Assembly: GCA_030697555.1 (NCBI GenBank)
Contig: JAUYPV010000167.1
Span: forward strand, 1-64,000
DNA: 64,000 nt
Reading direction: 5' to 3'
From: Hyphomonadaceae bacterium
Lineage (GTDB): Bacteria; Pseudomonadota; Alphaproteobacteria; Caulobacterales; Hyphomonadaceae
In this document: one piece after another, positions 1 through 64,000 of the stretch
Position numbering within the stretch: position 1 is the first letter of the stretch
Layout of the letters: every line of letters begins with the position of its first letter
The notes under the pieces: model-generated
Seen by the model: the letters and a program-made list of their open reading frames with translations, nothing else
Told to the model about the DNA's origin: nothing
Databases searched by the model: none
Program-made: the position numbers and the translations under genes

Positions 1-201
1 GATGAAACCACCGCCCTGCGGCTCGAATCTCGCTTCGACAACAAGGCCATCGACGCCCTGCGCAACGCAGGCCATCCTGTGCAGATGGTGGAGGACTATT
101 CCGATCTGATGGGTCACGCTGGCGCAATCGTGCGTCATGCCGATGGCCGCCTCGACGGCGCAAGTGATCCCCGTTGCGATGGGAGCGCCGCATGGGCGTG
201 A
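1..201 (+). CDS. gamma-glutamyltransferase family protein, C-terminal end (5' cut by window)
   Basis: The first 66 codons are open from base 1 to the TGA at 199-201. The tail contains the C-terminal signature of the gamma-glutamyltransferase small subunit, a GHAGAI segment followed by GASDPRCDGSAA. The rest of the gene lies off the left edge. It overlaps the allantoate amidohydrolase start by 10 bases and heads an operon with HpxX/Y/Z-like genes. In Klebsiella the protein in that neighbourhood, HpxW, is an oxamate amidohydrolase with this fold, so an HpxW role is likelier here than glutathione hydrolysis. That role is inferred from context; the family call is from the visible tail. Confidence 0.8.
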   Translation, partial: DETTALRLESRFDNKAIDALRNAGHPVQMVEDYSDLMGHAGAIVRHADGRLDGASDPRCDGSAAWA

Positions 202-1442
202 TCGGGTTAGGAGCGCGCGCCGAAGCGCGCTGCCGCGAGCTCTCGCGGCCACCCTACAGCGAAGATCCGAACGCTCTCACGCGCACTTACCTGACGCCGC
301 CCCATCGCGCCGCCATGGATCGTATCGCTGGCTGGATGCGCGAGACCGGCATGAGCATACGCGAGGACGAAGCCGCAACGCTTGTCGGCCGTCTTGAAGG
401 AACAAAACCCGGCAGCCCGGCGCTCGTCTTCGGCTCGCACATCGACAGCGTGCGTGACGCTGGCTGCTACGACGGCCCGCTTGGCGTGATGCTCGCTCTC
501 GCCTGCGTGGAAGCAATCGCTGCAGCGGGAAGACGTCCGCCTTTCGCCATCGAAATCGTCGCGTTCGGTGATGAAGAAGGCTCTCGCTTCCAGACCTCCA
601 TGAACGCCAGCCGCGCTTTCGTCGGACGACTTGCCGAGGTGAAGCTCGATGTCCGTGACCGGGACGGAACGACGCTCGCCGATGCACTGACCGCCTTCGG
701 CCGCGACCCCACGCGCATCGCATCCGTCACGCGCGAGCGCAGCTCGGTTCTGGCTTTCGTCGAACCCCACATCGAACAAGGCCCTGTGCTCGAGACGGCA
801 GGCGCCGCGCTGGGCGTCGTCACCTCCATCGCCGGCCAATGGCGCCTCAAGGTCCGCTTCGCCGGCCGCGCTGGTCATGCCGGCACCACGCCCATGCATC
901 TCCGCGCGGACGCACTGGCGGCGGCCGCGGAAGCCGTCCTCGCGGCGGAACGTATCGCTACCGAAGGCCCTGCCGATCTCGTCGCCACGGTCGGACAGGT
1001 CGCAGCAAAGCCCGGCGCGCCCAATGTCATTCCGGGTCATGCCGAAATCACCATCGATGTCCGTGCTGGAACCGACCCCGTCCGCGATGAAGGCCTCAGG
1101 CAGATCGAGGCCGCTATCGCCGAGATCGCCATGCAGCGTGGCGTAAAGGTTGAGGTCGAGCGTGTGCAAAACCTGCCCGCCGCCAGGATGGATGCCCGCC
1201 TGCAGGGCCTGCTGAAACGCGCCGCCGAAAAATTCGGCCATGCCGCGCCTGAGCTGGTCAGCGGCGCCGGCCACGACGCCATGATGCTGGCCGACTTTGC
1301 CCCAACGGCCATGCTGTTCATTCGCTGCGCTGGCGGGATCAGCCACAATCCTGCGGAATCGGTTACACCGGAAGACTGCGAGGCGGCGCTTGGTGTATTG
1401 CTGGCGTTCGTCGATGTGTTCGCAGCGGAGCAGCCGGAATGA
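192..1442 (+). CDS. allC: allantoate amidohydrolase (Zn-dependent hydantoinase/carbamoylase family)
   Basis: 416 aa of the M20-like hydantoinase/carbamoylase family. Dinuclear metal motifs are visible: GSHIDSV, then CYDGPLG, then GDEEGSRF. A substrate-binding and dimerisation segment GHAGTTPMHLRADAL and a late GHDAMM histidine follow. The enzyme should hydrolyse allantoate to ureidoglycine with release of ammonia and CO2 in the cytoplasm. I chose the ATG at 192 because GGGAG at 181-185 precedes it by 6 bases; an in-frame ATG at 174 is also possible. The next gene starts inside its stop codon (ATGA). N-carbamoyl-L-amino acid hydrolases share the fold, but the PuuE, PucG and UraD neighbours favour allantoate. 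Confidence 0.85.
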   Translation: MGVIGLGARAEARCRELSRPPYSEDPNALTRTYLTPPHRAAMDRIAGWMRETGMSIREDEAATLVGRLEGTKPGSPALVFGSHIDSVRDAGCYDGPLGVMLALACVEAIAAAGRRPPFAIEIVAFGDEEGSRFQTSMNASRAFVGRLAEVKLDVRDRDGTTLADALTAFGRDPTRIASVTRERSSVLAFVEPHIEQGPVLETAGAALGVVTSIAGQWRLKVRFAGRAGHAGTTPMHLRADALAAAAEAVLAAERIATEGPADLVATVGQVAAKPGAPNVIPGHAEITIDVRAGTDPVRDEGLRQIEAAIAEIAMQRGVKVEVERVQNLPAARMDARLQGLLKRAAEKFGHAAPELVSGAGHDAMMLADFAPTAMLFIRCAGGISHNPAESVTPEDCEAALGVLLAFVDVFAAEQPE

Positions 1443-2689
1443 GCGACCTGCCGCCGGATTTCTTTGGCGAGATCGACCCGCCCGACCGGCGGCTGCTGAT
1501 GGGCCCCGGCCCATCGAACGTACATCCGCGCGTGCTGCGCGCCATGTCCGCCGCCGTGCTGGGCCAGTTCGACCCGGAATTCACCACCACAATGAACGAA
1601 GTCATGGCGCTCTACCGCGCCGTGTTCGAGACGAAAAACCGCTGGACCATGATGATCGACGGCACGTCGCGCGCCGCCATCGAGGCCGCGATGGTCTCGG
1701 TGCTCGAGCCGGGCGATACGGTGCTGGTTGTTTCCTCCGGCCGCTTCGGACTGCTGCTGCAGGAAATCGGCCAGCGCTGTCAGGCGAAGGTGGAGATCGT
1801 CGAAGCACCATGGGGCGAAATCGTTGCGATGGAGCGCGTCGCCGAAGCCGCCAAGCGCATCCGCCCGCGCCTAATCGCCTGCGTTCACGGCGATACATCC
1901 ACCACCATGGCCCAACCGCTCGAAGGCCTCGGCGTCATCGCTAGAGATTCCGGCGCGCTCTCCTATGTCGACGCCACCGCGACGCTCGGCGGCATGCCTG
2001 TCCCGGTCGATGCGTGGGGCGCGGACATCGTCTCAGCCGGCCTTCAAAAGTGCCTCGGCGGCCCGCCGGGTATAGCGCCAATCACCATCTCCGACCGCGC
2101 CGCCGAGCGCATCTACGCTCGCCGCCATGTCGAGAAAGGCATCGCTGGCGCGACCGACAAGGCATCGAATTCACCGCCGATCGCCTCCAACTATTTCGAT
2201 CTCGCCATGGTGATGGACTACTGGTCCGAGAAACGCTTCAACCACCACACCGAAGCCGCCAGCATGATCTACGCCGCCCGCGAATGCGCGCGCATCGTCC
2301 TCGGCGAGGGATTGGAGAAACGCTTTAGACGCCATCAGACAGCGGGCGCCGCCATGGTCGCCGGCATAGAGGCGATGGGGCTCAAGGTCTATGGCGACCG
2401 CGCCAACAAGATGTTCAACGCCTGCGGTGTCTTTATTCCGCAAGGAGTCAACGGCGACAGCCTCCGCAAGCGCATGCGCGAGGAGTTCGAGATCGAGATC
2501 GGCACATCCTTCGGCCCGCTCGCCGGCAAGATCTGGCGCATCGGCACGATGGCCGGCAACGCCCGCCGCCACCATGTCGTGCACACGCTGATGGCGATGG
2601 AAGCGGCGCTGCGCCGCGAAGGCTTCACCGCCCCAGCAGGCGCCGCCGCCGACGCCGCGCTCGCCGTGTACGACAAGGCAGGCGGATGA
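1439..2689 (+). CDS. pucG: (S)-ureidoglycine--glyoxylate aminotransferase, PLP-dependent class V
   Basis: 416 aa class V aminotransferase resembling alanine-glyoxylate aminotransferase. The N-terminus has the LMGPGPSNVHPRVL motif of this branch, and the PLP-binding lysine sits in AGLQKCLGGPPG after the aspartate motif YVDATATLGG. PucG moves the amino group of ureidoglycine to glyoxylate, giving glycine and oxalurate. It overlaps allC upstream and puuE downstream by ATGA, so translation is probably coupled. Placement between allantoate amidohydrolase and the oxalurate/oxamate genes supports PucG over a serine-glyoxylate or alanine-glyoxylate enzyme, which sequence alone would not exclude. Confidence 0.82.
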   Translation: MSDLPPDFFGEIDPPDRRLLMGPGPSNVHPRVLRAMSAAVLGQFDPEFTTTMNEVMALYRAVFETKNRWTMMIDGTSRAAIEAAMVSVLEPGDTVLVVSSGRFGLLLQEIGQRCQAKVEIVEAPWGEIVAMERVAEAAKRIRPRLIACVHGDTSTTMAQPLEGLGVIARDSGALSYVDATATLGGMPVPVDAWGADIVSAGLQKCLGGPPGIAPITISDRAAERIYARRHVEKGIAGATDKASNSPPIASNYFDLAMVMDYWSEKRFNHHTEAASMIYAARECARIVLGEGLEKRFRRHQTAGAAMVAGIEAMGLKVYGDRANKMFNACGVFIPQGVNGDSLRKRMREEFEIEIGTSFGPLAGKIWRIGTMAGNARRHHVVHTLMAMEAALRREGFTAPAGAAADAALAVYDKAGG

Positions 2690-3588
2690 CCTACCCGCGC
2701 GACCTCGTCGGCTACGGCCGCAATCCGCCGCAAGCAAACTGGCCCGGCGGCGCGAAAGTCGCCGTGCAGTTCGTCATCAACTATGAGGAAGGCGGCGAGA
2801 ACTCGATCCTTCATGGAGACAAGGGCTCGGAAGCCTTCCTCTCCGAAATGGTCGGCGCCCAGAGCCAAGAAGGCGCGCGCGCCATGGCGATGGAGTCGCT
2901 CTACGAGTACGGTTCGCGCGCCGGCTTCTGGCGCCTGCACCGCCTGTTCGCCGAGTTCGGCATGCCCGTCACCGTCTTCGGCGTCGCAAGCGCGATGGAG
3001 AAGAACCCCGCCGCCGTCGAAGCAATGCTTGAAGCGAAGTGGGAAGTCGCCAGCCACGGCTATCGCTGGATCGACTACCAGCGAGTTCCCGAAGAGATCG
3101 AGCAGGAGCACATCGCCAAGGCCATCAAGGTCCACGCTAGGCTCACCGGCGAGCGCCCGTTCGGCTGGTACCAGGGCCGCACCAGCCCCAACACTGCGCG
3201 CCTCGTCGTGGAGGAAGGCGGCTTCGTCTACGACGCTGACAGCTACGCCGACGATCTCCCCTATTACGACACCCAACACGGCAAGCCGCAGCTCATCGTT
3301 CCCTACACGCTCGATGCGAACGACATGAAGTTCGTCGCCCAGAACGGCTTCACCACCGGCGAGCAATTCACCTCCTACCTGATCGACGCCTTCGACGCTC
3401 TTCATGCCGAAGGCGAAACGGCCCCGAAAATGATGTCCGTGGGCCTGCACTGCCGGATCGTCGCAAAACCGGGCCGAATCCTCGGCCTGCGCCGCTTCCT
3501 TGAGCATATTGCCGCCCGCGACAGTGTCTGGGTCGCCCGCCGCATCGACATCGCCCGCCACTGGCTCGCACAACACCCCTACAAGTAG
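2686..3588 (+). CDS. puuE: allantoinase PuuE (polysaccharide-deacetylase fold)
   Basis: 300 aa NodB-homology protein. The opening RDLVGYGRNPPQANWPGGAK followed by a NYEEGGE segment is characteristic of PuuE, the metal-independent allantoinase related to polysaccharide deacetylases. Other visible landmarks are VASHGYRWIDYQ, GWYQGR and the late SVGLHCRIVAKPGR motif. It hydrolyses (S)-allantoin to allantoate and supplies the substrate of the allC product two genes upstream. Length is normal for the family and the start overlaps pucG by 4 bases. No signal peptide is visible, as expected for a cytoplasmic enzyme. Confidence 0.9.
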   Translation: MTYPRDLVGYGRNPPQANWPGGAKVAVQFVINYEEGGENSILHGDKGSEAFLSEMVGAQSQEGARAMAMESLYEYGSRAGFWRLHRLFAEFGMPVTVFGVASAMEKNPAAVEAMLEAKWEVASHGYRWIDYQRVPEEIEQEHIAKAIKVHARLTGERPFGWYQGRTSPNTARLVVEEGGFVYDADSYADDLPYYDTQHGKPQLIVPYTLDANDMKFVAQNGFTTGEQFTSYLIDAFDALHAEGETAPKMMSVGLHCRIVAKPGRILGLRRFLEHIAARDSVWVARRIDIARHWLAQHPYK

Positions 3589-3605
3589 TTGCAGCCCGGA
3601 GGCGG

Positions 3606-3788
3606 ATGATCCCCGTCAACCTTGAAGACTATGTCGCGCAGACCGCGCGCCTCCTGGACATTCCCCTGTCCACGGGCGGCGAAGCGCTGGTCGCAAAGCA
3701 GCTCGCTATTCTCTTCGAACATGCCGAAGCCTTCGCGGCCTTCGACCTGCACGCCGAAACCACGCCCCTGCCGGACTTCATCCCGTGA
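3606..3788 (+). CDS. AtzG/HpxX-like small amidase partner (DUF4089)
   Basis: 60 aa protein with the pattern of AtzG-like DUF4089 proteins: an N-terminal YVAQTARLLDIPL helix, then a second helix ending in a FDLHAETTPLPDFIP-type tail. In AtzEG this small subunit packs against and stabilises the amidase subunit. The gene starts just after a GGAGG at 3598-3602 and its stop overlaps the GTG start of the amidase, the arrangement expected of two subunits of one complex. The Klebsiella counterpart is HpxX. Confidence 0.8.
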   Translation: MIPVNLEDYVAQTARLLDIPLSTGGEALVAKQLAILFEHAEAFAAFDLHAETTPLPDFIP

Positions 3789-5200
3789 CATCGCGCGTCG
3801 CCGACCTTGCCGACCTCGGCGTCCGGGAGATCGCCGCCGAAGTCCACCGCAATCGGCTCACCGCCGAGGCTGTCACCGTAGCCGCGCTCGACCGCATCGC
3901 CCGCCTCAACGGCAAGCTAAATTGTTACACCCGGATCGACTCTGAAGAGGCCATCGCCGCCGCGCGCGCCACAGACAAGGCAATAGCCCGCGGCGATGAT
4001 CCCGGCCCGTTGGCCGGCGCCACCTTCGGCGCCAAGGATCTGTTCGACATCGCAGGCCACACCACCACCGCCGGCGCCGCCCTGCGTGCCAACGCCCCGC
4101 CCGCCGAAGAAGACGCCGCCGCCGTCTCCGCCTTGCGAACATCCGGCGCGACCCTGCTCGGCTCGCAGAACATGGACGAGTTCGCCTACGGCTTCACGAC
4201 CGACAACGCCCATACCGGCCCCACCCGTAATCCCCACGACATCACGCTCATAGCAGGCGGCTCATCCGGTGGTTCAGCTGCCGCGGTCGCCGCGGGCCTC
4301 TGCGCCGGCGCAATCGGCACGGACACCAACGGCTCCGTCCGCGTGCCCGCTGCCTTCTGTGGCGTGTTCGGGCTCAAGCCCACCTACACCCGCCTGTCGC
4401 GGCGCGGCACATTCCCCTTCGTCCACAGCTTCGATCACATCGGCTGCTTCGCCCGAAACACTCCCGACCTTGCCGCCCTCTACGATGCACTGCAGGTCGC
4501 CGACTCCCGCGACCCGGCCCAGGCACGGCGCAGCGCCGATCCCTCGCTACCCAGCCTCGACGAGCCGGAACCCGATCTCCGCATCGCCACCCTCGGCGGT
4601 TATTTCCGTGAGTCCGCCACACCGGATGTGCTCGCCGCGCTCGACGCCGTAGCCGAAGCTCTCGGCGCTATACGCTCAATTGAACTCCCCGAAACCGAGC
4701 GCGCCCGCTCCGCCGCCTTCTGCCTCAGCGCCGCCGAGGGCGGATCGCTCCACCTGCACGACCTACGAACTCAGCCCCAGCTCTACGACTTCGCCGTCCG
4801 CGACCGCCTCATCGCCGGCGCCATGCTGCCCGCCGGCCTCATCATGCGCGCCCAGCGCTTCCGCCGCTGGTTCCGGGATCGTGTGGCCGACATTTTCGAG
4901 ACAACCGACATCCTCCTCGCCCCCGCCGCGCCCTTCCCCGCCCAACCTATCGGCCAACCCACCATCCGCATGGGGCGCGGCGATCTCTCCGTGCGTGCCA
5001 ACGCCGGCCTCTACACCCAGCCGATCAGTTTCATCGGCTTGCCTGTCGTCGTCGCTCCGCTTCTCGCGCGGGGCCAGCCGCCGCGCGGCGTCCAGCTCAT
5101 CGGCCCGCCCTGGAGCGAGGCCCGCCTCCTCCGTATGGCGCGCCGACTAGAACTCGCCGGCCTCTGCGTACCCGCTCGCCCATCGGAACTCGCGCCATGA
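3785..5200 (+). CDS. AtzE/HpxY-like amidase (amidase signature family)
   Basis: 471 aa amidase-signature enzyme. The Ser-cisSer-Lys triad is present: lysine in TFGAKDLFDIAG, the glycine/serine loop IAGGSSGGSAAAVAAGL, and the nucleophile serine in GTDTNGSVRVP. The start is GTG at 3785, inside the stop of the AtzG-like gene. In the cyanuric acid pathway AtzE hydrolyses 1-carboxybiuret; in purine clusters the equivalent HpxY is placed at oxalurate breakdown. With PucG upstream producing oxalurate and an HpxW-like protein at the head of the operon, oxalurate amidohydrolysis is the most economical assignment, but the substrate is inferred. Confidence 0.85.
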   Translation: MTSRVADLADLGVREIAAEVHRNRLTAEAVTVAALDRIARLNGKLNCYTRIDSEEAIAAARATDKAIARGDDPGPLAGATFGAKDLFDIAGHTTTAGAALRANAPPAEEDAAAVSALRTSGATLLGSQNMDEFAYGFTTDNAHTGPTRNPHDITLIAGGSSGGSAAAVAAGLCAGAIGTDTNGSVRVPAAFCGVFGLKPTYTRLSRRGTFPFVHSFDHIGCFARNTPDLAALYDALQVADSRDPAQARRSADPSLPSLDEPEPDLRIATLGGYFRESATPDVLAALDAVAEALGAIRSIELPETERARSAAFCLSAAEGGSLHLHDLRTQPQLYDFAVRDRLIAGAMLPAGLIMRAQRFRRWFRDRVADIFETTDILLAPAAPFPAQPIGQPTIRMGRGDLSVRANAGLYTQPISFIGLPVVVAPLLARGQPPRGVQLIGPPWSEARLLRMARRLELAGLCVPARPSELAP

Positions 5201-5580
5201 CACTCAACGACCCCGCTGTGCTGGACGAAGTCACCGCCAAATTCCAAGACTACGAAAAGGCGCTGATGACCGACGACATCGAGGCCATGGGAAACTTGTT
5301 CTGGGAGTCGCCCCACACCATCCGCCTCGGCGTCGGCGAGAATCTTTACGGCATCGAGGCCATCAACGCCTTCCGCATCGCCCGCCGCGGCTCACCCCAG
5401 CGCGACCTGCTGCGCGTGGAAATCACCACGTTCGGCATGGACTTCGCTATCGCCAACGCCGAGTTCCGTAGGCACGGCTCGGACAAGATCGGCCGCCAGA
5501 GCCAGGCCTGGGCGCGCCTTCCGGATGCAGGCTGGCGCGTTGTCGCCGCGCATGTTTCCATCATGGGAACGACCTCCTGA
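5197..5580 (+). CDS. HpxZ/AtzH-like protein (DUF3225, SnoaL-like fold)
   Basis: 127 aa protein of the DUF3225 family, a SnoaL/NTF2-like cone fold. Recognisable parts are the N-terminal helix with YEKALMTDDIEAMGNLFW, the GENLYGIEAINAFRIARRG loop and a C-terminal strand WRVVAAHVSIMG. AtzH of this family is a dicarboxyurea amidohydrolase in the cyanuric acid pathway; HpxZ is its purine-cluster relative with poorly defined function. The ATG overlaps the amidase stop (ATGA), which keeps the AtzG-AtzE-AtzH gene order. Confidence 0.82.
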   Translation: MTLNDPAVLDEVTAKFQDYEKALMTDDIEAMGNLFWESPHTIRLGVGENLYGIEAINAFRIARRGSPQRDLLRVEITTFGMDFAIANAEFRRHGSDKIGRQSQAWARLPDAGWRVVAAHVSIMGTTS

Positions 5581-5594
5581 CATCCGCAGCCTGC

Positions 5595-6125
5595 ATGACC
5601 AAAGACCCCATCGCGAAGATCAATGCGCTCGACCGCACCGCCTTCGTGGCGTTGCTCGGCCCGCTCTACGAGCATTCGCCCTGGGCCGCCGAGCGCGCCT
5701 TCGCCTCCGCCCCCTTCGCCAGCGACAAGCGACTCTCCGCCGCGCTCACCGCCGCCGTGAATGCCGCGTCTGAAACCGAACGCATCGCCCTGATCCGCGC
5801 CCACCCGGAACTCGCCGGAGAAAAGCTGCGCGCAAAAACCCTCACCGACAGCTCCCAGTCGGAACAAGCCAGCATCGGTCTCGATCGTCTCAGCGACGCA
5901 GAGATAGCTGACTGGACACGCCTCAACGCCACCTATCGCGAACGCTTCGGCTTTCCTTTCGTCATTTGTGTGCGCCTCCACACCAAACCCGAAATCATCG
6001 CCGCCCTGCATCGCCGTCTCGACCGCTCGCGAATGGAGGAACTCTCCGAATCCATCGCCCAGATCCACGACATCGCCCGGCTCCGCCTGTCTGACGTGCT
6101 CACCCGGCTTGAGGCGCAGCCATGA
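5595..6125 (+). CDS. uraD: 2-oxo-4-hydroxy-4-carboxy-5-ureidoimidazoline decarboxylase
   Basis: 176 aa OHCU decarboxylase. The catalytic histidine is H70 in IRAHPELAG; the TLTDSSQSEQASIGLDRL segment and the RERFGFPFVICVR strand are family hallmarks. It decarboxylates OHCU stereospecifically to (S)-allantoin, the PuuE substrate. It lies 14 bases after the HpxZ-like gene and its stop overlaps the following FAD oxidoreductase start by 4 bases. No HIU hydrolase gene is visible in the window; it may lie off the left edge or the step may be spontaneous. Confidence 0.92.
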   Translation: MTKDPIAKINALDRTAFVALLGPLYEHSPWAAERAFASAPFASDKRLSAALTAAVNAASETERIALIRAHPELAGEKLRAKTLTDSSQSEQASIGLDRLSDAEIADWTRLNATYRERFGFPFVICVRLHTKPEIIAALHRRLDRSRMEELSESIAQIHDIARLRLSDVLTRLEAQP

Positions 6126-7528
6126 ACGTGCTCGGCCTCGTCGGCCTGGAAGCGCAGGTAAAGCGCGAGCTGTCGCTGCTGGCCGATCCCGGCGCGTCAT
6201 GGGTAAGGCCGCGTGTGCATCCATCCGGCGCGCCCATCTACGACGTGCTCATCGTCGGCGGCGGCCAGAGCGGCCTCGGCGCCGCCTTCGCCCTCCGCCG
6301 CGAAGGCGTCACCAACGTCCTCGTCCTCGACGAGAACGCCGAAGGCGAGGAGGGGCCATGGGTCACTTACGCCCGCATGGTCACCCTGCGCACGCCCAAG
6401 CATCTCACCGGCGTCGAGACCGGCATCCCCTCGCTCACCTTCCGCGCCTGGTACGAAGCCCAGCATGGCGAAGCCGCGTGGGAGGCCGTCGAGAAGATCC
6501 CGCGCGGCGAGTGGATGGCCTATCTGCGCTGGATGCGCCGCACGCTCGGCCTGCCCGTCCGCAATAGCGCACGCGTCACCGAACTCACGCGCGAACCCGA
6601 CGGCCTGTTCCGCGTCGCAGTCGCCCGCCAGGACAGCGTGTTCACCCGCAAGGTCGTTTTGGCGACCGGCATACAGGGCGGCGGCGAATGGCATGTGCCG
6701 CCCTTCATCCGCAACGCCCTACCGCGAGACATGTACGCCCACACCAGCGAACAGATCGATTTCGCGCGTCTCGCCGGCAAGCGCATCGGCATTCTCGGCG
6801 CCGGCGCATCCTCCTTCGACAACGCCCAGCACGCGCTGTCGCAAGGCGTCGCCGAAGCCCACGTCTTCGTCCGCCGGTCGCGCCTGCCCCGCGTCAACGC
6901 GATCCGTCACATGGAAAAGTCGGGCCTCACCAAGCGCTATGCGCTTCTGTCGGACGAAGAGAAGTACGCGGCGCTCGACCACTTCCTCCGCCTCGCGATG
7001 CCGCCCACCAACGACACCTTCCAGCGCGCCTCTGCCCACCCCGGCTTCCGCCTCCACCTCGGCGCACCGTGGCAGACCGTGAAGCACGAAGGCTCGCAAG
7101 CCGTGGTTTCGACTCCCAAAGGCGATCACGCCTTCGACTTCCTCGTCGTCTCTACCGGCATCCTCAACGATCTGTCGCTCCGTCCCGAGCTAAAGAACTT
7201 CACATCGGACATCGCCATCTGGCGCGATCGCCCCGCGCCGAACGGCCGGCGTAACGCAGACATCGACGCCATGCCCTGCCTCGGCCCCGGCTTCCAACTC
7301 GTGGGCCGAACGCCGGAGTCGGAAGCCCGCCTCCATGGCCTGTTCGTCTTCAACTATTCCGCGCTCGCCAGCCTCGGCCTCTCTGCCTCGGCTCTCTCAG
7401 GCATCCGCTACGCGCTGCCCCGCCTGGTCGAAGGCGTCGCCACGCAGCTTTTCCTCGACGATCGCACCGAAATCCTTGCCGACTACTTCGCCTACGCCGA
7501 AGAAGAATTCACCGAGGGCACGCCGTGA
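6122..7528 (+). CDS. FAD/NAD(P)-binding oxidoreductase, candidate urate hydroxylase
   Basis: 468 aa two-dinucleotide-binding protein. An FAD-binding Rossmann motif VLIVGGGQSGLGAA lies at about residues 43-56 and a second, RIGILGAGASSFDNA, at about 220-234; an ATGIQGGG strand is visible between them. This resembles flavin-containing monooxygenase and thioredoxin-reductase-like proteins. It is the last gene of the ureide operon, coupled to uraD by ATGA, the place where a urate-oxidising enzyme is expected. HpyO is a known flavoprotein urate hydroxylase not homologous to HpxO; whether this protein is HpyO needs direct comparison. Family call firm, substrate inferred. Confidence 0.75.
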   Translation: MNVLGLVGLEAQVKRELSLLADPGASWVRPRVHPSGAPIYDVLIVGGGQSGLGAAFALRREGVTNVLVLDENAEGEEGPWVTYARMVTLRTPKHLTGVETGIPSLTFRAWYEAQHGEAAWEAVEKIPRGEWMAYLRWMRRTLGLPVRNSARVTELTREPDGLFRVAVARQDSVFTRKVVLATGIQGGGEWHVPPFIRNALPRDMYAHTSEQIDFARLAGKRIGILGAGASSFDNAQHALSQGVAEAHVFVRRSRLPRVNAIRHMEKSGLTKRYALLSDEEKYAALDHFLRLAMPPTNDTFQRASAHPGFRLHLGAPWQTVKHEGSQAVVSTPKGDHAFDFLVVSTGILNDLSLRPELKNFTSDIAIWRDRPAPNGRRNADIDAMPCLGPGFQLVGRTPESEARLHGLFVFNYSALASLGLSASALSGIRYALPRLVEGVATQLFLDDRTEILADYFAYAEEEFTEGTP

Positions 7529-7530
7529 TG

Positions 7531-7729
7531 CGGCGGAACGCCTGACTTTTGAGATTTCAGCGCCCGGGCGATCTTCTCGAGGACGATGACGGTGGGGTTG
7601 CGGATGCCGCGTTCAACACCTGAAACAGGTCCCATGAAGGCCCGAGCGATCCGCCAGCTCCTCTTGGCTGATCCCCTCAGCTTCCCTTGCGCGCCTCAGA
7701 TTGGCGCCAACCCGCTTCCGCACGCTCAT
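7531..7729 (-). pseudogene. XRE-family HTH regulator, frameshifted
   Basis: Reading leftward from an ATG at 7729, the product begins MSVRKRVGANLRRAREAEG then ISQEELADRSGLHGT, a textbook Cro/C1 helix-turn-helix. It then hits a stop. In another frame the same domain resumes as VERGIRNPTVIVLEKIARAL. The break is in the segment that normally encodes RTYVSGVERG, where about two bases seem lost near 7636. Without the shift the HTH would be complete and would run into the end of the upstream oxidoreductase gene. A sequencing error cannot be excluded. Confidence 0.7.
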
Positions 7730-8558
7730 AGACCGAAAAAGCGGTTGAGACGCTTTTGGGTCTATAGCCGATGAGTCTCGCACGGAGAGAACGGCCGATT
7801 GAAAGTTCTGATCGCGCACGGCGGACACCAGCCAGCGCAACCGGCGCGCCCGACGAGACTCCGCTGACGTGGTGGACGCCCCCTCCAGTGGCATCGGTGT
7901 GCCAAAGTGGAGGAAATTAGCTGCACCAAGAAGGAGACGTCCGTGAAAAGACCTAGCATGCTGGGATTTGATACCTCCAAGGCTGTTCTTGAGATTCAGG
8001 GAGCTGACGCCTCAGGCGCCGCGTTTTGCGGCAAGATCGTTCGGATCAGGTTGCTGGAGTTCTTCGCTCAACCCAACGCCCATTTCAGGGTGTGAAACTT
8101 GAGCCCAAGAGCGTGACGACGTGAAAGCGCCGGCCACATTCGAGGTGACTTCGCCCGTCGGTTGCAAGGCCAACGAATTTCATCGGCGAGTGTCGATCTA
8201 ATGCCGCCGAGCTGATCTCTTGCAGCGTCACGGTTTGGTGTCGTTGGAAGCTTTCTGGAAGTCGCCGCTCGAGAGATTCACTTTCAACTAGCCTTTTGGT
8301 TTTGCACGACACTTGTGCGCCAGCGAGCGCGGTTTGATCATCGGGGCGGTCGCGCGATTTATTGCTTCGTCCAGTCGGGGCCGTTTTTCCTTAGTTTGTC
8401 GCTGTTCCAAGCAAGGCTTATCGTTTTTCGTGCGATTGACGCGCGAGAAATGAACGAATGGGTTGATGTCCGAGGGCTGGCGGATTCCTGGTGCGGCCAC
8501 CGTGAACGGCATTCGCGGTGTTCGACCCCGCCGGCAGGGTCAGGACAAGGGTCGTAGT
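7730..8558. other. intergenic region with transposon debris
   Basis: About 830 bases separate the broken XRE gene from the TonB receptor. The only recognisable coding remnant is the IS110-like N-terminus at 7943-8095. Other open frames have no family resemblance. The receptor reading frame is open back to a TTG at 8463, but signal-peptide logic places its start at 8559, so the promoter and leader of the receptor should lie between about 8100 and 8558. Confidence 0.5.
7943..8095 (+). mobile_element. IS110/IS1111-family transposase, N-terminal remnant
   Basis: From the GTG at 7943, preceded by AAGGAG at 7930-7935, the frame encodes LGFDTSKAVLEIQGADASG, matching the start of IS110-type transposases (GLDTSKxxFxVHGxDxxG), including the first RuvC-like aspartate. 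The frame stops after 50 codons at a segment equivalent to LLEFFAQQP. No further transposase domain is recognisable downstream, so only the 5' end survives. No terminal repeats were identified. Confidence 0.6.
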
Positions 8559-11500
8559 ATGAAAAATGGAAAGTGGGCTGACCGGCTTCGCCGGTCAGCG
8601 GCGCTGGGGGCTTTGCTCTCGGCAACGAGTGCTTTTGCCTTTGCGCAAGAGCAACCACCGACGGATGAAGTCGTGCGGACCGTCAAACCTGCGGAGGAAC
8701 CGCCGGAGGAGCAAAAAGACGTCGTCACCATCACGGGTTCGCGTATCCAGACGAGCACGTTCAACAGCGCGTCGGCGATGACTGTCGTTACGACCGAAGA
8801 AGCCGACGTTCAGGGCGTCACCGATATCGCCTCGCTGCTGCAAAACAGCGTCGCTGCAGCCGGATCGAGCCAGACGACCGCCGCGATCTCCTCAGCCATT
8901 GCCGCACCTCCCGGCGGTCTCGGAACGCAGACGCTGTCGCTGCGGGGCCTCGGGGCCCAGCGGACGCTGATCCTGCTCAACGGTCGGCGCGCTGGCCCGG
9001 CCGGCACCGGCGGCAGCGTCGGGCCATTCGACCTCAACGTTCTGCCGCTCTCCGCTGTCGAGCGCGTCGAGATCCTGAAGGACGGCGCGTCCTCGCTCTA
9101 TGGTTCGGACGCAATCGCCGGCGTGGTGAACATCATCACCAAGATGGATTCGAGCTCAAGCATCGATCTCTCCTACACCAGCCCGGAAAAAGGCGCAGGC
9201 GAGGAGCTACAGGTCAGCGCCACGTGGGGCAAAGAGTTCGACCAAGGCTATTTCCGCATCTCGGCGGACTACTATCATCAGAAAGAATTCGATCGCGGCG
9301 ATCGCGACTATTTCTTCTGCGGACAGAACTACTTCTTCAACCCGGACGGCACGCGCGCCGACCTGTTCGATCCGCGCACCAACGATTACACCTGCCGCGA
9401 CGACGTGATCTGGGGCCACAACTGGACTTACGACTATGGCGGCGATAGCAGCCCCGTGGACGCTAACGGCTTCCGCCACCGTCCCTGGCAGGGCACGATC
9501 GGCCGCTATCAGTACGACTACAGCGGCACGCTGGGACAGTATCTCCTGCCCTTCAACGGCTCTAATCCTGCGCCGAGCGGCCTCGTCAATCCGGCGGGAT
9601 GGTATCCGGTCGGCTACAGCAACCTCGTCGCGGGCGGCTTGCCCGATCCGATCTTCGATCCCTATGCGCGCAACTCCGCCGCGGTCGAAGATTTCTATCA
9701 CCCGTTCATGAACGACATCACCCTGTCGCCGGAGATCGAACGGTTGTCGGTCGTCGCCGCCGGCGAATACGCCATCAGCGACAGCATCACCCTCTATGGC
9801 GAGGCGCTGCTCAACCGACGCTCGACCCGCGAGGACGGCTACAGCCAGATCTACACATTCCAGTATCTCTATACATACGGCGGCGATGTTTTCGGCGACC
9901 CGGTTGCGATCGACAACGGTTGGACGCTGCGCGACGATCCCCTGAGTTACTACTACGTATTTCTCAGCCCCACAGCGATCACGGATCACGCCGACCAGAA
10001 GGTGTCGATCGACTACGTACGTGTTGTCGGCGGAGCGCGCGGCGACTTTGGCCCAACTATGCCGAACTGGACGTGGGACTTCGCGGCGCAGTTTTCGCGC
10101 TCGGACGGCGTCTACAAGGAAGACATTTTCTGGGTCGACGCGATCACCGACTACGAACTACGCAGCGACCTTTGCGCCGGCACGCTAACCCGCTATCGCG
10201 GCGCCCCGTGCGTCGACATCAATTGGTACTCGCCCGCCTTCAACAATGGCGAGCTCACCCAGCAAGAACAGGATTTCCTCTACGGCCAGACACGAAGCCG
10301 GACGGTCTACGAGCAGACCACGCTCGAGGGCTATATGACCGGCCCGCTGTTCAAGCTGCCGGCAGGCGACGTCGGCGCGGTGTTCGGCTTCATGTACCAG
10401 GACGACAGCATTCTAGACCGGCCCGCCGATGCGTGGCTCGACCAGGAGGTGTGGGACGGACGGCCAAGCCGGCGAGGCATCACCACGGGAAACGACGATA
10501 CGCGCGCTGCCTATGTCGAGTTCTCGGTGCCGCTGCTCAAAGACTTGCCGTTTTTCGAAAGCCTCGAGCTGTCACTGTCCGGCCGTTACACGGACGTCGC
10601 CTCCTACGGCGCCGATTCGACCTGGAAAGCCGGTCTCAGCTGGGCTGTCACCGACGAGCTCCGGTTTCGCGGAAGCCAGGGCACGTCGTTCCGCGCTCCC
10701 GGCCTCTACGAACTCTATCTCGCGGAGCAGATCAGTAGCTTCGCGCAGAACGGCGATCCGTGTGCGCAATGGGGGAACAAGCTGGCCCTCGGCCAGATTA
10801 CCCAGCGTATGGCCGATAACTGCCGCATCGACCCGAAATTCCCAGGCGGCATCGGGCCGACACAGCTGTCCACCGGCGGCATCACAGCGACGGTCTATAC
10901 CAGCGGCGGCTATGGCACCCTCGTCGCTGAGACATCCGAATCTCGCTCGCTCGGCGTTGTCTGGGCGCCGGAGTTTCTTGGCGACCTCCAGATTTCGGTC
11001 GACTATTTCGACATCATCGTCGAGGGCGAGGTCGGTCGTGTCACGAACGCTTACATCTTGCGCAACTGCTACGACTCCGCGTCCTTTCCGAACGATCCGC
11101 TATGTAGTCTCTTCAGCCGCAAACAGCCTGGCGAGCTGCCTCCAGGGCCGATCAAGGAGATCTTCAACAACTATCTCAACATTGCAGCTCAGACGAGCCG
11201 CGGCGTCGACGTCGAGGCGCACTATGGCCTCGAGATTCCGTGGGGCGACCTTGACTTCACCCTGCGAGCGACGCGCCAGCTAGAAGCGGGCGAACAGCTT
11301 CTGCCAGGCAGCCCTTTCAACGACGACAACGGAGAGGCGGGCCAACCCGAATGGGTCGCCAACCTCAACTCCACGTTCACGGTCGGATCGTGGTCGGCGT
11401 TCTGGGGCGTCCGCTATGTCGACGCCACCTCGGAACTCGATGACTTCACCACGGCGAACCCGAACCAGCCCTACACCTTCCTGGGCAATCCGGTGAACTA

Positions 11501-11723
11501 CGTCCTGTCCACGCCGCCAGCTTTCTATCACAGCCTGTCGCTAGGCTATGACTTCGAGAACCTGGGGATGAGCGCGCGGTTTGGCGTTCGCAACGTGCTT
11601 GACGAGAAGCCGCCGATGACGTCGAGCAATGCCGGCTATCTTCGGCAGGGCAACTCGGTGATCGAGAGCCAGTACGACCTCTACGGACGAACCTATTTCG
11701 TCAACGTGACGAAGACTTTCTAG
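8559..11723 (+). CDS. TonB-dependent outer-membrane receptor
   Basis: 1054 aa receptor. The ATG at 8559 gives a good signal peptide: basic KNGKWADRLRR, hydrophobic SAALGALLSATSAFA, and cleavage before QEQPP. The plug domain starts with VVTITGSRIQ, continues with LRGLGAQRTLILLNGRR and ends VERVEILKDGASSLYGSDAI-type, typical of the large sphingomonad/caulobacter TBDRs. The beta-barrel fills the rest and finishes with FVNVTKTF, an aromatic C-terminal residue. Substrate unknown. A sulfotransferase follows by 29 bases on the same strand and may be cotranscribed. AAGG at 8547-8550 may serve as ribosome site. Confidence 0.93.
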   Translation: MKNGKWADRLRRSAALGALLSATSAFAFAQEQPPTDEVVRTVKPAEEPPEEQKDVVTITGSRIQTSTFNSASAMTVVTTEEADVQGVTDIASLLQNSVAAAGSSQTTAAISSAIAAPPGGLGTQTLSLRGLGAQRTLILLNGRRAGPAGTGGSVGPFDLNVLPLSAVERVEILKDGASSLYGSDAIAGVVNIITKMDSSSSIDLSYTSPEKGAGEELQVSATWGKEFDQGYFRISADYYHQKEFDRGDRDYFFCGQNYFFNPDGTRADLFDPRTNDYTCRDDVIWGHNWTYDYGGDSSPVDANGFRHRPWQGTIGRYQYDYSGTLGQYLLPFNGSNPAPSGLVNPAGWYPVGYSNLVAGGLPDPIFDPYARNSAAVEDFYHPFMNDITLSPEIERLSVVAAGEYAISDSITLYGEALLNRRSTREDGYSQIYTFQYLYTYGGDVFGDPVAIDNGWTLRDDPLSYYYVFLSPTAITDHADQKVSIDYVRVVGGARGDFGPTMPNWTWDFAAQFSRSDGVYKEDIFWVDAITDYELRSDLCAGTLTRYRGAPCVDINWYSPAFNNGELTQQEQDFLYGQTRSRTVYEQTTLEGYMTGPLFKLPAGDVGAVFGFMYQDDSILDRPADAWLDQEVWDGRPSRRGITTGNDDTRAAYVEFSVPLLKDLPFFESLELSLSGRYTDVASYGADSTWKAGLSWAVTDELRFRGSQGTSFRAPGLYELYLAEQISSFAQNGDPCAQWGNKLALGQITQRMADNCRIDPKFPGGIGPTQLSTGGITATVYTSGGYGTLVAETSESRSLGVVWAPEFLGDLQISVDYFDIIVEGEVGRVTNAYILRNCYDSASFPNDPLCSLFSRKQPGELPPGPIKEIFNNYLNIAAQTSRGVDVEAHYGLEIPWGDLDFTLRATRQLEAGEQLLPGSPFNDDNGEAGQPEWVANLNSTFTVGSWSAFWGVRYVDATSELDDFTTANPNQPYTFLGNPVNYVLSTPPAFYHSLSLGYDFENLGMSARFGVRNVLDEKPPMTSSNAGYLRQGNSVIESQYDLYGRTYFVNVTKTF

Positions 11724-11752
11724 GTTCGGCGACGACAACGACCGGGAGGGCG

Positions 11753-12625
11753 GTGGAGCGATCCGCCGCCTTCTTCGCTTCTGGCGCGACAGCGTTGCGG
11801 CAGCTAGGCTTGAACCAGTCATGGAGTTCCCGATTGCCCCGCATAACGCTCGAAAAGGACAATCTGGATGAGCAGAACAAAACGTTCGTCCAGACACCGC
11901 TGAAGCAGGCGCTGTTCCTCAACTCCGTACCGAAATCCGGCACTCACCTGTTACGCAACATCATGCGCATGTTCGTGCCGGTGGAGCATCACTACACCGC
12001 GGCATTCATACAGATCGCACAGCTGCGCGCGCATGTTGCCGCGTTCAGTCCCAACCCATGGAAGCTGAGCTGGGGCCACCTGCTGTTCGATGACGAGCCG
12101 GCGGTGCTGATGAAGGACGTCAGGAAGGTCCTGCTGGTCCGCGATCCCTATGACTGGGTCCTGGCGCGCGCACGGTTCTACCTGTCGGAAAATTTCGACG
12201 GCCGCCTCGAACATCTGAAGGGCGGCAGGGTCAACATCGAGGACATCCTCAACATGATGATCTTCGGGGTCCACAAAAAGGCGCCGAGTCTGGAGGAAAC
12301 CTTCCGGTACAACGCCTGCGCGTGGCTTGGTACGGGCGTCTACCTAATCCGCTACGAGGACCTGATGCAGGCCGTGAAGAGCCCCGATATCCCGGCAAGT
12401 GAGCGCTACATGCTGGATCTCTTCGCCGCCTGCGGTATCGACGCGCCGACCGACTGGCGCGAACGCGTCCGCATCGGTTCGGATCGCAAGCAGAGTTCCA
12501 CCGCACGCGAAAACCTCAGGCCCACCGGCGTGAACGTGCCGGACGAACTACCCGATACGCAGAAGCAGCTGGTTGACTACGCCGCCCCAAGACTCCGCAA
12601 GCTTCTCGGCTACGGTCCGCGCTAA
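11753..12625 (+). CDS. sulfotransferase domain protein
   Basis: 290 aa P-loop protein. The 5'-phosphosulfate loop of PAPS-dependent sulfotransferases is seen as NSVPKSGTHLLRNIM (about residues 57-71), and the 3'-phosphate motif as VLLVRDPYDWVLARARFY (about 126-143). Later RYEDLM also fits the family. The start is uncertain: no in-frame ATG precedes the P-loop, so GTG at 11753 is used, with GGGAGG only a few bases upstream. It directly follows the TonB receptor. Many such proteins sulfate glycans or small molecules; the acceptor cannot be told. Not obviously tied to the exopolysaccharide locus, which starts 1.2 kb later. Confidence 0.78.
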   Translation: MERSAAFFASGATALRQLGLNQSWSSRLPRITLEKDNLDEQNKTFVQTPLKQALFLNSVPKSGTHLLRNIMRMFVPVEHHYTAAFIQIAQLRAHVAAFSPNPWKLSWGHLLFDDEPAVLMKDVRKVLLVRDPYDWVLARARFYLSENFDGRLEHLKGGRVNIEDILNMMIFGVHKKAPSLEETFRYNACAWLGTGVYLIRYEDLMQAVKSPDIPASERYMLDLFAACGIDAPTDWRERVRIGSDRKQSSTARENLRPTGVNVPDELPDTQKQLVDYAAPRLRKLLGYGPR

Positions 12626-12637
12626 TCCGGGCAGGCC

Positions 12638-13130
12638 GCGCTGGCATCTAGATGAAATCGTCTCAACGATTGCGGCAAGCGCGTCTACAGCTGCCGCACG
12701 GTTGATGACGACAGCGAGGTCATAGATCTGGTCGTGCAGAAGCAGCGACACAGCTGCAGCATTGAGATTGTTGCGACCTTTGCTGCGCAATCAGCGTGTC
12801 GCGCCGGAGACAATCGTCACCGATCGGCTTCGCTCTTATTCTGTCGCTCGCGAGATCATTGGTCTGACCGATCATCATCGATCAGACCGATTGCGCGACA
12901 ACAACCGCGCCGAGAACTCGCATCCTTCTATCCCACGACGCGAGCGCAAGATGCAGAGCTTCAAATTGCGATGCTCAGCGCAGCGTTTCCTCGAGACGCA
13001 CGCGGTTATTTACAACGCCTGTAACCTTCAGAGGCATCCGCTCAGTCGCCATGCATTGCCCAGGTTACGAGCACAGGCGGAGTGCGTCTGCAGCGCGGCC
13101 GGCGGCATGAGTTTCGGCAGGCCTCGAAGG
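12638..13130 (+). mobile_element. IS6-family (IS26-like) transposase fossil
   Basis: Pieces of one DDE transposase can be read in sequence across changing frames. They are WHLDEIVSTI near 12641; then KRVYSCRTVDDDSEVIDLVV in another frame near 12675; then LLRNQRVAPETIVTDRLRSY near 12780; then DNNRAENSHPSIPRRERKMQ near 12897; then AQRFLETHAVIYNACNLQRH near 12980. These match IS6-group motifs (DDN spacing, NRAENSH, RRRERKMQxFKS). At least two frame changes and loss of the N-terminal half make it inactive. It begins 13 bases after the sulfotransferase stop. Terminal inverted repeats were not found by eye. Confidence 0.75.
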
Positions 13131-13146
13131 CTCCCTAAAAGCTACG

Positions 13147-13479
13147 CTATCCAATCTGACAGCTCCCGAACGCGGCGCCGAGCGCTACCATCATAGCGAT
13201 GATGAGAAGCGCGTTTGACCACGACTTCCATGGCGTCCGCTTGCTCAAGACCGGCTGATCATCGAGCCCAAACGAGGCCAGCTGCCCGAACTGCAAAGCC
13301 ACGCAGTATCGACCGATTTTGAATGCGACATCGCCGTCTTTCGCCGTCGAGCGGCAATCTGGGCATATCAGGCGATCACGGATTTCGCGGCGACCGCACC
13401 GACTGCCGGAAAGCATCAACAAGTCGGTTCGCTGGCGACACTTCAAACAAGCGACAATGAGCGTTGTTCCGGCTTGCAT
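13147..13479 (-). CDS. hypothetical zinc-ribbon membrane protein
   Basis: About 110 aa from an ATG at 13479; the frame stays open further upstream. It has paired cysteines CLKC near the N-terminus and CPDC about 35 residues later, with two further cysteines between, as in a small zinc ribbon. A hydrophobic segment NALLIIAMMVALGAAFG near the C-terminus could be one membrane span. I recognise no family. It sits between an IS fossil and a tandem repeat, so it may be a decayed or cargo gene. Coding status moderate to low. Confidence 0.4.
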   Translation of the reverse strand: MQAGTTLIVACLKCRQRTDLLMLSGSRCGRREIRDRLICPDCRSTAKDGDVAFKIGRYCVALQFGQLASFGLDDQPVLSKRTPWKSWSNALLIIAMMVALGAAFGSCQIG

Positions 13480-13600
13480 ACACCAATGGGTTGCAGAAGC
13501 GTGCTCCGAGTCAACCGCCAGGCGAAATTCAGGATTGGCTTTGAAGAGGCTGCTGCCGTGGAGACGCCTGCAAGCGCCGCCCGCCAATCCAGCAGGCGTC

Positions 13601-13634
13601 CGGAGGGCGGAGGGCGGAGGGCGGAGGGCGGAGG
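13601..13634. repeat. 7-bp tandem repeat CGGAGGG, nearly 5 copies
   Basis: The unit CGGAGGG is repeated four times in full, followed by CGGAGG. Because the unit is not a multiple of three, slippage would shift any frame crossing it. It lies upstream of the zinc-ribbon gene, whose open frame extends through it. No CRISPR-like spacers are present. Confidence 0.9.
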
Positions 13635-13837
13635 AAATGTGGTCCCTACCCTTCAAGCCAGGCCAGCCCCAAGATTGACCGCGCCTGACCAAAACCACGT
13701 CGCCTAACAGGCGAGCCGCGCATTATTGGAGCACACTGGCATCTAGGGCGTGTTTGCCTGCCGAATGAGTTAACGCGCCGGCGCGCCGCTGTACTATTTG
13801 CAACCGGCCTGAGCTGGCCTTCACGTCGGGGGACATC
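13635..13837. promoter_or_regulatory. upstream region of the polysaccharide locus
   Basis: About 200 bases ahead of the export lipoprotein gene. No gene is recognisable. It must hold the promoter of the first gene of the polysaccharide locus, but no convincing -35/-10 pair could be fixed by eye. A GGGGGACATC just before the ATG at 13838 may act as ribosome site. Confidence 0.3.
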
Positions 13838-14404
13838 ATGCGTCTGAGGATTCTGGTTCTGCTTGGCGCGATCTGCGCGACGGTTGCATGCGCAACGGAG
13901 CCTCTTCCGCCTGGAAACGCTGCCTACGAGGTCGGCAGAGGGCTCGAATACACGCTCGGACCGGGCGACAAGCTCAAGATTGTCGTGTTCGGCGACGAGT
14001 CGCTGTCGGGCGAGTTCGTCGTAGCGAACAATGGCGCGGTAGCGGTTCCCCTGGCCGGTGACGTGATCGCTGGAGGTCTCACCCCGGCGGCTTTCCAGGA
14101 CGCGGTGCGGGATCGGCTGGGGACATCCGGCATGGTTCGGGACCCGAAGGTCAGCATCAACGTTCTGGAATATCGCCCCTACTACATCCTCGGCGAAGTG
14201 GGCGCTCCGGGACGGTATGAGTACACGGTGGGGCTGACCATCACGAAGGCCGTGGCGACTGCGGGTGGTTTCTCCTACCGCGCCGACAAGAAAATCGCCT
14301 ACGTGACGCGTGAGGGCAAGACCAGCGAAACGACCGTGGTGATAACAGCCGCGACCTGGATCGGACCTGGCGACACTGTGCGAATTAGCGAGCGAAACTT
14401 CTAG
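13838..14404 (+). CDS. polysaccharide export lipoprotein (Wza/ExoF-like)
   Basis: 188 aa. The N-terminus MRLRILVLLGAICATVAC is a lipoprotein signal with lipobox TVAC (C18), so the mature protein should be anchored in the outer membrane. The poly-export domain follows: YTLGPGDKLKIVVFGDESL, GEFVVANNGAVAVPLAG, and VSINVLEYRPYYILGEVGAPG leading into a single SLBB-type unit GRYEYTVGLTITKAV. It is shorter than Wza (about 380 aa), like the truncated OPX proteins paired with Wzc/ExoP kinases. It opens the polysaccharide locus; its kinase partner is encoded at 32241-34451. Confidence 0.88.
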   Translation: MRLRILVLLGAICATVACATEPLPPGNAAYEVGRGLEYTLGPGDKLKIVVFGDESLSGEFVVANNGAVAVPLAGDVIAGGLTPAAFQDAVRDRLGTSGMVRDPKVSINVLEYRPYYILGEVGAPGRYEYTVGLTITKAVATAGGFSYRADKKIAYVTREGKTSETTVVITAATWIGPGDTVRISERNF

Positions 14405-14426
14405 CGTCCTCGATACGCGTGTCAGC

Positions 14427-15533
14427 CTAGGCTTGTGTGCGCGGAGCGAAGATCTCCGCCATGAAGCCGGGCATTGAGCGCCGCCGCGAGCCGAAGCGAT
14501 AGGCGAGCAAAGCCTTGGCCTTGTCATTCGGCAGCAATGAACCGAGAAGGTAAAAGGCTGCGAGTGCGAGCTTGTTCTTTGCCGAAAATGACTCACTAAC
14601 GAGTGTGTGGAGAAGTCCCGCAAATTCCCTCAATCGCGGACGTTGTCCGGAGGCGATTGTAAGGGCAAAGCTGAGCTCCCTGAAATAGAAAACCTTTGTG
14701 GGATCGGTGAGTTCCTGGTCGCGTCCGTAGGGTCGAATGATCGCGCGCAGGTGTTCCATCCTCGCCAGGAACCGGGTGATGTCGCGCTTGAAAATGGCCA
14801 CTTCCGGCGCGCGGCCGAGACCGGACTTGTTGGAGCGATGGATGCGATAGCACCCAAGTGGCTCGGATATGCTGACGACGTCCCCCAGAAAAGGCGCGGC
14901 AAAAAGCATAACGCCGTCGATGGCCTCGTCATAGCTGGCCTTGCGCACTAGCTCGCACAGATCCCGGCGGAACACGTTTCCGGACGTCGGCGGTGACTTG
15001 TAGACGCCTGTGCGCAGCACCTTGCGGACAAGCGCCTCGCGGCTGCGGAATGCATCCAGTGAGGAGTGAGCCTCGCCGGTTGTGGCGCCGGCCTCATCAA
15101 TTCGGGTAAGCGAGAACTGAAGTTTGGCGACCTGCGGGTCGAGACGATCGATGATGACGCCAATAGCACCCGGCTTCAGCTCGTCGTCCGCGTCGAGAAA
15201 CAGAACGAAGGGCGCGCGCGTCTGGTCGAGGCCGTACAGACACGCTCGCACCTGGCCACCGTTCGCGATCTTGAAGGCCGGTACACCGGAACGTCTGATC
15301 ACGTCCCATGAACCGTCGGTCGATCCGTCGTCGACAACGACGATCTCGCAATCCTCGCGGCCCTGTCCGAGCACGCTTTGGATAGCGTCCCCAACGAAGA
15401 CCTCGTAGTTGTAGCAGGATATGACCACGGCAAGCTTCGGATTGTCAGGCGGGCGGAAGCGCCCGACTGGGCGTTCGTTCTCCGTAGAGGCAAGGACCGC
15501 GTCCTGATGGGACTGTGTCCGTAAGGTCGGCAT
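14427..15533 (-). CDS. glycosyltransferase family 2
   Basis: About 368 aa GT-A glycosyltransferase. The N-terminal nucleotide-sugar domain shows KLAVVISCYNYEVFVGDAIQ, then EIVVVDDGSTDGSWD, and the metal-binding FLDADDELKPG motif. No membrane helices are obvious, so it likely acts at the cytoplasmic membrane face on the lipid-linked repeat unit. The ATG at 15533 is chosen because the ordered domain begins about 30 residues after it; the frame is open to 15746. It converges with the export lipoprotein gene, 22 bases between stops. Confidence 0.88.
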   Translation of the reverse strand: MPTLRTQSHQDAVLASTENERPVGRFRPPDNPKLAVVISCYNYEVFVGDAIQSVLGQGREDCEIVVVDDGSTDGSWDVIRRSGVPAFKIANGGQVRACLYGLDQTRAPFVLFLDADDELKPGAIGVIIDRLDPQVAKLQFSLTRIDEAGATTGEAHSSLDAFRSREALVRKVLRTGVYKSPPTSGNVFRRDLCELVRKASYDEAIDGVMLFAAPFLGDVVSISEPLGCYRIHRSNKSGLGRAPEVAIFKRDITRFLARMEHLRAIIRPYGRDQELTDPTKVFYFRELSFALTIASGQRPRLREFAGLLHTLVSESFSAKNKLALAAFYLLGSLLPNDKAKALLAYRFGSRRRSMPGFMAEIFAPRTQA

Positions 15534-15910
15534 GGCCAAACTCACGCCTCCATCATTCGGCAGCCGAACGTTCTTCGAACTGACACGCACGCGACCAACG
15601 CCTAGCCCTACTCGATGAGTGCAGGCGCAAGGCGGTATGCAACTTTCGAGAGTTGCGATGACGCGGGCAAGATCGACGTAGAATATCGCGGCAACTTGGG
15701 ACGTGCTGCACAATACTTGGGCGGCCGTCATACGTTTGTAGGACACTCAGAGACGATCGGCGCTACAGCGACTGTTCCCGCATTGATCCCTGAGAGGGGT
15801 CATCGCATGAACAACTTGCTCGCTCGGACCAAGAACACCGTATCGATCTGAATGCCAAAGGCGCGCCCTGGGGCCAAAAACGGAATGAGTGCAGCAGCGC
15901 GCGTGGCCAG
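15534..15910. other. intergenic region between divergent genes
   Basis: About 377 bases between the family 2 glycosyltransferase (leftward) and the flippase (rightward). No recognisable gene or RNA. It should hold promoters for both directions; none could be assigned by eye. Confidence 0.4.
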
Positions 15911-17335
15911 ATGTTGACCGTAAAGACCCTTCTGGGCGCCGGCTGGTCAGTCTCCACCCGACTCGCCAATCGCCTGATCGATTTTGTCACCCTGCTCATA
16001 CTAGCTCGAGCGCTGTCGCCGGCGGATTTCGGGCTGACCGCCTTGGCGATGACCGTGATCGCCGTTGTGGAGACCGTTTTCGAGATCGCGCTAATTCAAG
16101 CTCTGACCCGACTCCCGCATGTCGATAAATCGCACCTCGATACGGCCTTCACTTTGGGACTTCTGCGCGGGCTGGTGTTCGCGGTTGTCGTGCTCGTGGC
16201 GGCTTGGCCGTTCGCCTCAGTATACAAGGACGATCGTCTTGTTTTGCTGATCGCCGTGCTCGCCATTGGACCGATCGCTCGCGGTCTCGTCAGCCCCGGA
16301 ATAGTAAAGTTCATTCGGCAGCTCAGTTTCCGCGAAATATTCGTCACACAAGTTCTCGCCAAGATAATTGCCGCCGTGTTGGCTTTTACGATCCTGTATC
16401 TGGGCGGCGGTTACTGGGCGATCGCGGCAAACAGTATCGCGACAGCGGTAGCCGCAACAGTGTTTTCATACATGGTCGCGCCTTACCGGCCGGCGTTCTC
16501 GCTGTCGCACCTGCCGGAGTTCCTGGGGTTCATCGGATGGTTCAGTTTCGCGCAGCTGATATCTGCTCTGAACTGGCAGTTCGACCGCATCTTGCTCGGA
16601 AACTTTGTCAGCAAGAGCGATTTTGGAAGGTACACGATGGCGGCAGATCTCGCGGCGCTGCCAACGCAGAGCCTGATCGGTCCCGCAATGCAGCCGGTTA
16701 TGGCGGCGTTCGCAAAGATTGCGGACGACGCCGACAGACTTCGCAATGCATTTTTAAAAGCTTCGCGTTTCACGATGATGCTCGCAATGCCGGCATGCAT
16801 CTTCATGGCGTTGACGGCAGACTACCTCATAGAAATCCTTCTGGACGCCGAATGGAAAGAGTCGGCCGCCTATCTGCAGTGGCTGGCGCTGACAGTCTTG
16901 CTCAATGCGTACTTTCAGCCGCTGTATTCGCTTGCGCTGGCGGTCAATCAGCCCAGGGCGATCTTTCGTCTGAACGCGATCGACCTGCTGTTCAGACTTA
17001 TCCTGGTGCCGCTCGGGCTTTACTACTATTCGGTATGGGGCGTCATAGCAGCGCGAGGCGTCGTGTCCGTGATCATGTTTGTCGCGTCGGCTATCTACGC
17101 GCGAAATCTGGTTGGCATCAGCGTCTCGACACAGCTCCGAAATCTGTGGGAGAGCGCAGCGGCGTGTGTTGCGATGGCGCTCTCAGTCCTGTTGTTGCGT
17201 CACCATCTCGACAGCCTGCATCTCAATACCCTAGTCGAGTTTGCGTGCGTCGTTCCGGCTAGCGCGGTCGTTTATGCGGGAGCGCTTTTCGCGTTCGGCG
17301 TGCGGTTCACAACCCTGATAAGCGCCCAACGTTGA
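15911..17335 (+). CDS. oligosaccharide flippase (Wzx-like, MOP superfamily)
   Basis: 474 aa, strongly hydrophobic with about 12 predicted spans. The opening GWSVSTRLANRLIDFVTLLILARALSP is cut here for length but is the N-terminal signature of polysaccharide transport proteins in the MOP/PST family: an amphipathic helix, then LARxLxPxDFGLxA. The middle FDRILLGNFVSKSDFGRYTMA is the second-half pseudo-repeat. It should flip lipid-linked repeat units to the periplasm for the Wzy polymerase at 25448-26845. Start ATG at 15911 lacks a strong ribosome site. Confidence 0.9.
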   Translation: MLTVKTLLGAGWSVSTRLANRLIDFVTLLILARALSPADFGLTALAMTVIAVVETVFEIALIQALTRLPHVDKSHLDTAFTLGLLRGLVFAVVVLVAAWPFASVYKDDRLVLLIAVLAIGPIARGLVSPGIVKFIRQLSFREIFVTQVLAKIIAAVLAFTILYLGGGYWAIAANSIATAVAATVFSYMVAPYRPAFSLSHLPEFLGFIGWFSFAQLISALNWQFDRILLGNFVSKSDFGRYTMAADLAALPTQSLIGPAMQPVMAAFAKIADDADRLRNAFLKASRFTMMLAMPACIFMALTADYLIEILLDAEWKESAAYLQWLALTVLLNAYFQPLYSLALAVNQPRAIFRLNAIDLLFRLILVPLGLYYYSVWGVIAARGVVSVIMFVASAIYARNLVGISVSTQLRNLWESAAACVAMALSVLLLRHHLDSLHLNTLVEFACVVPASAVVYAGALFAFGVRFTTLISAQR

Positions 17336-17721
17336 CGATGCGACGCTAGATCAGCGAACGCAAATCGGTGTTTTTATACTACGACCTTGGCAGGTACTCG
17401 CCCGCGCGGCGAGGCAGGCTGTGATCCTTGGGCGTCCAAGCCTACAGGCCCCGGTTCGCTTTGTAGGCGAATGCTTGCGCATTCTTAGCTCTCAGAGTTG
17501 CTACGGCGATCCGCTTGGAAGGAGCGTCTTTTCTGGCCGCTGCTGGCGTAAAAAACGCCTCGTCATTCCCGCTTCTCCAGCGCATATGCCATCGTTGGAT
17601 GCAATCCGCATTTGTATGTCCGCGCGCAGTGGCAAGCTGCTTGACGCCGTACAGCAACTGCCTGACGGAGGGCTAGACGGTTCGACAGGATAGCCAGCGA
17701 AGGCTAGGAGAGATCGCGGGG
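17336..17721. other. intergenic region, nothing recognised
   Basis: About 385 bases between the flippase and the next glycosyltransferase. Short open frames have no family resemblance. A somewhat AT-richer stretch around 17366-17385 could be part of a promoter for the downstream gene. Confidence 0.35.
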
Positions 17722-18819
17722 ATGACGCTGCAGGTCTTGTACATCGTCCCGCCGACAAAAACCTATGCGGGCATTGAGCGCGTGGTGGACGAGATCTGCA
17801 GTGAACTGGCGGACAAGTGCCAACCCGCACTGCATATCGATGTTCTGTACACGTCTCAATTTCCCAACCATCCGATAGAAAACAGGAAATACAGAAAAAT
17901 TCAGGCCGTCACGAGGAATCGGCGGAGCCTGGTCAGCACTGTCAGGAAGACGGTGCGCAGCAAGAATTACGATCTGGTTGTCGTCCCGCAGGTGGAGGCA
18001 ACGGTCCTTTTCTGGCTTGCCTGTCTGGGCACGAGACGAAAGTTCGTTCTGTATCTCCACGGCAATCCAAATCTGGAAATGCGATCCATCAAAGCCAGGA
18101 TCCTGTTCTTTCTCATGAGCACGATCGTTCTGCATCGGCTCGCGGGTGTATTCGGCATTTCGCCAAAACAGCTCGAGTCATTCAAGGCGGCGTTCCCGAG
18201 CAAGAAAGTTCCCCATTGCTGGGTTCCCAATCCGGTTAGGAAATTCGACCACGCGACCATGCAAACTGCACCGGGTTCGGAGACGGTCACGTTCGTCAAC
18301 GTGGGCCGCTTTTCGTACCAGAAGGGCCAGGACATCCTACTGAGCGCCTTCGCGAAGCTTCACGTGCTGCGCGACAATGTGAGGCTCAAGGTTGTCGGCT
18401 ATGGCAACGAGGAGGTCGGCCTGCGCGAAGCGATAAAGAGGTTGCGCCTCGAGAGTGTCGCAAGCATCGAGCACCATCCGGACAACCCGCAAGCTGCGCT
18501 GTCCGCCAGTGACGTCTATGTCTCTACGTCGCGATGGGAAGGCTGGTCGCTGGCGATATGCGAAGCCCTGCGGTTTGGGCTGCCGGTCGTTGCGACAGAT
18601 TGCGAGTTTGGTCCGAGCGATATCCTGACCGATCAACGACTTGGACGGCTTGTGCCCGTGCCCGACGAAGACGAGCTCGTGAAAGCCATGCTGTATTATT
18701 GCGATCATCTACAAGCGGAGCGGAGTCATTCGAGCTATCGAAAGGACTTCGTAGACCGGTACAGCGCCGAGAAGGTTGTTCATACGCACGCAGAGGCTCT
18801 CGCACTTGCAGCTGGATAG
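17722..18819 (+). CDS. glycosyltransferase family 4
   Basis: 365 aa GT-B enzyme. The N-terminal domain opens VLYIVPPTKTYAGIERVVDE, with the loop that contacts the acceptor. The C-terminal domain has VNVGRFSYQKGQDILLSAF, a nucleotide-sugar strand LKVVGYGNEE and the E-x7-E type motif SRWEGWSLAICEALRFGLPV. AGGAG at 17706-17710 precedes the ATG. It probably adds one residue of the exopolysaccharide repeat unit; donor and linkage cannot be told. Confidence 0.88.
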   Translation: MTLQVLYIVPPTKTYAGIERVVDEICSELADKCQPALHIDVLYTSQFPNHPIENRKYRKIQAVTRNRRSLVSTVRKTVRSKNYDLVVVPQVEATVLFWLACLGTRRKFVLYLHGNPNLEMRSIKARILFFLMSTIVLHRLAGVFGISPKQLESFKAAFPSKKVPHCWVPNPVRKFDHATMQTAPGSETVTFVNVGRFSYQKGQDILLSAFAKLHVLRDNVRLKVVGYGNEEVGLREAIKRLRLESVASIEHHPDNPQAALSASDVYVSTSRWEGWSLAICEALRFGLPVVATDCEFGPSDILTDQRLGRLVPVPDEDELVKAMLYYCDHLQAERSHSSYRKDFVDRYSAEKVVHTHAEALALAAG

Positions 18820-18836
18820 ACGGCGAGACTTGCGGG

Positions 18837-20165
18837 TCAGCTGAAGCCCAGCGCTGCTTCCGCCTGCTGCGTGGAAACTCGGGCAGTCGGTTGATAATCA
18901 AACCCGCCCTGACGTCCAAACGATTCAACGCCAAAGGCGCGCAAGGACCTTATGGCATTCGCGGCTCGCTCGCCGGCCTGTTCCGTGTAGATTGGATAGG
19001 CGGTCGCCAGCGAATGACTGCCTTCGAGTCTCAGATCGCCCTTGAACAAGTTGTTCGCCGCCACGTGCCGCCTGAAGTCCTGCCCCGCAAGATCGACAGA
19101 CTCGCCAGCCTGACTGGCGTTCACTTCCACACTGAAGTACTCTCGGCCGTTGGTTGAGCCGTAGAAATCGGAGTGCATGATGAGACGCTTCCATGCCCCG
19201 GCCTGAGAAAAATTGAACAACACAGACTGTCCGAAGCCGCGCTCGCCCGAGAAGCTAAAGAATAGACTGAACAACCGAACGGTCTTGAGATCTTCTCGCG
19301 ACTGTTCGGCGCACAGATCCTGAACACGTGGAATTGGGATCGTCGAAACCACACGCTCCGCGACGAACCGTTGGCCGCCCACCTGAAGTTGAAGCCCTTG
19401 CTCCAGCCTTTCCAGGCGTTCCAGCTTCGCTGCAAGAAGGAACGTGACGCCGTTTTCTTCCAAACGCTGCTTTGCCGCACCGTAGAGGCGAGCAAAGCCC
19501 TCTCTTGGGCGGACCAGTTGGGTATTGGTTGGCCCGGTTGCCGACCGTTTCATCAAACGCCGAATATACGTGGATACGGATGCATGCTCCTTGATCCAGA
19601 GCATTCGCTTCCTGGCGAAGTTGATATCGATCTGCTCTGCAGGGACGCCGTAGAAGCGCTCTAGATAGTGTTCGAGACCAGAGCGCTTGAGCAGCCGGGC
19701 GCCGATCCAGTACCGCGCGAAACTCCTTGCGTCCTTCTGCTCGCGCTGAAAGACGCGCGCGAAGCTGACAGACAGCAAGATGCGCGACAGCTCGATCGGG
19801 CCTGCCGCCAGAAGGTCATCAGGAACTGAAAAGGGATACCGCGTAACGACGCCCTGCGGGTTCAGGCGCCCAAAGACCGGTTTGATGGGAATGTATAGAG
19901 GCAACAGTTCGGGAAAATGACGGAGCAGCGGGGAGTCGTCCTGGAAAATGAAACTCCCGACGTCGAATGTGTAGTCTCCACACGTGCAATCGATGTGATT
20001 GCCTCCGACGTGATCGTATTCATCGACGACAAGAAGGCGTTGATGGCCCTGCTCCGCAAGTATCGATGCAGACACGAGCCCGCTGATCCCAGCGCCCAGT
20101 ACAATGACGTCGAAATTGGAAGCCAAGCTGGTTCCACTTGCTATCGAGCAACTGCCGTCGTCCAT
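18837..20165 (-). CDS. FAD-dependent amine-oxidase/UDP-galactopyranose-mutase-like protein
   Basis: 442 aa flavoprotein. The FAD Rossmann motif DVIVLGAGISGLVSASILAE is near the N-terminus, followed by VVDEYDHVGGNHID and TFDVGSFIF, a layout shared by UDP-galactopyranose mutases and HemY-type oxidases. A conserved YPFSVP follows. In a polysaccharide locus a mutase making a furanose sugar nucleotide, or a related carbohydrate redox enzyme, is a fair guess; catalytic residues were not verified. It converges with the upstream glycosyltransferase and diverges from the GH16 gene. Confidence 0.7.
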   Translation of the reverse strand: MDDGSCSIASGTSLASNFDVIVLGAGISGLVSASILAEQGHQRLLVVDEYDHVGGNHIDCTCGDYTFDVGSFIFQDDSPLLRHFPELLPLYIPIKPVFGRLNPQGVVTRYPFSVPDDLLAAGPIELSRILLSVSFARVFQREQKDARSFARYWIGARLLKRSGLEHYLERFYGVPAEQIDINFARKRMLWIKEHASVSTYIRRLMKRSATGPTNTQLVRPREGFARLYGAAKQRLEENGVTFLLAAKLERLERLEQGLQLQVGGQRFVAERVVSTIPIPRVQDLCAEQSREDLKTVRLFSLFFSFSGERGFGQSVLFNFSQAGAWKRLIMHSDFYGSTNGREYFSVEVNASQAGESVDLAGQDFRRHVAANNLFKGDLRLEGSHSLATAYPIYTEQAGERAANAIRSLRAFGVESFGRQGGFDYQPTARVSTQQAEAALGFS

Positions 20166-20406
20166 TTTATTGCATCCGCAGCGGAGGTCGACAAAAGGAA
20201 CTCGGGGAACTCACAGACATAAATCGCGTAGTACACCAGCAGACTGTTGCTCCGATTGCGGGCTCTTCAGCGCGGGCACGGCGAGACTTGCATCATCTTC
20301 GACCTGCCGGCGGTCTGCAAGCGGGAAGCCCCTTCCAGTCCAATGTGACTGCCTTGAGGATATGGCATGCACAACCGTGGCGAAGAATTTGGCAGGAAGG
20401 CGTGAC

Positions 20407-21273
20407 GTGAAGTTCATTCGCTCCAGCATTGTCGTCGCGGCCATCATCGCCCTTGGCGTCGCGGCAATTTCTGCACTTTCAGTCAGATCGATTTCAGCTT
20501 CCGCCAGGACGCCTCAAGATTGTGGCCTTCGCCCTGTCCTGATCGAGAACTTCGACGAGGAGAGTATCGGCCCCAATCGAATTGGTCCTGCACGCTGGAC
20601 GGCTCACACACCCTGGAGCGGTGATTTTGGCGACGCCGTGTTTGTCGATCCAGGCCCGAACCATCCGTTCAAAGTAGAAGACGGTGTGCTCTCCATAACC
20701 GCTTCAAAAGACGGATCCGGCAAGTGGACCTCGGGCCTGATCGCTGCAGCCGACGCAACAGGCGCCGGCAAGGGAGCACGCTACGGATATTTCGAGGCGC
20801 GCATGAAGATGCCGCCAGGGCCTGGAACCTGGCCGGCATTTTGGCTAGCGGCCCTTAAGCCTGTCGAAGGATCCGACGCCAATGTGGAAATCGATGTCAT
20901 CGAGTACTATGGGCAGTTCACCTCCGCTTACCGCTCCTCCGTACATGTCTGGTACAAGGACAAGACCAAGTACCGGGGAGGTGGCGCCAAGACGGACGTT
21001 CCCGATGGGTCGCTCGTGAACGGCTATCACACCTACGGCGTCGACATTTCACCGCAAACACTGGTCTTCTTCCTCGACGGCAGCCAAGTCTGGAGTCATC
21101 CGACGCCGCCCGAACTCACCGGCCCGATGTACCCACTGGTCAACCTTGCGCTTGGCAGCGGATGGCCGATCGACAAGACGCCGAGCCCGTCTACGCTCCT
21201 TGTCGACTACGTCCATGTATACGAGCGGGACGCCGTGCCCGCGGAAGGCTGTGTTCCAGGGCCTCCGCGCTGA
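20407..21273 (+). CDS. glycoside hydrolase family 16 (exported)
   Basis: 288 aa. The GTG at 20407 is chosen because AGGAAGG at 20394-20400 lies 6 bases ahead and the resulting N-terminus is a clean signal sequence (KFIRSS, then VVAAIIALGVAAISALSV). The GH16 catalytic strand is VEIDVIEYYG, with the ExDxxE nucleophile and acid/base pattern; MPPGPGTWPAFWL and YHTYGVDISPQTLVFFLDG are other family landmarks. Like ExoK/ExsH, it may trim the exopolysaccharide in the periplasm or outside. Substrate class is inferred from the locus. Confidence 0.88.
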   Translation: MKFIRSSIVVAAIIALGVAAISALSVRSISASARTPQDCGLRPVLIENFDEESIGPNRIGPARWTAHTPWSGDFGDAVFVDPGPNHPFKVEDGVLSITASKDGSGKWTSGLIAAADATGAGKGARYGYFEARMKMPPGPGTWPAFWLAALKPVEGSDANVEIDVIEYYGQFTSAYRSSVHVWYKDKTKYRGGGAKTDVPDGSLVNGYHTYGVDISPQTLVFFLDGSQVWSHPTPPELTGPMYPLVNLALGSGWPIDKTPSPSTLLVDYVHVYERDAVPAEGCVPGPPR

Positions 21274-21396
21274 CCTGCTGGGCGTTGGGTAGGCGCCTTT
21301 CTGGACTGGCGCCGCAAACATGTGCTTGGCGGCCAATCGCTTGTGAAACGCCCCGCCCTTGCTGACACTTTGAGCGGGACGCGAGCAGATATTTCG

Positions 21397-22482
21397 ATGC
21401 GCATTCTACATCTTCTCAACCACACCAAACGCCTGAACGGCCACGTCCACGCGGCTGTTGATCTGGCGTGCGCGCAGGTCAAGCTAGGCCACAGCGTGGC
21501 CATAGCGAGCGAAGGCGGCGATTTTGACACGCTCCTCGCGGCCAACAACGTAGAGACGATGGCGGTGAATCACCGGCGCCGGCCTGCTGCGCTGTTGAGT
21601 GGCCTGAGATCACTCAACCGCCTGGTTCGCGATTGGCGCGCTGACGTCGTGCATGCTCACATGATGACGAGCGCGCTCCTGGCGTGGCCAGTCTGCAAAC
21701 TCGCGCGCATTCCACTGGTTACGACAGTCCACAATGAATTCCAGAAGAGTTCCATTCTGATGGGGCTGGGCACGCGCGTGATCGCGGTCAGCGCTTCGGT
21801 CGGCAAGTCCATGCACAAGCGCGGCATTCCCACGTCTCGGCTTCGCGTCGTATTGAACGGCACGATCGGTTCGGCCCGGTTCAACGGAAAGGACCGGACG
21901 CCGCGCCTGCTGGAAGGCCCGGCAATCATCTTTGTCGGCGGGTTGCACCCGCGGAAAGGCCTTCCTGACCTGTTGGAAGCCTTCAACACAGTGCATTCCA
22001 GAATTCCCGCTGCTCGACTGTATGTCGTAGGCGGAGGACCGTACCGCGAAATCTATATAGATCTGGCTCGCTCGCTGGCCTGCAATCCTGCCGTAAGTTT
22101 CCTCGGACCGCAGGATGATCCCTTCCCTTACCTGTTGGGCGCAGATGTCTTCGTCCTTCCTTCGCATGCGGACCCAGCGCCGCTCGTGCTGTCAGAGGCG
22201 CGCGAAGCAGGATGCGCGATCGTAGCGACCAGCGTCGATGGCATTCCTCAGCTCCTCGAGAACGGACAAGCCGGCATCCTCGTCCCGCCTCACGATCCTG
22301 AGAAGCTGGCCATCGCGCTGACCTCCCTTCTCGAGAATCCCGACGAACTCCAGAGTTGGAAGCAGAAGAGCCAGAGAAATCTAGAGTATCTGCGGATAGA
22401 GCGCGTGGCGAACGAAACGCTCGGAGTCTACACGGTCGCATCTCGAGATTTCCGCGCGGGTTTGTTGCGGGCGGGAGGATAA
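21397..22482 (+). CDS. glycosyltransferase family 4
   Basis: 361 aa GT-B enzyme. Starts MRILHLLNHTKRLNGHVHAA; the frame is open to 21322 but this ATG begins the first Rossmann strand directly. The acceptor domain contains DVVHAHMMTSALLAW and TTVHNEF. The donor domain has IIFVGGLHPRKGLPDLLEAF, LYVVGGGPYR, and the PLVLSEAREAGCAIVAT region with a conserved glutamate. The next + gene, an FkbM methyltransferase, lies 75 bases on and may be cotranscribed. Confidence 0.88.
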   Translation: MRILHLLNHTKRLNGHVHAAVDLACAQVKLGHSVAIASEGGDFDTLLAANNVETMAVNHRRRPAALLSGLRSLNRLVRDWRADVVHAHMMTSALLAWPVCKLARIPLVTTVHNEFQKSSILMGLGTRVIAVSASVGKSMHKRGIPTSRLRVVLNGTIGSARFNGKDRTPRLLEGPAIIFVGGLHPRKGLPDLLEAFNTVHSRIPAARLYVVGGGPYREIYIDLARSLACNPAVSFLGPQDDPFPYLLGADVFVLPSHADPAPLVLSEAREAGCAIVATSVDGIPQLLENGQAGILVPPHDPEKLAIALTSLLENPDELQSWKQKSQRNLEYLRIERVANETLGVYTVASRDFRAGLLRAGG

Positions 22483-22557
22483 GGTCGACTTAAATCACTG
22501 ACGAACGAGTTTCGGTCTTCCTGCAGCGATAAATTTTGGGACGGGGGGATACGCAGA

Positions 22558-23379
22558 ATGAGAAGATTAAGACACATGGCTTGGAGCGCCAGTCGCTTGA
22601 TGGCCCACAATGGTGGCCCGATGTCGCGCGCTCTCTTCCACGCGGCGAATGTCTATGTCAAAACCTACAACAACTTGAACTACGACATGGCGACCAATGG
22701 CGAGAACCACGTGCTGAATCGCCTGTCAGGCCATGACATCAAGGTCGTCTTTGACGTCGGAGCCAACAAGGGTGAATACACCGCCGCTTGTCTTTCCAGG
22801 TTTCCCAACGCCACGATTCATGCGTTCGAAATCGTGCCGGCCACCTTCGAAAAATTGGCTGCTGGCGCAACATCACCACGCATCAAACTCAACAGTTTTG
22901 GCTTGGCGAACTCCTCCGGAAGACTGAGCATTAACTACAACCCACACGATGACGGTTCCTCCTCGTTGGTTGAAGGCAGCAGCATACATCCTGGTACGTG
23001 GCAAAAGGTGGAGGTCGACGTCGTTACGGGCGATGACTATTGCGCCGATCAGAAGGTCGATTCCATTGACCTGCTTAAGATCGATGTCGAGGGCGCCGAG
23101 AACCTCGTGCTTGAGGGCTTCTCGAAGTCATTTGGGAGCGGGCGCATTTCGTCAGTGCAGTTTGAGTTTGGAATGGTGAATATCTACTCGAAGTTCCTCC
23201 TGAAGGATTTCTGGGAGTTTTTTCGGAAGCATGGCTTCGCCCTGGGGCCGATAATGCCCAAGGGAGTGGACTTCAAGGAATACGATAGCCGCCACGAGAC
23301 CTTTCAAGGGCCTCCCAATTTCCTCGCGGTCCACGAGTCCAAACCCAAACTGATTGATGCGGTGAAGCGCAAGAAATAA
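22558..23379 (+). CDS. FkbM family methyltransferase
   Basis: 273 aa SAM-dependent methyltransferase. The SAM motif is VVFDVGANKGEYTAACL with the acidic strand IHAFEIVP following. The FkbM-specific central strand DLLKIDVEGAENLVLEGF and SVQFEFG are clear. FkbM-type enzymes in such loci O-methylate sugars of the polysaccharide. An N-terminal stretch of about 55 residues precedes the domain, so an internal start is possible. A second FkbM protein is encoded at 27705-28508. Confidence 0.88.
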   Translation: MRRLRHMAWSASRLMAHNGGPMSRALFHAANVYVKTYNNLNYDMATNGENHVLNRLSGHDIKVVFDVGANKGEYTAACLSRFPNATIHAFEIVPATFEKLAAGATSPRIKLNSFGLANSSGRLSINYNPHDDGSSSLVEGSSIHPGTWQKVEVDVVTGDDYCADQKVDSIDLLKIDVEGAENLVLEGFSKSFGSGRISSVQFEFGMVNIYSKFLLKDFWEFFRKHGFALGPIMPKGVDFKEYDSRHETFQGPPNFLAVHESKPKLIDAVKRKK

Positions 23380-23438
23380 CGCCCAGAGCGTTGCGAAGCC
23401 GGTGACGACGAAACCACGCTGGCGCCTGCTTCGCTAAG

Positions 23439-25451
23439 CTATTGCCTAGCCGCAGTGTTGGACACTTCCGCCGCGCGCTCGGGCTCCAGGCGACCGCGCA
23501 TGACATCGACAAGGCCACGCAAATTGCCGCGAAGTCGCCCTCGCCGGTCGATGAACGGCTCCGGCCTGGGAGCACGAGCGATATTGCTTGCAATGTTCCG
23601 GAAGAGATGGTCGGCAACCTGGCCGAACGTCATCGTTCCTTTGCGCATCATATATAGAGGATTGACGACCTGAGAGTAGCCCAACCTGTCGCCTGAAACT
23701 CGGCCTCCCTTGACGCCCATATGCACACCTCGAGCGGCGGCGCACTTGATCAGCCGGCCTCCGCGCTTCGCAAGCCCTGCAGCGAAATCGCGATCCTCGA
23801 GCCAGCCGTAGAGCACGAGGCGCTCGTCGAACCTCAGATTGCCGATGGCAGAATGCCGGAAGGCCATGTTGCAGCCATAGGGACTGTACGGCTCGATGCG
23901 AGACCAATCCGCGGGGGACTTGTCTGTCTCCACGATCTCCACAGCCTGGCCAAAGTTCAGTCCCGGCCCTTTGATGCCATCGGCCAGCACACGACCGGTG
24001 AAGCCCACGACATCGGGTTCGTCGCGGAAGGTTCGAGCGGCCGCCGCCAGCCAGTCTGCATCGGCGACAAAGTCATCATCGAAGAAGGCCACCACGTCGA
24101 TTCCGGACGGCAAGACTGACAGGGCGGTGTTTCGCTGCGCCGGCAGTCCAGCCCGTCCGGTGACAACGCTTACTCCCGCTAGATGAGCTGCATCGCCGGC
24201 GTCCTCAGCATTGACGCAGGACATGATAACGGTCGTCGGTTTCAGGGTTTGCGTCTGAAGCAAATGGCGCACCGTGGCGCTTACGATCTCTCGCCGCCCC
24301 AAAGTTGCGATCACAACAGCCACTTTGGGCAAGTTTGAATTTGCAGCTTTGCGGACCGTCCAACTCGCGGGCTCCCGCATCAGATCGATGTAGCCGTGGG
24401 CCGTGTTCGCCCAGGAAAACATACGGGCACGCTCGCGGCCGCGGCCCGAAAGCTCCTGACGCAGAGCCGGCGACTCCTTGAGCGCGCGCACGTGCCGAAC
24501 CCATGCCGCGGGATCATCCGGCGGCGCCATCAGCGCAGAATCGCCGCAGACCTCTGGCATGCTGGCGCGATCCGACGATACGACAGGACAGCCGCGCGCC
24601 ATCGCTTCAACGATGGGAAGCCCGAACCCCTCCGTCCAGGAGGGAAAGGCAAGGCACAGGGCGTGGTCCATGAAATAAGCGAGATCGTGATCGGTGACAT
24701 TGCCGATCACTCTTACGTTCGGCGCTGATTGAAGGCTCGCCTGGTTGAAGATGCTCGCGCCCCCGCCTGCGATGACGACGTCGAGGCCGAGCTTCGCAAA
24801 TTCGTGAGCGGCATCGATCAGCAACTGGAGGTTCTTGTGACGCGCACGCGACCCGAGCGCGAGAACAAAGCCGCCGCTTGAGCGAGCGACGCGCTCAACT
24901 TCGAGCGCTGGAGCTGTCCGTGCAAGGGAGGGATCCCATGCAAGCGCATGCTCATGGCCATTTGGGAGCACGACGATGTCGGCTGCCCGCACAGGCAGAT
25001 GCTGCGCGATCTGGCGTGCGGACTCGGCGGACACTGTAGCGATCCGGATGGCGCGACGGACCAGCAGCGGCTGCAGCGTGCGATAGATTGCGCGGAACCG
25101 CAGTGCATAGCTTTCGGGGGCAGTAAAGACGCTTGCATCATGGATGCACACGACCTGATCGGCCTTTGCGGCGGGTCCCGTGTTGCACAGGTTGAGAAGG
25201 CGTCCACGCCAGCGGACAGGCAGGACAGCCTGTTCCCACGCATGCCCACCGAGCGGTCCGGCGCGCATCAACGGCATGGCCCGCAAGCCTGGGTCCGCCG
25301 CAGCCGGCGGAGCAATGATCGGCACTGTTGCTTGTGATTCTAGAAGCACCGCATTCATTGCGGCGACCACATTCCGCGCATAGCGCTGCACGCCAGTTAC
25401 TGGCTGGGTCAGGAACCGGCCGTTGACTCCGAAAGCAGCGATTGGGCTCAT
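23439..25451 (-). CDS. bifunctional glycosyltransferase, GT4-GT2 fusion
   Basis: 670 aa from the ATG at 25451. Residues about 1-370 form a GT4 domain: GVQRYARNVV acceptor loop, FVLALGSRARHKNLQLLIDA, FPSWTEGFGLPIVEAMARGC. Residues about 385-640 form a GT2 domain: VAVVIATLGRREIVSATVRH, FFDDDFVADADWL as metal motif, then YGCNMAFRHS. Two transferases in one chain suggest two successive sugar additions, as in other fused exopolysaccharide enzymes. The start codon overlaps the stop of the polymerase gene (ATGA), so the two should be coupled. Confidence 0.88.
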   Translation of the reverse strand: MSPIAAFGVNGRFLTQPVTGVQRYARNVVAAMNAVLLESQATVPIIAPPAAADPGLRAMPLMRAGPLGGHAWEQAVLPVRWRGRLLNLCNTGPAAKADQVVCIHDASVFTAPESYALRFRAIYRTLQPLLVRRAIRIATVSAESARQIAQHLPVRAADIVVLPNGHEHALAWDPSLARTAPALEVERVARSSGGFVLALGSRARHKNLQLLIDAAHEFAKLGLDVVIAGGGASIFNQASLQSAPNVRVIGNVTDHDLAYFMDHALCLAFPSWTEGFGLPIVEAMARGCPVVSSDRASMPEVCGDSALMAPPDDPAAWVRHVRALKESPALRQELSGRGRERARMFSWANTAHGYIDLMREPASWTVRKAANSNLPKVAVVIATLGRREIVSATVRHLLQTQTLKPTTVIMSCVNAEDAGDAAHLAGVSVVTGRAGLPAQRNTALSVLPSGIDVVAFFDDDFVADADWLAAAARTFRDEPDVVGFTGRVLADGIKGPGLNFGQAVEIVETDKSPADWSRIEPYSPYGCNMAFRHSAIGNLRFDERLVLYGWLEDRDFAAGLAKRGGRLIKCAAARGVHMGVKGGRVSGDRLGYSQVVNPLYMMRKGTMTFGQVADHLFRNIASNIARAPRPEPFIDRRGRLRGNLRGLVDVMRGRLEPERAAEVSNTAARQ

Positions 25452-26845
25452 GCTGCTTCCCAGCGTGCCGACAGGGTCTGTTCCGAATTTCTTGCTCGCA
25501 CTGGCACTGCGGCGGCAATCCCGGCAAGGACATAAAAGAAGAGCCCCTGGTCGACGACCGGGCTGAGAAGGAGATCGCCAATCATGAGGCCGAAGCATGC
25601 GTTACGCGCCGCGAGACGAACGTCGGAGGGGAAAGTGTGCGGCGTGCCGCGCGGACGAAGGAATGCCGTGTAGACAAACAACCCGTAGAAGATGAGGCCG
25701 AGGACGCCCAGGTTCGACAGAAGGGCGAGAAAGAAGTTGGACGAACGGGTGGTCCCCAGCCCTACGCCTACTCCCCAGGTATCAAGGAAGTTCTGAAGTG
25801 CCGCGGTGTTCCACAGCGAGCGTTCGATACCTGAACTCGTGCTCAACTTGTTCAGAACGGTGACGTCGATGTAATCGCCAATGACCGCCGACGCATTGTT
25901 GTCCAGCAGTATGCCTGTGATCACGACACCCGCTAAGACCGGCGCCAGTACCACGACTGCCCAGGACGAGAGCCGCCTTCGGACGACGGCAACATGCCAA
26001 GCAGTGAGGTACAGCAGCACGACCAGCACTGGCAGTCCGGCGATCGCGGTCGACGATGTGGACAGAACAAGAAGTACAATAGAAGCTAGGGCAAGCGAAC
26101 CGGTCAGCCTAACATGGCGCCCGCACAACCACATCGTTGCCGTGAAGCCCAGGACACCGAGCGTTGACCGCGCGAACGACGAGGCCTCGGTGAACGATCC
26201 GACAATGCGCTTCAGCCCGCTCACCTCCTCTTCGTTGTGAAGCGTGTATTTGGCGTTGCGCATGAAATCGAGCCACCTTTGGGCGCCGACGGCGTAGGTC
26301 GCGAGATCAAGCAACGCGAACAGCGTGTTCGCTACAGCGTAAGCGAGAAGCCCGTAGGTGACCGCCCTGAGGCCATCGCGGGTCGAGGCAATCCCGACGA
26401 CCAGCATAAGGCAGATGAGGTCGGCGACCATATAGATCGACTGTGTGACGTTGCTGGATACAGGGCCAAGCGGCACCATTGAACGGACCTCGCCGTATTG
26501 CGAAATGCCGAGCGGCACGATCAGAGTGCTCCCCGCGAGGAGGCGCGGCAGCACAAAGGCGGCGATGACGCCGTAGACGACCAGACATGCAAACCAGAAA
26601 CCCGGCTCGGGAAGTCTGACAGTCGCGATTGCCGCAGCAATCTCCTGACGGCGCAGGAGCACAGTCGCAGCAAGAAAAGCGAGAAACAGGTGGGCGGGTT
26701 GGATATTGTTCCCACCGATGAGAACAGCCGCCGCGGATCCAAAAACCGCTGTGGCCACGAAAACGATCGACGCCGAACGCTGGCCCAGCCACAAGCAGAG
26801 CAGGCCGATAGCAATTGTCGCCAGGCCGATCGGCTCCAAACTCAC
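25448..26845 (-). CDS. polysaccharide polymerase / O-antigen ligase family membrane protein (Wzy/ExoQ-like)
   Basis: 465 aa, about 10-12 hydrophobic spans separated by short loops, with one larger periplasmic loop (after ATYAVGAQRWLDFMR, roughly residues 185-225). The late NFLDTWGVGVGLGTTRSSNF followed by LLSNLGVLGLIFYG is the typical WaaL/Wzy/ExoQ pattern. It should polymerise repeat units on the periplasmic side. The start is GTG at 26845 with a weak ribosome site. Polymerase and ligase cannot be separated by sequence alone; the Wzx/Wzc context favours polymerase. Confidence 0.82.
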   Translation of the reverse strand: MSLEPIGLATIAIGLLCLWLGQRSASIVFVATAVFGSAAAVLIGGNNIQPAHLFLAFLAATVLLRRQEIAAAIATVRLPEPGFWFACLVVYGVIAAFVLPRLLAGSTLIVPLGISQYGEVRSMVPLGPVSSNVTQSIYMVADLICLMLVVGIASTRDGLRAVTYGLLAYAVANTLFALLDLATYAVGAQRWLDFMRNAKYTLHNEEEVSGLKRIVGSFTEASSFARSTLGVLGFTATMWLCGRHVRLTGSLALASIVLLVLSTSSTAIAGLPVLVVLLYLTAWHVAVVRRRLSSWAVVVLAPVLAGVVITGILLDNNASAVIGDYIDVTVLNKLSTSSGIERSLWNTAALQNFLDTWGVGVGLGTTRSSNFFLALLSNLGVLGLIFYGLFVYTAFLRPRGTPHTFPSDVRLAARNACFGLMIGDLLLSPVVDQGLFFYVLAGIAAAVPVRARNSEQTLSARWEAA

Positions 26846-26983
26846 GACGTCACGTCCGGCATTCGCCGAACATCTCGGCGACGAATGGCGCAGCCTGAAT
26901 GGCGCAGCTGAATCGACCGGGGCCTGACATCAACTGCGCGCATGGCGGATATGGTGCGATTTCGAAAGTGCGTCGGACATTTT

Positions 26984-27676
26984 CTATTCCGCCAGGACCA
27001 ACAACGAATAGCCGCCAAGAAGCCGGACCGCGAAGTCAGGGTCGGCCGCGTACGCCATTCGCCGCGGCAGCCGCATGAGCCTGCTGCTCAGACTCTGATT
27101 GGGCAATTCCAGACGGCTGGCCGTGTACTGACTATCGATGATCGAATATCCACAATCCTTCAACGCTGCGAGCGCGGTGTCCTTGTAGAAATAATGAATG
27201 TGCCCAACGTTCTGCCTGAGGTTCATTATCGGCCGAGAGCGAAACACGGACTGCACCGACAGATCCAACGGGATATGGAAGATCTTGAATCTTCCAATAT
27301 CCCGGATCTTTTTCAAGAACGCTATGTAGTCCTCAACGTGCTCGAAGACGTCAATCGCGAGCAGCAAGTCAAACTTTGACGCGCTCTCGCCGATCAGGTC
27401 ATTCAGATAGAATTTGGTCCTTGCAGTTTCTTTTTGCTTTGCGCGATTGAACGCCGCCGGAGAAATTTCGTATCCCGATAGCACCGCCTCAGGAAAGGCA
27501 CTCTCCAGGTTCAGAAGGATCTCACCGGTTCCGCACCCGACTTCGCAGATGGTTTCGCTCGGGACCTTGTTCTTCCTGATCATCCTCTCGATATGACCAG
27601 CCTTCCAGGGCGCGTCTTCCTCGTGCCAAGTCGGATTTTTCTCGGCGTACAGGTCGCTATCGTACATTTCCCGCAT
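26984..27676 (-). CDS. class I SAM-dependent methyltransferase
   Basis: 230 aa. The SAM-binding motif I is ICEVGCGTGEILLNLE, followed by GYEISPAAFNRAK and the FDLLLAIDVFEHVEDY motif IV/post region of small-molecule methyltransferases. The ATG at 27676 is supported by GAGG 7 bases ahead. It begins 28 bases after the FkbM gene stop on the same strand. Likely modifies a sugar or an intermediate of the polysaccharide; target unknown. Confidence 0.85.
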   Translation of the reverse strand: MREMYDSDLYAEKNPTWHEEDAPWKAGHIERMIRKNKVPSETICEVGCGTGEILLNLESAFPEAVLSGYEISPAAFNRAKQKETARTKFYLNDLIGESASKFDLLLAIDVFEHVEDYIAFLKKIRDIGRFKIFHIPLDLSVQSVFRSRPIMNLRQNVGHIHYFYKDTALAALKDCGYSIIDSQYTASRLELPNQSLSSRLMRLPRRMAYAADPDFAVRLLGGYSLLVLAE

Positions 27677-27704
27677 TGTTATGCCTCGATGCAACTCAAG
27701 CTGA

Positions 27705-28508
27705 TCACGCGGACCGACTCCCGACGCGCCTGCACCAACCGTCCCACTGTAAATGCTCGTCGAACACCCGTTCGCATCCCTGTGTAACAAGCAGAGATTC
27801 TATGTCGCTTTCGGTTTTGGGTTCTGCTCGACCGAGATGAGTTAGATCCTGTGTTTCGAAAAAATCGAGGCGCGAAAGAATGTCGTACTCGCTGCCTTCA
27901 GTGTCGATCGACAGATAGTCTATGTCGATGGGCGCGGCATCATTGGAAAGAAGGTCGTTGAGCGAAATCGTCTCGACTTCGATCTTCTCCGCCTTCGCCC
28001 GCACGTCTGCGAAGTGAGCGCCATCCGCGAACTCGGCGATGGCGCTCAGCTCCGGATCAGCGTCGTTCGTTACGAGGAAGGACACGGTCTTGCCCGGGCT
28101 CGAGGACACGCATCGATGGTCGATCCGGGACGGCCGATTGATCGCGAGCGCGGCGTGCCAGATCGGATTTGGCTCGGCGAGAAAGCCCCCCCACCCATAC
28201 TTGTTTTCCAGCAGCCAAGTATTGCTGTTCACGAGCCCGTTGGTGGCCCCGAACTCCGCGAAGAACCCGCCGTGGCGCTCACCCAACTCGTAACATACCC
28301 AGAGGTCCTGAAGGATTTGCGCTTCAGATTCAGCGCGCTTGCAGAAAACGTAGGCTAGGAAGCGCAGCTCTTCCCCTTGGCGGAAACGTTCGGCCTCCGG
28401 ACGCTTCAAGCGAATGGTGTTGAACACAACCCTCCTACGAGAAGCCCGCCCTATCACAAGCGAGGCAGCCCAAGCGGTCGCAGAGAGTGCTATCCTCGAG
28501 ACGCGCAT
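27705..28508 (-). CDS. FkbM family methyltransferase
   Basis: 267 aa. It shows GGFFAEFGATNGLVNSNTWL, the divergent SAM loop of one FkbM subgroup, then GWGGFLAEPNP and IDYLSIDTEGSEYDILSRLD, the signature FkbM strand. It is the first gene of a leftward run of four (FkbM, methyltransferase, polymerase, fused glycosyltransferase), though 138 bases separate the second and third. A short N-terminal hydrophobic stretch (about residues 6-20) could be a membrane anchor. Low similarity to the other FkbM protein of the locus suggests different positions of methylation rather than recent duplication. Confidence 0.85.
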   Translation of the reverse strand: MRVSRIALSATAWAASLVIGRASRRRVVFNTIRLKRPEAERFRQGEELRFLAYVFCKRAESEAQILQDLWVCYELGERHGGFFAEFGATNGLVNSNTWLLENKYGWGGFLAEPNPIWHAALAINRPSRIDHRCVSSSPGKTVSFLVTNDADPELSAIAEFADGAHFADVRAKAEKIEVETISLNDLLSNDAAPIDIDYLSIDTEGSEYDILSRLDFFETQDLTHLGRAEPKTESDIESLLVTQGCERVFDEHLQWDGWCRRVGSRSA

Positions 28509-29029
28509 ATTCGATTTTGGCCCAAGCCCGAATTCACGCCAAGCTGGCGTTTTGACCGCCTACGGCAAGGCCGGCGACCGTATTTGAGCTGTGATCAGCC
28601 TCCCCCCACTCGATTAAAGTTCATGCACTTTCAAAACCATGAAGTCGCTTCACGCACACTTCAAGCACCGCGTGAAGGGCCTCCGCGCGTGCGCGGTGGA
28701 TCGGTCGGACGGACAGCAGCGCCGACCTATTTTTGCGCACGACGCCTAGCGTTGAGGCGGAAAGCTTTCGCGCCGCTGGCGAAGTCCATCGCCACCATGC
28801 CCTGGCATGGCGCATCTGCGCCCTCACGAAATGTCAACAAAATCGCGCCCTTTCCTGGGCCCAAAAAATCCATTCGGCGCCGTAGTGCAGAGAGAGGCAA
28901 AGCTATGTGACTCAAGCGATTTGTTGAACTCGCGAGCCAAGACGGTAGCTTCGCCCGACGAAGACAAGCCGTCGTCATTTCAGAAGAGCTTCATCGCGGC
29001 GTTTCTGGTCCTGGCGGACAGGCTGGAGA
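28509..29029. other. intergenic region, nothing recognised
   Basis: About 520 bases between divergent genes (FkbM leftward, HAD protein rightward). Several short open frames exist on both strands, none resembling a family and none with a convincing ribosome site. Promoters for both sides are expected here. Confidence 0.4.
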
Positions 29030-31009
29030 ATGATTTTGCGCGTGTCTGGTTTTAAAGACCTAACCAGCCGGATTGGAACCGCCGACGTGGTTTCTACCGA
29101 CGTTTTCGACACTTTGCTCCTGCGTACCAACCGGTCTGAGCGGTCTCGCATTGTCATGGGGGAGCATCTGTTCGCCGATGCGTTGGCGAAGCGCCGGTTG
29201 AACGCGCCTGCTGACATGCTGATTGATGCGCGCCTGCAGTCACAACGGCTGGCGTTTCGCGCGCTGAATTCCGGCGGAGCAGGCGGCGAGGTGCGTTTCT
29301 GCAATGTGGTAGCCCGCCAATTGCGAATCTGCGGGCTGCCGGATTCCTTAGTCTCAGAGAGACTGGAGATCGAGTTGCGAGTCGAGAAGGCATCGCTCGG
29401 CGCGAACGAGCGGCTTGCAAAAGTCCTGCGGGCACACCGGGAAGCAGGCGCGCGCATAATCGCGGTCAGCGACACCACCCTGCCCGCAACGGCTGTTCGA
29501 GCGCTGATCGAGCATTTCCACGGAACCGATCTTGTCGACGAGGTCTACAGCAGCGCCGACCACGGAATGACGAAGCGCGACGGTGACCTGTTCATGGCCA
29601 CAGCGAAGGCGGAAAGCGTTTCGCTCGACCGAATTCTGCACATAGGTGATGATCTTCATGCTGACGTGAAAGCTGCTTTGGCGAAGGGGATGTCCGCGAT
29701 TCATATACCCCGCAGTCGCTTGAGACATCACCTGCGCTCGGCCGATGGCGCGGTTGCGGAAGCGAGGCGTGTGCTGCGGCATCGCGAGCGCGCGGCTATT
29801 GTGGCGAAGACGAGCTATGACGATGCGGCGTCGTTCGGGCGCGAGGTGCTGGGGCCGATCGTAACGCAGTTCTGCCAGTTGATATGGCTTTATGCTGCGC
29901 AGGCCGAAGCGACGCACAGGCCCGTGCTGCTGTTCTGCGCTCGCGGCGGCGTCGGTATCCGAGAAGCGTTCGAGCGCGTGCTGGCGAAGCTGGACCTGCC
30001 GCTGGAGGCACGGCGCGAGAACATCATGATTTCGCGACTTGTGGCGGCGCGGTCAGCCCTATTGGCTAAGAGCACCGCCGCTATTGAGGAACTCACCCGC
30101 GAATTTCGGGGAAGCGATTTCGCCGAGGTGGCGCGTGCGCTTGGCGGAAGCACCTATGACCTCCCCGATGCATGGCGTGAACCGTTTCGGAGTGACGGAT
30201 TTCTAGCGCTACTTTTTGGCCAGTCGGGGGGCGACGTGCTTGCGGACATTCGAAGCCAGAACGCGCTGTTCGCCCGCCATTTCGATAAGCTGACGGGAGG
30301 CTCAGATCGCGTAATCCTGTGCGACACGGGCCTCTATGGAAGTACGCAGCGGCTGTTGGCAAGCGGCTTTCCGGATCGCAGGATCGAGACGATCCAGTTC
30401 GCGCGTTCGAACTACAAGGGGCACAGCGAGGAGCACTTCCCGAAGGTTGCCGGGCTGTTGGTCGAGCGGAACCGCTACAGCCCGATCAGTATCCAGTCGT
30501 CAGTCCTGCGATACTGGCATCTCATTGAGAGCCTGTTTGAACCCGCTGTGCAGTCAGTCCGCCTATTCAGCGAAGATGCAAACGGCGAAGTCGCGGGAAA
30601 CTGCGGAAACATCACTTGCGGCGCCTTGGACCATTCCGTGGGCAATCCCCTTCTCTCAGGAGTGCTTTCCTATATCAACGCCTTACCCGCTGGTGGCGCT
30701 GTTGTAGCAAATCTCGACGCCGAGCGCGCCTGGCGCCGGCTCAAGAGGGCCATCACCCAACCTGCGGCCAGAGAGCTGGCCTGCCTTGGCGTGGGCGTCC
30801 GTTCCGTCGACTTCGGGCGTACCGAGACAGTGAGCATCGTTAAACAGGCAAAGGACAGGCGGCTGACGGCGAGACTGATGTCAATGAAAGCCCAGCTCTG
30901 GCGCGAGGGTGCAATTGCCCGCGAGTTTCCGGTCCTCAAGCACGCCTTGTTGCCGGTACTAGGGTCGGTTCAATCGCTGCGCGGCATCATGGAGTGCTTC
31001 CGGCGATAG
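29030..31009 (+). CDS. HAD-superfamily protein of polysaccharide loci (COG5610-like)
   Basis: 659 aa. The N-terminal domain carries HAD motif I VVSTDVFDTLLLRT, motif II AVSDTTLPA, and motifs III/IV in MTKRDGDLFMATAK and LHIGDDLHADVKAAL, so it should be a phosphohydrolase or phosphotransferase of about 270 residues. The larger C-terminal region (about 280-659) has strands such as VLLFCARGGVGIREAFERVL and VILCDTGLYGSTQRLL, recalling predicted HAD proteins fused or linked to glycosyltransferases. Function in the locus is unknown. GGAGA lies just ahead of the ATG. Confidence 0.75.
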   Translation: MILRVSGFKDLTSRIGTADVVSTDVFDTLLLRTNRSERSRIVMGEHLFADALAKRRLNAPADMLIDARLQSQRLAFRALNSGGAGGEVRFCNVVARQLRICGLPDSLVSERLEIELRVEKASLGANERLAKVLRAHREAGARIIAVSDTTLPATAVRALIEHFHGTDLVDEVYSSADHGMTKRDGDLFMATAKAESVSLDRILHIGDDLHADVKAALAKGMSAIHIPRSRLRHHLRSADGAVAEARRVLRHRERAAIVAKTSYDDAASFGREVLGPIVTQFCQLIWLYAAQAEATHRPVLLFCARGGVGIREAFERVLAKLDLPLEARRENIMISRLVAARSALLAKSTAAIEELTREFRGSDFAEVARALGGSTYDLPDAWREPFRSDGFLALLFGQSGGDVLADIRSQNALFARHFDKLTGGSDRVILCDTGLYGSTQRLLASGFPDRRIETIQFARSNYKGHSEEHFPKVAGLLVERNRYSPISIQSSVLRYWHLIESLFEPAVQSVRLFSEDANGEVAGNCGNITCGALDHSVGNPLLSGVLSYINALPAGGAVVANLDAERAWRRLKRAITQPAARELACLGVGVRSVDFGRTETVSIVKQAKDRRLTARLMSMKAQLWREGAIAREFPVLKHALLPVLGSVQSLRGIMECFRR

Positions 31010-31028
31010 GCGGCGCACATCTGATAGT

Positions 31029-32120
31029 TCACGGCGGCGATCTCGCTGCAGGCATCAGGCGTTGGACCAGTTTGCGCACGGGCGAGTCATAGAATCTGTC
31101 CAGCATCACCGATGCCAACAGGCAGGCAGGAAGAATTACGAATGCGATGATCGGCATCGCATTGGTTAGATGCAACGCCTTGAACATGCCGGCCGAGATC
31201 ATCAGGATCGGCACGTGAATGACATAAAGCGGATACGACAGGCGACCGAGTTGCGAGAACGCGGGACGCCTCACCTGTCCGTCCGAGAGCACCGCTACAT
31301 AGACCAAGAGAGGCAAGATGATCAGAACAAGCACGGCTTCAAGAACGGCGCCCCCGCCAGGCATCGAAAGAATCGCGGCCAGCAGAAACACGCAGATCCA
31401 GGAAAGCAGACTTGATCCGATTGCCATGGGTCGATACCGCCAAATCATCACGCCCGCGCAGAAGCCGTATAACGCGCGAAAAACGCCTCCCGCGTAGGTT
31501 GGCCACGTCGCACCCAAGTCTGCCGTGCCGTGATGAATGATGAGGACAAAGAGACCTGCGCCAGTCAGCGCCAGCACAGCCGACATAGCGAGTTTTGAAA
31601 ACCGAAATAGAAGCGCCGCCCATAGAACATTCACGATCATTTCGACAGACAGAGACCACAGGGGCGTATTGGCGGCGAATACTGTGTCGGTAGGCGCCTG
31701 TGTGATCCATGGCTTCGGAAGCAGAAACAGGTTCCACGTCGATCCGGAGAGTATGTCAGCCAGCTCGTACTGCGACTGCTGCTGTGTGAATAATCTTAGC
31801 AGGAAGTATGATGTTCCAAGCGCAAGCCCCAACGTGCATAAGGGCAGCAGTCGGACGAGCCGGATTCTTAAGAATTCTCGCAAGGGAAGCGTACGAAGCC
31901 TGCCGGCGTACGCATTCGAAAGAACAAAGCCGCTAAGTATGAAGAAGAAATCGACAGCCATATATCCGCGAGCAAGCAGCTGCGGCGCGCCTACAATCGA
32001 CAGGTGAAAAATCAGCACCCCGATGGCAGCTGCGCCGCGAAGCCCATCGAGAACCTCGTACCGTACCGGCTGCGTCGCCGTGATCGAGCGCGCCTCCGGT
32101 ATCGGCAAGCTTACGGTCAC
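31029..32120 (-). CDS. acyltransferase family 3 membrane protein (OafA/ExoZ-like)
   Basis: 363 aa with about ten spans. The start of the acyltransferase-3 domain is EVLDGLRGAAAIGVLIFHLS, with the catalytic histidine in the following FH, and ARGYMAVDFFFILSGFVLSN is the second signature. It should O-acetylate (or otherwise acylate) the growing polysaccharide at the cytoplasmic membrane. It converges with the HAD gene, 19 bases between stops. Confidence 0.9.
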   Translation of the reverse strand: MTVSLPIPEARSITATQPVRYEVLDGLRGAAAIGVLIFHLSIVGAPQLLARGYMAVDFFFILSGFVLSNAYAGRLRTLPLREFLRIRLVRLLPLCTLGLALGTSYFLLRLFTQQQSQYELADILSGSTWNLFLLPKPWITQAPTDTVFAANTPLWSLSVEMIVNVLWAALLFRFSKLAMSAVLALTGAGLFVLIIHHGTADLGATWPTYAGGVFRALYGFCAGVMIWRYRPMAIGSSLLSWICVFLLAAILSMPGGGAVLEAVLVLIILPLLVYVAVLSDGQVRRPAFSQLGRLSYPLYVIHVPILMISAGMFKALHLTNAMPIIAFVILPACLLASVMLDRFYDSPVRKLVQRLMPAARSPP

Positions 32121-32240
32121 AGCAGCCCCGTCCTCGACCCTTCAACTCACACCATCTGGCAGCGCAAACACCGTGTCTGCGCCCATCAGCACGACGCGAA
32201 AAGTATGAACCATTTTCGCGCAGCAGCATTCACTCAAGCA
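32121..32240. promoter_or_regulatory. short gap upstream of the acyltransferase
   Basis: 120 bases between the kinase stop and the acyltransferase start on the same (minus) strand. Nothing specific was recognised; it may contain a ribosome site and a weak promoter. Confidence 0.25.
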
Positions 32241-34451
32241 CTAGCCAACATAGTACCTGTTCTTCGCGTGCTGGAGGTAAAGGCTGTCGTCGAACGAGTA
32301 ACGGCCGACGACCTTGGGCTGCACGCAGTTCAGCGCTAGACCCACCACAAATCCACCCGCCGATTCCAGTTGGCTGACCGCGGAGCGGATCGCCTTCGCG
32401 GGCGTCTTGTCCGCTCGCGCCACAACGACCGTGCTGTCAGCGAGCGCCGCCGCGGCGATGGCATCTGCAACCGCCAGCACGGGTGGACAGTCGAGCACCA
32501 CGAAGTCATACGAGCGCCGCAAACTTTCAACCAGTTGAGCCATCTTTTCCGAGCCCAGCAGATCATCAACCGCGAGATCCTCAGCGACTGACGGGATTAT
32601 GGACGCGCTGGTCTCCGTATCCAGCACAATCACGGAGGGAAGCGTCTGAGGGTCCGCGACGACCCTGGACAGGCCCGCCTCGGGTTTTGGACGGAGGTAT
32701 CCGCTGAGACTGCGGCGGCGAAGGTCGCAATCGACGATGATCACGCGTTGGCCGGCCAAGGCCGCAGCCCTGGCAAGACTCCACGCGGCGGTCGTCTTTC
32801 CTTCGTCGGGAAGGGCCGATGTGACCGCCACAACAATATTTCTGCGCGCCGTTTCGCCCGGGATCACGCTCTTGCGAAGGACGCGGTAGGTTTCGGCATA
32901 AGCCGACATTGGCTTACTGACGAGATAGCCTGCCGGATGACGTTCCGCGGGCGCCAGTGAACGCATGCCTCCTGCCCGGAGATAGGGTATCGACACCAGC
33001 GCGCGCCGTCCCACCTTGCGCGTCGCGTCCGAGGCGCCGTGGAGTTTGTCGTCCATGAGATGGCGCAGGAAGACGAGGCCGAAGCTAAAAAAAAGGCCGC
33101 ACATCGCGCCGAAGACGACCATCAGAATCACCGGCGGCCTGTCGGAAGTCACGGGCTTGGTCGCGGGGCTAACTTGGCGCGCGACGACGGCCGGCAGCGA
33201 TTCCCGGTCGGTGGTCTGCCGGGACTGCGAGCGATACTCCTCGTAACTCTTCCGGCTGGCCGCTGCGTCTCGCTCAAGCTCGCGCAGTCTCACCACGCCC
33301 TCATTGTTGACCCCGAGTTGCCGCTGCGCCTGCGCTAGGGCCGCGTTGCTCGACGTCAACCTGTTTTCGGCTACGGCAACCTCGCTGCGGATGCTGACTA
33401 GGATACGGCCGAGTTCGGCATCGATAGCAGCGCGCGTGTCCTGATACTCGGCTTCGGCCTTCTGCACATCCGGGTGTGTGTCGAAATAGGTTGCCTTGAG
33501 CTGTGCGATACGGCGCAGCAGTTCGGCCTCTTGCACGCGAAGCATCTGGATGACCTGGGAGTCGAGCGCCGCCGCCGATGTGTCTACGGACCCGCCCGAA
33601 CCGCGAAGGTCCTCGATTTGTTTCAGCTTTGCTGTGCTTTCGGCGAATTTGCTACGCGCTTCGGACACAGCTGTCTGGGCGCTGGCCAGTTGCTGTTCGG
33701 AGACTGTTGATCCCTCGGCTGAGATCAATCCCCGATCTGCGCGATAGACTTCGAGGAGATTTTCTTTCTCCTCAACCTCCTTGCGCAGGTCGGTCAACCT
33801 AGTGTCCAGCCAGTCACCGGCCACACGCGCCCGGTCTCCATCAACGTTTCGGTGCCATTCGAGATAGGCCTCAACCAAGCCGTTGGTGAGGCTGGCCGCC
33901 CCCGCCGGGGTTGGGGCCGAGACACGTACGTCGATCGCATAGCTAGTTTCCACGCGGCGGGCCGCCGTCGCCCAGTTCAGTGTGCGGACAGCGATCTCGC
34001 GCCGCTCGGGCGCCGGGCGCTGCTCGGCTGCAGGAGCCTTGGGCTGGAATACCGACAGGTCAAACGGGGACCTTCGCGGCGCCCCGTTCCAATCCGGATC
34101 GCTGGCAAGCTGTTGCTTGTCGACGACAAGGCCCGCGACAGCGGCGGACTTGATGATGGCGATTTCGGACTGGATGGCCGCGTCATCGACCGGGGAAGCG
34201 CCTTGGTCGGATTCCACGAGACGATCCGGCCGCGCTAGCAGCACGACCGTTGAACTTGCGGTGTATTGGACCGGCGAAAGGAAATGCATGGCAACGGCTG
34301 CCCCGGCGCCAAAAAGAACGAAGGCCAGAATGAGCAAGCGCCACTGCCTGAGCGACAGGAGAATGTCCTGAAAGCTCACCGCATTTTGCGTGACCTCGCG
34401 TTCTTCACTCTTGAGGCCTGCGAAGTCCGGGGCTGGCCCCATCCTGTTCAT
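32241..34451 (-). CDS. polysaccharide copolymerase / tyrosine autokinase (Wzc/ExoP type)
   Basis: 736 aa from the ATG at 34451. The Wzz-like part has a first membrane span LRQWRLLILAFVLFGAGAAV, a long coiled-coil periplasmic region (about 200-400) and a second span VILMVVFGAMCGLFFSFGLV. The C-terminal BY-kinase has Walker A SALPDEGKTTAAWSLA, Walker A' VIIVDCDLRRR and Walker B FVVLDCPPVL. It ends with a tyrosine-rich tail (YSFDDSLYLQHAKNRYYVG), the autophosphorylation cluster. It controls chain length and export with the lipoprotein at 13838. The Hsp70-like gene starts divergently about 300 bases away. Confidence 0.93.
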   Translation of the reverse strand: MNRMGPAPDFAGLKSEEREVTQNAVSFQDILLSLRQWRLLILAFVLFGAGAAVAMHFLSPVQYTASSTVVLLARPDRLVESDQGASPVDDAAIQSEIAIIKSAAVAGLVVDKQQLASDPDWNGAPRRSPFDLSVFQPKAPAAEQRPAPERREIAVRTLNWATAARRVETSYAIDVRVSAPTPAGAASLTNGLVEAYLEWHRNVDGDRARVAGDWLDTRLTDLRKEVEEKENLLEVYRADRGLISAEGSTVSEQQLASAQTAVSEARSKFAESTAKLKQIEDLRGSGGSVDTSAAALDSQVIQMLRVQEAELLRRIAQLKATYFDTHPDVQKAEAEYQDTRAAIDAELGRILVSIRSEVAVAENRLTSSNAALAQAQRQLGVNNEGVVRLRELERDAAASRKSYEEYRSQSRQTTDRESLPAVVARQVSPATKPVTSDRPPVILMVVFGAMCGLFFSFGLVFLRHLMDDKLHGASDATRKVGRRALVSIPYLRAGGMRSLAPAERHPAGYLVSKPMSAYAETYRVLRKSVIPGETARRNIVVAVTSALPDEGKTTAAWSLARAAALAGQRVIIVDCDLRRRSLSGYLRPKPEAGLSRVVADPQTLPSVIVLDTETSASIIPSVAEDLAVDDLLGSEKMAQLVESLRRSYDFVVLDCPPVLAVADAIAAAALADSTVVVARADKTPAKAIRSAVSQLESAGGFVVGLALNCVQPKVVGRYSFDDSLYLQHAKNRYYVG

Positions 34452-34755
34452 CGACGCGCCTGGTAGATGCTGGCTTGAGCACGCGCTGCTCCAATGCAAC
34501 GTCGCCCAAACGTGGCAGTAATCCAGCGGCGAGCGCTGGTCAGCCTTCATTCCTCCGCCTTAGGCGTCGGATCGCTGAAAATAACGGCGCCGATGCTCCC
34601 GGGATTGGCAACGCAAAGCGATTCGCGAACGGAAGTGCGGAGCGCAACAAACGACGCGTGCAAACGAGCTTGCTCTTCGACAAGCTTTGGTCGGGGAACA
34701 AAAGGACGAACTGCGTTAGGTTCACCGCATCGCGGTGCTGCGCCAGCTAAACAAC
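34452..34755. promoter_or_regulatory. divergent upstream region of kinase and Hsp70-like genes
   Basis: About 304 bases between divergently oriented genes. No gene or RNA was recognised. Shared regulation of the two genes from this region is plausible but no operator was seen. Confidence 0.3.
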
Positions 34756-36165
34756 ATGAGTCGAATAGAGTTAAATCTCGAAGTGCCAAAAAGGGAGTGG
34801 GTCGCCTGCCTTGACTTTGGCACAGCCACCTCCAAGGCGGCGGCCTTGCCAAAGGGCGGACGGCCGCGGGATGCCGTTCCCTTGGCGATCGGCGAATTCA
34901 GTTCAGGCAGCAACAGCTACCTGATCCCCTCCCAGATCTGGATCGACGGGGACAAGGTCTTGTTCGGGGGATACGCCCTCAAACACGCGCAGCAGGCCAG
35001 CGGGAACGGTCGGCGCGCGGCCACGTCCTTCAAAACGCTCCTTGGCGGAAAAAGCCTGACTCACATACTCGACCAGAAGCCGCCGCGCTCTGTCGATGAA
35101 ACAGGGCAGTTTTCCAACGGAAGCCTGATCTGCCTATTTCTGGCTCACGTGTTCGCAGCAATGAAACGAGCCGCCATCGCGGCTCCTCATCCATTCTCCT
35201 TGGAGAATGCGGAACTCCGCTACACTCAGCCTGTCTGGATTCAGAGCGACCCCAGTCTGCCGCAAGCGATGATCGCGCATATCTACAACCAGGCCGCCTG
35301 GTTGGCGCAGGTGTTGGCCGAGTCGCTTTTGGCCCCGTCAGGCCTTCCCTGCAGAATGGCAGTGGATGCCTTCAAGTTGTATCATACAGCGGAGATGCCG
35401 GCACTGGTCGCGGGCCATATCCACGAGGCAATCGCGGCCGCAAACTGCTTTGTCGGGCCTGACGTGAAGAACGTCCTGGCGATTGACATGGGCGCCGGCA
35501 CAACCGATATCGCGGGCTTCAGTTTCTTCCGCCAGGATGGCCAGGAGCGCGCCGTGGAGCTTACCGCGGCTCGGCGAATGCTGAACGTCGCTGGCGATGC
35601 ACTCGATACGATCGTCATGAATTGCTTCCTGGCGCGCGCCGGCCCCCAGTCGACGGGAGCACAGCAAGACCTTTGGGACGCCCTCACTCCAACCGTCCGA
35701 TCGCTGAAGGAAAAGGCTTTTGGAAAAGGCTCGGCGATGTTTGACTTCAACGGCGAGTTGCTGACCGTGAGTCGAGCCCAGATTGAATCGACCAAAGAGT
35801 TCAAGAGTCTCACCGACTACCTGTCTCGAGAATTTGGAAATGCCCTGGCCGCGATGGAGAAAGCCTGCGCCGATCGCGGCGGTGGTGAACTCACGCTGGT
35901 GGCCGCTGGCGGCGGAAGCCGCACGCCTTTCCTGCGGAGGATGATTGCCGACGCAAAGCCTCGCAATAGGCGCGTGCGGTTCTCGCGAGTGGATGGCGAC
36001 CCGGCTTGGGCGAAAGACATAACAGGTGCCTACGCAAGCGCCCTTCCCCAACTGCTCACCGCGATCGGCGGAGCGGCGGCCCCTGATTTCCAGGTCGTCC
36101 GGCAACGTGAGGCACATAGACCAGCCGTCACGCCACGCCAGGCTCTCAAGGCCGGCGCGCTCTAG
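34756..36165 (+). CDS. Hsp70/actin-fold ATPase, stand-alone nucleotide-binding domain
   Basis: 469 aa. The three ATPase motifs of the Hsp70/actin superfamily are in order: phosphate 1 CLDFGTATSKAA (D20), phosphate 2 VLAIDMGAGTTDIAG (D244) and adenosine LVAAGGGSRTPFLRRM (about residue 390). A connecting VAGDALD resembles the GGxxFD motif. There is no substrate-binding domain; the tail after the fold is about 50 residues. Start: ATG 34756, with GTG 34735 as alternative. It stands opposite the Wzc kinase inside the polysaccharide locus. DnaK, MreB and ParM are poor fits by length and motif spacing. Function unknown. Confidence 0.75.
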   Translation: MSRIELNLEVPKREWVACLDFGTATSKAAALPKGGRPRDAVPLAIGEFSSGSNSYLIPSQIWIDGDKVLFGGYALKHAQQASGNGRRAATSFKTLLGGKSLTHILDQKPPRSVDETGQFSNGSLICLFLAHVFAAMKRAAIAAPHPFSLENAELRYTQPVWIQSDPSLPQAMIAHIYNQAAWLAQVLAESLLAPSGLPCRMAVDAFKLYHTAEMPALVAGHIHEAIAAANCFVGPDVKNVLAIDMGAGTTDIAGFSFFRQDGQERAVELTAARRMLNVAGDALDTIVMNCFLARAGPQSTGAQQDLWDALTPTVRSLKEKAFGKGSAMFDFNGELLTVSRAQIESTKEFKSLTDYLSREFGNALAAMEKACADRGGGELTLVAAGGGSRTPFLRRMIADAKPRNRRVRFSRVDGDPAWAKDITGAYASALPQLLTAIGGAAAPDFQVVRQREAHRPAVTPRQALKAGAL

Positions 36166-36213
36166 ATCAAGCTTTCTTCATCGCGCCGTCAGCGCCCGGC
36201 CTGATCGGCGAGC

Positions 36214-37458
36214 CTATTGCACAAACTGGTGCGGCGCGATTCCGTTCTTGGCGCCACCCTCGACATGGATGACGACATCGTCAGACACCGGCTTCCCGCG
36301 ATCGAGAAGGGAACGGACGATGCTTCCGAACCGTTTGCGGAACAGGTCTTTGTGGAAATAGGCAGCTTGCTCCGCCAGACGCGCGGAGTCGAAGGTATGT
36401 TCGATCATCTCGAACCTCGCGATGCCGCCGACGAGGCCCGCTCCCGTCTGCTCGTCGAAGAAGACGCCGGTCACGCCCGGAATGACGTAATCCTTGGCGC
36501 CGCCGCGCCCGAAAGCGATCACCGGAGCGCCCGACGCCATTGCTTCGACCGGCACGATGCCGAAATCCTCCTCCGTTGGAAAGAGAAGCGCTCGGCATCG
36601 CGCATAGTGCTCGGCGAGAATGTCGTCAGGCACGCGCCCGAGGAACTCGATCGTCGGGCCCGCCATCTTGCGCAGGCGCTTGCTGTCCGGACCGTCGCCG
36701 ATAACTATCAGACGACGCTCCATCATGCTGCACGCGTTGATTGCGATGTCCGCGCGTTTGTAGGGCACCATCTCGCCAACATAGAGATAGAAGTCGTCGC
36801 GAGGTTGCGACGCATCGAACCGGGCTGTCTCGACCGGCGGGGGAACAACGTCTGCGTCCCGCCGCCAGTATTTATTGATCCGCGATGCAACGCTGGTGGA
36901 GTTTGCAACGAAGTGATCGACCCGTGCAGCGGATGTCACATCCCATTGCCGCAGCCGACTGGCGAGCCATGGCATGAGCATGCGCGTGAAAAAGCCGGAC
37001 GAGGAGTGATAGGTGGGAAACTGATCCCAGATGTATCGCATCGGCGAATGGCAATAGCAGATATGAAGAGCGTCCGGCCGAACGATCACACCTTTTGCTG
37101 GGCCCGCCTCGCTCGAAATGACCAGATCGTATTTTGACAGATCGAGCTGTTCCAATGCCAGCGGCATCAGCGGCAGATATTTGCGGTAATGTTTTCTTGC
37201 CATCGGCAAACGCGAAACGAACGTCGTGTGCACATCGTGCTGGCGAATGATGTCGGACACTTTAGAGGGCGTATAGACGTGTGTGTAGATGTCCGCTTGC
37301 GGGAACATCTGGCAGAGTTCCTCGAGAACCTTTTCTCCCCCGCGCATGTTCACGAGCCAATAGTGGATGATCGCGACCTTCGGTTCGCGATCCTTGTGCC
37401 GCCGGGGCGGGGTATGCCCGCGTATCTTTGGCGCTTCGATTCCATGAAGGATGCCCAT
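36214..37458 (-). CDS. glycosyltransferase family 4 (mannosyltransferase WbaZ-like)
   Basis: 414 aa GT-B enzyme. N-terminal motifs are VAIIHYWLVNMRGGEKVLEE and CYCHSPMRYIWDQFPTY, the latter typical of WbaZ-type GT4 proteins. The donor site has YLYVGEMVPYKRADIAINA, LIVIGDGPDSKRL and FPTEEDFGIVPVEAMASGAP with the EDFGIVPxE pattern. The start ATG at 37458 shares a base with the TGA of the upstream ExoY-like gene (TGATG), so translation is coupled. It probably adds the second sugar after initiation by the ExoY-like enzyme. Confidence 0.9.
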   Translation of the reverse strand: MGILHGIEAPKIRGHTPPRRHKDREPKVAIIHYWLVNMRGGEKVLEELCQMFPQADIYTHVYTPSKVSDIIRQHDVHTTFVSRLPMARKHYRKYLPLMPLALEQLDLSKYDLVISSEAGPAKGVIVRPDALHICYCHSPMRYIWDQFPTYHSSSGFFTRMLMPWLASRLRQWDVTSAARVDHFVANSTSVASRINKYWRRDADVVPPPVETARFDASQPRDDFYLYVGEMVPYKRADIAINACSMMERRLIVIGDGPDSKRLRKMAGPTIEFLGRVPDDILAEHYARCRALLFPTEEDFGIVPVEAMASGAPVIAFGRGGAKDYVIPGVTGVFFDEQTGAGLVGGIARFEMIEHTFDSARLAEQAAYFHKDLFRKRFGSIVRSLLDRGKPVSDDVVIHVEGGAKNGIAPHQFVQ

Positions 37459-38189
37459 CACATCGCACCTGATCGCAACAGCAGCGCCGGCAGGGTGTGT
37501 AGGAGAATCGAGATATCCCGTATGAAGGTCCACTTGAGCACGTAGGTGCGATCAAGTTCAACGCGCTTGCGATAGCTCGTATCCGACCGACCGCTGACCT
37601 GCCAAAGACCGGTGAGGCCGGGCCTCGCCCGCAGGTAGTGCACGCGCGCGAGCTGGTAGTGCTCGAGTTCCGCAGCCACGACGGGTCGCGGCCCCACCAA
37701 GCTCATCTCGCCACGCAGAATATTGAAAAGCTGAGGTAGTTCATCGAGGCTGGATTTCCGCAGGAATTTCCCAACGCTAGTGATACGTGGATCGTTCCGC
37801 AGTTTCCGATTGAGCGCCCATTCGCGGGCCGCAGCTGGGTTGGATCCGAGATGCACTGCTAGTCGTGCATCGGCGTCTGTCACCATGGACCTGAACTTCA
37901 AGCACCGGAACGTTTTGCCGCCGAGTCCGACCCGTTCCTGCCGGTAGAGAGCCGGCCCTTTGTCGTTGAGTTTGATGAGGATTGTCAGTAAAATCAGTAT
38001 CGGCGAAAGAAGCAGGATCGCCATCACTGCGACGGCGATATCGAAAGTCCGCTTTGGGGCGCCGCCGATGACGGTCTGTGGCCACTCGCGCCAGACGGTG
38101 GCGGCAGGTTGAAAGAGCCTGGCGTCTGGACGCCGCTGCGTGGAATGGCCCACCCTAACCCGAGGCGAAAGGTTGCCGGCGTTGTTCAT
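37458..38189 (-). CDS. undecaprenyl-phosphate sugar phosphotransferase (ExoY/WcaJ-like)
   Basis: 243 aa initiating glycosyltransferase. One N-terminal membrane anchor (FDIAVAVMAILLLSPILILL) is followed by the bacterial sugar transferase domain: GPALYRQERVGLGGKTFRCL, KFRSMVTDAD, KFLRKSSLDELPQLFNILRG and MSLVGPRPVV, then the late RPGLTGLWQVSGRSD. It loads the first hexose-1-phosphate onto undecaprenyl phosphate. Start ATG 38189 has GGGGAAG close upstream. The short ExoY-type form lacks the WbaP/WcaJ N-terminal extension. Confidence 0.93.
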   Translation of the reverse strand: MNNAGNLSPRVRVGHSTQRRPDARLFQPAATVWREWPQTVIGGAPKRTFDIAVAVMAILLLSPILILLTILIKLNDKGPALYRQERVGLGGKTFRCLKFRSMVTDADARLAVHLGSNPAAAREWALNRKLRNDPRITSVGKFLRKSSLDELPQLFNILRGEMSLVGPRPVVAAELEHYQLARVHYLRARPGLTGLWQVSGRSDTSYRKRVELDRTYVLKWTFIRDISILLHTLPALLLRSGAM

Positions 38190-38798
38190 TGTCTTCCCCG
38201 TCCCGACCGCCCGCACCAGAGTCCGTGCACTTGTTTTCAGTACGCGTCTCCGTGAGGTGATCAGAGCGTGAGACCGCCAAAACCGAAAACCAAATCGGGA
38301 GACGTAGCCGCAAACGCCGTCGCTTGATTAACGTTCGGCTCTTTTCTTTCAAACTCGCCTGCCAATTGAGCGACGAACGAAGGAAAGATGACGCCTGCTT
38401 GAATAATAGGCTGCACACGACAAGCATAAGCTGGATGGACTCAATGAAAGCGAAGTCGACGCCCGATGCGGACCAAGTGGTAGCTCGCTCAATTTTTTCG
38501 CCTACGCTTTTCACAACTGACGCAAACGTAGCCAGTCCCTGCTTTCGGGTGACCAACAAGCGGTCGCTTTCTTCCTAACTCGATCCCAAAGGGGCCTGCG
38601 TCTTCCCTATATCCGCTCTTCCCGCCAGCCTTCCGTATCGATGTTGGGGTACGAGACATGGCGGAAATTCTCGTCCGTGTTACCGAGCTGGAATCTTGCG
38701 GGAATGAACTCGGCGATGTGCTAGCCGCCTTCTCCGCGCGTAGAGCGATAGGCGCCCAGCAGTCCCGTCTTCTGGAAGGGGAAGCAGTGATGATGACC
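38190..38798. other. intergenic region with decayed coding sequence
   Basis: About 600 bases between the polysaccharide locus and the phage-like genes. On the minus strand around 38620-38790 one frame reads FPFQKTGLLGAYRSTRGEGG, stop, then HIAEFIPARFQLGNTDENFR and onward to another stop near 38610. That looks like protein sequence broken by stops rather than random DNA, continuing the small gene at 38799-38951 after a frame change. No family recognised. Confidence 0.3.
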
Positions 38799-38951
38799 TC
38801 ATCGTGCTCGGGAAGCATGCTGAGCAGAACGCTCATCTTCCAAAGCCTCGACCAGGCGATCCAGTTCCTTTCCTTCTGGCGGCAGGAGGTGAAACACTTC
38901 GCTCATGCGGTCCGGGTCTTTGAGGCAGCGCCAAACGCGGATGTCGTTCAT
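38799..38951 (-). CDS. small hypothetical protein, possibly phage-derived and truncated
   Basis: 50 aa, starting MNDIRVWRCLKDPDRMSEVF and ending in a charged stretch. Its ATG overlaps the stop of the preceding ORF by ATGA, which argues for translation. Downstream, recognisable-looking sequence continues in another frame, so the gene may be a frameshifted longer one. No family recognised. Confidence 0.35.
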   Translation of the reverse strand: MNDIRVWRCLKDPDRMSEVFHLLPPEGKELDRLVEALEDERSAQHASRAR

Positions 38952-39403
38952 GCAGGTGGTATCAGATGCGACTGAGAGCCTAGTGATCGACTGTTGATCA
39001 CCGGGCGGTCAATGACATCGAGATGCCTGCCGAATACGTCCACCTCATCCCAACCGCCTTTTCTGCCGGGGCTTTTGAAAGTCCCCGAGCTTCCGTTCTC
39101 CATGCCACCGGCGCTTATATCGACAGAATCTTGTGTAGCTTTGCCGTCGGCGTCCTTCGCATGTCGGACGTTGCTCCCGTACGGTGTTCCAGCAGATCCG
39201 CTGGGCTCGCGGGCGAACGCCATTGTGGTAAGGCCGTCACGAGTGCGATGGCACTTATGCAGGATTGTGTTTGTGCCGAACCGCCAGAAAATATTGGGAG
39301 CATTGGAGATATCGTAATCGCGTAGACGCTGGAGGGTCGGTGATGAAGCCGCGGCGGACATAAGTATGGCCCATAGGCTAAGCTGCCTCGTCCTCAGCTT
39401 CAT
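38948..39403 (-). CDS. hypothetical protein downstream of terminase
   Basis: About 151 aa from an ATG at 39403 that lies inside the end of the terminase gene. The polar, glycine-rich middle (SPGRKGGWDEVDVFGRHLDV) and absence of membrane segments are all that can be said. Its stop overlaps the next small ORF (ATGA). Position after a terminase suggests a phage packaging or structural accessory, but no family was recognised and coding status is uncertain. Confidence 0.35.
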   Translation of the reverse strand: MKLRTRQLSLWAILMSAAASSPTLQRLRDYDISNAPNIFWRFGTNTILHKCHRTRDGLTTMAFAREPSGSAGTPYGSNVRHAKDADGKATQDSVDISAGGMENGSSGTFKSPGRKGGWDEVDVFGRHLDVIDRPVINSRSLGSQSHLIPPA

Positions 39404-40859
39404 CGCCATAAATCGACGGGAAAGGCCGTCCCCGCCCCAGCCGCCTTGGAGGGACGCCCCCGTTGAGCACCTTCCGAACGGTCGCCGGCCCCTCGCGCTG
39501 AATGTGATCGACGCCAAGCGTCAGCGCATCGACAATGTCATTGTGTTTGTCGTTCGGAAAGCACGCGACCTCGCGCCGAAAGTCCGGCGTCCATCGGGGC
39601 GTCTCCACAACCGCAAAGCGGTTTGACTGAAGGAACCCTGACTGCGCAAACAGTCGAACTTCTTTCGCCTCAGAAACCGTCCGTTTGAAGAAGTTCTTAC
39701 GCCCGTTTGCCCGAAGGTCCTGCACCAGAGACGCCCCGCAGCCTTGCGCCTCGACGATGATGTCCCACGCCTTCCAGCGGTCGGCGAACTCGCAAGCTAT
39801 CTGCCGAAGCACCGGATAGGTAAAGCGGCCGCGAACCATATCGACGAGATGCCAACACCGGTTCGCGAAGGCGAAACAAAGCCCGACCGAAAAATCACCG
39901 TCCTCGGAAACGCCAAACGACGTATCCCAAAACTGCAGAGTGCAAATGACACGTTCGGGCGGCGGCGGCGCCGGGACAAACGTGATCTTGTTTACATCGA
40001 CCAGCGCCGAAACCACAAGGTGCGGCGCCTGCTGATACTGCGCCTCGTAGACGCTGGGGTTGCGGAGGCGGATCTCCTCAAGCGTCTTGCGAGAGAAGCG
40101 CGTGGGCTCAAGCAAGTCGCCGGCCCGCCTCTTCCAGACGCGGCCGCCATAGAGCTCGAAAGCTTCATCGGAAACAGCGATGCTCGGCAGAATCAAACGC
40201 TTGAAGTTAGGCAGCTCCAGAAGACGGGCGATGGCGTCGTCAACATGGAGGCGCTGCTGCGCCGCGATAAAGATGTCCTTGTCTGGATTGTTTTGCCGGC
40301 TGAACAACACCTCGTCGAGGAAACGCCTGATACGGTCACGGAGCGCCTGATAATTCGTATCCTGCGCTTTTGCGAGGTCATCGGTGATGATGACGTTGCC
40401 GCCGAACCCGGTTAGCGCGCTGCCGGTCGAGACCGGACGTCTGCCACCACCGGCTGTGGTCCGCATTACCTCTTGGCGGTCGCTGGCCGGGTCAATCCGC
40501 ATGTCGGGGAAGATGTCCTGATACCAATCCGACCGGACAATATCGCGGAATATCTCGGTGAGGGTGCGAGACAACTCATCGCCGTAAGTCACGAAGATAA
40601 TCTCGGCGGTCGGATCATGTCCGAGCAGCCATGCCTGCAGGCAGACCAGCGTAAAGGATTTCAGGTGACGGGGCGGCATGCAGGCAATGAGTCGTTGCTG
40701 GCGCCGCTCCGCGCATTCCTGAAGCTGAAAACAGAAAGCCTCAAGATAAGGCGCGTCGGAGAGGTCCTCGGCGGGGTATAGCCGCCCGAAAGCGAGATGC
40801 ACGAAAGAGAATAGGCGATGACGGGCAAGCCCAAGTGCGACCTCGTGTTCGTCGATCAT
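39378..40859 (-). CDS. phage terminase large subunit
   Basis: 493 aa. ATPase domain: RLIACMPPRHLKSFTLVCLQ as Walker A region, EIIFVTYGDELSRT, NVIITDDLAKAQD as Walker B with adjacent acidic residue, and IAAQQRLHVDD as the coupling motif. The C-terminal nuclease domain shows LQFWDTSFG, IIVEAQGCGASLVQDL and DKHNDIVDALTLGVDH. It would package DNA into capsids, but no portal, capsid or tail genes follow. ATG overlaps the DUF5681 stop by 4 bases. Confidence 0.9.
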   Translation of the reverse strand: MIDEHEVALGLARHRLFSFVHLAFGRLYPAEDLSDAPYLEAFCFQLQECAERRQQRLIACMPPRHLKSFTLVCLQAWLLGHDPTAEIIFVTYGDELSRTLTEIFRDIVRSDWYQDIFPDMRIDPASDRQEVMRTTAGGGRRPVSTGSALTGFGGNVIITDDLAKAQDTNYQALRDRIRRFLDEVLFSRQNNPDKDIFIAAQQRLHVDDAIARLLELPNFKRLILPSIAVSDEAFELYGGRVWKRRAGDLLEPTRFSRKTLEEIRLRNPSVYEAQYQQAPHLVVSALVDVNKITFVPAPPPPERVICTLQFWDTSFGVSEDGDFSVGLCFAFANRCWHLVDMVRGRFTYPVLRQIACEFADRWKAWDIIVEAQGCGASLVQDLRANGRKNFFKRTVSEAKEVRLFAQSGFLQSNRFAVVETPRWTPDFRREVACFPNDKHNDIVDALTLGVDHIQREGPATVRKVLNGGVPPRRLGRGRPFPSIYGDEAEDEAA

Positions 40860-41338
40860 GCGGTCTGCTCCTCGGACGGCGCCGGCTGGGATCTGATCTC
40901 TTTCGCATAGTCAATCAGTATGCGTTTGAGCGCCTTGTCGTCATGAATTGCGCGCTTCGCTGCCGGCGTGCTCTCGGCAGCGGGCTTGCTGACGCGCGCC
41001 TCCAGACCGGTGATGGCGCGCACGAAGCCTGAGAGCATGCGGACCGCATCCTTGTCGCCGCCCAACGCCTCCGCCGAGTATCGCTTGGTGATGGCGACGG
41101 CCTTGGACACTTTCTTGCGCTTGCCGCCTTCCGTTATCGCGACCTTGGCTGAAAGCTCAGCGAGCACTTCCTCGCCCAGCGTCTTTCGCTTTTTGACCGG
41201 TCTTCCTTTTGGATTGCCGGACGTCTTGGGCGGGATGCGACCATCGGGTAGCCGATGCTCCTTCCCTCCCTCGTTGTTCGTCGGTGGGTCAGTCTCCGGA
41301 CGCGAGACACCACGGCGCGGGGCTTGTTTGTCGTTCAT
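40856..41338 (-). CDS. DUF5681 protein (possible terminase small subunit role)
   Basis: 160 aa, basic N-terminal half with the GNPKGRPVKKRKTLGEEVL motif that defines DUF5681 proteins, then a helical C-terminal half. These proteins commonly precede terminase large subunits in alphaproteobacterial phage-like islands, and may help DNA recognition; that role is inference. It is coupled by ATGA overlaps to both the methyltransferase fragment upstream and the terminase downstream. Confidence 0.75.
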   Translation of the reverse strand: MNDKQAPRRGVSRPETDPPTNNEGGKEHRLPDGRIPPKTSGNPKGRPVKKRKTLGEEVLAELSAKVAITEGGKRKKVSKAVAITKRYSAEALGGDKDAVRMLSGFVRAITGLEARVSKPAAESTPAAKRAIHDDKALKRILIDYAKEIRSQPAPSEEQTA

Positions 41339-42268
41339 GGTCGCTCCCCTCCTTTGGGTGGCGGCAACGCGAGCGGAGGCGCCCCGGCGCTGGCGGCGCG
41401 GAAACGACCAAGCTCGTCGAGCGTCATGCCGGTCTCACGGTGGACAGCGTGGCGCCCGAACAAGCGGTGATAGCGTCGGAGGATCACGTCGATGTAGCGC
41501 GGATCCAACTCAACCAGACAGGCAAGACGCCCCACGGCCTGCGCCGCGATCATGCATGTTCCTGATCCCGCAAATGGGTCGAGCACGGTCTCGCCACGCG
41601 CGGTGGAATCCTTGATCAAATCGATCAAAAGCGCCGCGGGCTTGGGTGTTGGGTGATCTTTCATCTGCTGCGCGCGCGTCGCCTTGAACCCCGACAAAGA
41701 ATAGCCGGCCCAGACGTTCGAGCGCATGCGCCCGAAGCGGCCGAGCTGAATGTTGTTGCGATGCGAGGCGCCCGGCTTGCGGAACACGAGCCAAAATTCA
41801 TGAGCCGAGCGATAATATGAGCCCATCCCCGCCGTTTTGCACCAAACGGCTGTGTTGATGTGTTCGAGCCTCAACTCGCGCGCCGCCAATTGCAGGTCGA
41901 GGCTATGGCGCCAATCCATCGCCATATAGAGCAGCGCACCCTCCGGAAGGACGGGCAGCCACGCCTCAATCGCGCTTTTGAGGAAGGCGCGGTATTCTTC
42001 CTCGCTCATCTCCCCATGCGCCATCACGAAATTATCGTGCTTGGTGGCGCCCCGCCCGCCTATAAAGCGCGCCTTAATGTTGTAAGGCGCGTCGGTCGCC
42101 ACGAGAGCGGCCTCGCGCTCGCCCAATACGGCTCGGATGGCTTTGGGATCACGCGCATCGCCGCAAAGGATCGTATGGCCGTCAACCTCAAAGAGGTCGC
42201 CCCGACGCGCGATGGCATTCTTGGGAACCGCCTCGACCGCATCGGCCTTGTCGCCCAACCCCCGGCGC
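41335..42268 (-). CDS. DNA methyltransferase domain of frameshifted ParB-methyltransferase
   Basis: The C-terminal two thirds of a ParB-methylase protein, readable from about 42268 as LGDKADAVEAVPKNAIARRG onward. The beta-class order of motifs is seen: motif IV TDAPYNIKARF (a DPPY variant, DAPY) before motif I DPFAGSGTCMIAAQAVGR, with KPAALLIDLI and LVELDPRYIDVIL. It should methylate adenine N6 or cytosine N4 in DNA. It has no start of its own in this frame after the shift; the ATG at 42414 lies in out-of-frame sequence overlapping the ParB part. See the entry at 42188-42778 for the shift. Confidence 0.75.
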
Positions 42269-42778
42269 CAGACCGATAGCCTCGTCGAACTCCGGTATCT
42301 CATAGCCCATCGCCGAGATGTCGAGGTCGGGTGCGAGAATGACAATTTCCTGCAACTCGGCGCGTAAGCCCGCGTCGTCCCAGACCGCCCTTTCGGCCAG
42401 CCGGTTGTCGGCAAGCCTGTAAGCCTTGATCTGCGCCTCGGTCAGATTATCGACGCGCACGACGGGCGCGTGGGTGAGCTCGAGAACGTTGGCCGCCTCC
42501 AGCCTTGCCTCGCCTGCGATCACCCGGCCGTCGCTTGTGACCAGCAGCGGCATGACCCAGCCGAACTCGAGCATCGATGCGCATATCTGCTCAATCTGAC
42601 GTGGCGGGTGGTGGCGAACACGACGCTCCATCAGCGAGAGCCGCGTAATCGGGACCATCGCAAAATTAAGCCCGGCCGCGGGAATGGAAAAGCCGTTCGC
42701 GCCATTCCCCGCCGACATGTCGGGAAGCGCCAGTTCGCGCGCGCCGGACTTTTGTTTTTTCAGACCTCTGAGTGTCAT
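42188..42778 (-). CDS. ParB-like N-terminal domain of frameshifted ParB-methyltransferase
   Basis: From ATG 42778 the frame encodes a ParB/Srx domain: VPITRLSLMERRVRHHPPRQ, LLVTSDGRVIAGEARLEAAN, VVRVDNLTEAQIKAYRLADN, then YEIPEFDEAIGLAPG. Here meaningful sequence switches frame: the run of five C (five G on the coding strand) at 42259-42263 carries one base more than needed to read APG-LGDKADAVEAV. The continuation is the methyltransferase entry at 41335-42268. Removing one base restores a single protein of about 480 aa, the usual fusion in phage-like islands. Error, mutation or slippage are all possible. Confidence 0.78.
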   Translation of the reverse strand: MTLRGLKKQKSGARELALPDMSAGNGANGFSIPAAGLNFAMVPITRLSLMERRVRHHPPRQIEQICASMLEFGWVMPLLVTSDGRVIAGEARLEAANVLELTHAPVVRVDNLTEAQIKAYRLADNRLAERAVWDDAGLRAELQEIVILAPDLDISAMGYEIPEFDEAIGLAPGVGRQGRCGRGGSQECHRASGRPL

Positions 42779-42782
42779 TTTC

Positions 42783-42794
42783 CTACCCGGGTAG
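42783..42794. promoter_or_regulatory. 12-bp palindrome at the ParB-methyltransferase start
   Basis: CTACCCGGGTAG is a perfect palindrome, and after one mismatch on each side it extends by three more A/T pairs. It lies 5 bases ahead of the ATG at 42778, over the expected ribosome site. Such a position suits an operator for a repressor or autoregulation by the encoded methyltransferase; this is inference. Confidence 0.4.
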
Positions 42795-43305
42795 AAAAGT
42801 TGCTGTGTTTGTCCGTTTAAGTTCGTTCCAGTAGTGGTTGATAGCCCGCACGCATCGTCACTCGGCCGCGAAGCGACGCCTCGGGTTCGCGTACGAAAAT
42901 CGCACGCGCATAAGGCTTGTCGGTTCGCGAAGGCCCCCGCCAAGGCTGCGCCAAAAATGCCGGTAGCAGCAGCTTAACCCGGCGCCAAACATATTTTGGC
43001 CCTGTGAGGCGTCTCAAAAATAGTGTTGACCAAAGCGGCGGGACACTGTATATGTATTAGCGTTGTTTTTATTATATTTATTGTTGATTCGCCGTATAAG
43101 CGCGGCTTCGACCAAAGCTGTGCATAAGCTGAACGCGGCGATGCCGCGCGGCTGCCGACCCTGTTCGACCGAACTCGGCAGGTTGTGATCGCAGCGGATA
43201 CGAAGCGGCCTTCGCTGCAAACCCCACCTGACTGTTGGCGACCGGTTGGCCTCGAACCGAGATCGTTCGCGGTGACATCAAACTGTCGGTTGGAGCTTCG
43301 CGGAT
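42795..43305. other. intergenic region with AT-rich stretch
   Basis: About 510 bases at the upstream edge of the phage-like genes. A markedly AT-rich stretch at 43038-43090 stands out from the GC-rich surroundings. A sigma-70-like promoter can be drawn at 43026-43054 on the + strand. No gene was recognised. Confidence 0.4.
43026..43054 (+). promoter_or_regulatory. sigma-70-like promoter, no known gene downstream
   Basis: TTGACC at 43026-43031 and TATATG at 43049-43054 with a 17-base spacer. It points rightward into a region with no recognisable gene, so it may serve an unrecognised RNA or be fortuitous in AT-rich DNA. Confidence 0.3.
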
Positions 43306-43543
43306 TTAGGCGAGGACCGGGACCGGCGTCCTGTGGCCTGCGTGCTCAACCTCGCCAATCAGGGCGATCAGCTCGCCCGAGGTGAACATGCGCCCGTAGG
43401 TCTTCCCTCGCTCCCGGGTCGTGGCCCAAGAGCTTCAGCGTCGCGTCCAGATGGTAGATGGCCGCCTGCGCTTCCTGAATCCGAATCGCCAATGCGGTCC
43501 GCTTCAGCAAGGCGGGCATGGTTGGGTCCCGATCGTCGCTCAT
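43306..43543 (-). pseudogene. small conserved-type gene with frameshift
   Basis: From ATG 43543 the frame reads a helix RTALAIRIQEAQAAIYHLDA then TLKLLGHDPG. After a shift near 43410 it continues as TYGRMFTSGELIALIGEVEH to a TAA at 43306-43308. Helical hairpin followed by a TYGR motif recalls small proteins seen beside recombinases and IS elements (LDATLRLFDP...TYGR). Recognition is from memory of the pattern only. The frame change makes it a likely fossil. Confidence 0.45.
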
Positions 43544-43943
43544 GGACCAAATGTAGCCCGTCGGGATTCCGTTTTCTTGGTGTGGTTGCCACATAAGTCC
43601 GGGGTTTCGGGCGTGCGCTCCTGGAATAGGATGCGATCGTCTCGGCGGACGCTCGTAGGCGTCGTGTGAGCCGCTCGAAACGCACGCGCTCGAAACCGGT
43701 AATCTGCTCCTGTTATCGCGAATTACTTGCCTGTTCTCGTGGCGAAATTCCCCTGTTATTTTTGCGCCCGTCCGCTGGCCGCCGCGTGTCGCGGAGAGAT
43801 TCCCGGCCTTTGATTTTGCCCTCTTTGGTCGGCGAGATCTTTCCAGAGGCTCCAATTTCGCGTCCGCAAGAAAAATTTGGGCGTTTTGGGCGCGATTTTT
43901 CGAGGATCGCCGATGCCTTTTCGATGTGTCTCGACGTGACTGA
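43544..43943. other. intergenic region, nothing recognised
   Basis: About 400 bases. The frame of the fossil at 43306-43543 stays open upstream to 43855 on the minus strand but without family resemblance. No promoter or RNA could be assigned. Confidence 0.3.
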
Positions 43944-44198
43944 ATAGGTCCGCTCCCCGGCTTCGATTATGCTTATGCGGACAGCTCGCAGTTCGCCGTG
44001 ATCGACTATGCGAAGGCGCGCATGAGGGATCCCGGCTCATTTGAACACATTGAGACGCTGGTTGCGCCAGGGGATCGCTCAGGCGAACAAATTGTCCTTA
44101 TGACCTATCGCGGCCGCAATGAGTTTGGCGGAATGGCGATGGATCGAATCGTCGTCAGAATGCACAACAAGGATTGCTCGGTTGCGGGGCCGGCATAG
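43944..44198 (+). pseudogene. C-terminal part of a small hypothetical protein
   Basis: The frame is open from 43944 and reads DYAYADSSQFAVIDYAKARM, then RDPGSFEHIETLV and YRGRNEFGGMAMDRIVVRMH before the stop at 44196-44198. The pattern (ARMRDPxSFEH...RNxFGG) recalls small periplasmic proteins of unknown function in which a 'KxRLKDPxSAxF...NxFGG' core recurs. No ATG or ribosome site precedes the domain; only a GTG at 43998 is available, so the 5' part is probably lost. A near-identical 30-base stretch occurs at 61051-61080. Confidence 0.4.
43979..44008. repeat. 30-base repeat, copy 1 (copy 2 at 61051-61080)
   Basis: 23 identical bases (GGACAGCTCGCAGTTCGCCG then TGA), one mismatch, then CGACTA shared with 61051-61080. 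Both copies read DSSQFAV-DY in one frame, so they look like relics of one coding family rather than a non-coding repeat. Confidence 0.7.
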
Positions 44199-44340
44199 CT
44201 GGTACACTTTAGTGGCGTGTCGAGAAAACCCGGATCAAGGCCGACCGGATTGCCCGCGCCGCCCGCGGCTTCGACGTTCTTGCGGCCTACAAAGCGATCT
44301 CACCAAGCGGGCAGTTCGATGATCGCGAACCCGCCCGGCC

Positions 44341-45918
44341 TCAGCCGAACTCGGTGCGCAGTTTTTGTTTGTCGACCTTGCCTGTCCCCGCGAGAGGCAG
44401 TTTCGCGAGTCTGATCACCGCATCGGGCATCCACCAGGACGGGACGCGGCCCTTGAGGGGCGCTAACAGATCCTCGTCGCTCACGTCATGGTCGGCGCGC
44501 AGCTCGACTATCAGCACGGGGCGTTCGCCCCATTTCGGATCCAGCCGGGCGATCACGGCTGTCTGGGCGACAGCGGGCGAAGTCGCGACGATGGATTCGA
44601 TCTCCGCCGGGTTGATCCACTCCCCACCCGACTTGATCAGGTCCTTGGCTCTGCCCGTGATGTAGAGCGAGCCGTCGGCGCCGACGCGCGCAAGATCGCC
44701 CGTGTCGAACCAGCCATCCCCGTCCACCGCGGGCGCCGCCTGGTCGTAATAGCGATGGACGACGCTCTGCCCTCGCACATGCAGTCGACCCTCGACGCCA
44801 CGCTGCTCTGACAGGGCGCGCCCCTCGCCATCCTTGAGAAGAAGATCGAGTCCGATGGCCACGCGCCCTGCGCTTGCGGCCTCGCGATTTGCAAGCCCTG
44901 CCGGCGCAATGGCGCCCAAAGGGGTAAGCTCGGTCATCCCCCAGCTTGTCTGCACGATGGCGCCTACCCGGCGCTCGATCCGGGCCATCAGCTGCTCGCC
45001 GATCGGGGCGCCGCCGACGATGATCCGCTTCAGGGTCGGGAGGTCCCCGCCGGTGGCGTCGAGGTGATCCACCAACCCCACCCACACCGTTGGAACCGCC
45101 GCGGCGAGCGTGACCTTTTCCGCCCTGATCAGCTGCGCGAGGCTCGCCCCATCCGAATGCCGGCCGGGCAGGATCAGGGACGCGCCCACGGCCGGGGCCG
45201 CGAACGGCAAGCCCCAGCCATTGGCGTGAAACATCGGCACGACCATCAGGATGTTGTCGTTCGCTGTCGGCGCGATCACGTCGGCCTGCAGCAGCCGCAG
45301 CGTGTGCAGGTAAGACGAGCGGTGCGTATAGACGACGCCCTTCGGCTCCCCGGTCGTGCCGGAAGTGAAGCAGAGCCCCGCAAGGCTGTGCTCGTCGAAG
45401 CTGCCCCACTCGACCGCTCTCTCTGTTGCTATGTCTCGATGCAGGGTCACGGGAACCGGCGCCTGCAGGCCGTCCGCATCAGCCGGATCGTCGATCAGGA
45501 TCAGGCGCCCGACCGAAGGCGCCAGCTGGACTAGTTCCACCGCCATCGATGCGAGGCTCGCCGACACGACTAGAAGCCGGCACTCCGCCTGGCGCACCAT
45601 CGCGGCGAGCGTCGCGACCGCAAGGCGCGGGTTCAGCGTGTGGACGACGGCGCCGATGCCGGCGATGCCGTACCATGCCCCGACATGCTCCTGAGTGTTC
45701 CACGCCAGCGTCGCGACGCGGTCGCCGTGGCGTATTCCAAGCTCGCGAAGTCCGGCCGAGAAGCGCCGGCTGCGTGTCAGCAGCTCCTCATAGGTGACGC
45801 GGCTCGTCCCGCCGTCTCCCCGCGCCGTGACGACGCCTGCCTCCGGATGCCACCGCGCCGCGTGCTCAATGAAGCGGTTCAGCGTGAGGGGAAAATCCTG
45901 GACGTAGGGATCGGTCAT
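44341..45918 (-). CDS. acyl-CoA synthetase (AMP-forming)
   Basis: 525 aa ANL-superfamily enzyme. The AMP-binding P-loop is AGLCFTSGTTGEPKGVVYTH; then SWGMTELTPLG (A5), WFDTGDLARVGADGSLYITG (A8 hinge) and the catalytic A10 lysine in PLAGTGKVDKQKL. Overall shape resembles FadD/medium-chain ligases. It would activate a carboxylic acid, perhaps one released by the esterase at 50641-52305. It follows the TonB receptor gene on the same strand but a strong hairpin (45959-45982) lies between, so it probably has its own promoter too. Confidence 0.9.
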   Translation of the reverse strand: MTDPYVQDFPLTLNRFIEHAARWHPEAGVVTARGDGGTSRVTYEELLTRSRRFSAGLRELGIRHGDRVATLAWNTQEHVGAWYGIAGIGAVVHTLNPRLAVATLAAMVRQAECRLLVVSASLASMAVELVQLAPSVGRLILIDDPADADGLQAPVPVTLHRDIATERAVEWGSFDEHSLAGLCFTSGTTGEPKGVVYTHRSSYLHTLRLLQADVIAPTANDNILMVVPMFHANGWGLPFAAPAVGASLILPGRHSDGASLAQLIRAEKVTLAAAVPTVWVGLVDHLDATGGDLPTLKRIIVGGAPIGEQLMARIERRVGAIVQTSWGMTELTPLGAIAPAGLANREAASAGRVAIGLDLLLKDGEGRALSEQRGVEGRLHVRGQSVVHRYYDQAAPAVDGDGWFDTGDLARVGADGSLYITGRAKDLIKSGGEWINPAEIESIVATSPAVAQTAVIARLDPKWGERPVLIVELRADHDVSDEDLLAPLKGRVPSWWMPDAVIRLAKLPLAGTGKVDKQKLRTEFG

Positions 45919-45946
45919 GAAGCGTCTGCCTGCTTCCCGCAGCAGC

Positions 45947-45982
45947 CGGAAAGGAAAAGACAGGCGGCCGAAGCCGCCTGTC
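45947..45982 (-). terminator. rho-independent terminator after the TonB receptor
   Basis: GACAGGCGGC at 45959-45968 pairs perfectly with GCCGCCTGTC at 45973-45982 over a CGAA loop. Read leftward it is followed by a T-rich run (TCTTTTCCTTT). It lies 18 bases past the receptor stop and before the acyl-CoA synthetase start. Confidence 0.85.
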
Positions 45983-45999
45983 GAGGTTCTACGGGGTCG

Positions 46000-48900
46000 T
46001 TAGAATGCTTTCTTGACGCCGATCTCGATCGTGCGGCCGAGCGGATTGCCCATCCACGGATCGTAGCCGAGTTCTTCCTGAGCGCGCGGCGGCATGCGGT
46101 CGAGGATGTTCGCAACGGTCGCTGTAAGGGCGAGGTCTTCCGTCACCTCGAAGCGATAGGTGAAGTCCTCCGTGACCCAGTCCTCGCCGTTCTCGCCATA
46201 CTGTGTCCCTGCCCTTTCATCGCGAACGGCCGAGACATAGTTGACGCCAAAGCGGAGGTTGTGACGATCCATCCGGTAGTTGGCGCTGAAGTTGGCGCGC
46301 CATTCCGGGGCCGCCAGAGCGAAAGTTGCAAAGTTCAACGTCCCCAGCCGGTCGTCTCCGGTTGAGATGGTCACACCATCGAGCGATGTCGGGCCGGTCC
46401 TCAGTTCGGTGACTTTGGTGGCCGTCAGGTCCAACGACAGGTCGCCGGGCCCAAGCGGCAACGCGTAGGTCGCCTGGATGTCGTAGCCATTTGTCGTCTG
46501 GCCCGGGCCGTTGCCGAACAGAGTGTCGACCATGTTGAACGTGCCGACGCCGCTCATGCCGACGGTGCAGCTGCCGTTAAAGGAGATGCGCCGCACCAGT
46601 GGCTGCACGTTCGGATCGCAGGTGGTGATCGTGCCGCCGGGACCATTGAACACCAGGCTGGCGATCTGGTTGGGATCGGCGATCTGGCCGATCTGATCCT
46701 CGGTCTCGATGTCGAAGTAATCGATGATCAGGCGGAAGTCGTGGTCGGGCGCGAAGCCCTGGCTGTCCCAGATGGCGCCGACGTTCCACGCCGTCGCCGT
46801 CTCAGGCTTGATGCTGGCATCGGTGATGAACCTGGCGCCGAGCCAGTTTCCGCCCGCTACCGTGTAGGTGCGGGCGCCGACGGTCTGTGCGCCCGGGATC
46901 GTGCCGACCGGCGGCGTCTGGTAGTTGGTGCCGTAGGAGCCGCGGATCGACAGGGGGCCCCACACATCCCATTTGCCCGCGACCTTGTAGACCGTGGCGC
47001 CGAGGCCGCCCGAGAACTCCTCGCGCCGGACGGCGGCCTGGACGTTCACATTGTCGAGCACCGGAATCTGCAATTCGCCGAAGACCGAATACTGCTGCTG
47101 GTCCGCATAGTCCGGCGGGTTGGGCACGAAGGCCACGAACGGGCCCGGGCTGTCCGGCGTGCAGCCGCGGTAGCGCGGATCGGTCGTGGGGAGCGGATTG
47201 GCCTCGAGGTTGGGCGAGCCGACGCCGTTGCCACTGGTCGTGCCGTGTGGCCACTCGCACTGGATCGAACCGTTCATGAACGGGCTGTTGACGGTCTCGC
47301 GGCTCTCGAATTGCCGGCCCTGCCCCCCTAGCGCCCAGCCGACCTCGCCACCGGGCAGCTGCAGGCCCGACTTGCCATTGAACACGAGGTCAACGGTGAG
47401 GTTTGAAGTGACGGTTTCGACCGCGCGTGGATCGAACAGCCAGCGGGTCAGATCGAGAGAGTTCTCCGTCCCCGCCACGTATTGCGGGTTGGTAAGGCCG
47501 CGCACCGGCTGGTTCGGGAACGACGTGGCGAAGGGGTTCCAGTACTGACATCCGTTCTTGCCGGCCGCTGCGGCGTTCTGCGTGCCGAAGCGCGCGGGGT
47601 CGAGGTCGGCCGCGTTGCAGCCCGGCCCGCCGAAGCCGTTGAGAGCCTCCTGGAACCGGTAACCGATGATGTCCGGGTGCGTGTTGGCGTTGATCGCCTG
47701 GTTGTAGGTCACCGCAAAGTCGTAGTTGACGTCGCGAGCTGGCCCGGCCCAGTCGCCCAGCTTGCCGTCCAGGCTGGCGGACACGCGCCAGAGCTGGTTG
47801 TCGATCGCATCCGGCACGCCCTGGCCGCCGAACGCCTGGTTGCCGCCATGGCCGAGCACCCGGTAGGTGACCGGCGTAAAGCCCGTCGCGGCGCCCGTCC
47901 CCGTCCTCGCCGCGAAGGCCGCAGCGTAGGGGTTGGTGATCGGCACATAGAACTGGAAGGTCGCACCGGTCGCCATCGCCGGACCCCGGATCACCGGCTG
48001 TGAGGGCGACGCATACATGTGCGGCGTCTTCACCTGCCCATACGCCGCCTCGACGTGGAAGTTTGCGTTGTCGTTGAACGAACCGTTGAACTGCGCAAAC
48101 GCGCGGTAGATGTCGTTGTCTTCGACGAGGTTGTAGTAGTTAGAATAGTTGTACGCGCAGGTGAAACTGTTGTCGTACCTGCCACCGACAGCAGCGCACG
48201 AGGTCGGCGTGAAGTCTGACGTGATGCCGGCGATCGGAGCGCCGAACTCAGCTCCGTTGGCGCCGATCGTCGGGCTCGCCGGCTGGGGGCCGAGGGGAAG
48301 CCAGCCCGTGAGGTTGGTCAGGGTCGACCACGGCGCCGGGTTGTAGTTGACGCCTGCGGTGGGATCGAACGAGTCGTGCGTGAAGTCGCGATCGATGGCG
48401 CGCAGGCGCGAGCGGTGCTCCCACTCGGCCGACCAGAGGAAGTTCATCTGGTCATCGCCGAAGCCGCCGAGGATGCTGAGGCCGTAGTCGCCATCGGAAG
48501 AGTCGATGTATTTGTACTGAGCGTTGACTTCGAGCCCGACAAAGTCATCGCGCGTGATGAAGTTGACGACGCCGCCGGTGGCGTCGGCGCCGTAGATCAC
48601 CGCAGCGCCGTCCTTCAGGATTTCGACACGTGAGATGGCTGCGAACGGGATGTTCGACGTGTTGGAACTCATGCGCCGGCCGTTGAGGAGGGTCAGCGTT
48701 TTGTCGGCGCCAATGCCACGCAGGTTGTAGTTGACCGACCCGATGAGCGCGGGACCGCCGAAATAGTAAGCCTCGCCAGACGTCGGCCCGGCGATCGTGA
48801 GGCTCTTGGCGAATTCCAGCGCGGTTGGCGCGCCGCGAACCTCAAGCTCTTCATACGAGAAAACCTCGACCGGCAGGGCGGCGTCTTCCGGCGTGCCCTG

Positions 48901-49068
48901 GATGAACGAGCCGGTGACGACGACGCGGTCTCCCTTGTCGACGTCGTCGGGCTGGGACGGCGCGACCTGCTCTGCCGGCTGTGTCGGCGTCTGGGCCCAG
49001 GCGGGGAATGCGCCCGCGAGTCCCACGAGAATCGCAGCACTGGACGCACTGCGGAGTGCGAATTTCAT
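46000..49068 (-). CDS. TonB-dependent outer-membrane receptor
   Basis: 1022 aa. Signal peptide MKFALRSASSAAILVGLAGA with cleavage after PAWA, before QTPTQP. A TonB-box-like VVVTGSFIQG, plug motifs NLRGIGADKTLTLLNGRRMS and ISRVEILKDGAAVIYGADAT, then barrel, ending TIEIGVKKAF with terminal phenylalanine. A GGGGAGG lies 9 bases before the ATG. It is divergent from an MFS permease and esterase pair across a region with a perfect inverted repeat, suggesting a joint regulon. Sequence differs clearly from the receptor at 8559-11723. Confidence 0.93.
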   Translation of the reverse strand: MKFALRSASSAAILVGLAGAFPAWAQTPTQPAEQVAPSQPDDVDKGDRVVVTGSFIQGTPEDAALPVEVFSYEELEVRGAPTALEFAKSLTIAGPTSGEAYYFGGPALIGSVNYNLRGIGADKTLTLLNGRRMSSNTSNIPFAAISRVEILKDGAAVIYGADATGGVVNFITRDDFVGLEVNAQYKYIDSSDGDYGLSILGGFGDDQMNFLWSAEWEHRSRLRAIDRDFTHDSFDPTAGVNYNPAPWSTLTNLTGWLPLGPQPASPTIGANGAEFGAPIAGITSDFTPTSCAAVGGRYDNSFTCAYNYSNYYNLVEDNDIYRAFAQFNGSFNDNANFHVEAAYGQVKTPHMYASPSQPVIRGPAMATGATFQFYVPITNPYAAAFAARTGTGAATGFTPVTYRVLGHGGNQAFGGQGVPDAIDNQLWRVSASLDGKLGDWAGPARDVNYDFAVTYNQAINANTHPDIIGYRFQEALNGFGGPGCNAADLDPARFGTQNAAAAGKNGCQYWNPFATSFPNQPVRGLTNPQYVAGTENSLDLTRWLFDPRAVETVTSNLTVDLVFNGKSGLQLPGGEVGWALGGQGRQFESRETVNSPFMNGSIQCEWPHGTTSGNGVGSPNLEANPLPTTDPRYRGCTPDSPGPFVAFVPNPPDYADQQQYSVFGELQIPVLDNVNVQAAVRREEFSGGLGATVYKVAGKWDVWGPLSIRGSYGTNYQTPPVGTIPGAQTVGARTYTVAGGNWLGARFITDASIKPETATAWNVGAIWDSQGFAPDHDFRLIIDYFDIETEDQIGQIADPNQIASLVFNGPGGTITTCDPNVQPLVRRISFNGSCTVGMSGVGTFNMVDTLFGNGPGQTTNGYDIQATYALPLGPGDLSLDLTATKVTELRTGPTSLDGVTISTGDDRLGTLNFATFALAAPEWRANFSANYRMDRHNLRFGVNYVSAVRDERAGTQYGENGEDWVTEDFTYRFEVTEDLALTATVANILDRMPPRAQEELGYDPWMGNPLGRTIEIGVKKAF

Positions 49069-49142
49069 GTCGAAAACCTCCCCTAATGAGCCTGATGGCT
49101 CTCATTCTTGTGTGAGTGAGTGTCCATGGGCAACTTCACTCA

Positions 49143-49182
49143 GTCAATAATATTCATGCTCGTGATAGTGAATATTATTGAC
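49143..49182. promoter_or_regulatory. perfect inverted repeat between divergent receptor and permease genes
   Basis: GTCAATAATATTCA (49143-49156) and TGAATATTATTGAC (49169-49182) are exact inverted copies separated by 12 bases. The AT-rich arms stand out in GC-rich DNA and lie 75 bases upstream of the receptor start and about 150 bases before the permease ATG. The arrangement fits an operator for a dimeric regulator such as the nearby TetR protein (52319-52990). There is no T-tract, so a terminator is unlikely. Confidence 0.65.
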
Positions 49183-49330
49183 GCGGTCGCCGCCCTCGCC
49201 TCATTCTGCGCCGAGACATCGACGTCAGATCGATACCGGGAGGCAGTGTGTGATCGTAAGGATACGGACGGAATTGGCCCCAGAGGTCGGGCTCAAGTCG
49301 CCTTCTCCATACCGGCCTGCCGTCTAGGCA

Positions 49331-50644
49331 ATGGCGCAGGACCCGTCGCCATCGCTTCTCGCGCAGACAGTCCCCACGGCGGTAGGCGCAAGGGCCTGGA
49401 TCGCCCTCGCCATGCTGTGGTTCGTCTACGTCCTCAACTTCCTCGACCGCCAGCTGCTCTCGATCCTGGCCAAGCCGATCCAGGACAGCCTGAAGGTGAG
49501 CGACACACAGCTGGGCATGATCAGCGGGCTTTATTTCGCACTCTTCTACTGCGTGATTTCGATCCCCGTCGGCTGGCTCGCCGACCGCACGAGCCGCGTG
49601 AAAGTCCTCTCGCTCGCCTGCGCCACCTGGAGCGCGGCAACGATGGGCTGCGGTCTCGCCGCGAACTATGTGCAGCTGGTGTTCGCGCGGATGGCGGTGG
49701 GCGTCGGCGAAGCCGGCGGCGTGCCGCCCTCCTACGCCATCATATCCGACTACTTCCCGCCCGGCCGGCGCGGAACCGCGCTCGGCCTTTTCAACCTCGG
49801 CCCGCCCATCGGGCAGGCGCTCGGCGTCGCATTCGGCGCCGCCATCGCAGTCGCATTCAGCTGGCGCTACGCTTTCATCGCGCTGGGCGCCGTTGGCATA
49901 TTCGCGGCGCTGGCCGTGCTGCTGGTAATACGCGAGCCCAAGCGCGGCGGCCTTGACCCTGTCTCGCAGCAGACGCCGGAGAAGGCCCGCTTCTGGCCGA
50001 CCTGCCGCATGTTCTTTTCGCGCCCGACCCTCGTGCTCGCCGCGCTCGGCAGCGGCGCAACCCAGTTCATCACCTACGGGCTCGGCAACTTCACCGTGCT
50101 CTTCCTCCAGCGCGAGAAAGGCATAACGCTGGAAGAAGTGGCGATCTGGTACGCTCTCGTGGTCGGCATCGCGATGAGCGCCGGCATCTTCGTGTCCGGC
50201 CGCATGATCGACCTGTTCACCCGCAAGTCGCGGGTCGCCTATGCCATGCTGCCCGCCATATCGCTGGCCTGCGCGATCCCCTTCTACATCGGCTTCGTCT
50301 GGGCCCCGTCCTGGCCGCTCGCCCTGCTCTTCCTGATCGGGCCGACCTTCCTCAACTACTTCTACCTCTCGTCGTGCGTGACCCTAGTGCAGCAGGAAGT
50401 GCGCCCGAACGAGCGCGTGATGTCCGGCGCACTGCTACTGCTGGTGATGAACATGATTGGCCTCGGTCTCGGCCCGACCTATGTCGGCGCGGCGAGCGAC
50501 TTCTTCCGCGCGAGCAATCCGGAAAACTCGCTGCAGATTGCGCTCTACACCCTGCTGCCCTTCTATCTGATCGCCATCGCGTGCTTTACCTGGCTGGCGC
50601 GTCGACTGCGCCGGGAAGATCGTTCGAGCGGAGAACCAGCATGA
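49331..50644 (+). CDS. MFS transporter
   Basis: 437 aa with 12 hydrophobic segments. The loop 2-3 motif is GWLADRTSRVKVLSL and the first span ends FLDRQLLSILAKPIQDSLKV, typical of the spinster/hexuronate-like group of anion symporters. GEAGGVPPSYAIISDYFPP is the span 4-5 signature. It should move a carboxylate or its conjugate across the inner membrane. Its stop overlaps the esterase ATG (ATGA), so they form one transcript. Confidence 0.9.
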   Translation: MAQDPSPSLLAQTVPTAVGARAWIALAMLWFVYVLNFLDRQLLSILAKPIQDSLKVSDTQLGMISGLYFALFYCVISIPVGWLADRTSRVKVLSLACATWSAATMGCGLAANYVQLVFARMAVGVGEAGGVPPSYAIISDYFPPGRRGTALGLFNLGPPIGQALGVAFGAAIAVAFSWRYAFIALGAVGIFAALAVLLVIREPKRGGLDPVSQQTPEKARFWPTCRMFFSRPTLVLAALGSGATQFITYGLGNFTVLFLQREKGITLEEVAIWYALVVGIAMSAGIFVSGRMIDLFTRKSRVAYAMLPAISLACAIPFYIGFVWAPSWPLALLFLIGPTFLNYFYLSSCVTLVQQEVRPNERVMSGALLLLVMNMIGLGLGPTYVGAASDFFRASNPENSLQIALYTLLPFYLIAIACFTWLARRLRREDRSSGEPA

Positions 50645-52305
50645 TGTCGCCCTTTCGACGGATAGCTTCGAGCGTTGCAGCCATTCTGGCGATTTCGCTC
50701 ATGGCCTGCGCGGGCGGCTCGCGGCCGGCGACGAAGCGCGGCTCGGTGGTCGACGCGCCGGCGGGCATAGTCGCAGGCGCGACCGATGGCGACCTGCGGG
50801 TGTTCAAGGGCATCCCCTATGCCCTGCCCCCGGTTGGCGATGCGCGTTGGAAGCCTCCCACAGCGATGCCGCGCTGGAGCGGCGCCAAGACCGCGACCGA
50901 TTTCGGGCCGGCCTGCGTACAGCCAATCGCGCGCGGAAACGGCGTCTACGCCCAGGACCTCGGGCCGTTGAGCGAGGATTGCCTCACCCTCAACATCTGG
51001 GCGCCTGCCGACGCACGCAACGCACCTGTCTTCGTCTGGATTCACGGCGGTTCGCTACGCTCCGGCTCCAGCAAGGAGACGCTCTATGACGGCGCCGCTC
51101 TGGCCAAGCGCCGCGTCGTGGTCGTGTCGATCAACTACCGCCTTGGCGTGCTCGGCTATCTGGCGCACCCCGAACTCAGCGCGGAGTCGGCCGGCGGCAT
51201 CTCCGGCAACTATGGACTGCTCGACCAAGTCGAAGCGCTGAAATGGGTTCAGCACAATATCGGCGCGTTTGGCGGCGATGCATCGAACGTCACCATCGCC
51301 GGCGAGTCTGCCGGCGACCTCAGCGTGATGTACCTGATGGCGGCGCCGCCTGCGCGCGGCCTCTTCGCCAAGGCGATTGCGCAGAGCGCCTATATGGCGT
51401 CCACACAGGAGCTGAAGCAGACAAAGTTCGGCACGCCATCCGCCGAAGCCGCCGGCTCCGCCATGGCCGCCAGGCTCGGCGCCACGAACATCGCAGCGCT
51501 GCGCGCCATGGATTCGCAAGCCGTCACGGACAAGGGACTCGCCGCTGGCTTCGCCCCCTTCGGCGCGATCGACGGAAAAGTGCTGCCGGCTCAACTCGTC
51601 GACGTTTTTGACAAGGGCGAACAGGCGCTCGTGCCGCTGCTCGCCGGCTTCAACAGCGGCGAGATCCGCACACTCACCGTCCTCGCCCCGCCGCCTGTCG
51701 TGAGCGCCGCAGACTATGAACGCATCATCCGAGAGCGCTATGGCGATCTTGCGGACCAGTTCCTGCAGCTCTACCCGGCCGCGAGCCAACAGGAGAGCAT
51801 CTACGCCAATACACGCGATGCGCTCTATGGCTGGACAGCCGTGCGTCTCGCCAGGAAGCAGACGGCGGCGGGCGCGCCGGCTTTCCTCTACCTGTTCGAC
51901 CACGGCTATCCCGCGACCGAGGTGGCCAATCTCCACGCCTTCCATGCGAGCGAGCTGCCCTTCATGTTCGGCACGCTGGAGCGCACACCGCCGAACTGGC
52001 CGAAGATCCCGGCGACGAAAGCAGAGCGGACTTTCTCCGACGCGATGCTCGACTACTGGGCCAGCTTCATCAAGACCGGCCAGCCTTCAGCCGCGGGCAC
52101 TCCGGTCTGGCCTGCCTATGGCGCGACAAGCGCTTACATACATTTCGCCGACGCTCCGCGCGTGGCGCAGCGACTGTTCCCTGGCATGTATGACCTGCAT
52201 GAAGCGACGGTGTGCCGGCGCAAGGCCAGCGGCGATTTCCCATGGCACTGGAACACCGGGCTCGCTTCGCCGAAGCTCCCCGCGAAGACACCGCCCTGCG
52301 CCTGA
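50641..52305 (+). CDS. carboxylesterase type B, lipoprotein
   Basis: 554 aa alpha/beta hydrolase. The N-terminus has a lipobox SLMAC about 24 residues in, so a membrane-anchored exported enzyme is expected. Type B signatures: EDCLTLNIWAP, the oxyanion VWIHGGSLRSGS, and the nucleophile elbow TIAGESAGDLSVMYL. HAFHASELPFMFG near the C-terminus likely supplies the catalytic histidine region. ATG 50641 overlaps the permease stop and has GGAG 7 bases ahead. It would cleave an ester outside the cytoplasm, with the permease importing a product. Ester substrate unknown. Confidence 0.9.
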   Translation: MMSPFRRIASSVAAILAISLMACAGGSRPATKRGSVVDAPAGIVAGATDGDLRVFKGIPYALPPVGDARWKPPTAMPRWSGAKTATDFGPACVQPIARGNGVYAQDLGPLSEDCLTLNIWAPADARNAPVFVWIHGGSLRSGSSKETLYDGAALAKRRVVVVSINYRLGVLGYLAHPELSAESAGGISGNYGLLDQVEALKWVQHNIGAFGGDASNVTIAGESAGDLSVMYLMAAPPARGLFAKAIAQSAYMASTQELKQTKFGTPSAEAAGSAMAARLGATNIAALRAMDSQAVTDKGLAAGFAPFGAIDGKVLPAQLVDVFDKGEQALVPLLAGFNSGEIRTLTVLAPPPVVSAADYERIIRERYGDLADQFLQLYPAASQQESIYANTRDALYGWTAVRLARKQTAAGAPAFLYLFDHGYPATEVANLHAFHASELPFMFGTLERTPPNWPKIPATKAERTFSDAMLDYWASFIKTGQPSAAGTPVWPAYGATSAYIHFADAPRVAQRLFPGMYDLHEATVCRRKASGDFPWHWNTGLASPKLPAKTPPCA

Positions 52306-52318
52306 AGAAAGCCGCGCC

Positions 52319-52990
52319 TCAGTTCTTAAGCGCTAGGAAGCCGGCCGCCATGAAACGGGCCATGCGCTTCTTCACCGCCGGGAAGTCGTCCGAGTGACAG
52401 ATTCCGCCGGAGAGGCGGTCGATCCGGCCAGTACGGGCCAGGGTGTTCATCAGCGCGCCCGTGACGAAGTGATAGCCCCAGAACAGATCCTCGTCGGAAT
52501 AGCCCGGCAGAGCCTTCTTGAGAATGCTGATGAGCTTGAGCACGACGGGATCGAAGTAGACGTCCATCAGCTCGGCGCCTTCCGGCGTGTTGCTGGCCCG
52601 GGCGCTGAACGCGCCGTAGTTCATCCACCCCTCGCCGCCCTCGTAGTAAAGGTCCAGGTCGGTGTCGAGGAAGGCCCGGAGCGCGCCCTCCACCGTAGGC
52701 TTCTTGCCCGCCTTGGCCTCATATTCCTCCAGCGCCCTCATGCGGCGGCCGCTGGTAACGGCCGCGCGGCGCGCGAAGACAGCTTCGAACAGGTTCGCCT
52801 TGTCCTTGAAGTAGTAGTTCAGGAGCGTCGTGTGGATGCCGACGCGCGCGGCGACGTCACGCAGCGTCACGCCATGCAGGCCGCTCTTCGAGAACAGGTA
52901 CTCGGCCGCGTCGAGAATCTGCTCGAGACTCGCCGCCCGCTGTTCCGCCTTGGTGCGGCCCCGGCGTTTCGCGACAACTTCTGATGCCAT
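52319..52990 (-). CDS. TetR/AcrR family transcriptional regulator
   Basis: 223 aa. The N-terminal HTH is EQILDAAEYLFSKSGLHGVT followed by LRDVAARVGIHTTLLNYYF and FKDKANLFEAVF, a textbook TetR domain. The C-terminal ligand domain (about 90-220) resembles the CerR-like group. GAGG lies 8 bases before the ATG. It converges with the esterase gene, 13 bases between stops, and is the obvious candidate regulator of the receptor/permease/esterase group and of the repeat at 49143-49182. Confidence 0.92.
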   Translation of the reverse strand: MASEVVAKRRGRTKAEQRAASLEQILDAAEYLFSKSGLHGVTLRDVAARVGIHTTLLNYYFKDKANLFEAVFARRAAVTSGRRMRALEEYEAKAGKKPTVEGALRAFLDTDLDLYYEGGEGWMNYGAFSARASNTPEGAELMDVYFDPVVLKLISILKKALPGYSDEDLFWGYHFVTGALMNTLARTGRIDRLSGGICHSDDFPAVKKRMARFMAAGFLALKN

Positions 52991-53696
52991 CCGATGGTCC
53001 TCGCATAGCCGGCCGGATCGACCCGGTGAAACTCGTTAGCAATTTGCCGCCGCGTTCCAATCCTTCGGGAAATTCAAGGACGCGACCGCGTGTACGAACG
53101 CGTCCTTACAATTCCCAAAGTTATTCTCTATCTCGATAATGAGTGTTCACACCCGAAATACCCGACGTCAGCTTCCCGTCAAGCGCCAAGAGCCAAGAGC
53201 ATCTCGCCTGGTGTCAGAGTTCGGGACCTCCCTGGCGGACACCAGCGTACGGTGACATCGCCAATATTACGGCGATCACCGCCGCGCGAGCTGGAGAAGG
53301 GATCTGTCGCGGCAACACCTGCTTCTTGTCCGGATGGTTCTGGCGAGGAACAACTTCCACCCCAGCACCGCCATGCCGATTGGCGCTGCGCCGGCGACGT
53401 TGCGTCGCAACCGAGTGCGTCAGTCAAAGTGTTGGACCAGCATCCGCCGGCGTCAAGCCGACGAACGGAAATGCGGTCAAATACGACTGCGGGGAATAGC
53501 AGGAGTGGGCCAACGCCTGCTGCTCGCCTGACTTGCATCGCCGTCTGCAGCGAATAGCGGACGTTCGCCCCGTTCAACCAACCGGGCTTCGTTTTGAAGC
53601 ATGATCGTCGCAAAGAGCCGTACTTGTCCCGGCGCCAGTGGCATGAAACTAACGATTGACCACTTTATGCCGCGCTTGGTCTTTGGAGTGCACGCA
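52991..53696. other. intergenic region, nothing recognised
   Basis: About 700 bases between the TetR gene and the dipeptidase. Open frames on both strands are arginine- and serine-rich without family resemblance. A sequence GTACGAACGCGTCCTTAC at 53091-53108, just upstream of the TetR gene, is loosely symmetric and could be an operator, but the match is weak. Confidence 0.4.
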
Positions 53697-55022
53697 ATGA
53701 CGCTTACGAACGTCGTCCCTGGCTGGACCTTGGGAAAGTTCACCGCCGCGTTCGTTCTGGCTTTCGCCCTGTCCGCCTGCGCGCCTTCCGACAGGGTAAC
53801 CTCGGAGAGCGAGCCGCCCAGTGAAGCCGCGCTGATCGAAAGCGCGCGCACCATCCATCAGCAGAGTCCGGTTCTGGATGCGCATGCTGACATCGTTGTG
53901 CCATCAACAGCGGCGAATTTTCTCAGCGCTGACGGATTGTCAAAGGTAGCTCCCTCGAAACTCAAGGCCGGGGGAGTCGGGGCCGTCGTCATGTCAATCG
54001 CGGTCGGGCCCGGGCCGCGCACGCCCGCAGGAGACGCGGAGGCGCGTGCGGAAGCGGACGAGAAGCTTGCGGCCGTTCAGGCGCTGGCCGCCGAGAATGC
54101 TGACACCGTGGCGATAGCGAAATCATCCGATGAAATCCTGGCTATCCGCGAAAGCGGCAAGACGGCATTGATCCTGGGATTCCAGAATGCCAGAGCGCTT
54201 GAAGGGAATGTGTCTGCGCTCGACACGTTCTATCAGGCTGGCGTCCGTGTATTTGCTCTGAATCATCTGGCCCACAACGACTTCTCCGATTCCTCGCGCC
54301 CGTTCCATGATGCGGCGACGGGCCTGTATGAGCCCGACGCGCACGGCGGGTTGTCGGCCCTCGGTCTCGCCGCGATTGACCGCATCAACGCACTCGGGGG
54401 CGTCATCGATATATCCCAGGCGTCGAAAGCGGCCACCTTGGAGACCATTGCACGGTCGAAGACGCCCGTAATCGCCAGTCACTCAAACGTCCGCGCGATC
54501 TCGAACGCCACGCGCAATCTTTCCGACGAGGAAATCGATCGCATCGGGGAGACCGGGGGCGTCATTCACGTCGCGCCGTTCTCGGCTTATCTGATCAATT
54601 TCTCGACCCCGGAAAAGCTCCAAGCCATCGATAAGGCGCGGAGCGCTGCAGGCCTTCCCGCCGCCTATTCGTATCCATACGAACTCTACTGGGAGCTTCC
54701 GGATCCGGCTGCGCGGGCAACCTTCACAGCCTCGATCCGCGAGGCGCTCGGGCCAGCGACGATCGATATCATGATAGACCATATCGACTACATCGTGAAA
54801 CGCATCGGCATCGACCATGTAGGCATCGGCACGGATTTCAATCATGGCAGCGGTATCGAGGGGTACGAGGACGCGAGCGAGTCGTTTGCCGTTACTCTTG
54901 GGCTCGTCCGTCGCGGCTATTCAGCGGATGACATTAAGAAGATCTGGGGAGGCAATTTTCTGCGGGTGCTGCGCGAGGCCGAACGCGCCGCCGACAGCTC
55001 GAAGGGCAAGGCGAAACACTAA
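53697..55022 (+). CDS. membrane dipeptidase, M19 family, lipoprotein
   Basis: 441 aa from the ATG at 53697, which has GGAG 8 bases ahead; the frame is open further upstream. Lipobox LSAC follows a hydrophobic stretch, so the enzyme is exported and lipid-anchored. M19 zinc ligands are visible: DAHAD (first pair), a glutamine in ILGFQNARAL where renal dipeptidases have Glu, NDFSDSSRPF, SHSNVRAI and HVGIGTDFNHGSGI. The glutamate-to-glutamine change in GFxN (usually GxEG) deserves checking. Likely role: hydrolysis of dipeptides or amides in the periplasm. Confidence 0.85.
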   Translation: MTLTNVVPGWTLGKFTAAFVLAFALSACAPSDRVTSESEPPSEAALIESARTIHQQSPVLDAHADIVVPSTAANFLSADGLSKVAPSKLKAGGVGAVVMSIAVGPGPRTPAGDAEARAEADEKLAAVQALAAENADTVAIAKSSDEILAIRESGKTALILGFQNARALEGNVSALDTFYQAGVRVFALNHLAHNDFSDSSRPFHDAATGLYEPDAHGGLSALGLAAIDRINALGGVIDISQASKAATLETIARSKTPVIASHSNVRAISNATRNLSDEEIDRIGETGGVIHVAPFSAYLINFSTPEKLQAIDKARSAAGLPAAYSYPYELYWELPDPAARATFTASIREALGPATIDIMIDHIDYIVKRIGIDHVGIGTDFNHGSGIEGYEDASESFAVTLGLVRRGYSADDIKKIWGGNFLRVLREAERAADSSKGKAKH

Positions 55023-55918
55023 ATCCTCCAGCATAGCCAGCGCAGTTTCCACCAGGCTATTTCTCTTTGGATGCAGACCGCTCGTTCTCCGAGTTTGGGT
55101 CGCGCCAATGCGCAACCGGACTGTCGATTTGTTCACCGCCTCTTGGCGACCGTCACCTTTCGAGTTTTTCAACAGTATCGGCCAACTTGCAGACCATGAC
55201 TGCAGTGTCTCCATAAGGAGACAGGGCGCGGGCTGTTCTCTTCCTTCCCAAGTGGCGCACTGAGGATGTTGCTCTGCAACGCGCACGTTGCTGCGACGCA
55301 TGTCCGACTGCCTGCTCGTCCGTGGACCCAGATATTGTTTTCGCCAAAGTCGATCTGCGACTCCTTCGAGAGACACAGCCGCATCCATCATGCGGCATGC
55401 CGACAGCGACCACGACGCGAATGCGGTCTCTCGAATTCGGCCATGTCCGAGAAATTCGATTTCTGGCGCGATGCCAGTGACGTGCTCGCGAAAACGGCAC
55501 GACGGCGCGCCTGCCGCGAACTCTGATCGGGCCCCTGTAGAGATTCTTGAAGGCCAAGTCCCCGGAGAGTAGGCCTCTATTCGGAGGCTCCGTGACGACC
55601 GCCCCCGGTGACCGGGCTCCCTCGCTGGGACACTAGGATTCGACCAGTCTCTCGATTCTTAGTGTAGAGCAAAAAACTCGATGCGAGTCCGATGCTTAGT
55701 TGATCCTGAACACGAAGCTTTATCACTCGAGCGGCCGCAGAAGTCGCTGCCAGCACCAGCGTACAGCCATCTCCAACCCACCTCCGCCGGTCAAACCGCG
55801 GACAGCAATGACTAAAGGGAGCGGACGTCGCGTGGCGAGGCGCGGCGCGGCGCCAGCCTCACTTTTTTTCTGCAAGTTTGAACCGCCCCGGCGCCGAGCT
55901 CGACAAACCCAGCACTTG
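55023..55918. other. intergenic region, nothing recognised
   Basis: About 900 bases between the dipeptidase and the small barrel gene. Open frames are low-complexity or without resemblance to known proteins. A promoter for the barrel gene is expected toward the right end. Confidence 0.4.
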
Positions 55919-55950
55919 AGGGCGTGCGGATCATCCGCTCGGGCCCTTTT
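55919..55950 (+). terminator. intrinsic-terminator-like hairpin in the barrel-gene leader
   Basis: AGGGC at 55919-55923 pairs with GCCCT at 55943-55947, enclosing a GCGG-ATCAT-CCGC stem-loop, and the outer stem ends in TTTT at 55947-55950. It is only 20 bases before the ATG at 55970 and just ahead of its GAGGAG ribosome site. It may be an attenuator or the terminator of an unseen short transcript. Confidence 0.5.
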
Positions 55951-55969
55951 GTGTTGAGGAGTTCAGTTC

Positions 55970-56689
55970 ATGCGCCTGCCAGTTATTGCCGCCGCCGCCA
56001 CGTTCCTGCTGGCGGCCTCCTATCCTGCTCATGCCCAGGCGCCCCAGCATCGCTTCTATGCCTCGCTTCACGCCGGCCAGGACGTGCAGGATGACGAAGC
56101 CATTCGCGGCTTCAACGTCGCCAACCTGCCTCGCAACAACGACCTGACCTTCGCCGATGGCCGCGTCTTCGCAGCAGCGTTGGGCATCAACGCGCTTGAA
56201 GGCGACTGGGGCCGTGTCCGGTTTGATGCGGAACTGTCGCACCGTGAATCAGACGTCGACACGATATTCCTGAACAACGTCCAGCAGACCATCCGGCAGG
56301 GCTCCCACGTCCTGATGACCGCCGCCATGCTCAACGCGTATTACGACACGCCCGTCTATTTCGATCGCGTTCGCTTCTATGCGGGCGTCGGCGCTGGCAT
56401 CGCCAACGTCGACCATCAGGTGCGCTATCGGATCACGGGCGGGACGGCCCCCTCTCTCGCCAATATCGCGATCCCGACATCGGAGCCGACCTGGTCCTAC
56501 CAGCTTGTCGGCGGCGGCGAGTACATCCTTACGCCGAACTGGTCACTCCTTGCCGATGTGCGCTTCGTCGAGTTCGGCAACCACCAGATCCAGCGCTTCA
56601 ACCTCACCGCCGGCGCGCTCGACAGCGTGAACGACGTCTCCGACAAGTCGAGCGTCTCCGTCACGGCCGGACTTCGCTACGCGTTCTGA
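55970..56689 (+). CDS. outer-membrane beta-barrel protein (OMP_b-brl, opacity-like)
   Basis: 239 aa. Signal peptide MRLPVIAAAATFLLAASYPA with AHA-QAP cleavage. Amphipathic strands alternate with loops: YFDRVRFYAGVGAGIANVDH is the typical hydrophobic-girdle strand pair, and the protein ends VSVTAGLRYAF with terminal phenylalanine. About eight strands are likely, as in the OmpA-transmembrane/Opa-like porin-like group. GAGGAG precedes the ATG. No enzymatic motif. Terminators lie both before and after, so it is transcribed alone. Confidence 0.85.
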   Translation: MRLPVIAAAATFLLAASYPAHAQAPQHRFYASLHAGQDVQDDEAIRGFNVANLPRNNDLTFADGRVFAAALGINALEGDWGRVRFDAELSHRESDVDTIFLNNVQQTIRQGSHVLMTAAMLNAYYDTPVYFDRVRFYAGVGAGIANVDHQVRYRITGGTAPSLANIAIPTSEPTWSYQLVGGGEYILTPNWSLLADVRFVEFGNHQIQRFNLTAGALDSVNDVSDKSSVSVTAGLRYAF

Positions 56690-56697
56690 CCGATCGT

Positions 56698-56806
56698 GTG
56701 CGGCTTCGTTTCCCGTGGCCGCACGCTGCTCGCCGGACAGTCCTGAAGACCCTCCCTGTCCGGCGAGTCCTCTCTTTCGCGGCGGCTGTCGACGCCGCGG
56801 CGTTTT
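56698..56806. terminator. tandem terminator hairpins between convergent genes
   Basis: Three perfect stems follow the barrel gene: GTGCGGC/GCCGCAC (56698-56724); a 12-bp arm CTCGCCGGACAG/CTGTCCGGCGAG (56729-56767) followed by TCCTCTCTTT; and CGCGGCG/CGCCGCG (56778-56799) followed by TTTT at 56803-56806. They sit between the rightward barrel gene and the leftward subtilase gene and can stop transcription from the left; the long middle stem may act in both directions. Confidence 0.8.
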
Positions 56807-56825
56807 AGCGATTGCGCTGCGGGCT

Positions 56826-58016
56826 TCAGCGCGTCCCGCAACCGTCCTTGAGTATGGGCAGGCCGTATCCGTAGACGACGTCCCGGCCCGGCGCGCCAAG
56901 GTCGGCCGACGATTCAACGAGGGCCTTCATGGTTTCGCCAGCCGTCTTCGCCGAAAGGGCGCGCGGGTCCGCGGCAATCCGCGCCGTGACATAGGGCGCC
57001 GCAACCGAAGTGCCGGTGACATATTCTCCCTCTCCGCCCACCAGCACGAAGACATCGACGCCAGGCGCCGCAAAATCGATATGCGCGCCGCGAACCGCGT
57101 TGTCATAGATCTTGCTCTCAACGTCGATTGCCGTCACGGCGATTACGCCGTCGAACGCCGCAGGATAGCGCGGCGGACTCTCGGGGCCGTTGTTCCCGGC
57201 GGCGGCAACGATGATCATCCCCTTGGCGATAGCCTGCTGCAGGCTGCGGTCGAGGATCTTGTTGTAGGGGCCGGCGAGGCTGATGTTGACGAGCCGGACG
57301 TCGGACACCTGCATCCAGTCGATCGCGCGGACGAGGCTGTCGACGCCGGCGGCTTCCTTTGCCATGCGGTGGTCGGAGAGCACGCCAGCATTCTGCAACC
57401 GGACGCCGGCGAGCCGGCCCTCGCCGGCCAGGATCTGGGCGGTCACGGTTCCATGGTCGGTATCCGCGGCAGGACCGCTTTTCGTTCCGGTAAAATCACG
57501 AAACGTGAGCGAAACGCCGGTGAGGCCCGGATCGCTGGCATCCGCCGCCGCATCGATCAATCCGATGACGGCGTTCGCGCGACAGCCGCCATCCGGCCAT
57601 CCAAGGAGGCGGCCGGCATATTCGCGGCGACCATCGCCCGATCCGTCCTTCGCGGAGACGCGATAGGCGTGGTTCACTCCCGCAGTGACGCCGGGCTCCA
57701 TGCTCTCAAGTTCGCGGATGGCAGCGTCTCCCGGCATGTTCGCCGGAATGGTCATCACCAGAAGCACCAGATCGAGCCCGGTCAGCTCCTCTTGGGATTC
57801 GACGACATAGCCTCGCACCGCCGATTTTTGCGTCAGGGAGAATGCGGCGGCCGAAGTGCGCGCGAGCACTACGATCTGCTGGTCGTCCACCACGTCGCCG
57901 GCGTCGGCCTCGATCTGGAGGGGCAGAGGCGGCGCCGGCTGGAACATCTCGCAGGCGCACAGGGCAAGCATGGAAGCGCCGAGCGCCGCCCAACGAATGG
58001 ATGTCTTCGGTGTCAA
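56826..58016 (-). CDS. lipoprotein subtilisin-like serine protease (S8)
   Basis: 396 aa from the TTG at 58016, chosen because AGAGG lies 6 bases ahead and the product then has a short signal with lipobox LCAC (about residue 22). Residues about 25-130 resemble a protease prodomain. The catalytic triad is AVIGLIDAAAD (D155), DTDHGTVTAQI (H188) and VTGTSVAAPYV (S337), with the oxyanion asparagine in AAAGNNGPE. It is exported and lipid-anchored, so it acts in the periplasm or at a membrane. It follows the barrel gene 58088-59332 in one leftward unit beside an ECF sigma/anti-sigma pair. Confidence 0.88.
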   Translation of the reverse strand: MTPKTSIRWAALGASMLALCACEMFQPAPPLPLQIEADAGDVVDDQQIVVLARTSAAAFSLTQKSAVRGYVVESQEELTGLDLVLLVMTIPANMPGDAAIRELESMEPGVTAGVNHAYRVSAKDGSGDGRREYAGRLLGWPDGGCRANAVIGLIDAAADASDPGLTGVSLTFRDFTGTKSGPAADTDHGTVTAQILAGEGRLAGVRLQNAGVLSDHRMAKEAAGVDSLVRAIDWMQVSDVRLVNISLAGPYNKILDRSLQQAIAKGMIIVAAAGNNGPESPPRYPAAFDGVIAVTAIDVESKIYDNAVRGAHIDFAAPGVDVFVLVGGEGEYVTGTSVAAPYVTARIAADPRALSAKTAGETMKALVESSADLGAPGRDVVYGYGLPILKDGCGTR

Positions 58017-58087
58017 TTCAGACCTCTGCAAGGAGCCAAATGCTTTGTCGCCGCCCGCGGCGGGCGGGTTCAATCGCTGTCCCGGCC

Positions 58088-59332
58088 TCAGAAACTCCTG
58101 CGGACCGAGAGCCAGAGCTTTTGAGTATCCGCGCCAAACCCGTCGGCGGAATAACTGGCGAATTCCAGCGATGCCTGAACATCGTTCACCGAAGCTCGCA
58201 ATGATGCATCCCATTCCGTGCCAAGATCGTCGCCGGCGATGTCGTCGGCAAACCAGTGATGCCGCAGGCCTGCAGTCAGGCTGCGCAAGGGTCCCACCAC
58301 GCCAATCAGCCAGCTGCCGTCGAGAAACGTGTCCCGCACGCCGACGTCCGGCGTCACCACAAATAGGTCGGCGGCGCCCTGGAAGGCGTGGTTGGTTCCC
58401 AGCGGCGTCTGGAATGCGCGCGCGCCGCCCTCGCCGAGAACCTCATGTCCGGCCGTCGCCGATACGCCGACGACCTCCAGCGTGGCCACCGCACGCCAGT
58501 AGTCGGCGGAATAGTCCAACGGATTGCCTGCGTGATCGCGCTGCCGTGCATACTCCGCGCGCCCGCCAAGTCCGAAATTCTTCCAATAGCGCTGGCCGGC
58601 GAGGCTGACACCCGAAGTGACGCTGGAATTGACCTCGCTGAGCGGCCCACCCGCCCCATCGTCGAGATCGAGCACATAGTGATAGCCGGTCAGCCGGCCG
58701 GCCGGCGTCTCCGCGCTGACGTTCACCAGATAGGTGTCGCCACGATAGCGAGAGGCCGCGTCCCGCGCCGACAGGAAACGGTTCACCTGCCACAGGTAGG
58801 CAACATGGATCGCTACGCCGCTGAACGGCGAGGCCGATAGCTGCGCGGCGTCATAGGTCTGCTCGTTCTGGCGAAACCCCACCGACCCGACAAAGCGCTC
58901 GTCGTCGAACGACAAGCGCTGGCGCCCGCCGATAGCCCGCCCGGGGCCGAAATCGTGCGATAGCTGGGCGCGGTTGATTTCGAGCACTTCGCGGTCCGGA
59001 ATGAGCGGTCCCGGCGGCCCGTCCTGCAGCTCGTCGCGGTAAAGATCGGCGACGCCTTCCACCTCGACCAAAACGCTCGTGCGGGGCGAAAGCTGCAATT
59101 CGGCGCCGGACCGGACGCGCAGCGTCAACGCCTGTTCTTCGGCGCCGGCCAGGTCGGAATCGACCGACTCGAACCGCAGTCTTGCATCGCCAAATCCCCG
59201 CAGGACCAGGTTCGGCGATGCGGCGGTGGTATCCGGCGCTTCCTGAGCCGCGACAGGAGCACAGCAAAGCAGGAACGCAATCATGGTCGGCGGAAACCGC
59301 TGCCCAGCCATAACGTGCACTGCCGCTACCAT
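58088..59332 (-). CDS. outer-membrane beta-barrel protein (alginate-export-like)
   Basis: 414 aa. A signal peptide ends MIAFLLCCAPVAAQ; AGGAGG lies 12 bases before ATG 59332, with ATGs at 59311 and 59284 as alternatives. The barrel has regularly spaced amphipathic strands (ALTLRVRSGAELQLSPRTSV, GGRQRLSFDDERFVGSVGFR, TAGLRHHWF) and ends KLWLSVRRSF with terminal phenylalanine. The RQRLSFDDERFVGSVGFRQ segment is close to the alginate-export (AlgE-like) family. It heads a leftward unit with the lipoprotein subtilase and is divergent from the anti-sigma gene. Confidence 0.82.
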   Translation of the reverse strand: MVAAVHVMAGQRFPPTMIAFLLCCAPVAAQEAPDTTAASPNLVLRGFGDARLRFESVDSDLAGAEEQALTLRVRSGAELQLSPRTSVLVEVEGVADLYRDELQDGPPGPLIPDREVLEINRAQLSHDFGPGRAIGGRQRLSFDDERFVGSVGFRQNEQTYDAAQLSASPFSGVAIHVAYLWQVNRFLSARDAASRYRGDTYLVNVSAETPAGRLTGYHYVLDLDDGAGGPLSEVNSSVTSGVSLAGQRYWKNFGLGGRAEYARQRDHAGNPLDYSADYWRAVATLEVVGVSATAGHEVLGEGGARAFQTPLGTNHAFQGAADLFVVTPDVGVRDTFLDGSWLIGVVGPLRSLTAGLRHHWFADDIAGDDLGTEWDASLRASVNDVQASLEFASYSADGFGADTQKLWLSVRRSF

Positions 59333-59370
59333 CCCGATATCCCGCCTCCTGACGGCCGGCGCGAAGGATT

Positions 59371-59395
59371 GAACCAGATCGCCACTTTCATCGAC
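59371..59395 (+). promoter_or_regulatory. ECF-type promoter-like sequence upstream of the anti-sigma gene
   Basis: GAACC at 59371-59375, 16 bases, then CGAC at 59392-59395. ECF sigma factors typically use an AAC-containing -35 element and a CGT-like -10 element about 16 bases apart. It lies about 78 bases before the anti-sigma ATG. Prediction by eye only. Confidence 0.35.
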
Positions 59396-59472
59396 TAAAT
59401 ATCCGGAAAGATGCAGTGGGCTTTTCCCCGCCCCGCCTCAGCACTAAGCATGCCTTCCGGGAGGCGCATAAG

Positions 59473-60084
59473 ATGGCAGACCAGACAAGGTACTCCGACG
59501 AGACCCTGCGGGACTACGCCAAGGGCCGTCTGTCTCCCGCGGAGGCCCTCGCCCTCGAGGCGGCCGCAGACGCCGACCCTAGGCTGGCAGCGGAGATCGC
59601 CCTTGTTCGCGGTGTGGTTAAAGTTGGCGAGGCGGATGCCGGCCGCGCCGCCTCCTCCGAACTGGGTTGGGCGCGGCTTTCCCGCGCCATCGATGCGGAG
59701 AGCCAGAAGCCGCCTGCGTTCGTGCCGAAACAGTTCTCGCGCTGGCAGGTCGCCGCCGTTGCCGCGATTGCCGTCGCAGGCTGGGGCGCCGCGACCGCGC
59801 CGCTGCTCGTGGCGCGCAACGACCGGCCCGGCGGCGGCTACGCCGTGGCCAGCGAACGCCCGGCCTATGCCTATTCAGCGCAGGCGACCTTCATACCCAC
59901 CGCCCAGGAGAGCGCCATTCGCGAGGCGCTGCGCTCCGTGAACGCCGAAATCGTGGCGGGCCCGAGCGCTCTGGGCGTCTATGTGCTGGCCTTCAAGGAC
60001 GAGGACGCGCTGAGCAGCGGCGTGGAAGCCCTGCGCACCCGCACCAGCGTTCTCGAATCCGCGCAGGCGATCTTAAAGCCCTAA
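59473..60084 (+). CDS. anti-sigma factor, single-span membrane protein
   Basis: 203 aa from ATG 59473, with GGAGG ahead. The cytoplasmic N-terminal region (RYSDETLRDYAKGRLSPAEA, then ALEAAADADPRLAAEI) is the anti-sigma domain pattern of RskA/FecR-like proteins; no HxxxCxxC zinc motif. One membrane span WQVAAVAAIAVAGWGAATAP lies at about 91-110, then a periplasmic domain of about 90 residues (TFIPTAQESAIREALRSVNA). It should sequester the ECF sigma factor encoded convergently at 60089-60640. Release by proteolysis is the usual mechanism; the neighbouring exported subtilase is a candidate. Confidence 0.85.
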   Translation: MADQTRYSDETLRDYAKGRLSPAEALALEAAADADPRLAAEIALVRGVVKVGEADAGRAASSELGWARLSRAIDAESQKPPAFVPKQFSRWQVAAVAAIAVAGWGAATAPLLVARNDRPGGGYAVASERPAYAYSAQATFIPTAQESAIREALRSVNAEIVAGPSALGVYVLAFKDEDALSSGVEALRTRTSVLESAQAILKP

Positions 60085-60088
60085 ACGA

Positions 60089-60640
60089 TCAGATCCCCCG
60101 GATCACCTTTGTCAGGCACTGCATCAGCAGCTTCTTCGCGTGGAAGATGCGGGTCTTGATCGTCCCTTCCGGAACCCGCTCAACCTCGGCGATTTCCGCG
60201 TAGCCCATGTCCTCGTAGAAGGCGAGCCGGACGGCGCGGGCGTGAGAAGCGCTCAGCTTGTCGATGCAGCCGCGCACCTGTTCGGCGTCGCTTGCGGCTT
60301 CCATCACGGCCTGCGCATTGGGCGTCAGGTCAGGCGGATCGAAATCTTCATCCAGCGGAACTTCCCGGCCTTTCTTGCGGAAGCGGTCGATGGTCTTGTT
60401 GCGCGCGATCGAGAATATCCATGTTTTTACCGACGAACGATCTTCGTGCCGCGACGCCGAGCGCCAGACATCCAGGAATGTGTCCTGCACGACATCGAAC
60501 GCCTCCATGGAATCTCGAAGACGGGATTCGACGAACACGAGCAGGCCGGCCTGATGGCGCTCATAGAGCCGCTTCATGGCGCCCTTGTCGCCGCCAGCGA
60601 CACGCTTGAGCAAGGCGCGGTCATTTTCATGATCCTCCAC
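60089..60640 (-). CDS. RNA polymerase ECF sigma factor
   Basis: 183 aa if it starts at the GTG at 60640 (GGAGGG 10 bases ahead); the frame is open to a GTG at 60673. Region 2 is seen as LYERHQAGLLVFVESRLRDS, AFDVVQDTFLDVWRSA and WIFSIARNKTIDRFRKKGRE; region 4 as ARAVRLAFYEDMGYAEIAEV and VPEGTIKTRIFHAKKLLMQC. No extra regulatory domain. Its stop lies 4 bases from the stop of the anti-sigma gene on the other strand, an unusual convergent layout. Confidence 0.92.
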   Translation of the reverse strand: MEDHENDRALLKRVAGGDKGAMKRLYERHQAGLLVFVESRLRDSMEAFDVVQDTFLDVWRSASRHEDRSSVKTWIFSIARNKTIDRFRKKGREVPLDEDFDPPDLTPNAQAVMEAASDAEQVRGCIDKLSASHARAVRLAFYEDMGYAEIAEVERVPEGTIKTRIFHAKKLLMQCLTKVIRGI

Positions 60641-61206
60641 CTCGTTCGCTCCCTCCACGCGCCCGCGGCGCACCCCGAAACCCTCGGACCGTGGTGTTGG
60701 TCGCGATGATATGTTTGGTCAAGTCAGTCCTGCGCTCGCACTGGAAAAACTCTACGCCCTTACCGGGCCTCGGACACAGAAGGCGGACATCGGGCGCGTG
60801 ACCGCCGGCGGACGGTCCAATCTGAGCGCCACGATACGACCTTGCCTCGGTGCGCTGGCTGCTTCGTCGGAGATCTTCTGCGCGTTGCGACGCAGCGCTC
60901 CGCTGTTGCGCCGCAACGTCACTCCCTACCCGTCCACCGACCGCGATACTGTTTCCGGCGGGTCCGATGTCCGCTCTCATCAGGCGCATCGCGGTTGGCC
61001 GGCATGCTGGTCAAAACGCCGCCGAAGGGGCCGCAGTGCTTCAGCGCATGGGACAGCTCGCAGTTCGCCGTGACCGACTACCGTTCGGGAAGCCTCCGAC
61101 GCCCAGCGATTGCGCACCTCGCGACAAACGTGTTCGAGTTAGCGCGACCCGCTTGATCCTTTCCGCCATCGAGTGAAGCTATGACCCACAGCGCAAGGAA
61201 AAAGCC
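60641..61206. other. intergenic region with a coding relic
   Basis: About 570 bases upstream of the sigma factor (leftward) and of gamma-glutamyltransferase (rightward). The only recognisable item is the 30-base repeat at 61051-61080, whose frame reads CFSAWDSSQFAVTDY. Promoters for both genes should lie here. Confidence 0.4.
61051..61080. repeat. 30-base repeat, copy 2 (copy 1 at 43979-44008)
   Basis: 29 of 30 bases match the stretch inside the gene fragment at 43944-44198, 17 kb away, in the same coding frame (DSSQFAV then T or I, then DY). Sequence beyond the 30 bases diverges. Confidence 0.7.
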
Positions 61207-62958
61207 ATGAGGCGCCGCTCATTTCTCGCCGTCCTTCCTTTCATGGCGGCGCCCGCGTTCGCCCAGAACGTCAACCGGCCCGACATGCGGCCGGGGGATC
61301 GCCAGAGCGGGGCGTCGTTTGCTTCGCGCTCCACGGTGTGGGGCGCGAACAGCGCGGTTGCGACGGGCCATCCGATGGCGAGCATGATCGGCATCGATAT
61401 TCTGAAACGCGGCGGTTCGGCGGTGGATGCGGCAATCGCGGCGAATGCGGCGCTGGGATTCCTCGAGCCGACGGCCAACGGGATCGGCGGGGATGCGTTC
61501 TGCCTGCTGTGGGACCCCAAGCAGAAGAAAGTGATGGGGCTGAATGGCTCCGGGCGATCGCCGGCCAACCTCACTCTGGAGATCGCGCGGTCCCGAGCGA
61601 AGAATGGCGAGGTGCCGGGCCTGGGCGCGATTTCCATCAGCGTGCCGGGCGCGGTCGATGCCTGGTCGACGATGCACAAGCGCTACGGGAAGCTGCCGTG
61701 GAAAGACCTGCTGGAGCCGGCCGCCGCGCTGGCCGACAAGGGCACGCCCGTGCCGCAGGCGATCTCCATGCTGATGGAGCGCGGCATGAATCGCTTCCTC
61801 GCGCCGGGGTCGGGCGTCGAGGAAACGGAGAACATCAAGAAGATGTACCTGACGCGCGGACATACGCCGCGCGAGGGGGAGATATTCCGCAATCCGGACC
61901 TCGCGCGCACGCTGCGTAACGTGGCGAAGGGCGGGCGCGACGCTTTCTATGACGGGCCGATCGCCGACACGATCGAGACCTATTTCAAGCGCGTCGGCGG
62001 GTGGATGACGCGGAAGGACCTGGCCGCACACCATTCGGACTGGGTCGAGCCGGTATGGGTCGATTATCGCGACGGCGTCCGGGTCTATGGCATGCCGCCG
62101 AACAGCCAGGGACCGACGACGCTGCAGATGCTGTCGATCCTGAAGAATTTCGATCTCAAGGGCATGGGGCTGATGTCGCCCGCGTCGGTGCACCACCAGG
62201 CGGAGGCCAAGCGGCTCGCCTTCGAGGACCGGGCGCGGTATTTCGCTGACCCCGCGTTCGCGGAAATCCCTATTCAGTATCTGCTGTCGGACGGCTATGG
62301 GCAGGAGCGCGCCAAGCTGATCCGGCCGGACAAGGTGATGGACCGCGTCTTCCCGGGCGATGCGCCGCATCGGGGGGACACGACGTATCTCACCGCATCA
62401 GACTCCAGCGGCATGATGGTGAGCCTGATCCAATCGAATTATTCGGGTATGGGCGCCGGGTTGATGCCCGACGGGCTGGGCTTCATCTTCCAGAACCGCG
62501 GCAGCGGCTTCTCGCTGGTCGACGGCTCGCCGAACATCTATGCGCCGCGCAAGCGGCCCTTCCACACCATCATTCCCGGCTTTGCGCTGAAGCAAGGCGC
62601 GCCGTGGCTGAGCTTTGGGGTAATGGGCGGGAGCATGCAGCCGCAGGGACAGACGCAGATCGTGGTCAACCTGGTGGACCACGGGCTCGATCCGCAGGCG
62701 GCGGGCGATTGCCCGCGCTGGCGGCACGATGGCGGCTCGGAACCTACCGGCCTGCCCGATCCGAGCGGCGGCGAGCTGTCGCTGGAGTCGGGCACGCCGG
62801 CGTTCACCCGCGCGCGGCTGGCCGATATGGGATGGAAGGTTGCGCCGATACGCACCTATGACAGCGGCTATGGCGGCTACCAGTGCATCATGAAGGGCGC
62901 GGAGGCTTATGGCGCCGCTACCGAGATGAGGAAAGACGGGCTGGCGCTGGCGTACTGA
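61207..62958 (+). CDS. gamma-glutamyltransferase, exported
   Basis: 583 aa Ntn-hydrolase precursor. The N-terminus MRRRSFLAVLPFMAAPAFAQ combines an RRRSFL Tat-like motif with an AFA cleavage site. The large-subunit landmarks are GGSAVDAAIAANAALGFLEP and NGIGGDAFCL. Autocleavage would occur before T392 in HRGDTTYLTASD, the conserved TT pair. The glycine-rich VMGGSMQPQGQTQIVVNLVD and DPQAAGDCPRWRHDGG segments complete the family. It probably acts in the periplasm on gamma-glutamyl peptides or glutathione. It differs from the partial homolog at 1-201 by lacking the GASDPR C-terminus. Confidence 0.92.
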   Translation: MRRRSFLAVLPFMAAPAFAQNVNRPDMRPGDRQSGASFASRSTVWGANSAVATGHPMASMIGIDILKRGGSAVDAAIAANAALGFLEPTANGIGGDAFCLLWDPKQKKVMGLNGSGRSPANLTLEIARSRAKNGEVPGLGAISISVPGAVDAWSTMHKRYGKLPWKDLLEPAAALADKGTPVPQAISMLMERGMNRFLAPGSGVEETENIKKMYLTRGHTPREGEIFRNPDLARTLRNVAKGGRDAFYDGPIADTIETYFKRVGGWMTRKDLAAHHSDWVEPVWVDYRDGVRVYGMPPNSQGPTTLQMLSILKNFDLKGMGLMSPASVHHQAEAKRLAFEDRARYFADPAFAEIPIQYLLSDGYGQERAKLIRPDKVMDRVFPGDAPHRGDTTYLTASDSSGMMVSLIQSNYSGMGAGLMPDGLGFIFQNRGSGFSLVDGSPNIYAPRKRPFHTIIPGFALKQGAPWLSFGVMGGSMQPQGQTQIVVNLVDHGLDPQAAGDCPRWRHDGGSEPTGLPDPSGGELSLESGTPAFTRARLADMGWKVAPIRTYDSGYGGYQCIMKGAEAYGAATEMRKDGLALAY

Positions 62959-62977
62959 GAGCGCCTACCCTTCCGCG

Positions 62978-64000
62978 CTACTTCTTCTCCCAGACCACCG
63001 TGCCGTTCTTCATCACCCACGCGACTTTCGTGGTGTCGGTGATGTTGGCGAGCGGATCGCCGTCGATGAGCACAAGATCCGCGATCTTGCCGGGCTCGAT
63101 GGAGCCGATCTGGGAGTCGACGCCGATGGCTTTGGCTGCTTCCAGCGTGGCAAGGCGCAGGACGTGCGCGGGTGCGATGCCGGCCTCGACATAGAGACGC
63201 AGCTCGACGTGGAGGGAGTCCGCGAAGGTCACGAAAGGTGAATCGACGCCCGCCACCACGCGCCCGCCCGCGTCGACGATGGCTTTCACCGTCTTCTGGA
63301 TCGACGGGATCGGCTCCGTACCGTTGCGCGAGTGCAGCGCCAGGGTCGGCGTGATGATCATGCCTGACTGCGAGATCAGAGCGACGACGTCCTGATAGGT
63401 ATTGTTGAGGCGCGAGATCTTGGTCGAAAAGCCGCGACGGCTGGTGCCGCCGACATGCTCCACCTGGTCGGCCCCGTTGGCGAGCGCGGGATAGAGTTCG
63501 TGGCCCGAGATCGGGATGCCGGAGGCGTGGGCTTCGGCGATGATCGCCTTCTGGACGGTATAGTCCTCGCGCACATAGCTTTTCAGCGTGTCGAGCTTGA
63601 GAGCGGTTGAGCGGGCAACGGCGGCTTTCGCCAATTCGACCGTGCCGACAGTTTCGGAGATGCCGTAGGAGACCCGGCCACCCTCGTTGAGCGGACCGGC
63701 GGAGAAGACGCGCGGACCTGGGCGCCTGCCCGAGGCCTCGGCTTCCCGGCGCTCGACGACCTCGTAAGGATCGGCCCCGGTCTCGCGGACCGATGTGATG
63801 CCATAGCTGAACCAGCGCTGGCCGAGCGAGCGGCCGAGGCTGGTCGACTGGTGAGTATGGCTCTCGATGAGGCCAGGGATCATCGTCTTCGTGGAGGCGT
63901 CGATGAGCGTGCCGACGACCGGCCTCGATCCGGCGGGCGAGATGCCTGTGATGACATTGCGTTCGATCAGGACATCGACATTGGTCTGGTAAGCATCGCC
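62978..64000 (-). CDS. amidohydrolase family protein (5' end cut by window)
   Basis: 340 codons are visible, open to the right edge, so the start lies outside. The metal-binding HxH motif is GLIESHTHQST, followed by ISGHELYP, GADQVEHVGG and the late VVAGVDSPF aspartate region. The C-terminus has LATLEAAKAIGVDSQIGSIE then PGKIADLVLIDGDPL, the composite-domain return typical of imidazolonepropionase/prolidase-like amidohydrolases. It may hydrolyse cyclic or peptidic amides. It converges with the gamma-glutamyltransferase gene, 19 bases between stops. Confidence 0.9.
   Translation of the reverse strand, partial: GDAYQTNVDVLIERNVITGISPAGSRPVVGTLIDASTKTMIPGLIESHTHQSTSLGRSLGQRWFSYGITSVRETGADPYEVVERREAEASGRRPGPRVFSAGPLNEGGRVSYGISETVGTVELAKAAVARSTALKLDTLKSYVREDYTVQKAIIAEAHASGIPISGHELYPALANGADQVEHVGGTSRRGFSTKISRLNNTYQDVVALISQSGMIITPTLALHSRNGTEPIPSIQKTVKAIVDAGGRVVAGVDSPFVTFADSLHVELRLYVEAGIAPAHVLRLATLEAAKAIGVDSQIGSIEPGKIADLVLIDGDPLANITDTTKVAWVMKNGTVVWEKK

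Follow-up and report, generated by a model that had tools for sequence, protein, structure and literature searches.

A predicted subtilase-prodomain-like domain on a membrane anti-sigma factor encoded beside an ECF sigma factor and a subtilase

How might an ECF sigma factor be controlled when its presumed anti-sigma gene faces it on the other strand and a subtilase is encoded close by? This arrangement is found in the window, by which we mean the whole stretch of 64,000 nucleotides analysed here, and it involves the following features.

60089–60673 (−): ECF sigma factor (Sigma70_r2, E 4e-16; Sigma70_r4_2, E 1e-11)
59473–60084 (+): membrane anti-sigma factor, 203 aa (AF2 model, weak profile matches)
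59869–60081 (+): predicted prodomain-like C-terminal domain of the anti-sigma factor, residues 133–203 (AF2 fold, profile family)
59369–59395 (+): promoter-like motif TTGAACC-N16-CGAC before the anti-sigma gene (ECF-type, conserved position)
58088–59332 (−): Alginate_exp-like outer-membrane β-barrel (PF13372, E 2e-5, 24.0 bits, below the cut-off of 25.2)
58047–58073 (−): second promoter-like motif, in the gap between the barrel and subtilase genes (pattern match)
56826–58016 (−): S8 subtilase, 396 aa, TTG start (PF00082, E 9e-24)
55878–55904 (+): third promoter-like motif, before the gene of the small outer-membrane protein (pattern match)
55970–56689 (+): small outer-membrane barrel protein, OMP_b-brl (PF13505, E 1.8e-12)

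Our analysis confirmed the set of ECF sigma factor, membrane anti-sigma factor, Alginate_exp-like barrel and S8 subtilase. The sigma and anti-sigma genes are convergent with stop codons 4 bases apart, as claimed in an earlier note on this DNA, and the anti-sigma gene is divergent from the barrel and subtilase genes. The unit of four genes drawn in that note stands, except that it leaves out the small outer-membrane protein gene (55970–56689, + strand), which probably belongs to it too. In the sigma factor, Pfam matched sigma regions 2 and 4 and no others, and the protein aligns with the sigma genes of four loci (L017, L018, L019 and L022) that also hold relatives of the barrel. Its GTG start may lie at 60673 or at 60640; the latter, chosen in the earlier note, gives a length closer to that of relatives and is at least as plausible and perhaps the better choice. 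The subtilase has the PF00082 match and the Asp/His/Ser triad of the S8 family, and D155, H188, N275 and S337 do not vary across the 17 sequences aligned, the window's among them. Its AF2 model (pTM 0.86) best matches unprocessed pro-subtilisin E in the PDB (3whi_B, E 1.4e-20) and contains its own prodomain at residues 47–114. The enzyme is exported and probably lipid-anchored, as proposed earlier: the window protein has the imperfect lipobox 'LALCAC', and six relatives (L017, L019, L074, L076, L077 and L079) have clearer ones.

The predicted topology of the anti-sigma factor comprises a class I-like N-terminal domain, a hydrophobic helix at about residues 90–115 and a periplasmic C-terminal domain (residues 133–203). 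No Pfam family matched the window protein, and the PRK13920 and 'antisigma' models hit it weakly; the family profile aligned with the solved anti-sigma factors 3hug_B, ChrR and DdvA at E 0.03–0.08, and zf-HC2 was found at E ≤ 1 in 8 of 16, 9 of 20 and 20 of 31 anti-sigma factors in three sets holding its relatives. AF2 folds residues 134–199 with high confidence (block means 89–98) in the order β-α-β-β-α-β, which is also that of the subtilase's own prodomain. The best VIA match of this domain is the prosegment of subtilisin BPN' (1spb_P; Z 7.7, rmsd 2.7, 65 residues aligned), a Z score which, being under 8, may reflect merely a common arrangement, and in 13 of the 50 matches listed the matching part is a subtilase prodomain or POIA1, an inhibitor resembling a propeptide. 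Since 1spb_P shares its rank with Boca and RRM domains and the fold is widespread, the superposition on a known prosegment is not specific. No Foldseek match reached E 0.001 (the best was ribosomal protein S6), and a viral fold search returned nothing below that value. In the 1spb_P alignment, model residue 203 falls on residue 74 of the 77-residue prosegment, so that the window protein may end too early to extend into the active site. In 43 relatives, the profile match to the domain ends 0 to 31 residues (median 8) before the C-terminus, which places the domain at or close to the end of the protein, and the tail that follows varies among them.

A probable link to subtilase prodomains is seen also at the level of sequence families. 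PF22148 ('Fervidolysin N-terminal prodomain') matched at E ≤ 1 in 4 of 16, 5 of 20 and 6 of 31 anti-sigma factors (three scan sets, the first two overlapping; best E 1.8e-4, 0.066 and 7e-7, respectively), and no family apart from it and zf-HC2 exceeded two matched members in any Pfam scan. Its curated cut-off of 21 bits is passed by L021 (29.8), L061 (22.3) and L188 (24.7), while the window protein and most of the anti-sigma factors scanned are unmatched. When the window protein was left out of the domain profile, the profile still recovered it at 4e-16, together with L188 (1e-12) and L021 (5e-10), neither of which is in the profile (Z set to 200,000). The window domain shares a profile family with these two proteins, which lie above the Pfam cut-off. 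Direct comparison of the domain with subtilase prodomains by hhalign was weak though in register (P 0.002–0.006, probability 7–14%), the catalytic-domain control giving P 0.28, and searching PDB sequences with the domain profile produced 23 matches (E ≤ 10), of which most were ribosomal eL43 and none a subtilase prodomain. On these profiles and models, we conclude that a conserved, predicted subtilase-prodomain-like domain forms the periplasmic end of the anti-sigma factor, a feature that the earlier note had not seen.

Does this domain travel with the protease? Among 70 loci found by anti-sigma searches, 42 of the 47 that bear the domain have an S8 gene within 3 kb, versus 6 of the 23 that lack it (Fisher p 2e-7, a value that overstates independence because the loci are related). 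The window and L207, from the window's own genome, are outside this count, and L023 was dropped from it for having no anti-sigma factor above threshold. The domain is not required for S8 linkage, since six domain-less anti-sigma factors have a divergent S8 neighbour. The five domain-bearing loci with no S8 gene within 3 kb are L062, L196, L201, L203 and L204, and in two of them (L196 and L203) a caspase-family gene adjoins. Seen from the protease, an ECF sigma ORF is present within 3 kb in 65 of 80 S8 loci; the other 15 include L084, L123 and L142, whose contigs begin at or just before the S8 ORF. Convergent sigma and anti-sigma genes were found in ten distinct loci (window, L017, L018, L019, L054, L074, L075, L076, L079 and L185), a recurrence beyond chance; the two genes overlap by 4 bases at one extreme and are 101 bases apart at the other. 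The full set with the barrel occurs in five, convergent in the window, L017, L018 and L019 and co-directional in L022, so the four genes are not without the co-conservation that the earlier module supposed. The barrel is dispensable, however, as sigma/anti-sigma/S8 sets without it recur far more widely, in Alpha- and Gammaproteobacteria and in Nitrospirales.

The promoter-like motif separates these forms. TGAACC-N16-CGAC stands before the anti-sigma gene in 10 of 11 convergent or barrel-containing loci versus 2 of 53 other loci (which include at least one same-contig pair, L057 and L097, both lacking the motif). In 48 of these other loci, domain-bearing ones, it stands before the sigma gene in 11, the reverse strand giving 1, and is missing from the remaining 37 sigma upstream regions. 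This distribution suggests that the convergent form has moved sigma-dependent control from the sigma gene to the anti-sigma gene; in the window, control seems to have shifted also to the S8 and outer-membrane protein genes, as read from the motif positions. At the S8 gene, hits in L017 and L018 are so close to the start used (33 bases and 16 bases upstream, respectively) that they may be chance, and the count in other domain-bearing loci (1 of 48, with 1 on the reverse strand) is of little value because most S8 starts were taken as the starts of stop-to-stop frames. The strict pattern has 7 matches in the window genome versus 2 in the reversed control, and 3 of the 7 fall inside the module. 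The looser TGAACC-N15-16-CGWC gave 81 versus 33 in the reversed control, a noise level at which the definition of a sigma regulon failed. The view that the sigma factor drives the module promoters fits the motif at the anti-sigma and subtilase genes and finds no support at the barrel, before which none of the five barrel loci has it. In a consensus scan of 59300–60800, no sigma-70 promoter came up, and the single terminator-like site does not exceed the number in shuffled sequences. In L017, a homologue of the small outer-membrane protein (E 8e-64) is encoded next to the sigma gene, with no further homologue in the loci searched; this protein is a possible further sigma target.

From the gene content, the co-conservation, the predicted fold and family of the domain and the motif, we propose an envelope-signalling module in which the anti-sigma factor shows a prodomain-like docking site to its partner subtilase in the periplasm, a proposal that we favour while giving it somewhat less than an even chance. 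Binding, cleavage, release, the reading of the motif by the sigma factor, an antisense effect and an inducing signal are what we infer from these observations. At rest, the anti-sigma factor would keep the ECF sigma factor at the membrane, and the subtilase would dock on the prodomain-like domain in the way that such enzymes bind their own propeptides. Free active subtilase may then digest or clip the domain, and the remaining stub would be cut by an M50 site-2 protease, one of which is encoded in the window genome. The sigma factor so released would transcribe the anti-sigma, subtilase and small outer-membrane protein genes from TGAACC-N16-CGAC promoters. Because the sigma gene is not under a motif promoter in the convergent form, the response is expected to be a negative feedback that does not amplify itself, and head-on transcription of the anti-sigma gene into the sigma gene might strengthen it. 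As the outer end of the inhibitor resembles the pro-region of a subtilase, protease and switch may touch directly; the domain raises the likelihood of the dedicated subtilase link suggested earlier and of a direct contact, which is still putative.

The same domain could instead act as a cap, in that bound subtilase shields the anti-sigma factor until misfolded envelope proteins draw it off and another site-1 protease cuts, the module thereby measuring protease load. Propeptides and POIA1-type domains inhibit subtilases, and the location of the domain at or near the C-terminus is as in a released propeptide. Inhibition is itself presumed here, and the tail after the domain is variable and, in the window protein, perhaps not long enough to occupy the active site; we regard this cap as unlikely. 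Protection of an anti-sigma factor by a partner has a precedent in TonB-dependent transducers (PMC11637429). To a similar degree, we doubt that the subtilase is output only, that is, a sigma-driven envelope quality-control protease clustered with the other genes because of co-regulation, the anti-sigma domain being a ferredoxin-like sensor of another ligand. The tie of the domain with unrelated ferredoxin-like folds, the motif before the S8 gene in the window and the activation of a divergent serine-protease gene by RpoE6 overexpression in ECF26 (PMC6180224) would all suit it. It sits poorly with a domain that tracks the S8 gene across loci, whose PF22148 is the sole family besides zf-HC2 with more than two members matched in any scan, and which in two S8-less loci adjoins the gene of another, caspase-family protease. 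Lastly, the earlier suggestion that the barrel senses or admits a signal, here a ligand passing the Alginate_exp-like porin to trigger the subtilase as in cell-surface signalling, is very improbable and was set aside: the barrel adjoins the subtilase in five distinct loci, but most related modules do without it (among 80 S8 loci, a barrel ORF was seen in 4, of which two lack sigma, and it is absent from all of L184–L208), no TonB or plug domain was found by Pfam at E ≤ 1, and these counts with the lack of a barrel motif (0 of 5) make it an unlikely core sensor.

Returning to the docking proposal, we know of no sensed signal for most ECF anti-sigma factors. More tentatively still, a widespread class of them may mimic a subtilase propeptide on the outside, the cell gauging how much of one dedicated subtilase is free and active (in some lineages, a caspase-family protease instead) by way of the handle on which subtilase folding and inhibition also depend; in the convergent clade, the sigma-dependent promoter would have passed to the anti-sigma gene from the operon of the sigma factor and damped a switch that was self-amplifying. 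If true, one anti-sigma class gains a testable partner in the neighbouring subtilase, the joint travel of ECF and subtilase genes is partly explained, and signalling offers a case of natural propeptide mimicry. The promoter rewiring, if real, would allow gene order to predict the sign of feedback.

Such modules have known relatives. Like RseA/DegS/RseP, the window module has a membrane anti-sigma factor bearing a predicted periplasmic domain, and an M50 site-2 protease is encoded in the genome; the linked candidate protease differs, as it is a module-encoded subtilase without a PDZ domain, matching only Peptidase_S8, and no DegS-type trypsin-like PDZ protease is linked to the anti-sigma factor. 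Subtilase prodomains and free-standing inhibitors resembling propeptides (Inhibitor I9 type, POIA1) share the predicted fold, and in some relatives PF22148, with a domain that is here carried on a transmembrane anti-sigma factor, apart from a protease having its own prodomain. ECF54, as described in PMC8999054, also has subtilase and caspase-like (CHAT) neighbours of its sigma genes, but is presented without an anti-sigma factor, proteolysis being proposed to control the sigma factor instead. Term look-ups in PMC8103513 and PMC7406223 returned no mention of subtilases, and in the literature searched, of incomplete coverage, we found no description of an anti-sigma factor with a subtilase-propeptide-like domain. 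The pairing of an ECF system with such a protease, which the earlier note held to be new, is already known: according to PMC6180224, overexpression of RpoE6/EcfR6 (ECF26) in Sinorhizobium meliloti activates the divergent serine-protease gene SMa0142. There too, ECF sigma, membrane anti-sigma and serine-protease genes lie side by side, although the sigma/anti-sigma operon is divergent from the protease gene, whereas sigma and anti-sigma genes converge in the window, and the ECF26 promoters look like GGAATA...CGTT, the window unit carrying TGAACC-N16-CGAC instead. By gene layout alone, ECF26 resembles 41 divergent loci of the 80 S8 loci, whose anti-sigma factors have no match to the prodomain-like domain profile. 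The window genome itself holds a second, divergent sigma/anti-sigma/S8 unit elsewhere (L207).

The module consists of genes for an ECF sigma factor, a membrane anti-sigma factor, an Alginate_exp-like barrel and an S8 subtilase (PF00082), located with their neighbours as follows:

53601-55022 (+), M19 membrane dipeptidase, flanking gene
55970-56689 (+), small outer-membrane barrel, OMP_b-brl
56826-58016 (-), subtilase, TTG start
58088-59332 (-), outer-membrane barrel, scoring slightly below the Pfam cut-off for Alginate_exp
59473-60084 (+), anti-sigma factor
60089-60673 (-), ECF sigma factor
61207-62958 (+), gamma-glutamyltranspeptidase, flanking gene

The four genes were all confirmed in the arrangement claimed by the earlier note, with 4 bases between the sigma and anti-sigma stop codons. 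The subtilase catalytic residues (D155, H188, N275 and S337) are invariant in 17/17 aligned sequences, and its signal peptide bears an imperfect lipobox that is clearer in several close relatives. The window's genome also encodes one M50 site-2 protease.

An anti-sigma search of the order (200 genomes) gave a match in eight, including the window's own. Among the seven others, the loci L017, L018 and L019 hold the same four-gene convergent unit, while L022 has all four genes co-directionally, L021 retains sigma, anti-sigma and S8 without the barrel, L020 has its S8 gene divergent from sigma/anti-sigma, and no S8 gene was found at L023. Class- and phylum-level searches (matches in 30/385 and 99/398 genomes, many of the latter in the N-terminal part only) chiefly revealed sigma, anti-sigma and S8 operons. 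When named genomes were scanned with an S8 alignment, 65 of the best 80 loci retained had an ECF sigma ORF no more than 3 kb from S8. These 65 divide into 18 with a window-type anti-sigma (6 convergent, 12 co-directional), 41 in which S8 is divergent from sigma and a different anti-sigma, one co-directional with another anti-sigma type, and five without a detected anti-sigma. The 18 window-type loci include Alphaproteobacteria, Gammaproteobacteria (L099, L105, L118) and Nitrospirales (L082, L090). Counting contigs of equal length once (L019 and L078; L054 and L077), ten distinct loci are convergent: the window, L017, L018, L019, L054, L074, L075, L076, L079 and L185. The expected co-conservation of all four genes thus holds in the five distinct loci where the barrel adjoins the module (the window, L017, L018, L019 and L022, with L080 taken by its length as the L022 contig); sigma, anti-sigma and S8 are broadly kept together, but the barrel is often absent. 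Alginate_exp-like barrel ORFs also occur in L100 (3306-4730) and L103 (3263-4615), ~2 kb upstream of S8 ORFs that have no sigma gene up to 3 kb away. In L017, a second ECF-like sigma gene (7999-8574 (+)) overlaps the end of the S8 gene.

A C-terminal periplasmic domain (window residues 133-203) is common to the anti-sigmas of these modules and has a motif resembling V.F.P.A....I..LL...A.I..GPSA.G.Y.L. In the AlphaFold2 model (20 rows), helices between residues 9 and 115 precede a strand (134-140), a helix (146-155), two strands (159-162, 169-174), a helix (177-189) and a final strand (194-199). This predicted order is that of subtilase prodomains, and it recurs in the modelled subtilase at residues 47-114, ahead of the catalytic domain; the closest PDB match of the subtilase model is unprocessed pro-subtilisin E. 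The top VIA-align match of the anti-sigma domain is the subtilisin BPN' prosegment (Z 7.7, rmsd 2.7, 65 residues), tied with Boca and RRM domains, and Foldseek by itself returned no match below E 0.001. Fervidolysin N-terminal prodomain (PF22148) matches at E <= 1 were obtained for 4/16, 5/20 and 6/31 anti-sigmas in three scans, and the curated cut-off was passed by those of L021, L061 and L188 among 20 proteins shown singly; the window anti-sigma gave no PF22148 match. Since a profile made with 30 other domain sequences, the window protein being excluded, recognises the window (4e-16), L188 (1e-12) and L021 (5e-10), the window domain is, at the level of sequence profiles, a member of a family whose outer members Pfam names prodomain. 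Counting against prodomain kinship, direct hhalign comparison with subtilase prodomains was weak and a PDB sequence search with the domain found no subtilase prodomain.

The domain's association with the protease was assessed in 70 loci reached via anti-sigma searches rather than via the protease, and classed with a single profile set. Sampling covered 7/7 non-own order-level matches, 20/31 non-own class-level rows and 44 of >100 phylum-level rows, 20 of these 44 being picked as expected domain-free controls. An S8 gene lies within 3 kb in 42/47 loci with the domain versus 6/23 without it (Fisher p 2e-7, a value inflated by kinship among loci); all six of the latter are divergent. Three expected controls (L211, L214, L225) proved to carry both domain and S8 gene. 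In L196 (4150-4956 (-)) and L203 (5327-7345 (+)), which lack S8 within 3 kb, a caspase-family gene directly follows the domain-bearing gene (Peptidase_C14, E 1.8e-39 and 1.6e-8); no sigma gene was found near the L203 pair.

In the likeliest reading, docking of the subtilase on the prodomain-like domain would allow free subtilase activity to control the anti-sigma, most simply by clipping, with the site-2 protease finishing the clipped protein. We infer further that the convergent layout, combined with sigma-dependent anti-sigma expression, would damp the response, to which head-on transcription could contribute antisense repression. Alternatively, the subtilase bound to the domain may act as a protective cap that shields the anti-sigma, or it may merely be a product of sigma control. 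The interpretation offered in the earlier note is in part supported and sharpened by these data; a bolder reading would be propeptide mimicry as a signalling handle.

Sigma-dependent expression was approached by enumerating bipartite motifs, with neighbouring spacings pooled, in 30 upstream regions of ten convergent loci. TGAAC-N17-CGAC occurred in 9 regions from 8 loci, against a maximum of 3-4 over 20 block shuffles. A position scan of the 11 convergent/barrel loci (TGAAC, spacer 15-18, CGAC or CGTC) placed it 63-132 bases ahead of the anti-sigma start in 10/11 (L079 being without), ahead of the S8 start in 5/11 (two implausibly close), ahead of the barrel in 0/5 barrel loci and upstream of sigma in 0/11, one L017 match starting 4 bases inside the gene. 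Among another 53 loci with the domain, outside the discovery set, TGAACC-N14-17-CG[AT]C preceded sigma in 11/48, always by 38-59 bases and in loci labelled as six genera (reverse strand, 1/48), and anti-sigma in 2/53. The contrast for anti-sigma (10/11 versus 2/53) gives p 5e-9; that for sigma (0/10 convergent versus 11/48) gives p 0.18, which alone is not significant. On these counts, one promoter kind seems to control the sigma operon in ordinary loci but to have moved to the anti-sigma in convergent/barrel loci. The stricter TTGAACC-N14-16-CGAC has 7 matches in the window's genome (reversed control, 2), four elsewhere and three in the module, ahead of the anti-sigma, the subtilase and the 55970-56689 gene (TTGAACC-N16-CGAC, ~91 bases upstream). 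The proposal that sigma drives anti-sigma and barrel/subtilase promoters is therefore consistent with the motif for anti-sigma and subtilase, but not for the barrel. A homologue of the 55970-56689 gene adjoins the sigma gene in L017 (3056-3796), where the scan found no motif.

The literature searched contained no report of a prodomain-like domain on an anti-sigma or of a promoter move in the convergent clade. A protease-linked ECF system, which had been considered new, is not: an ECF sigma gene beside a serine-protease gene is known from PMC6180224, according to which the divergent layout of rpoE6 and SMa0142 is conserved widely across group ECF26, and RpoE6 has SMa0142 as one of its prominent targets. 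ECF54, as described in PMC8999054, has subtilase and CHAT neighbours and no anti-sigma, whereas the window module has one. A second sigma/anti-sigma/S8 unit, which gave no match to the prodomain-like domain, is present in divergent layout in the window's own genome (L207, contig C37, 7000-17000).
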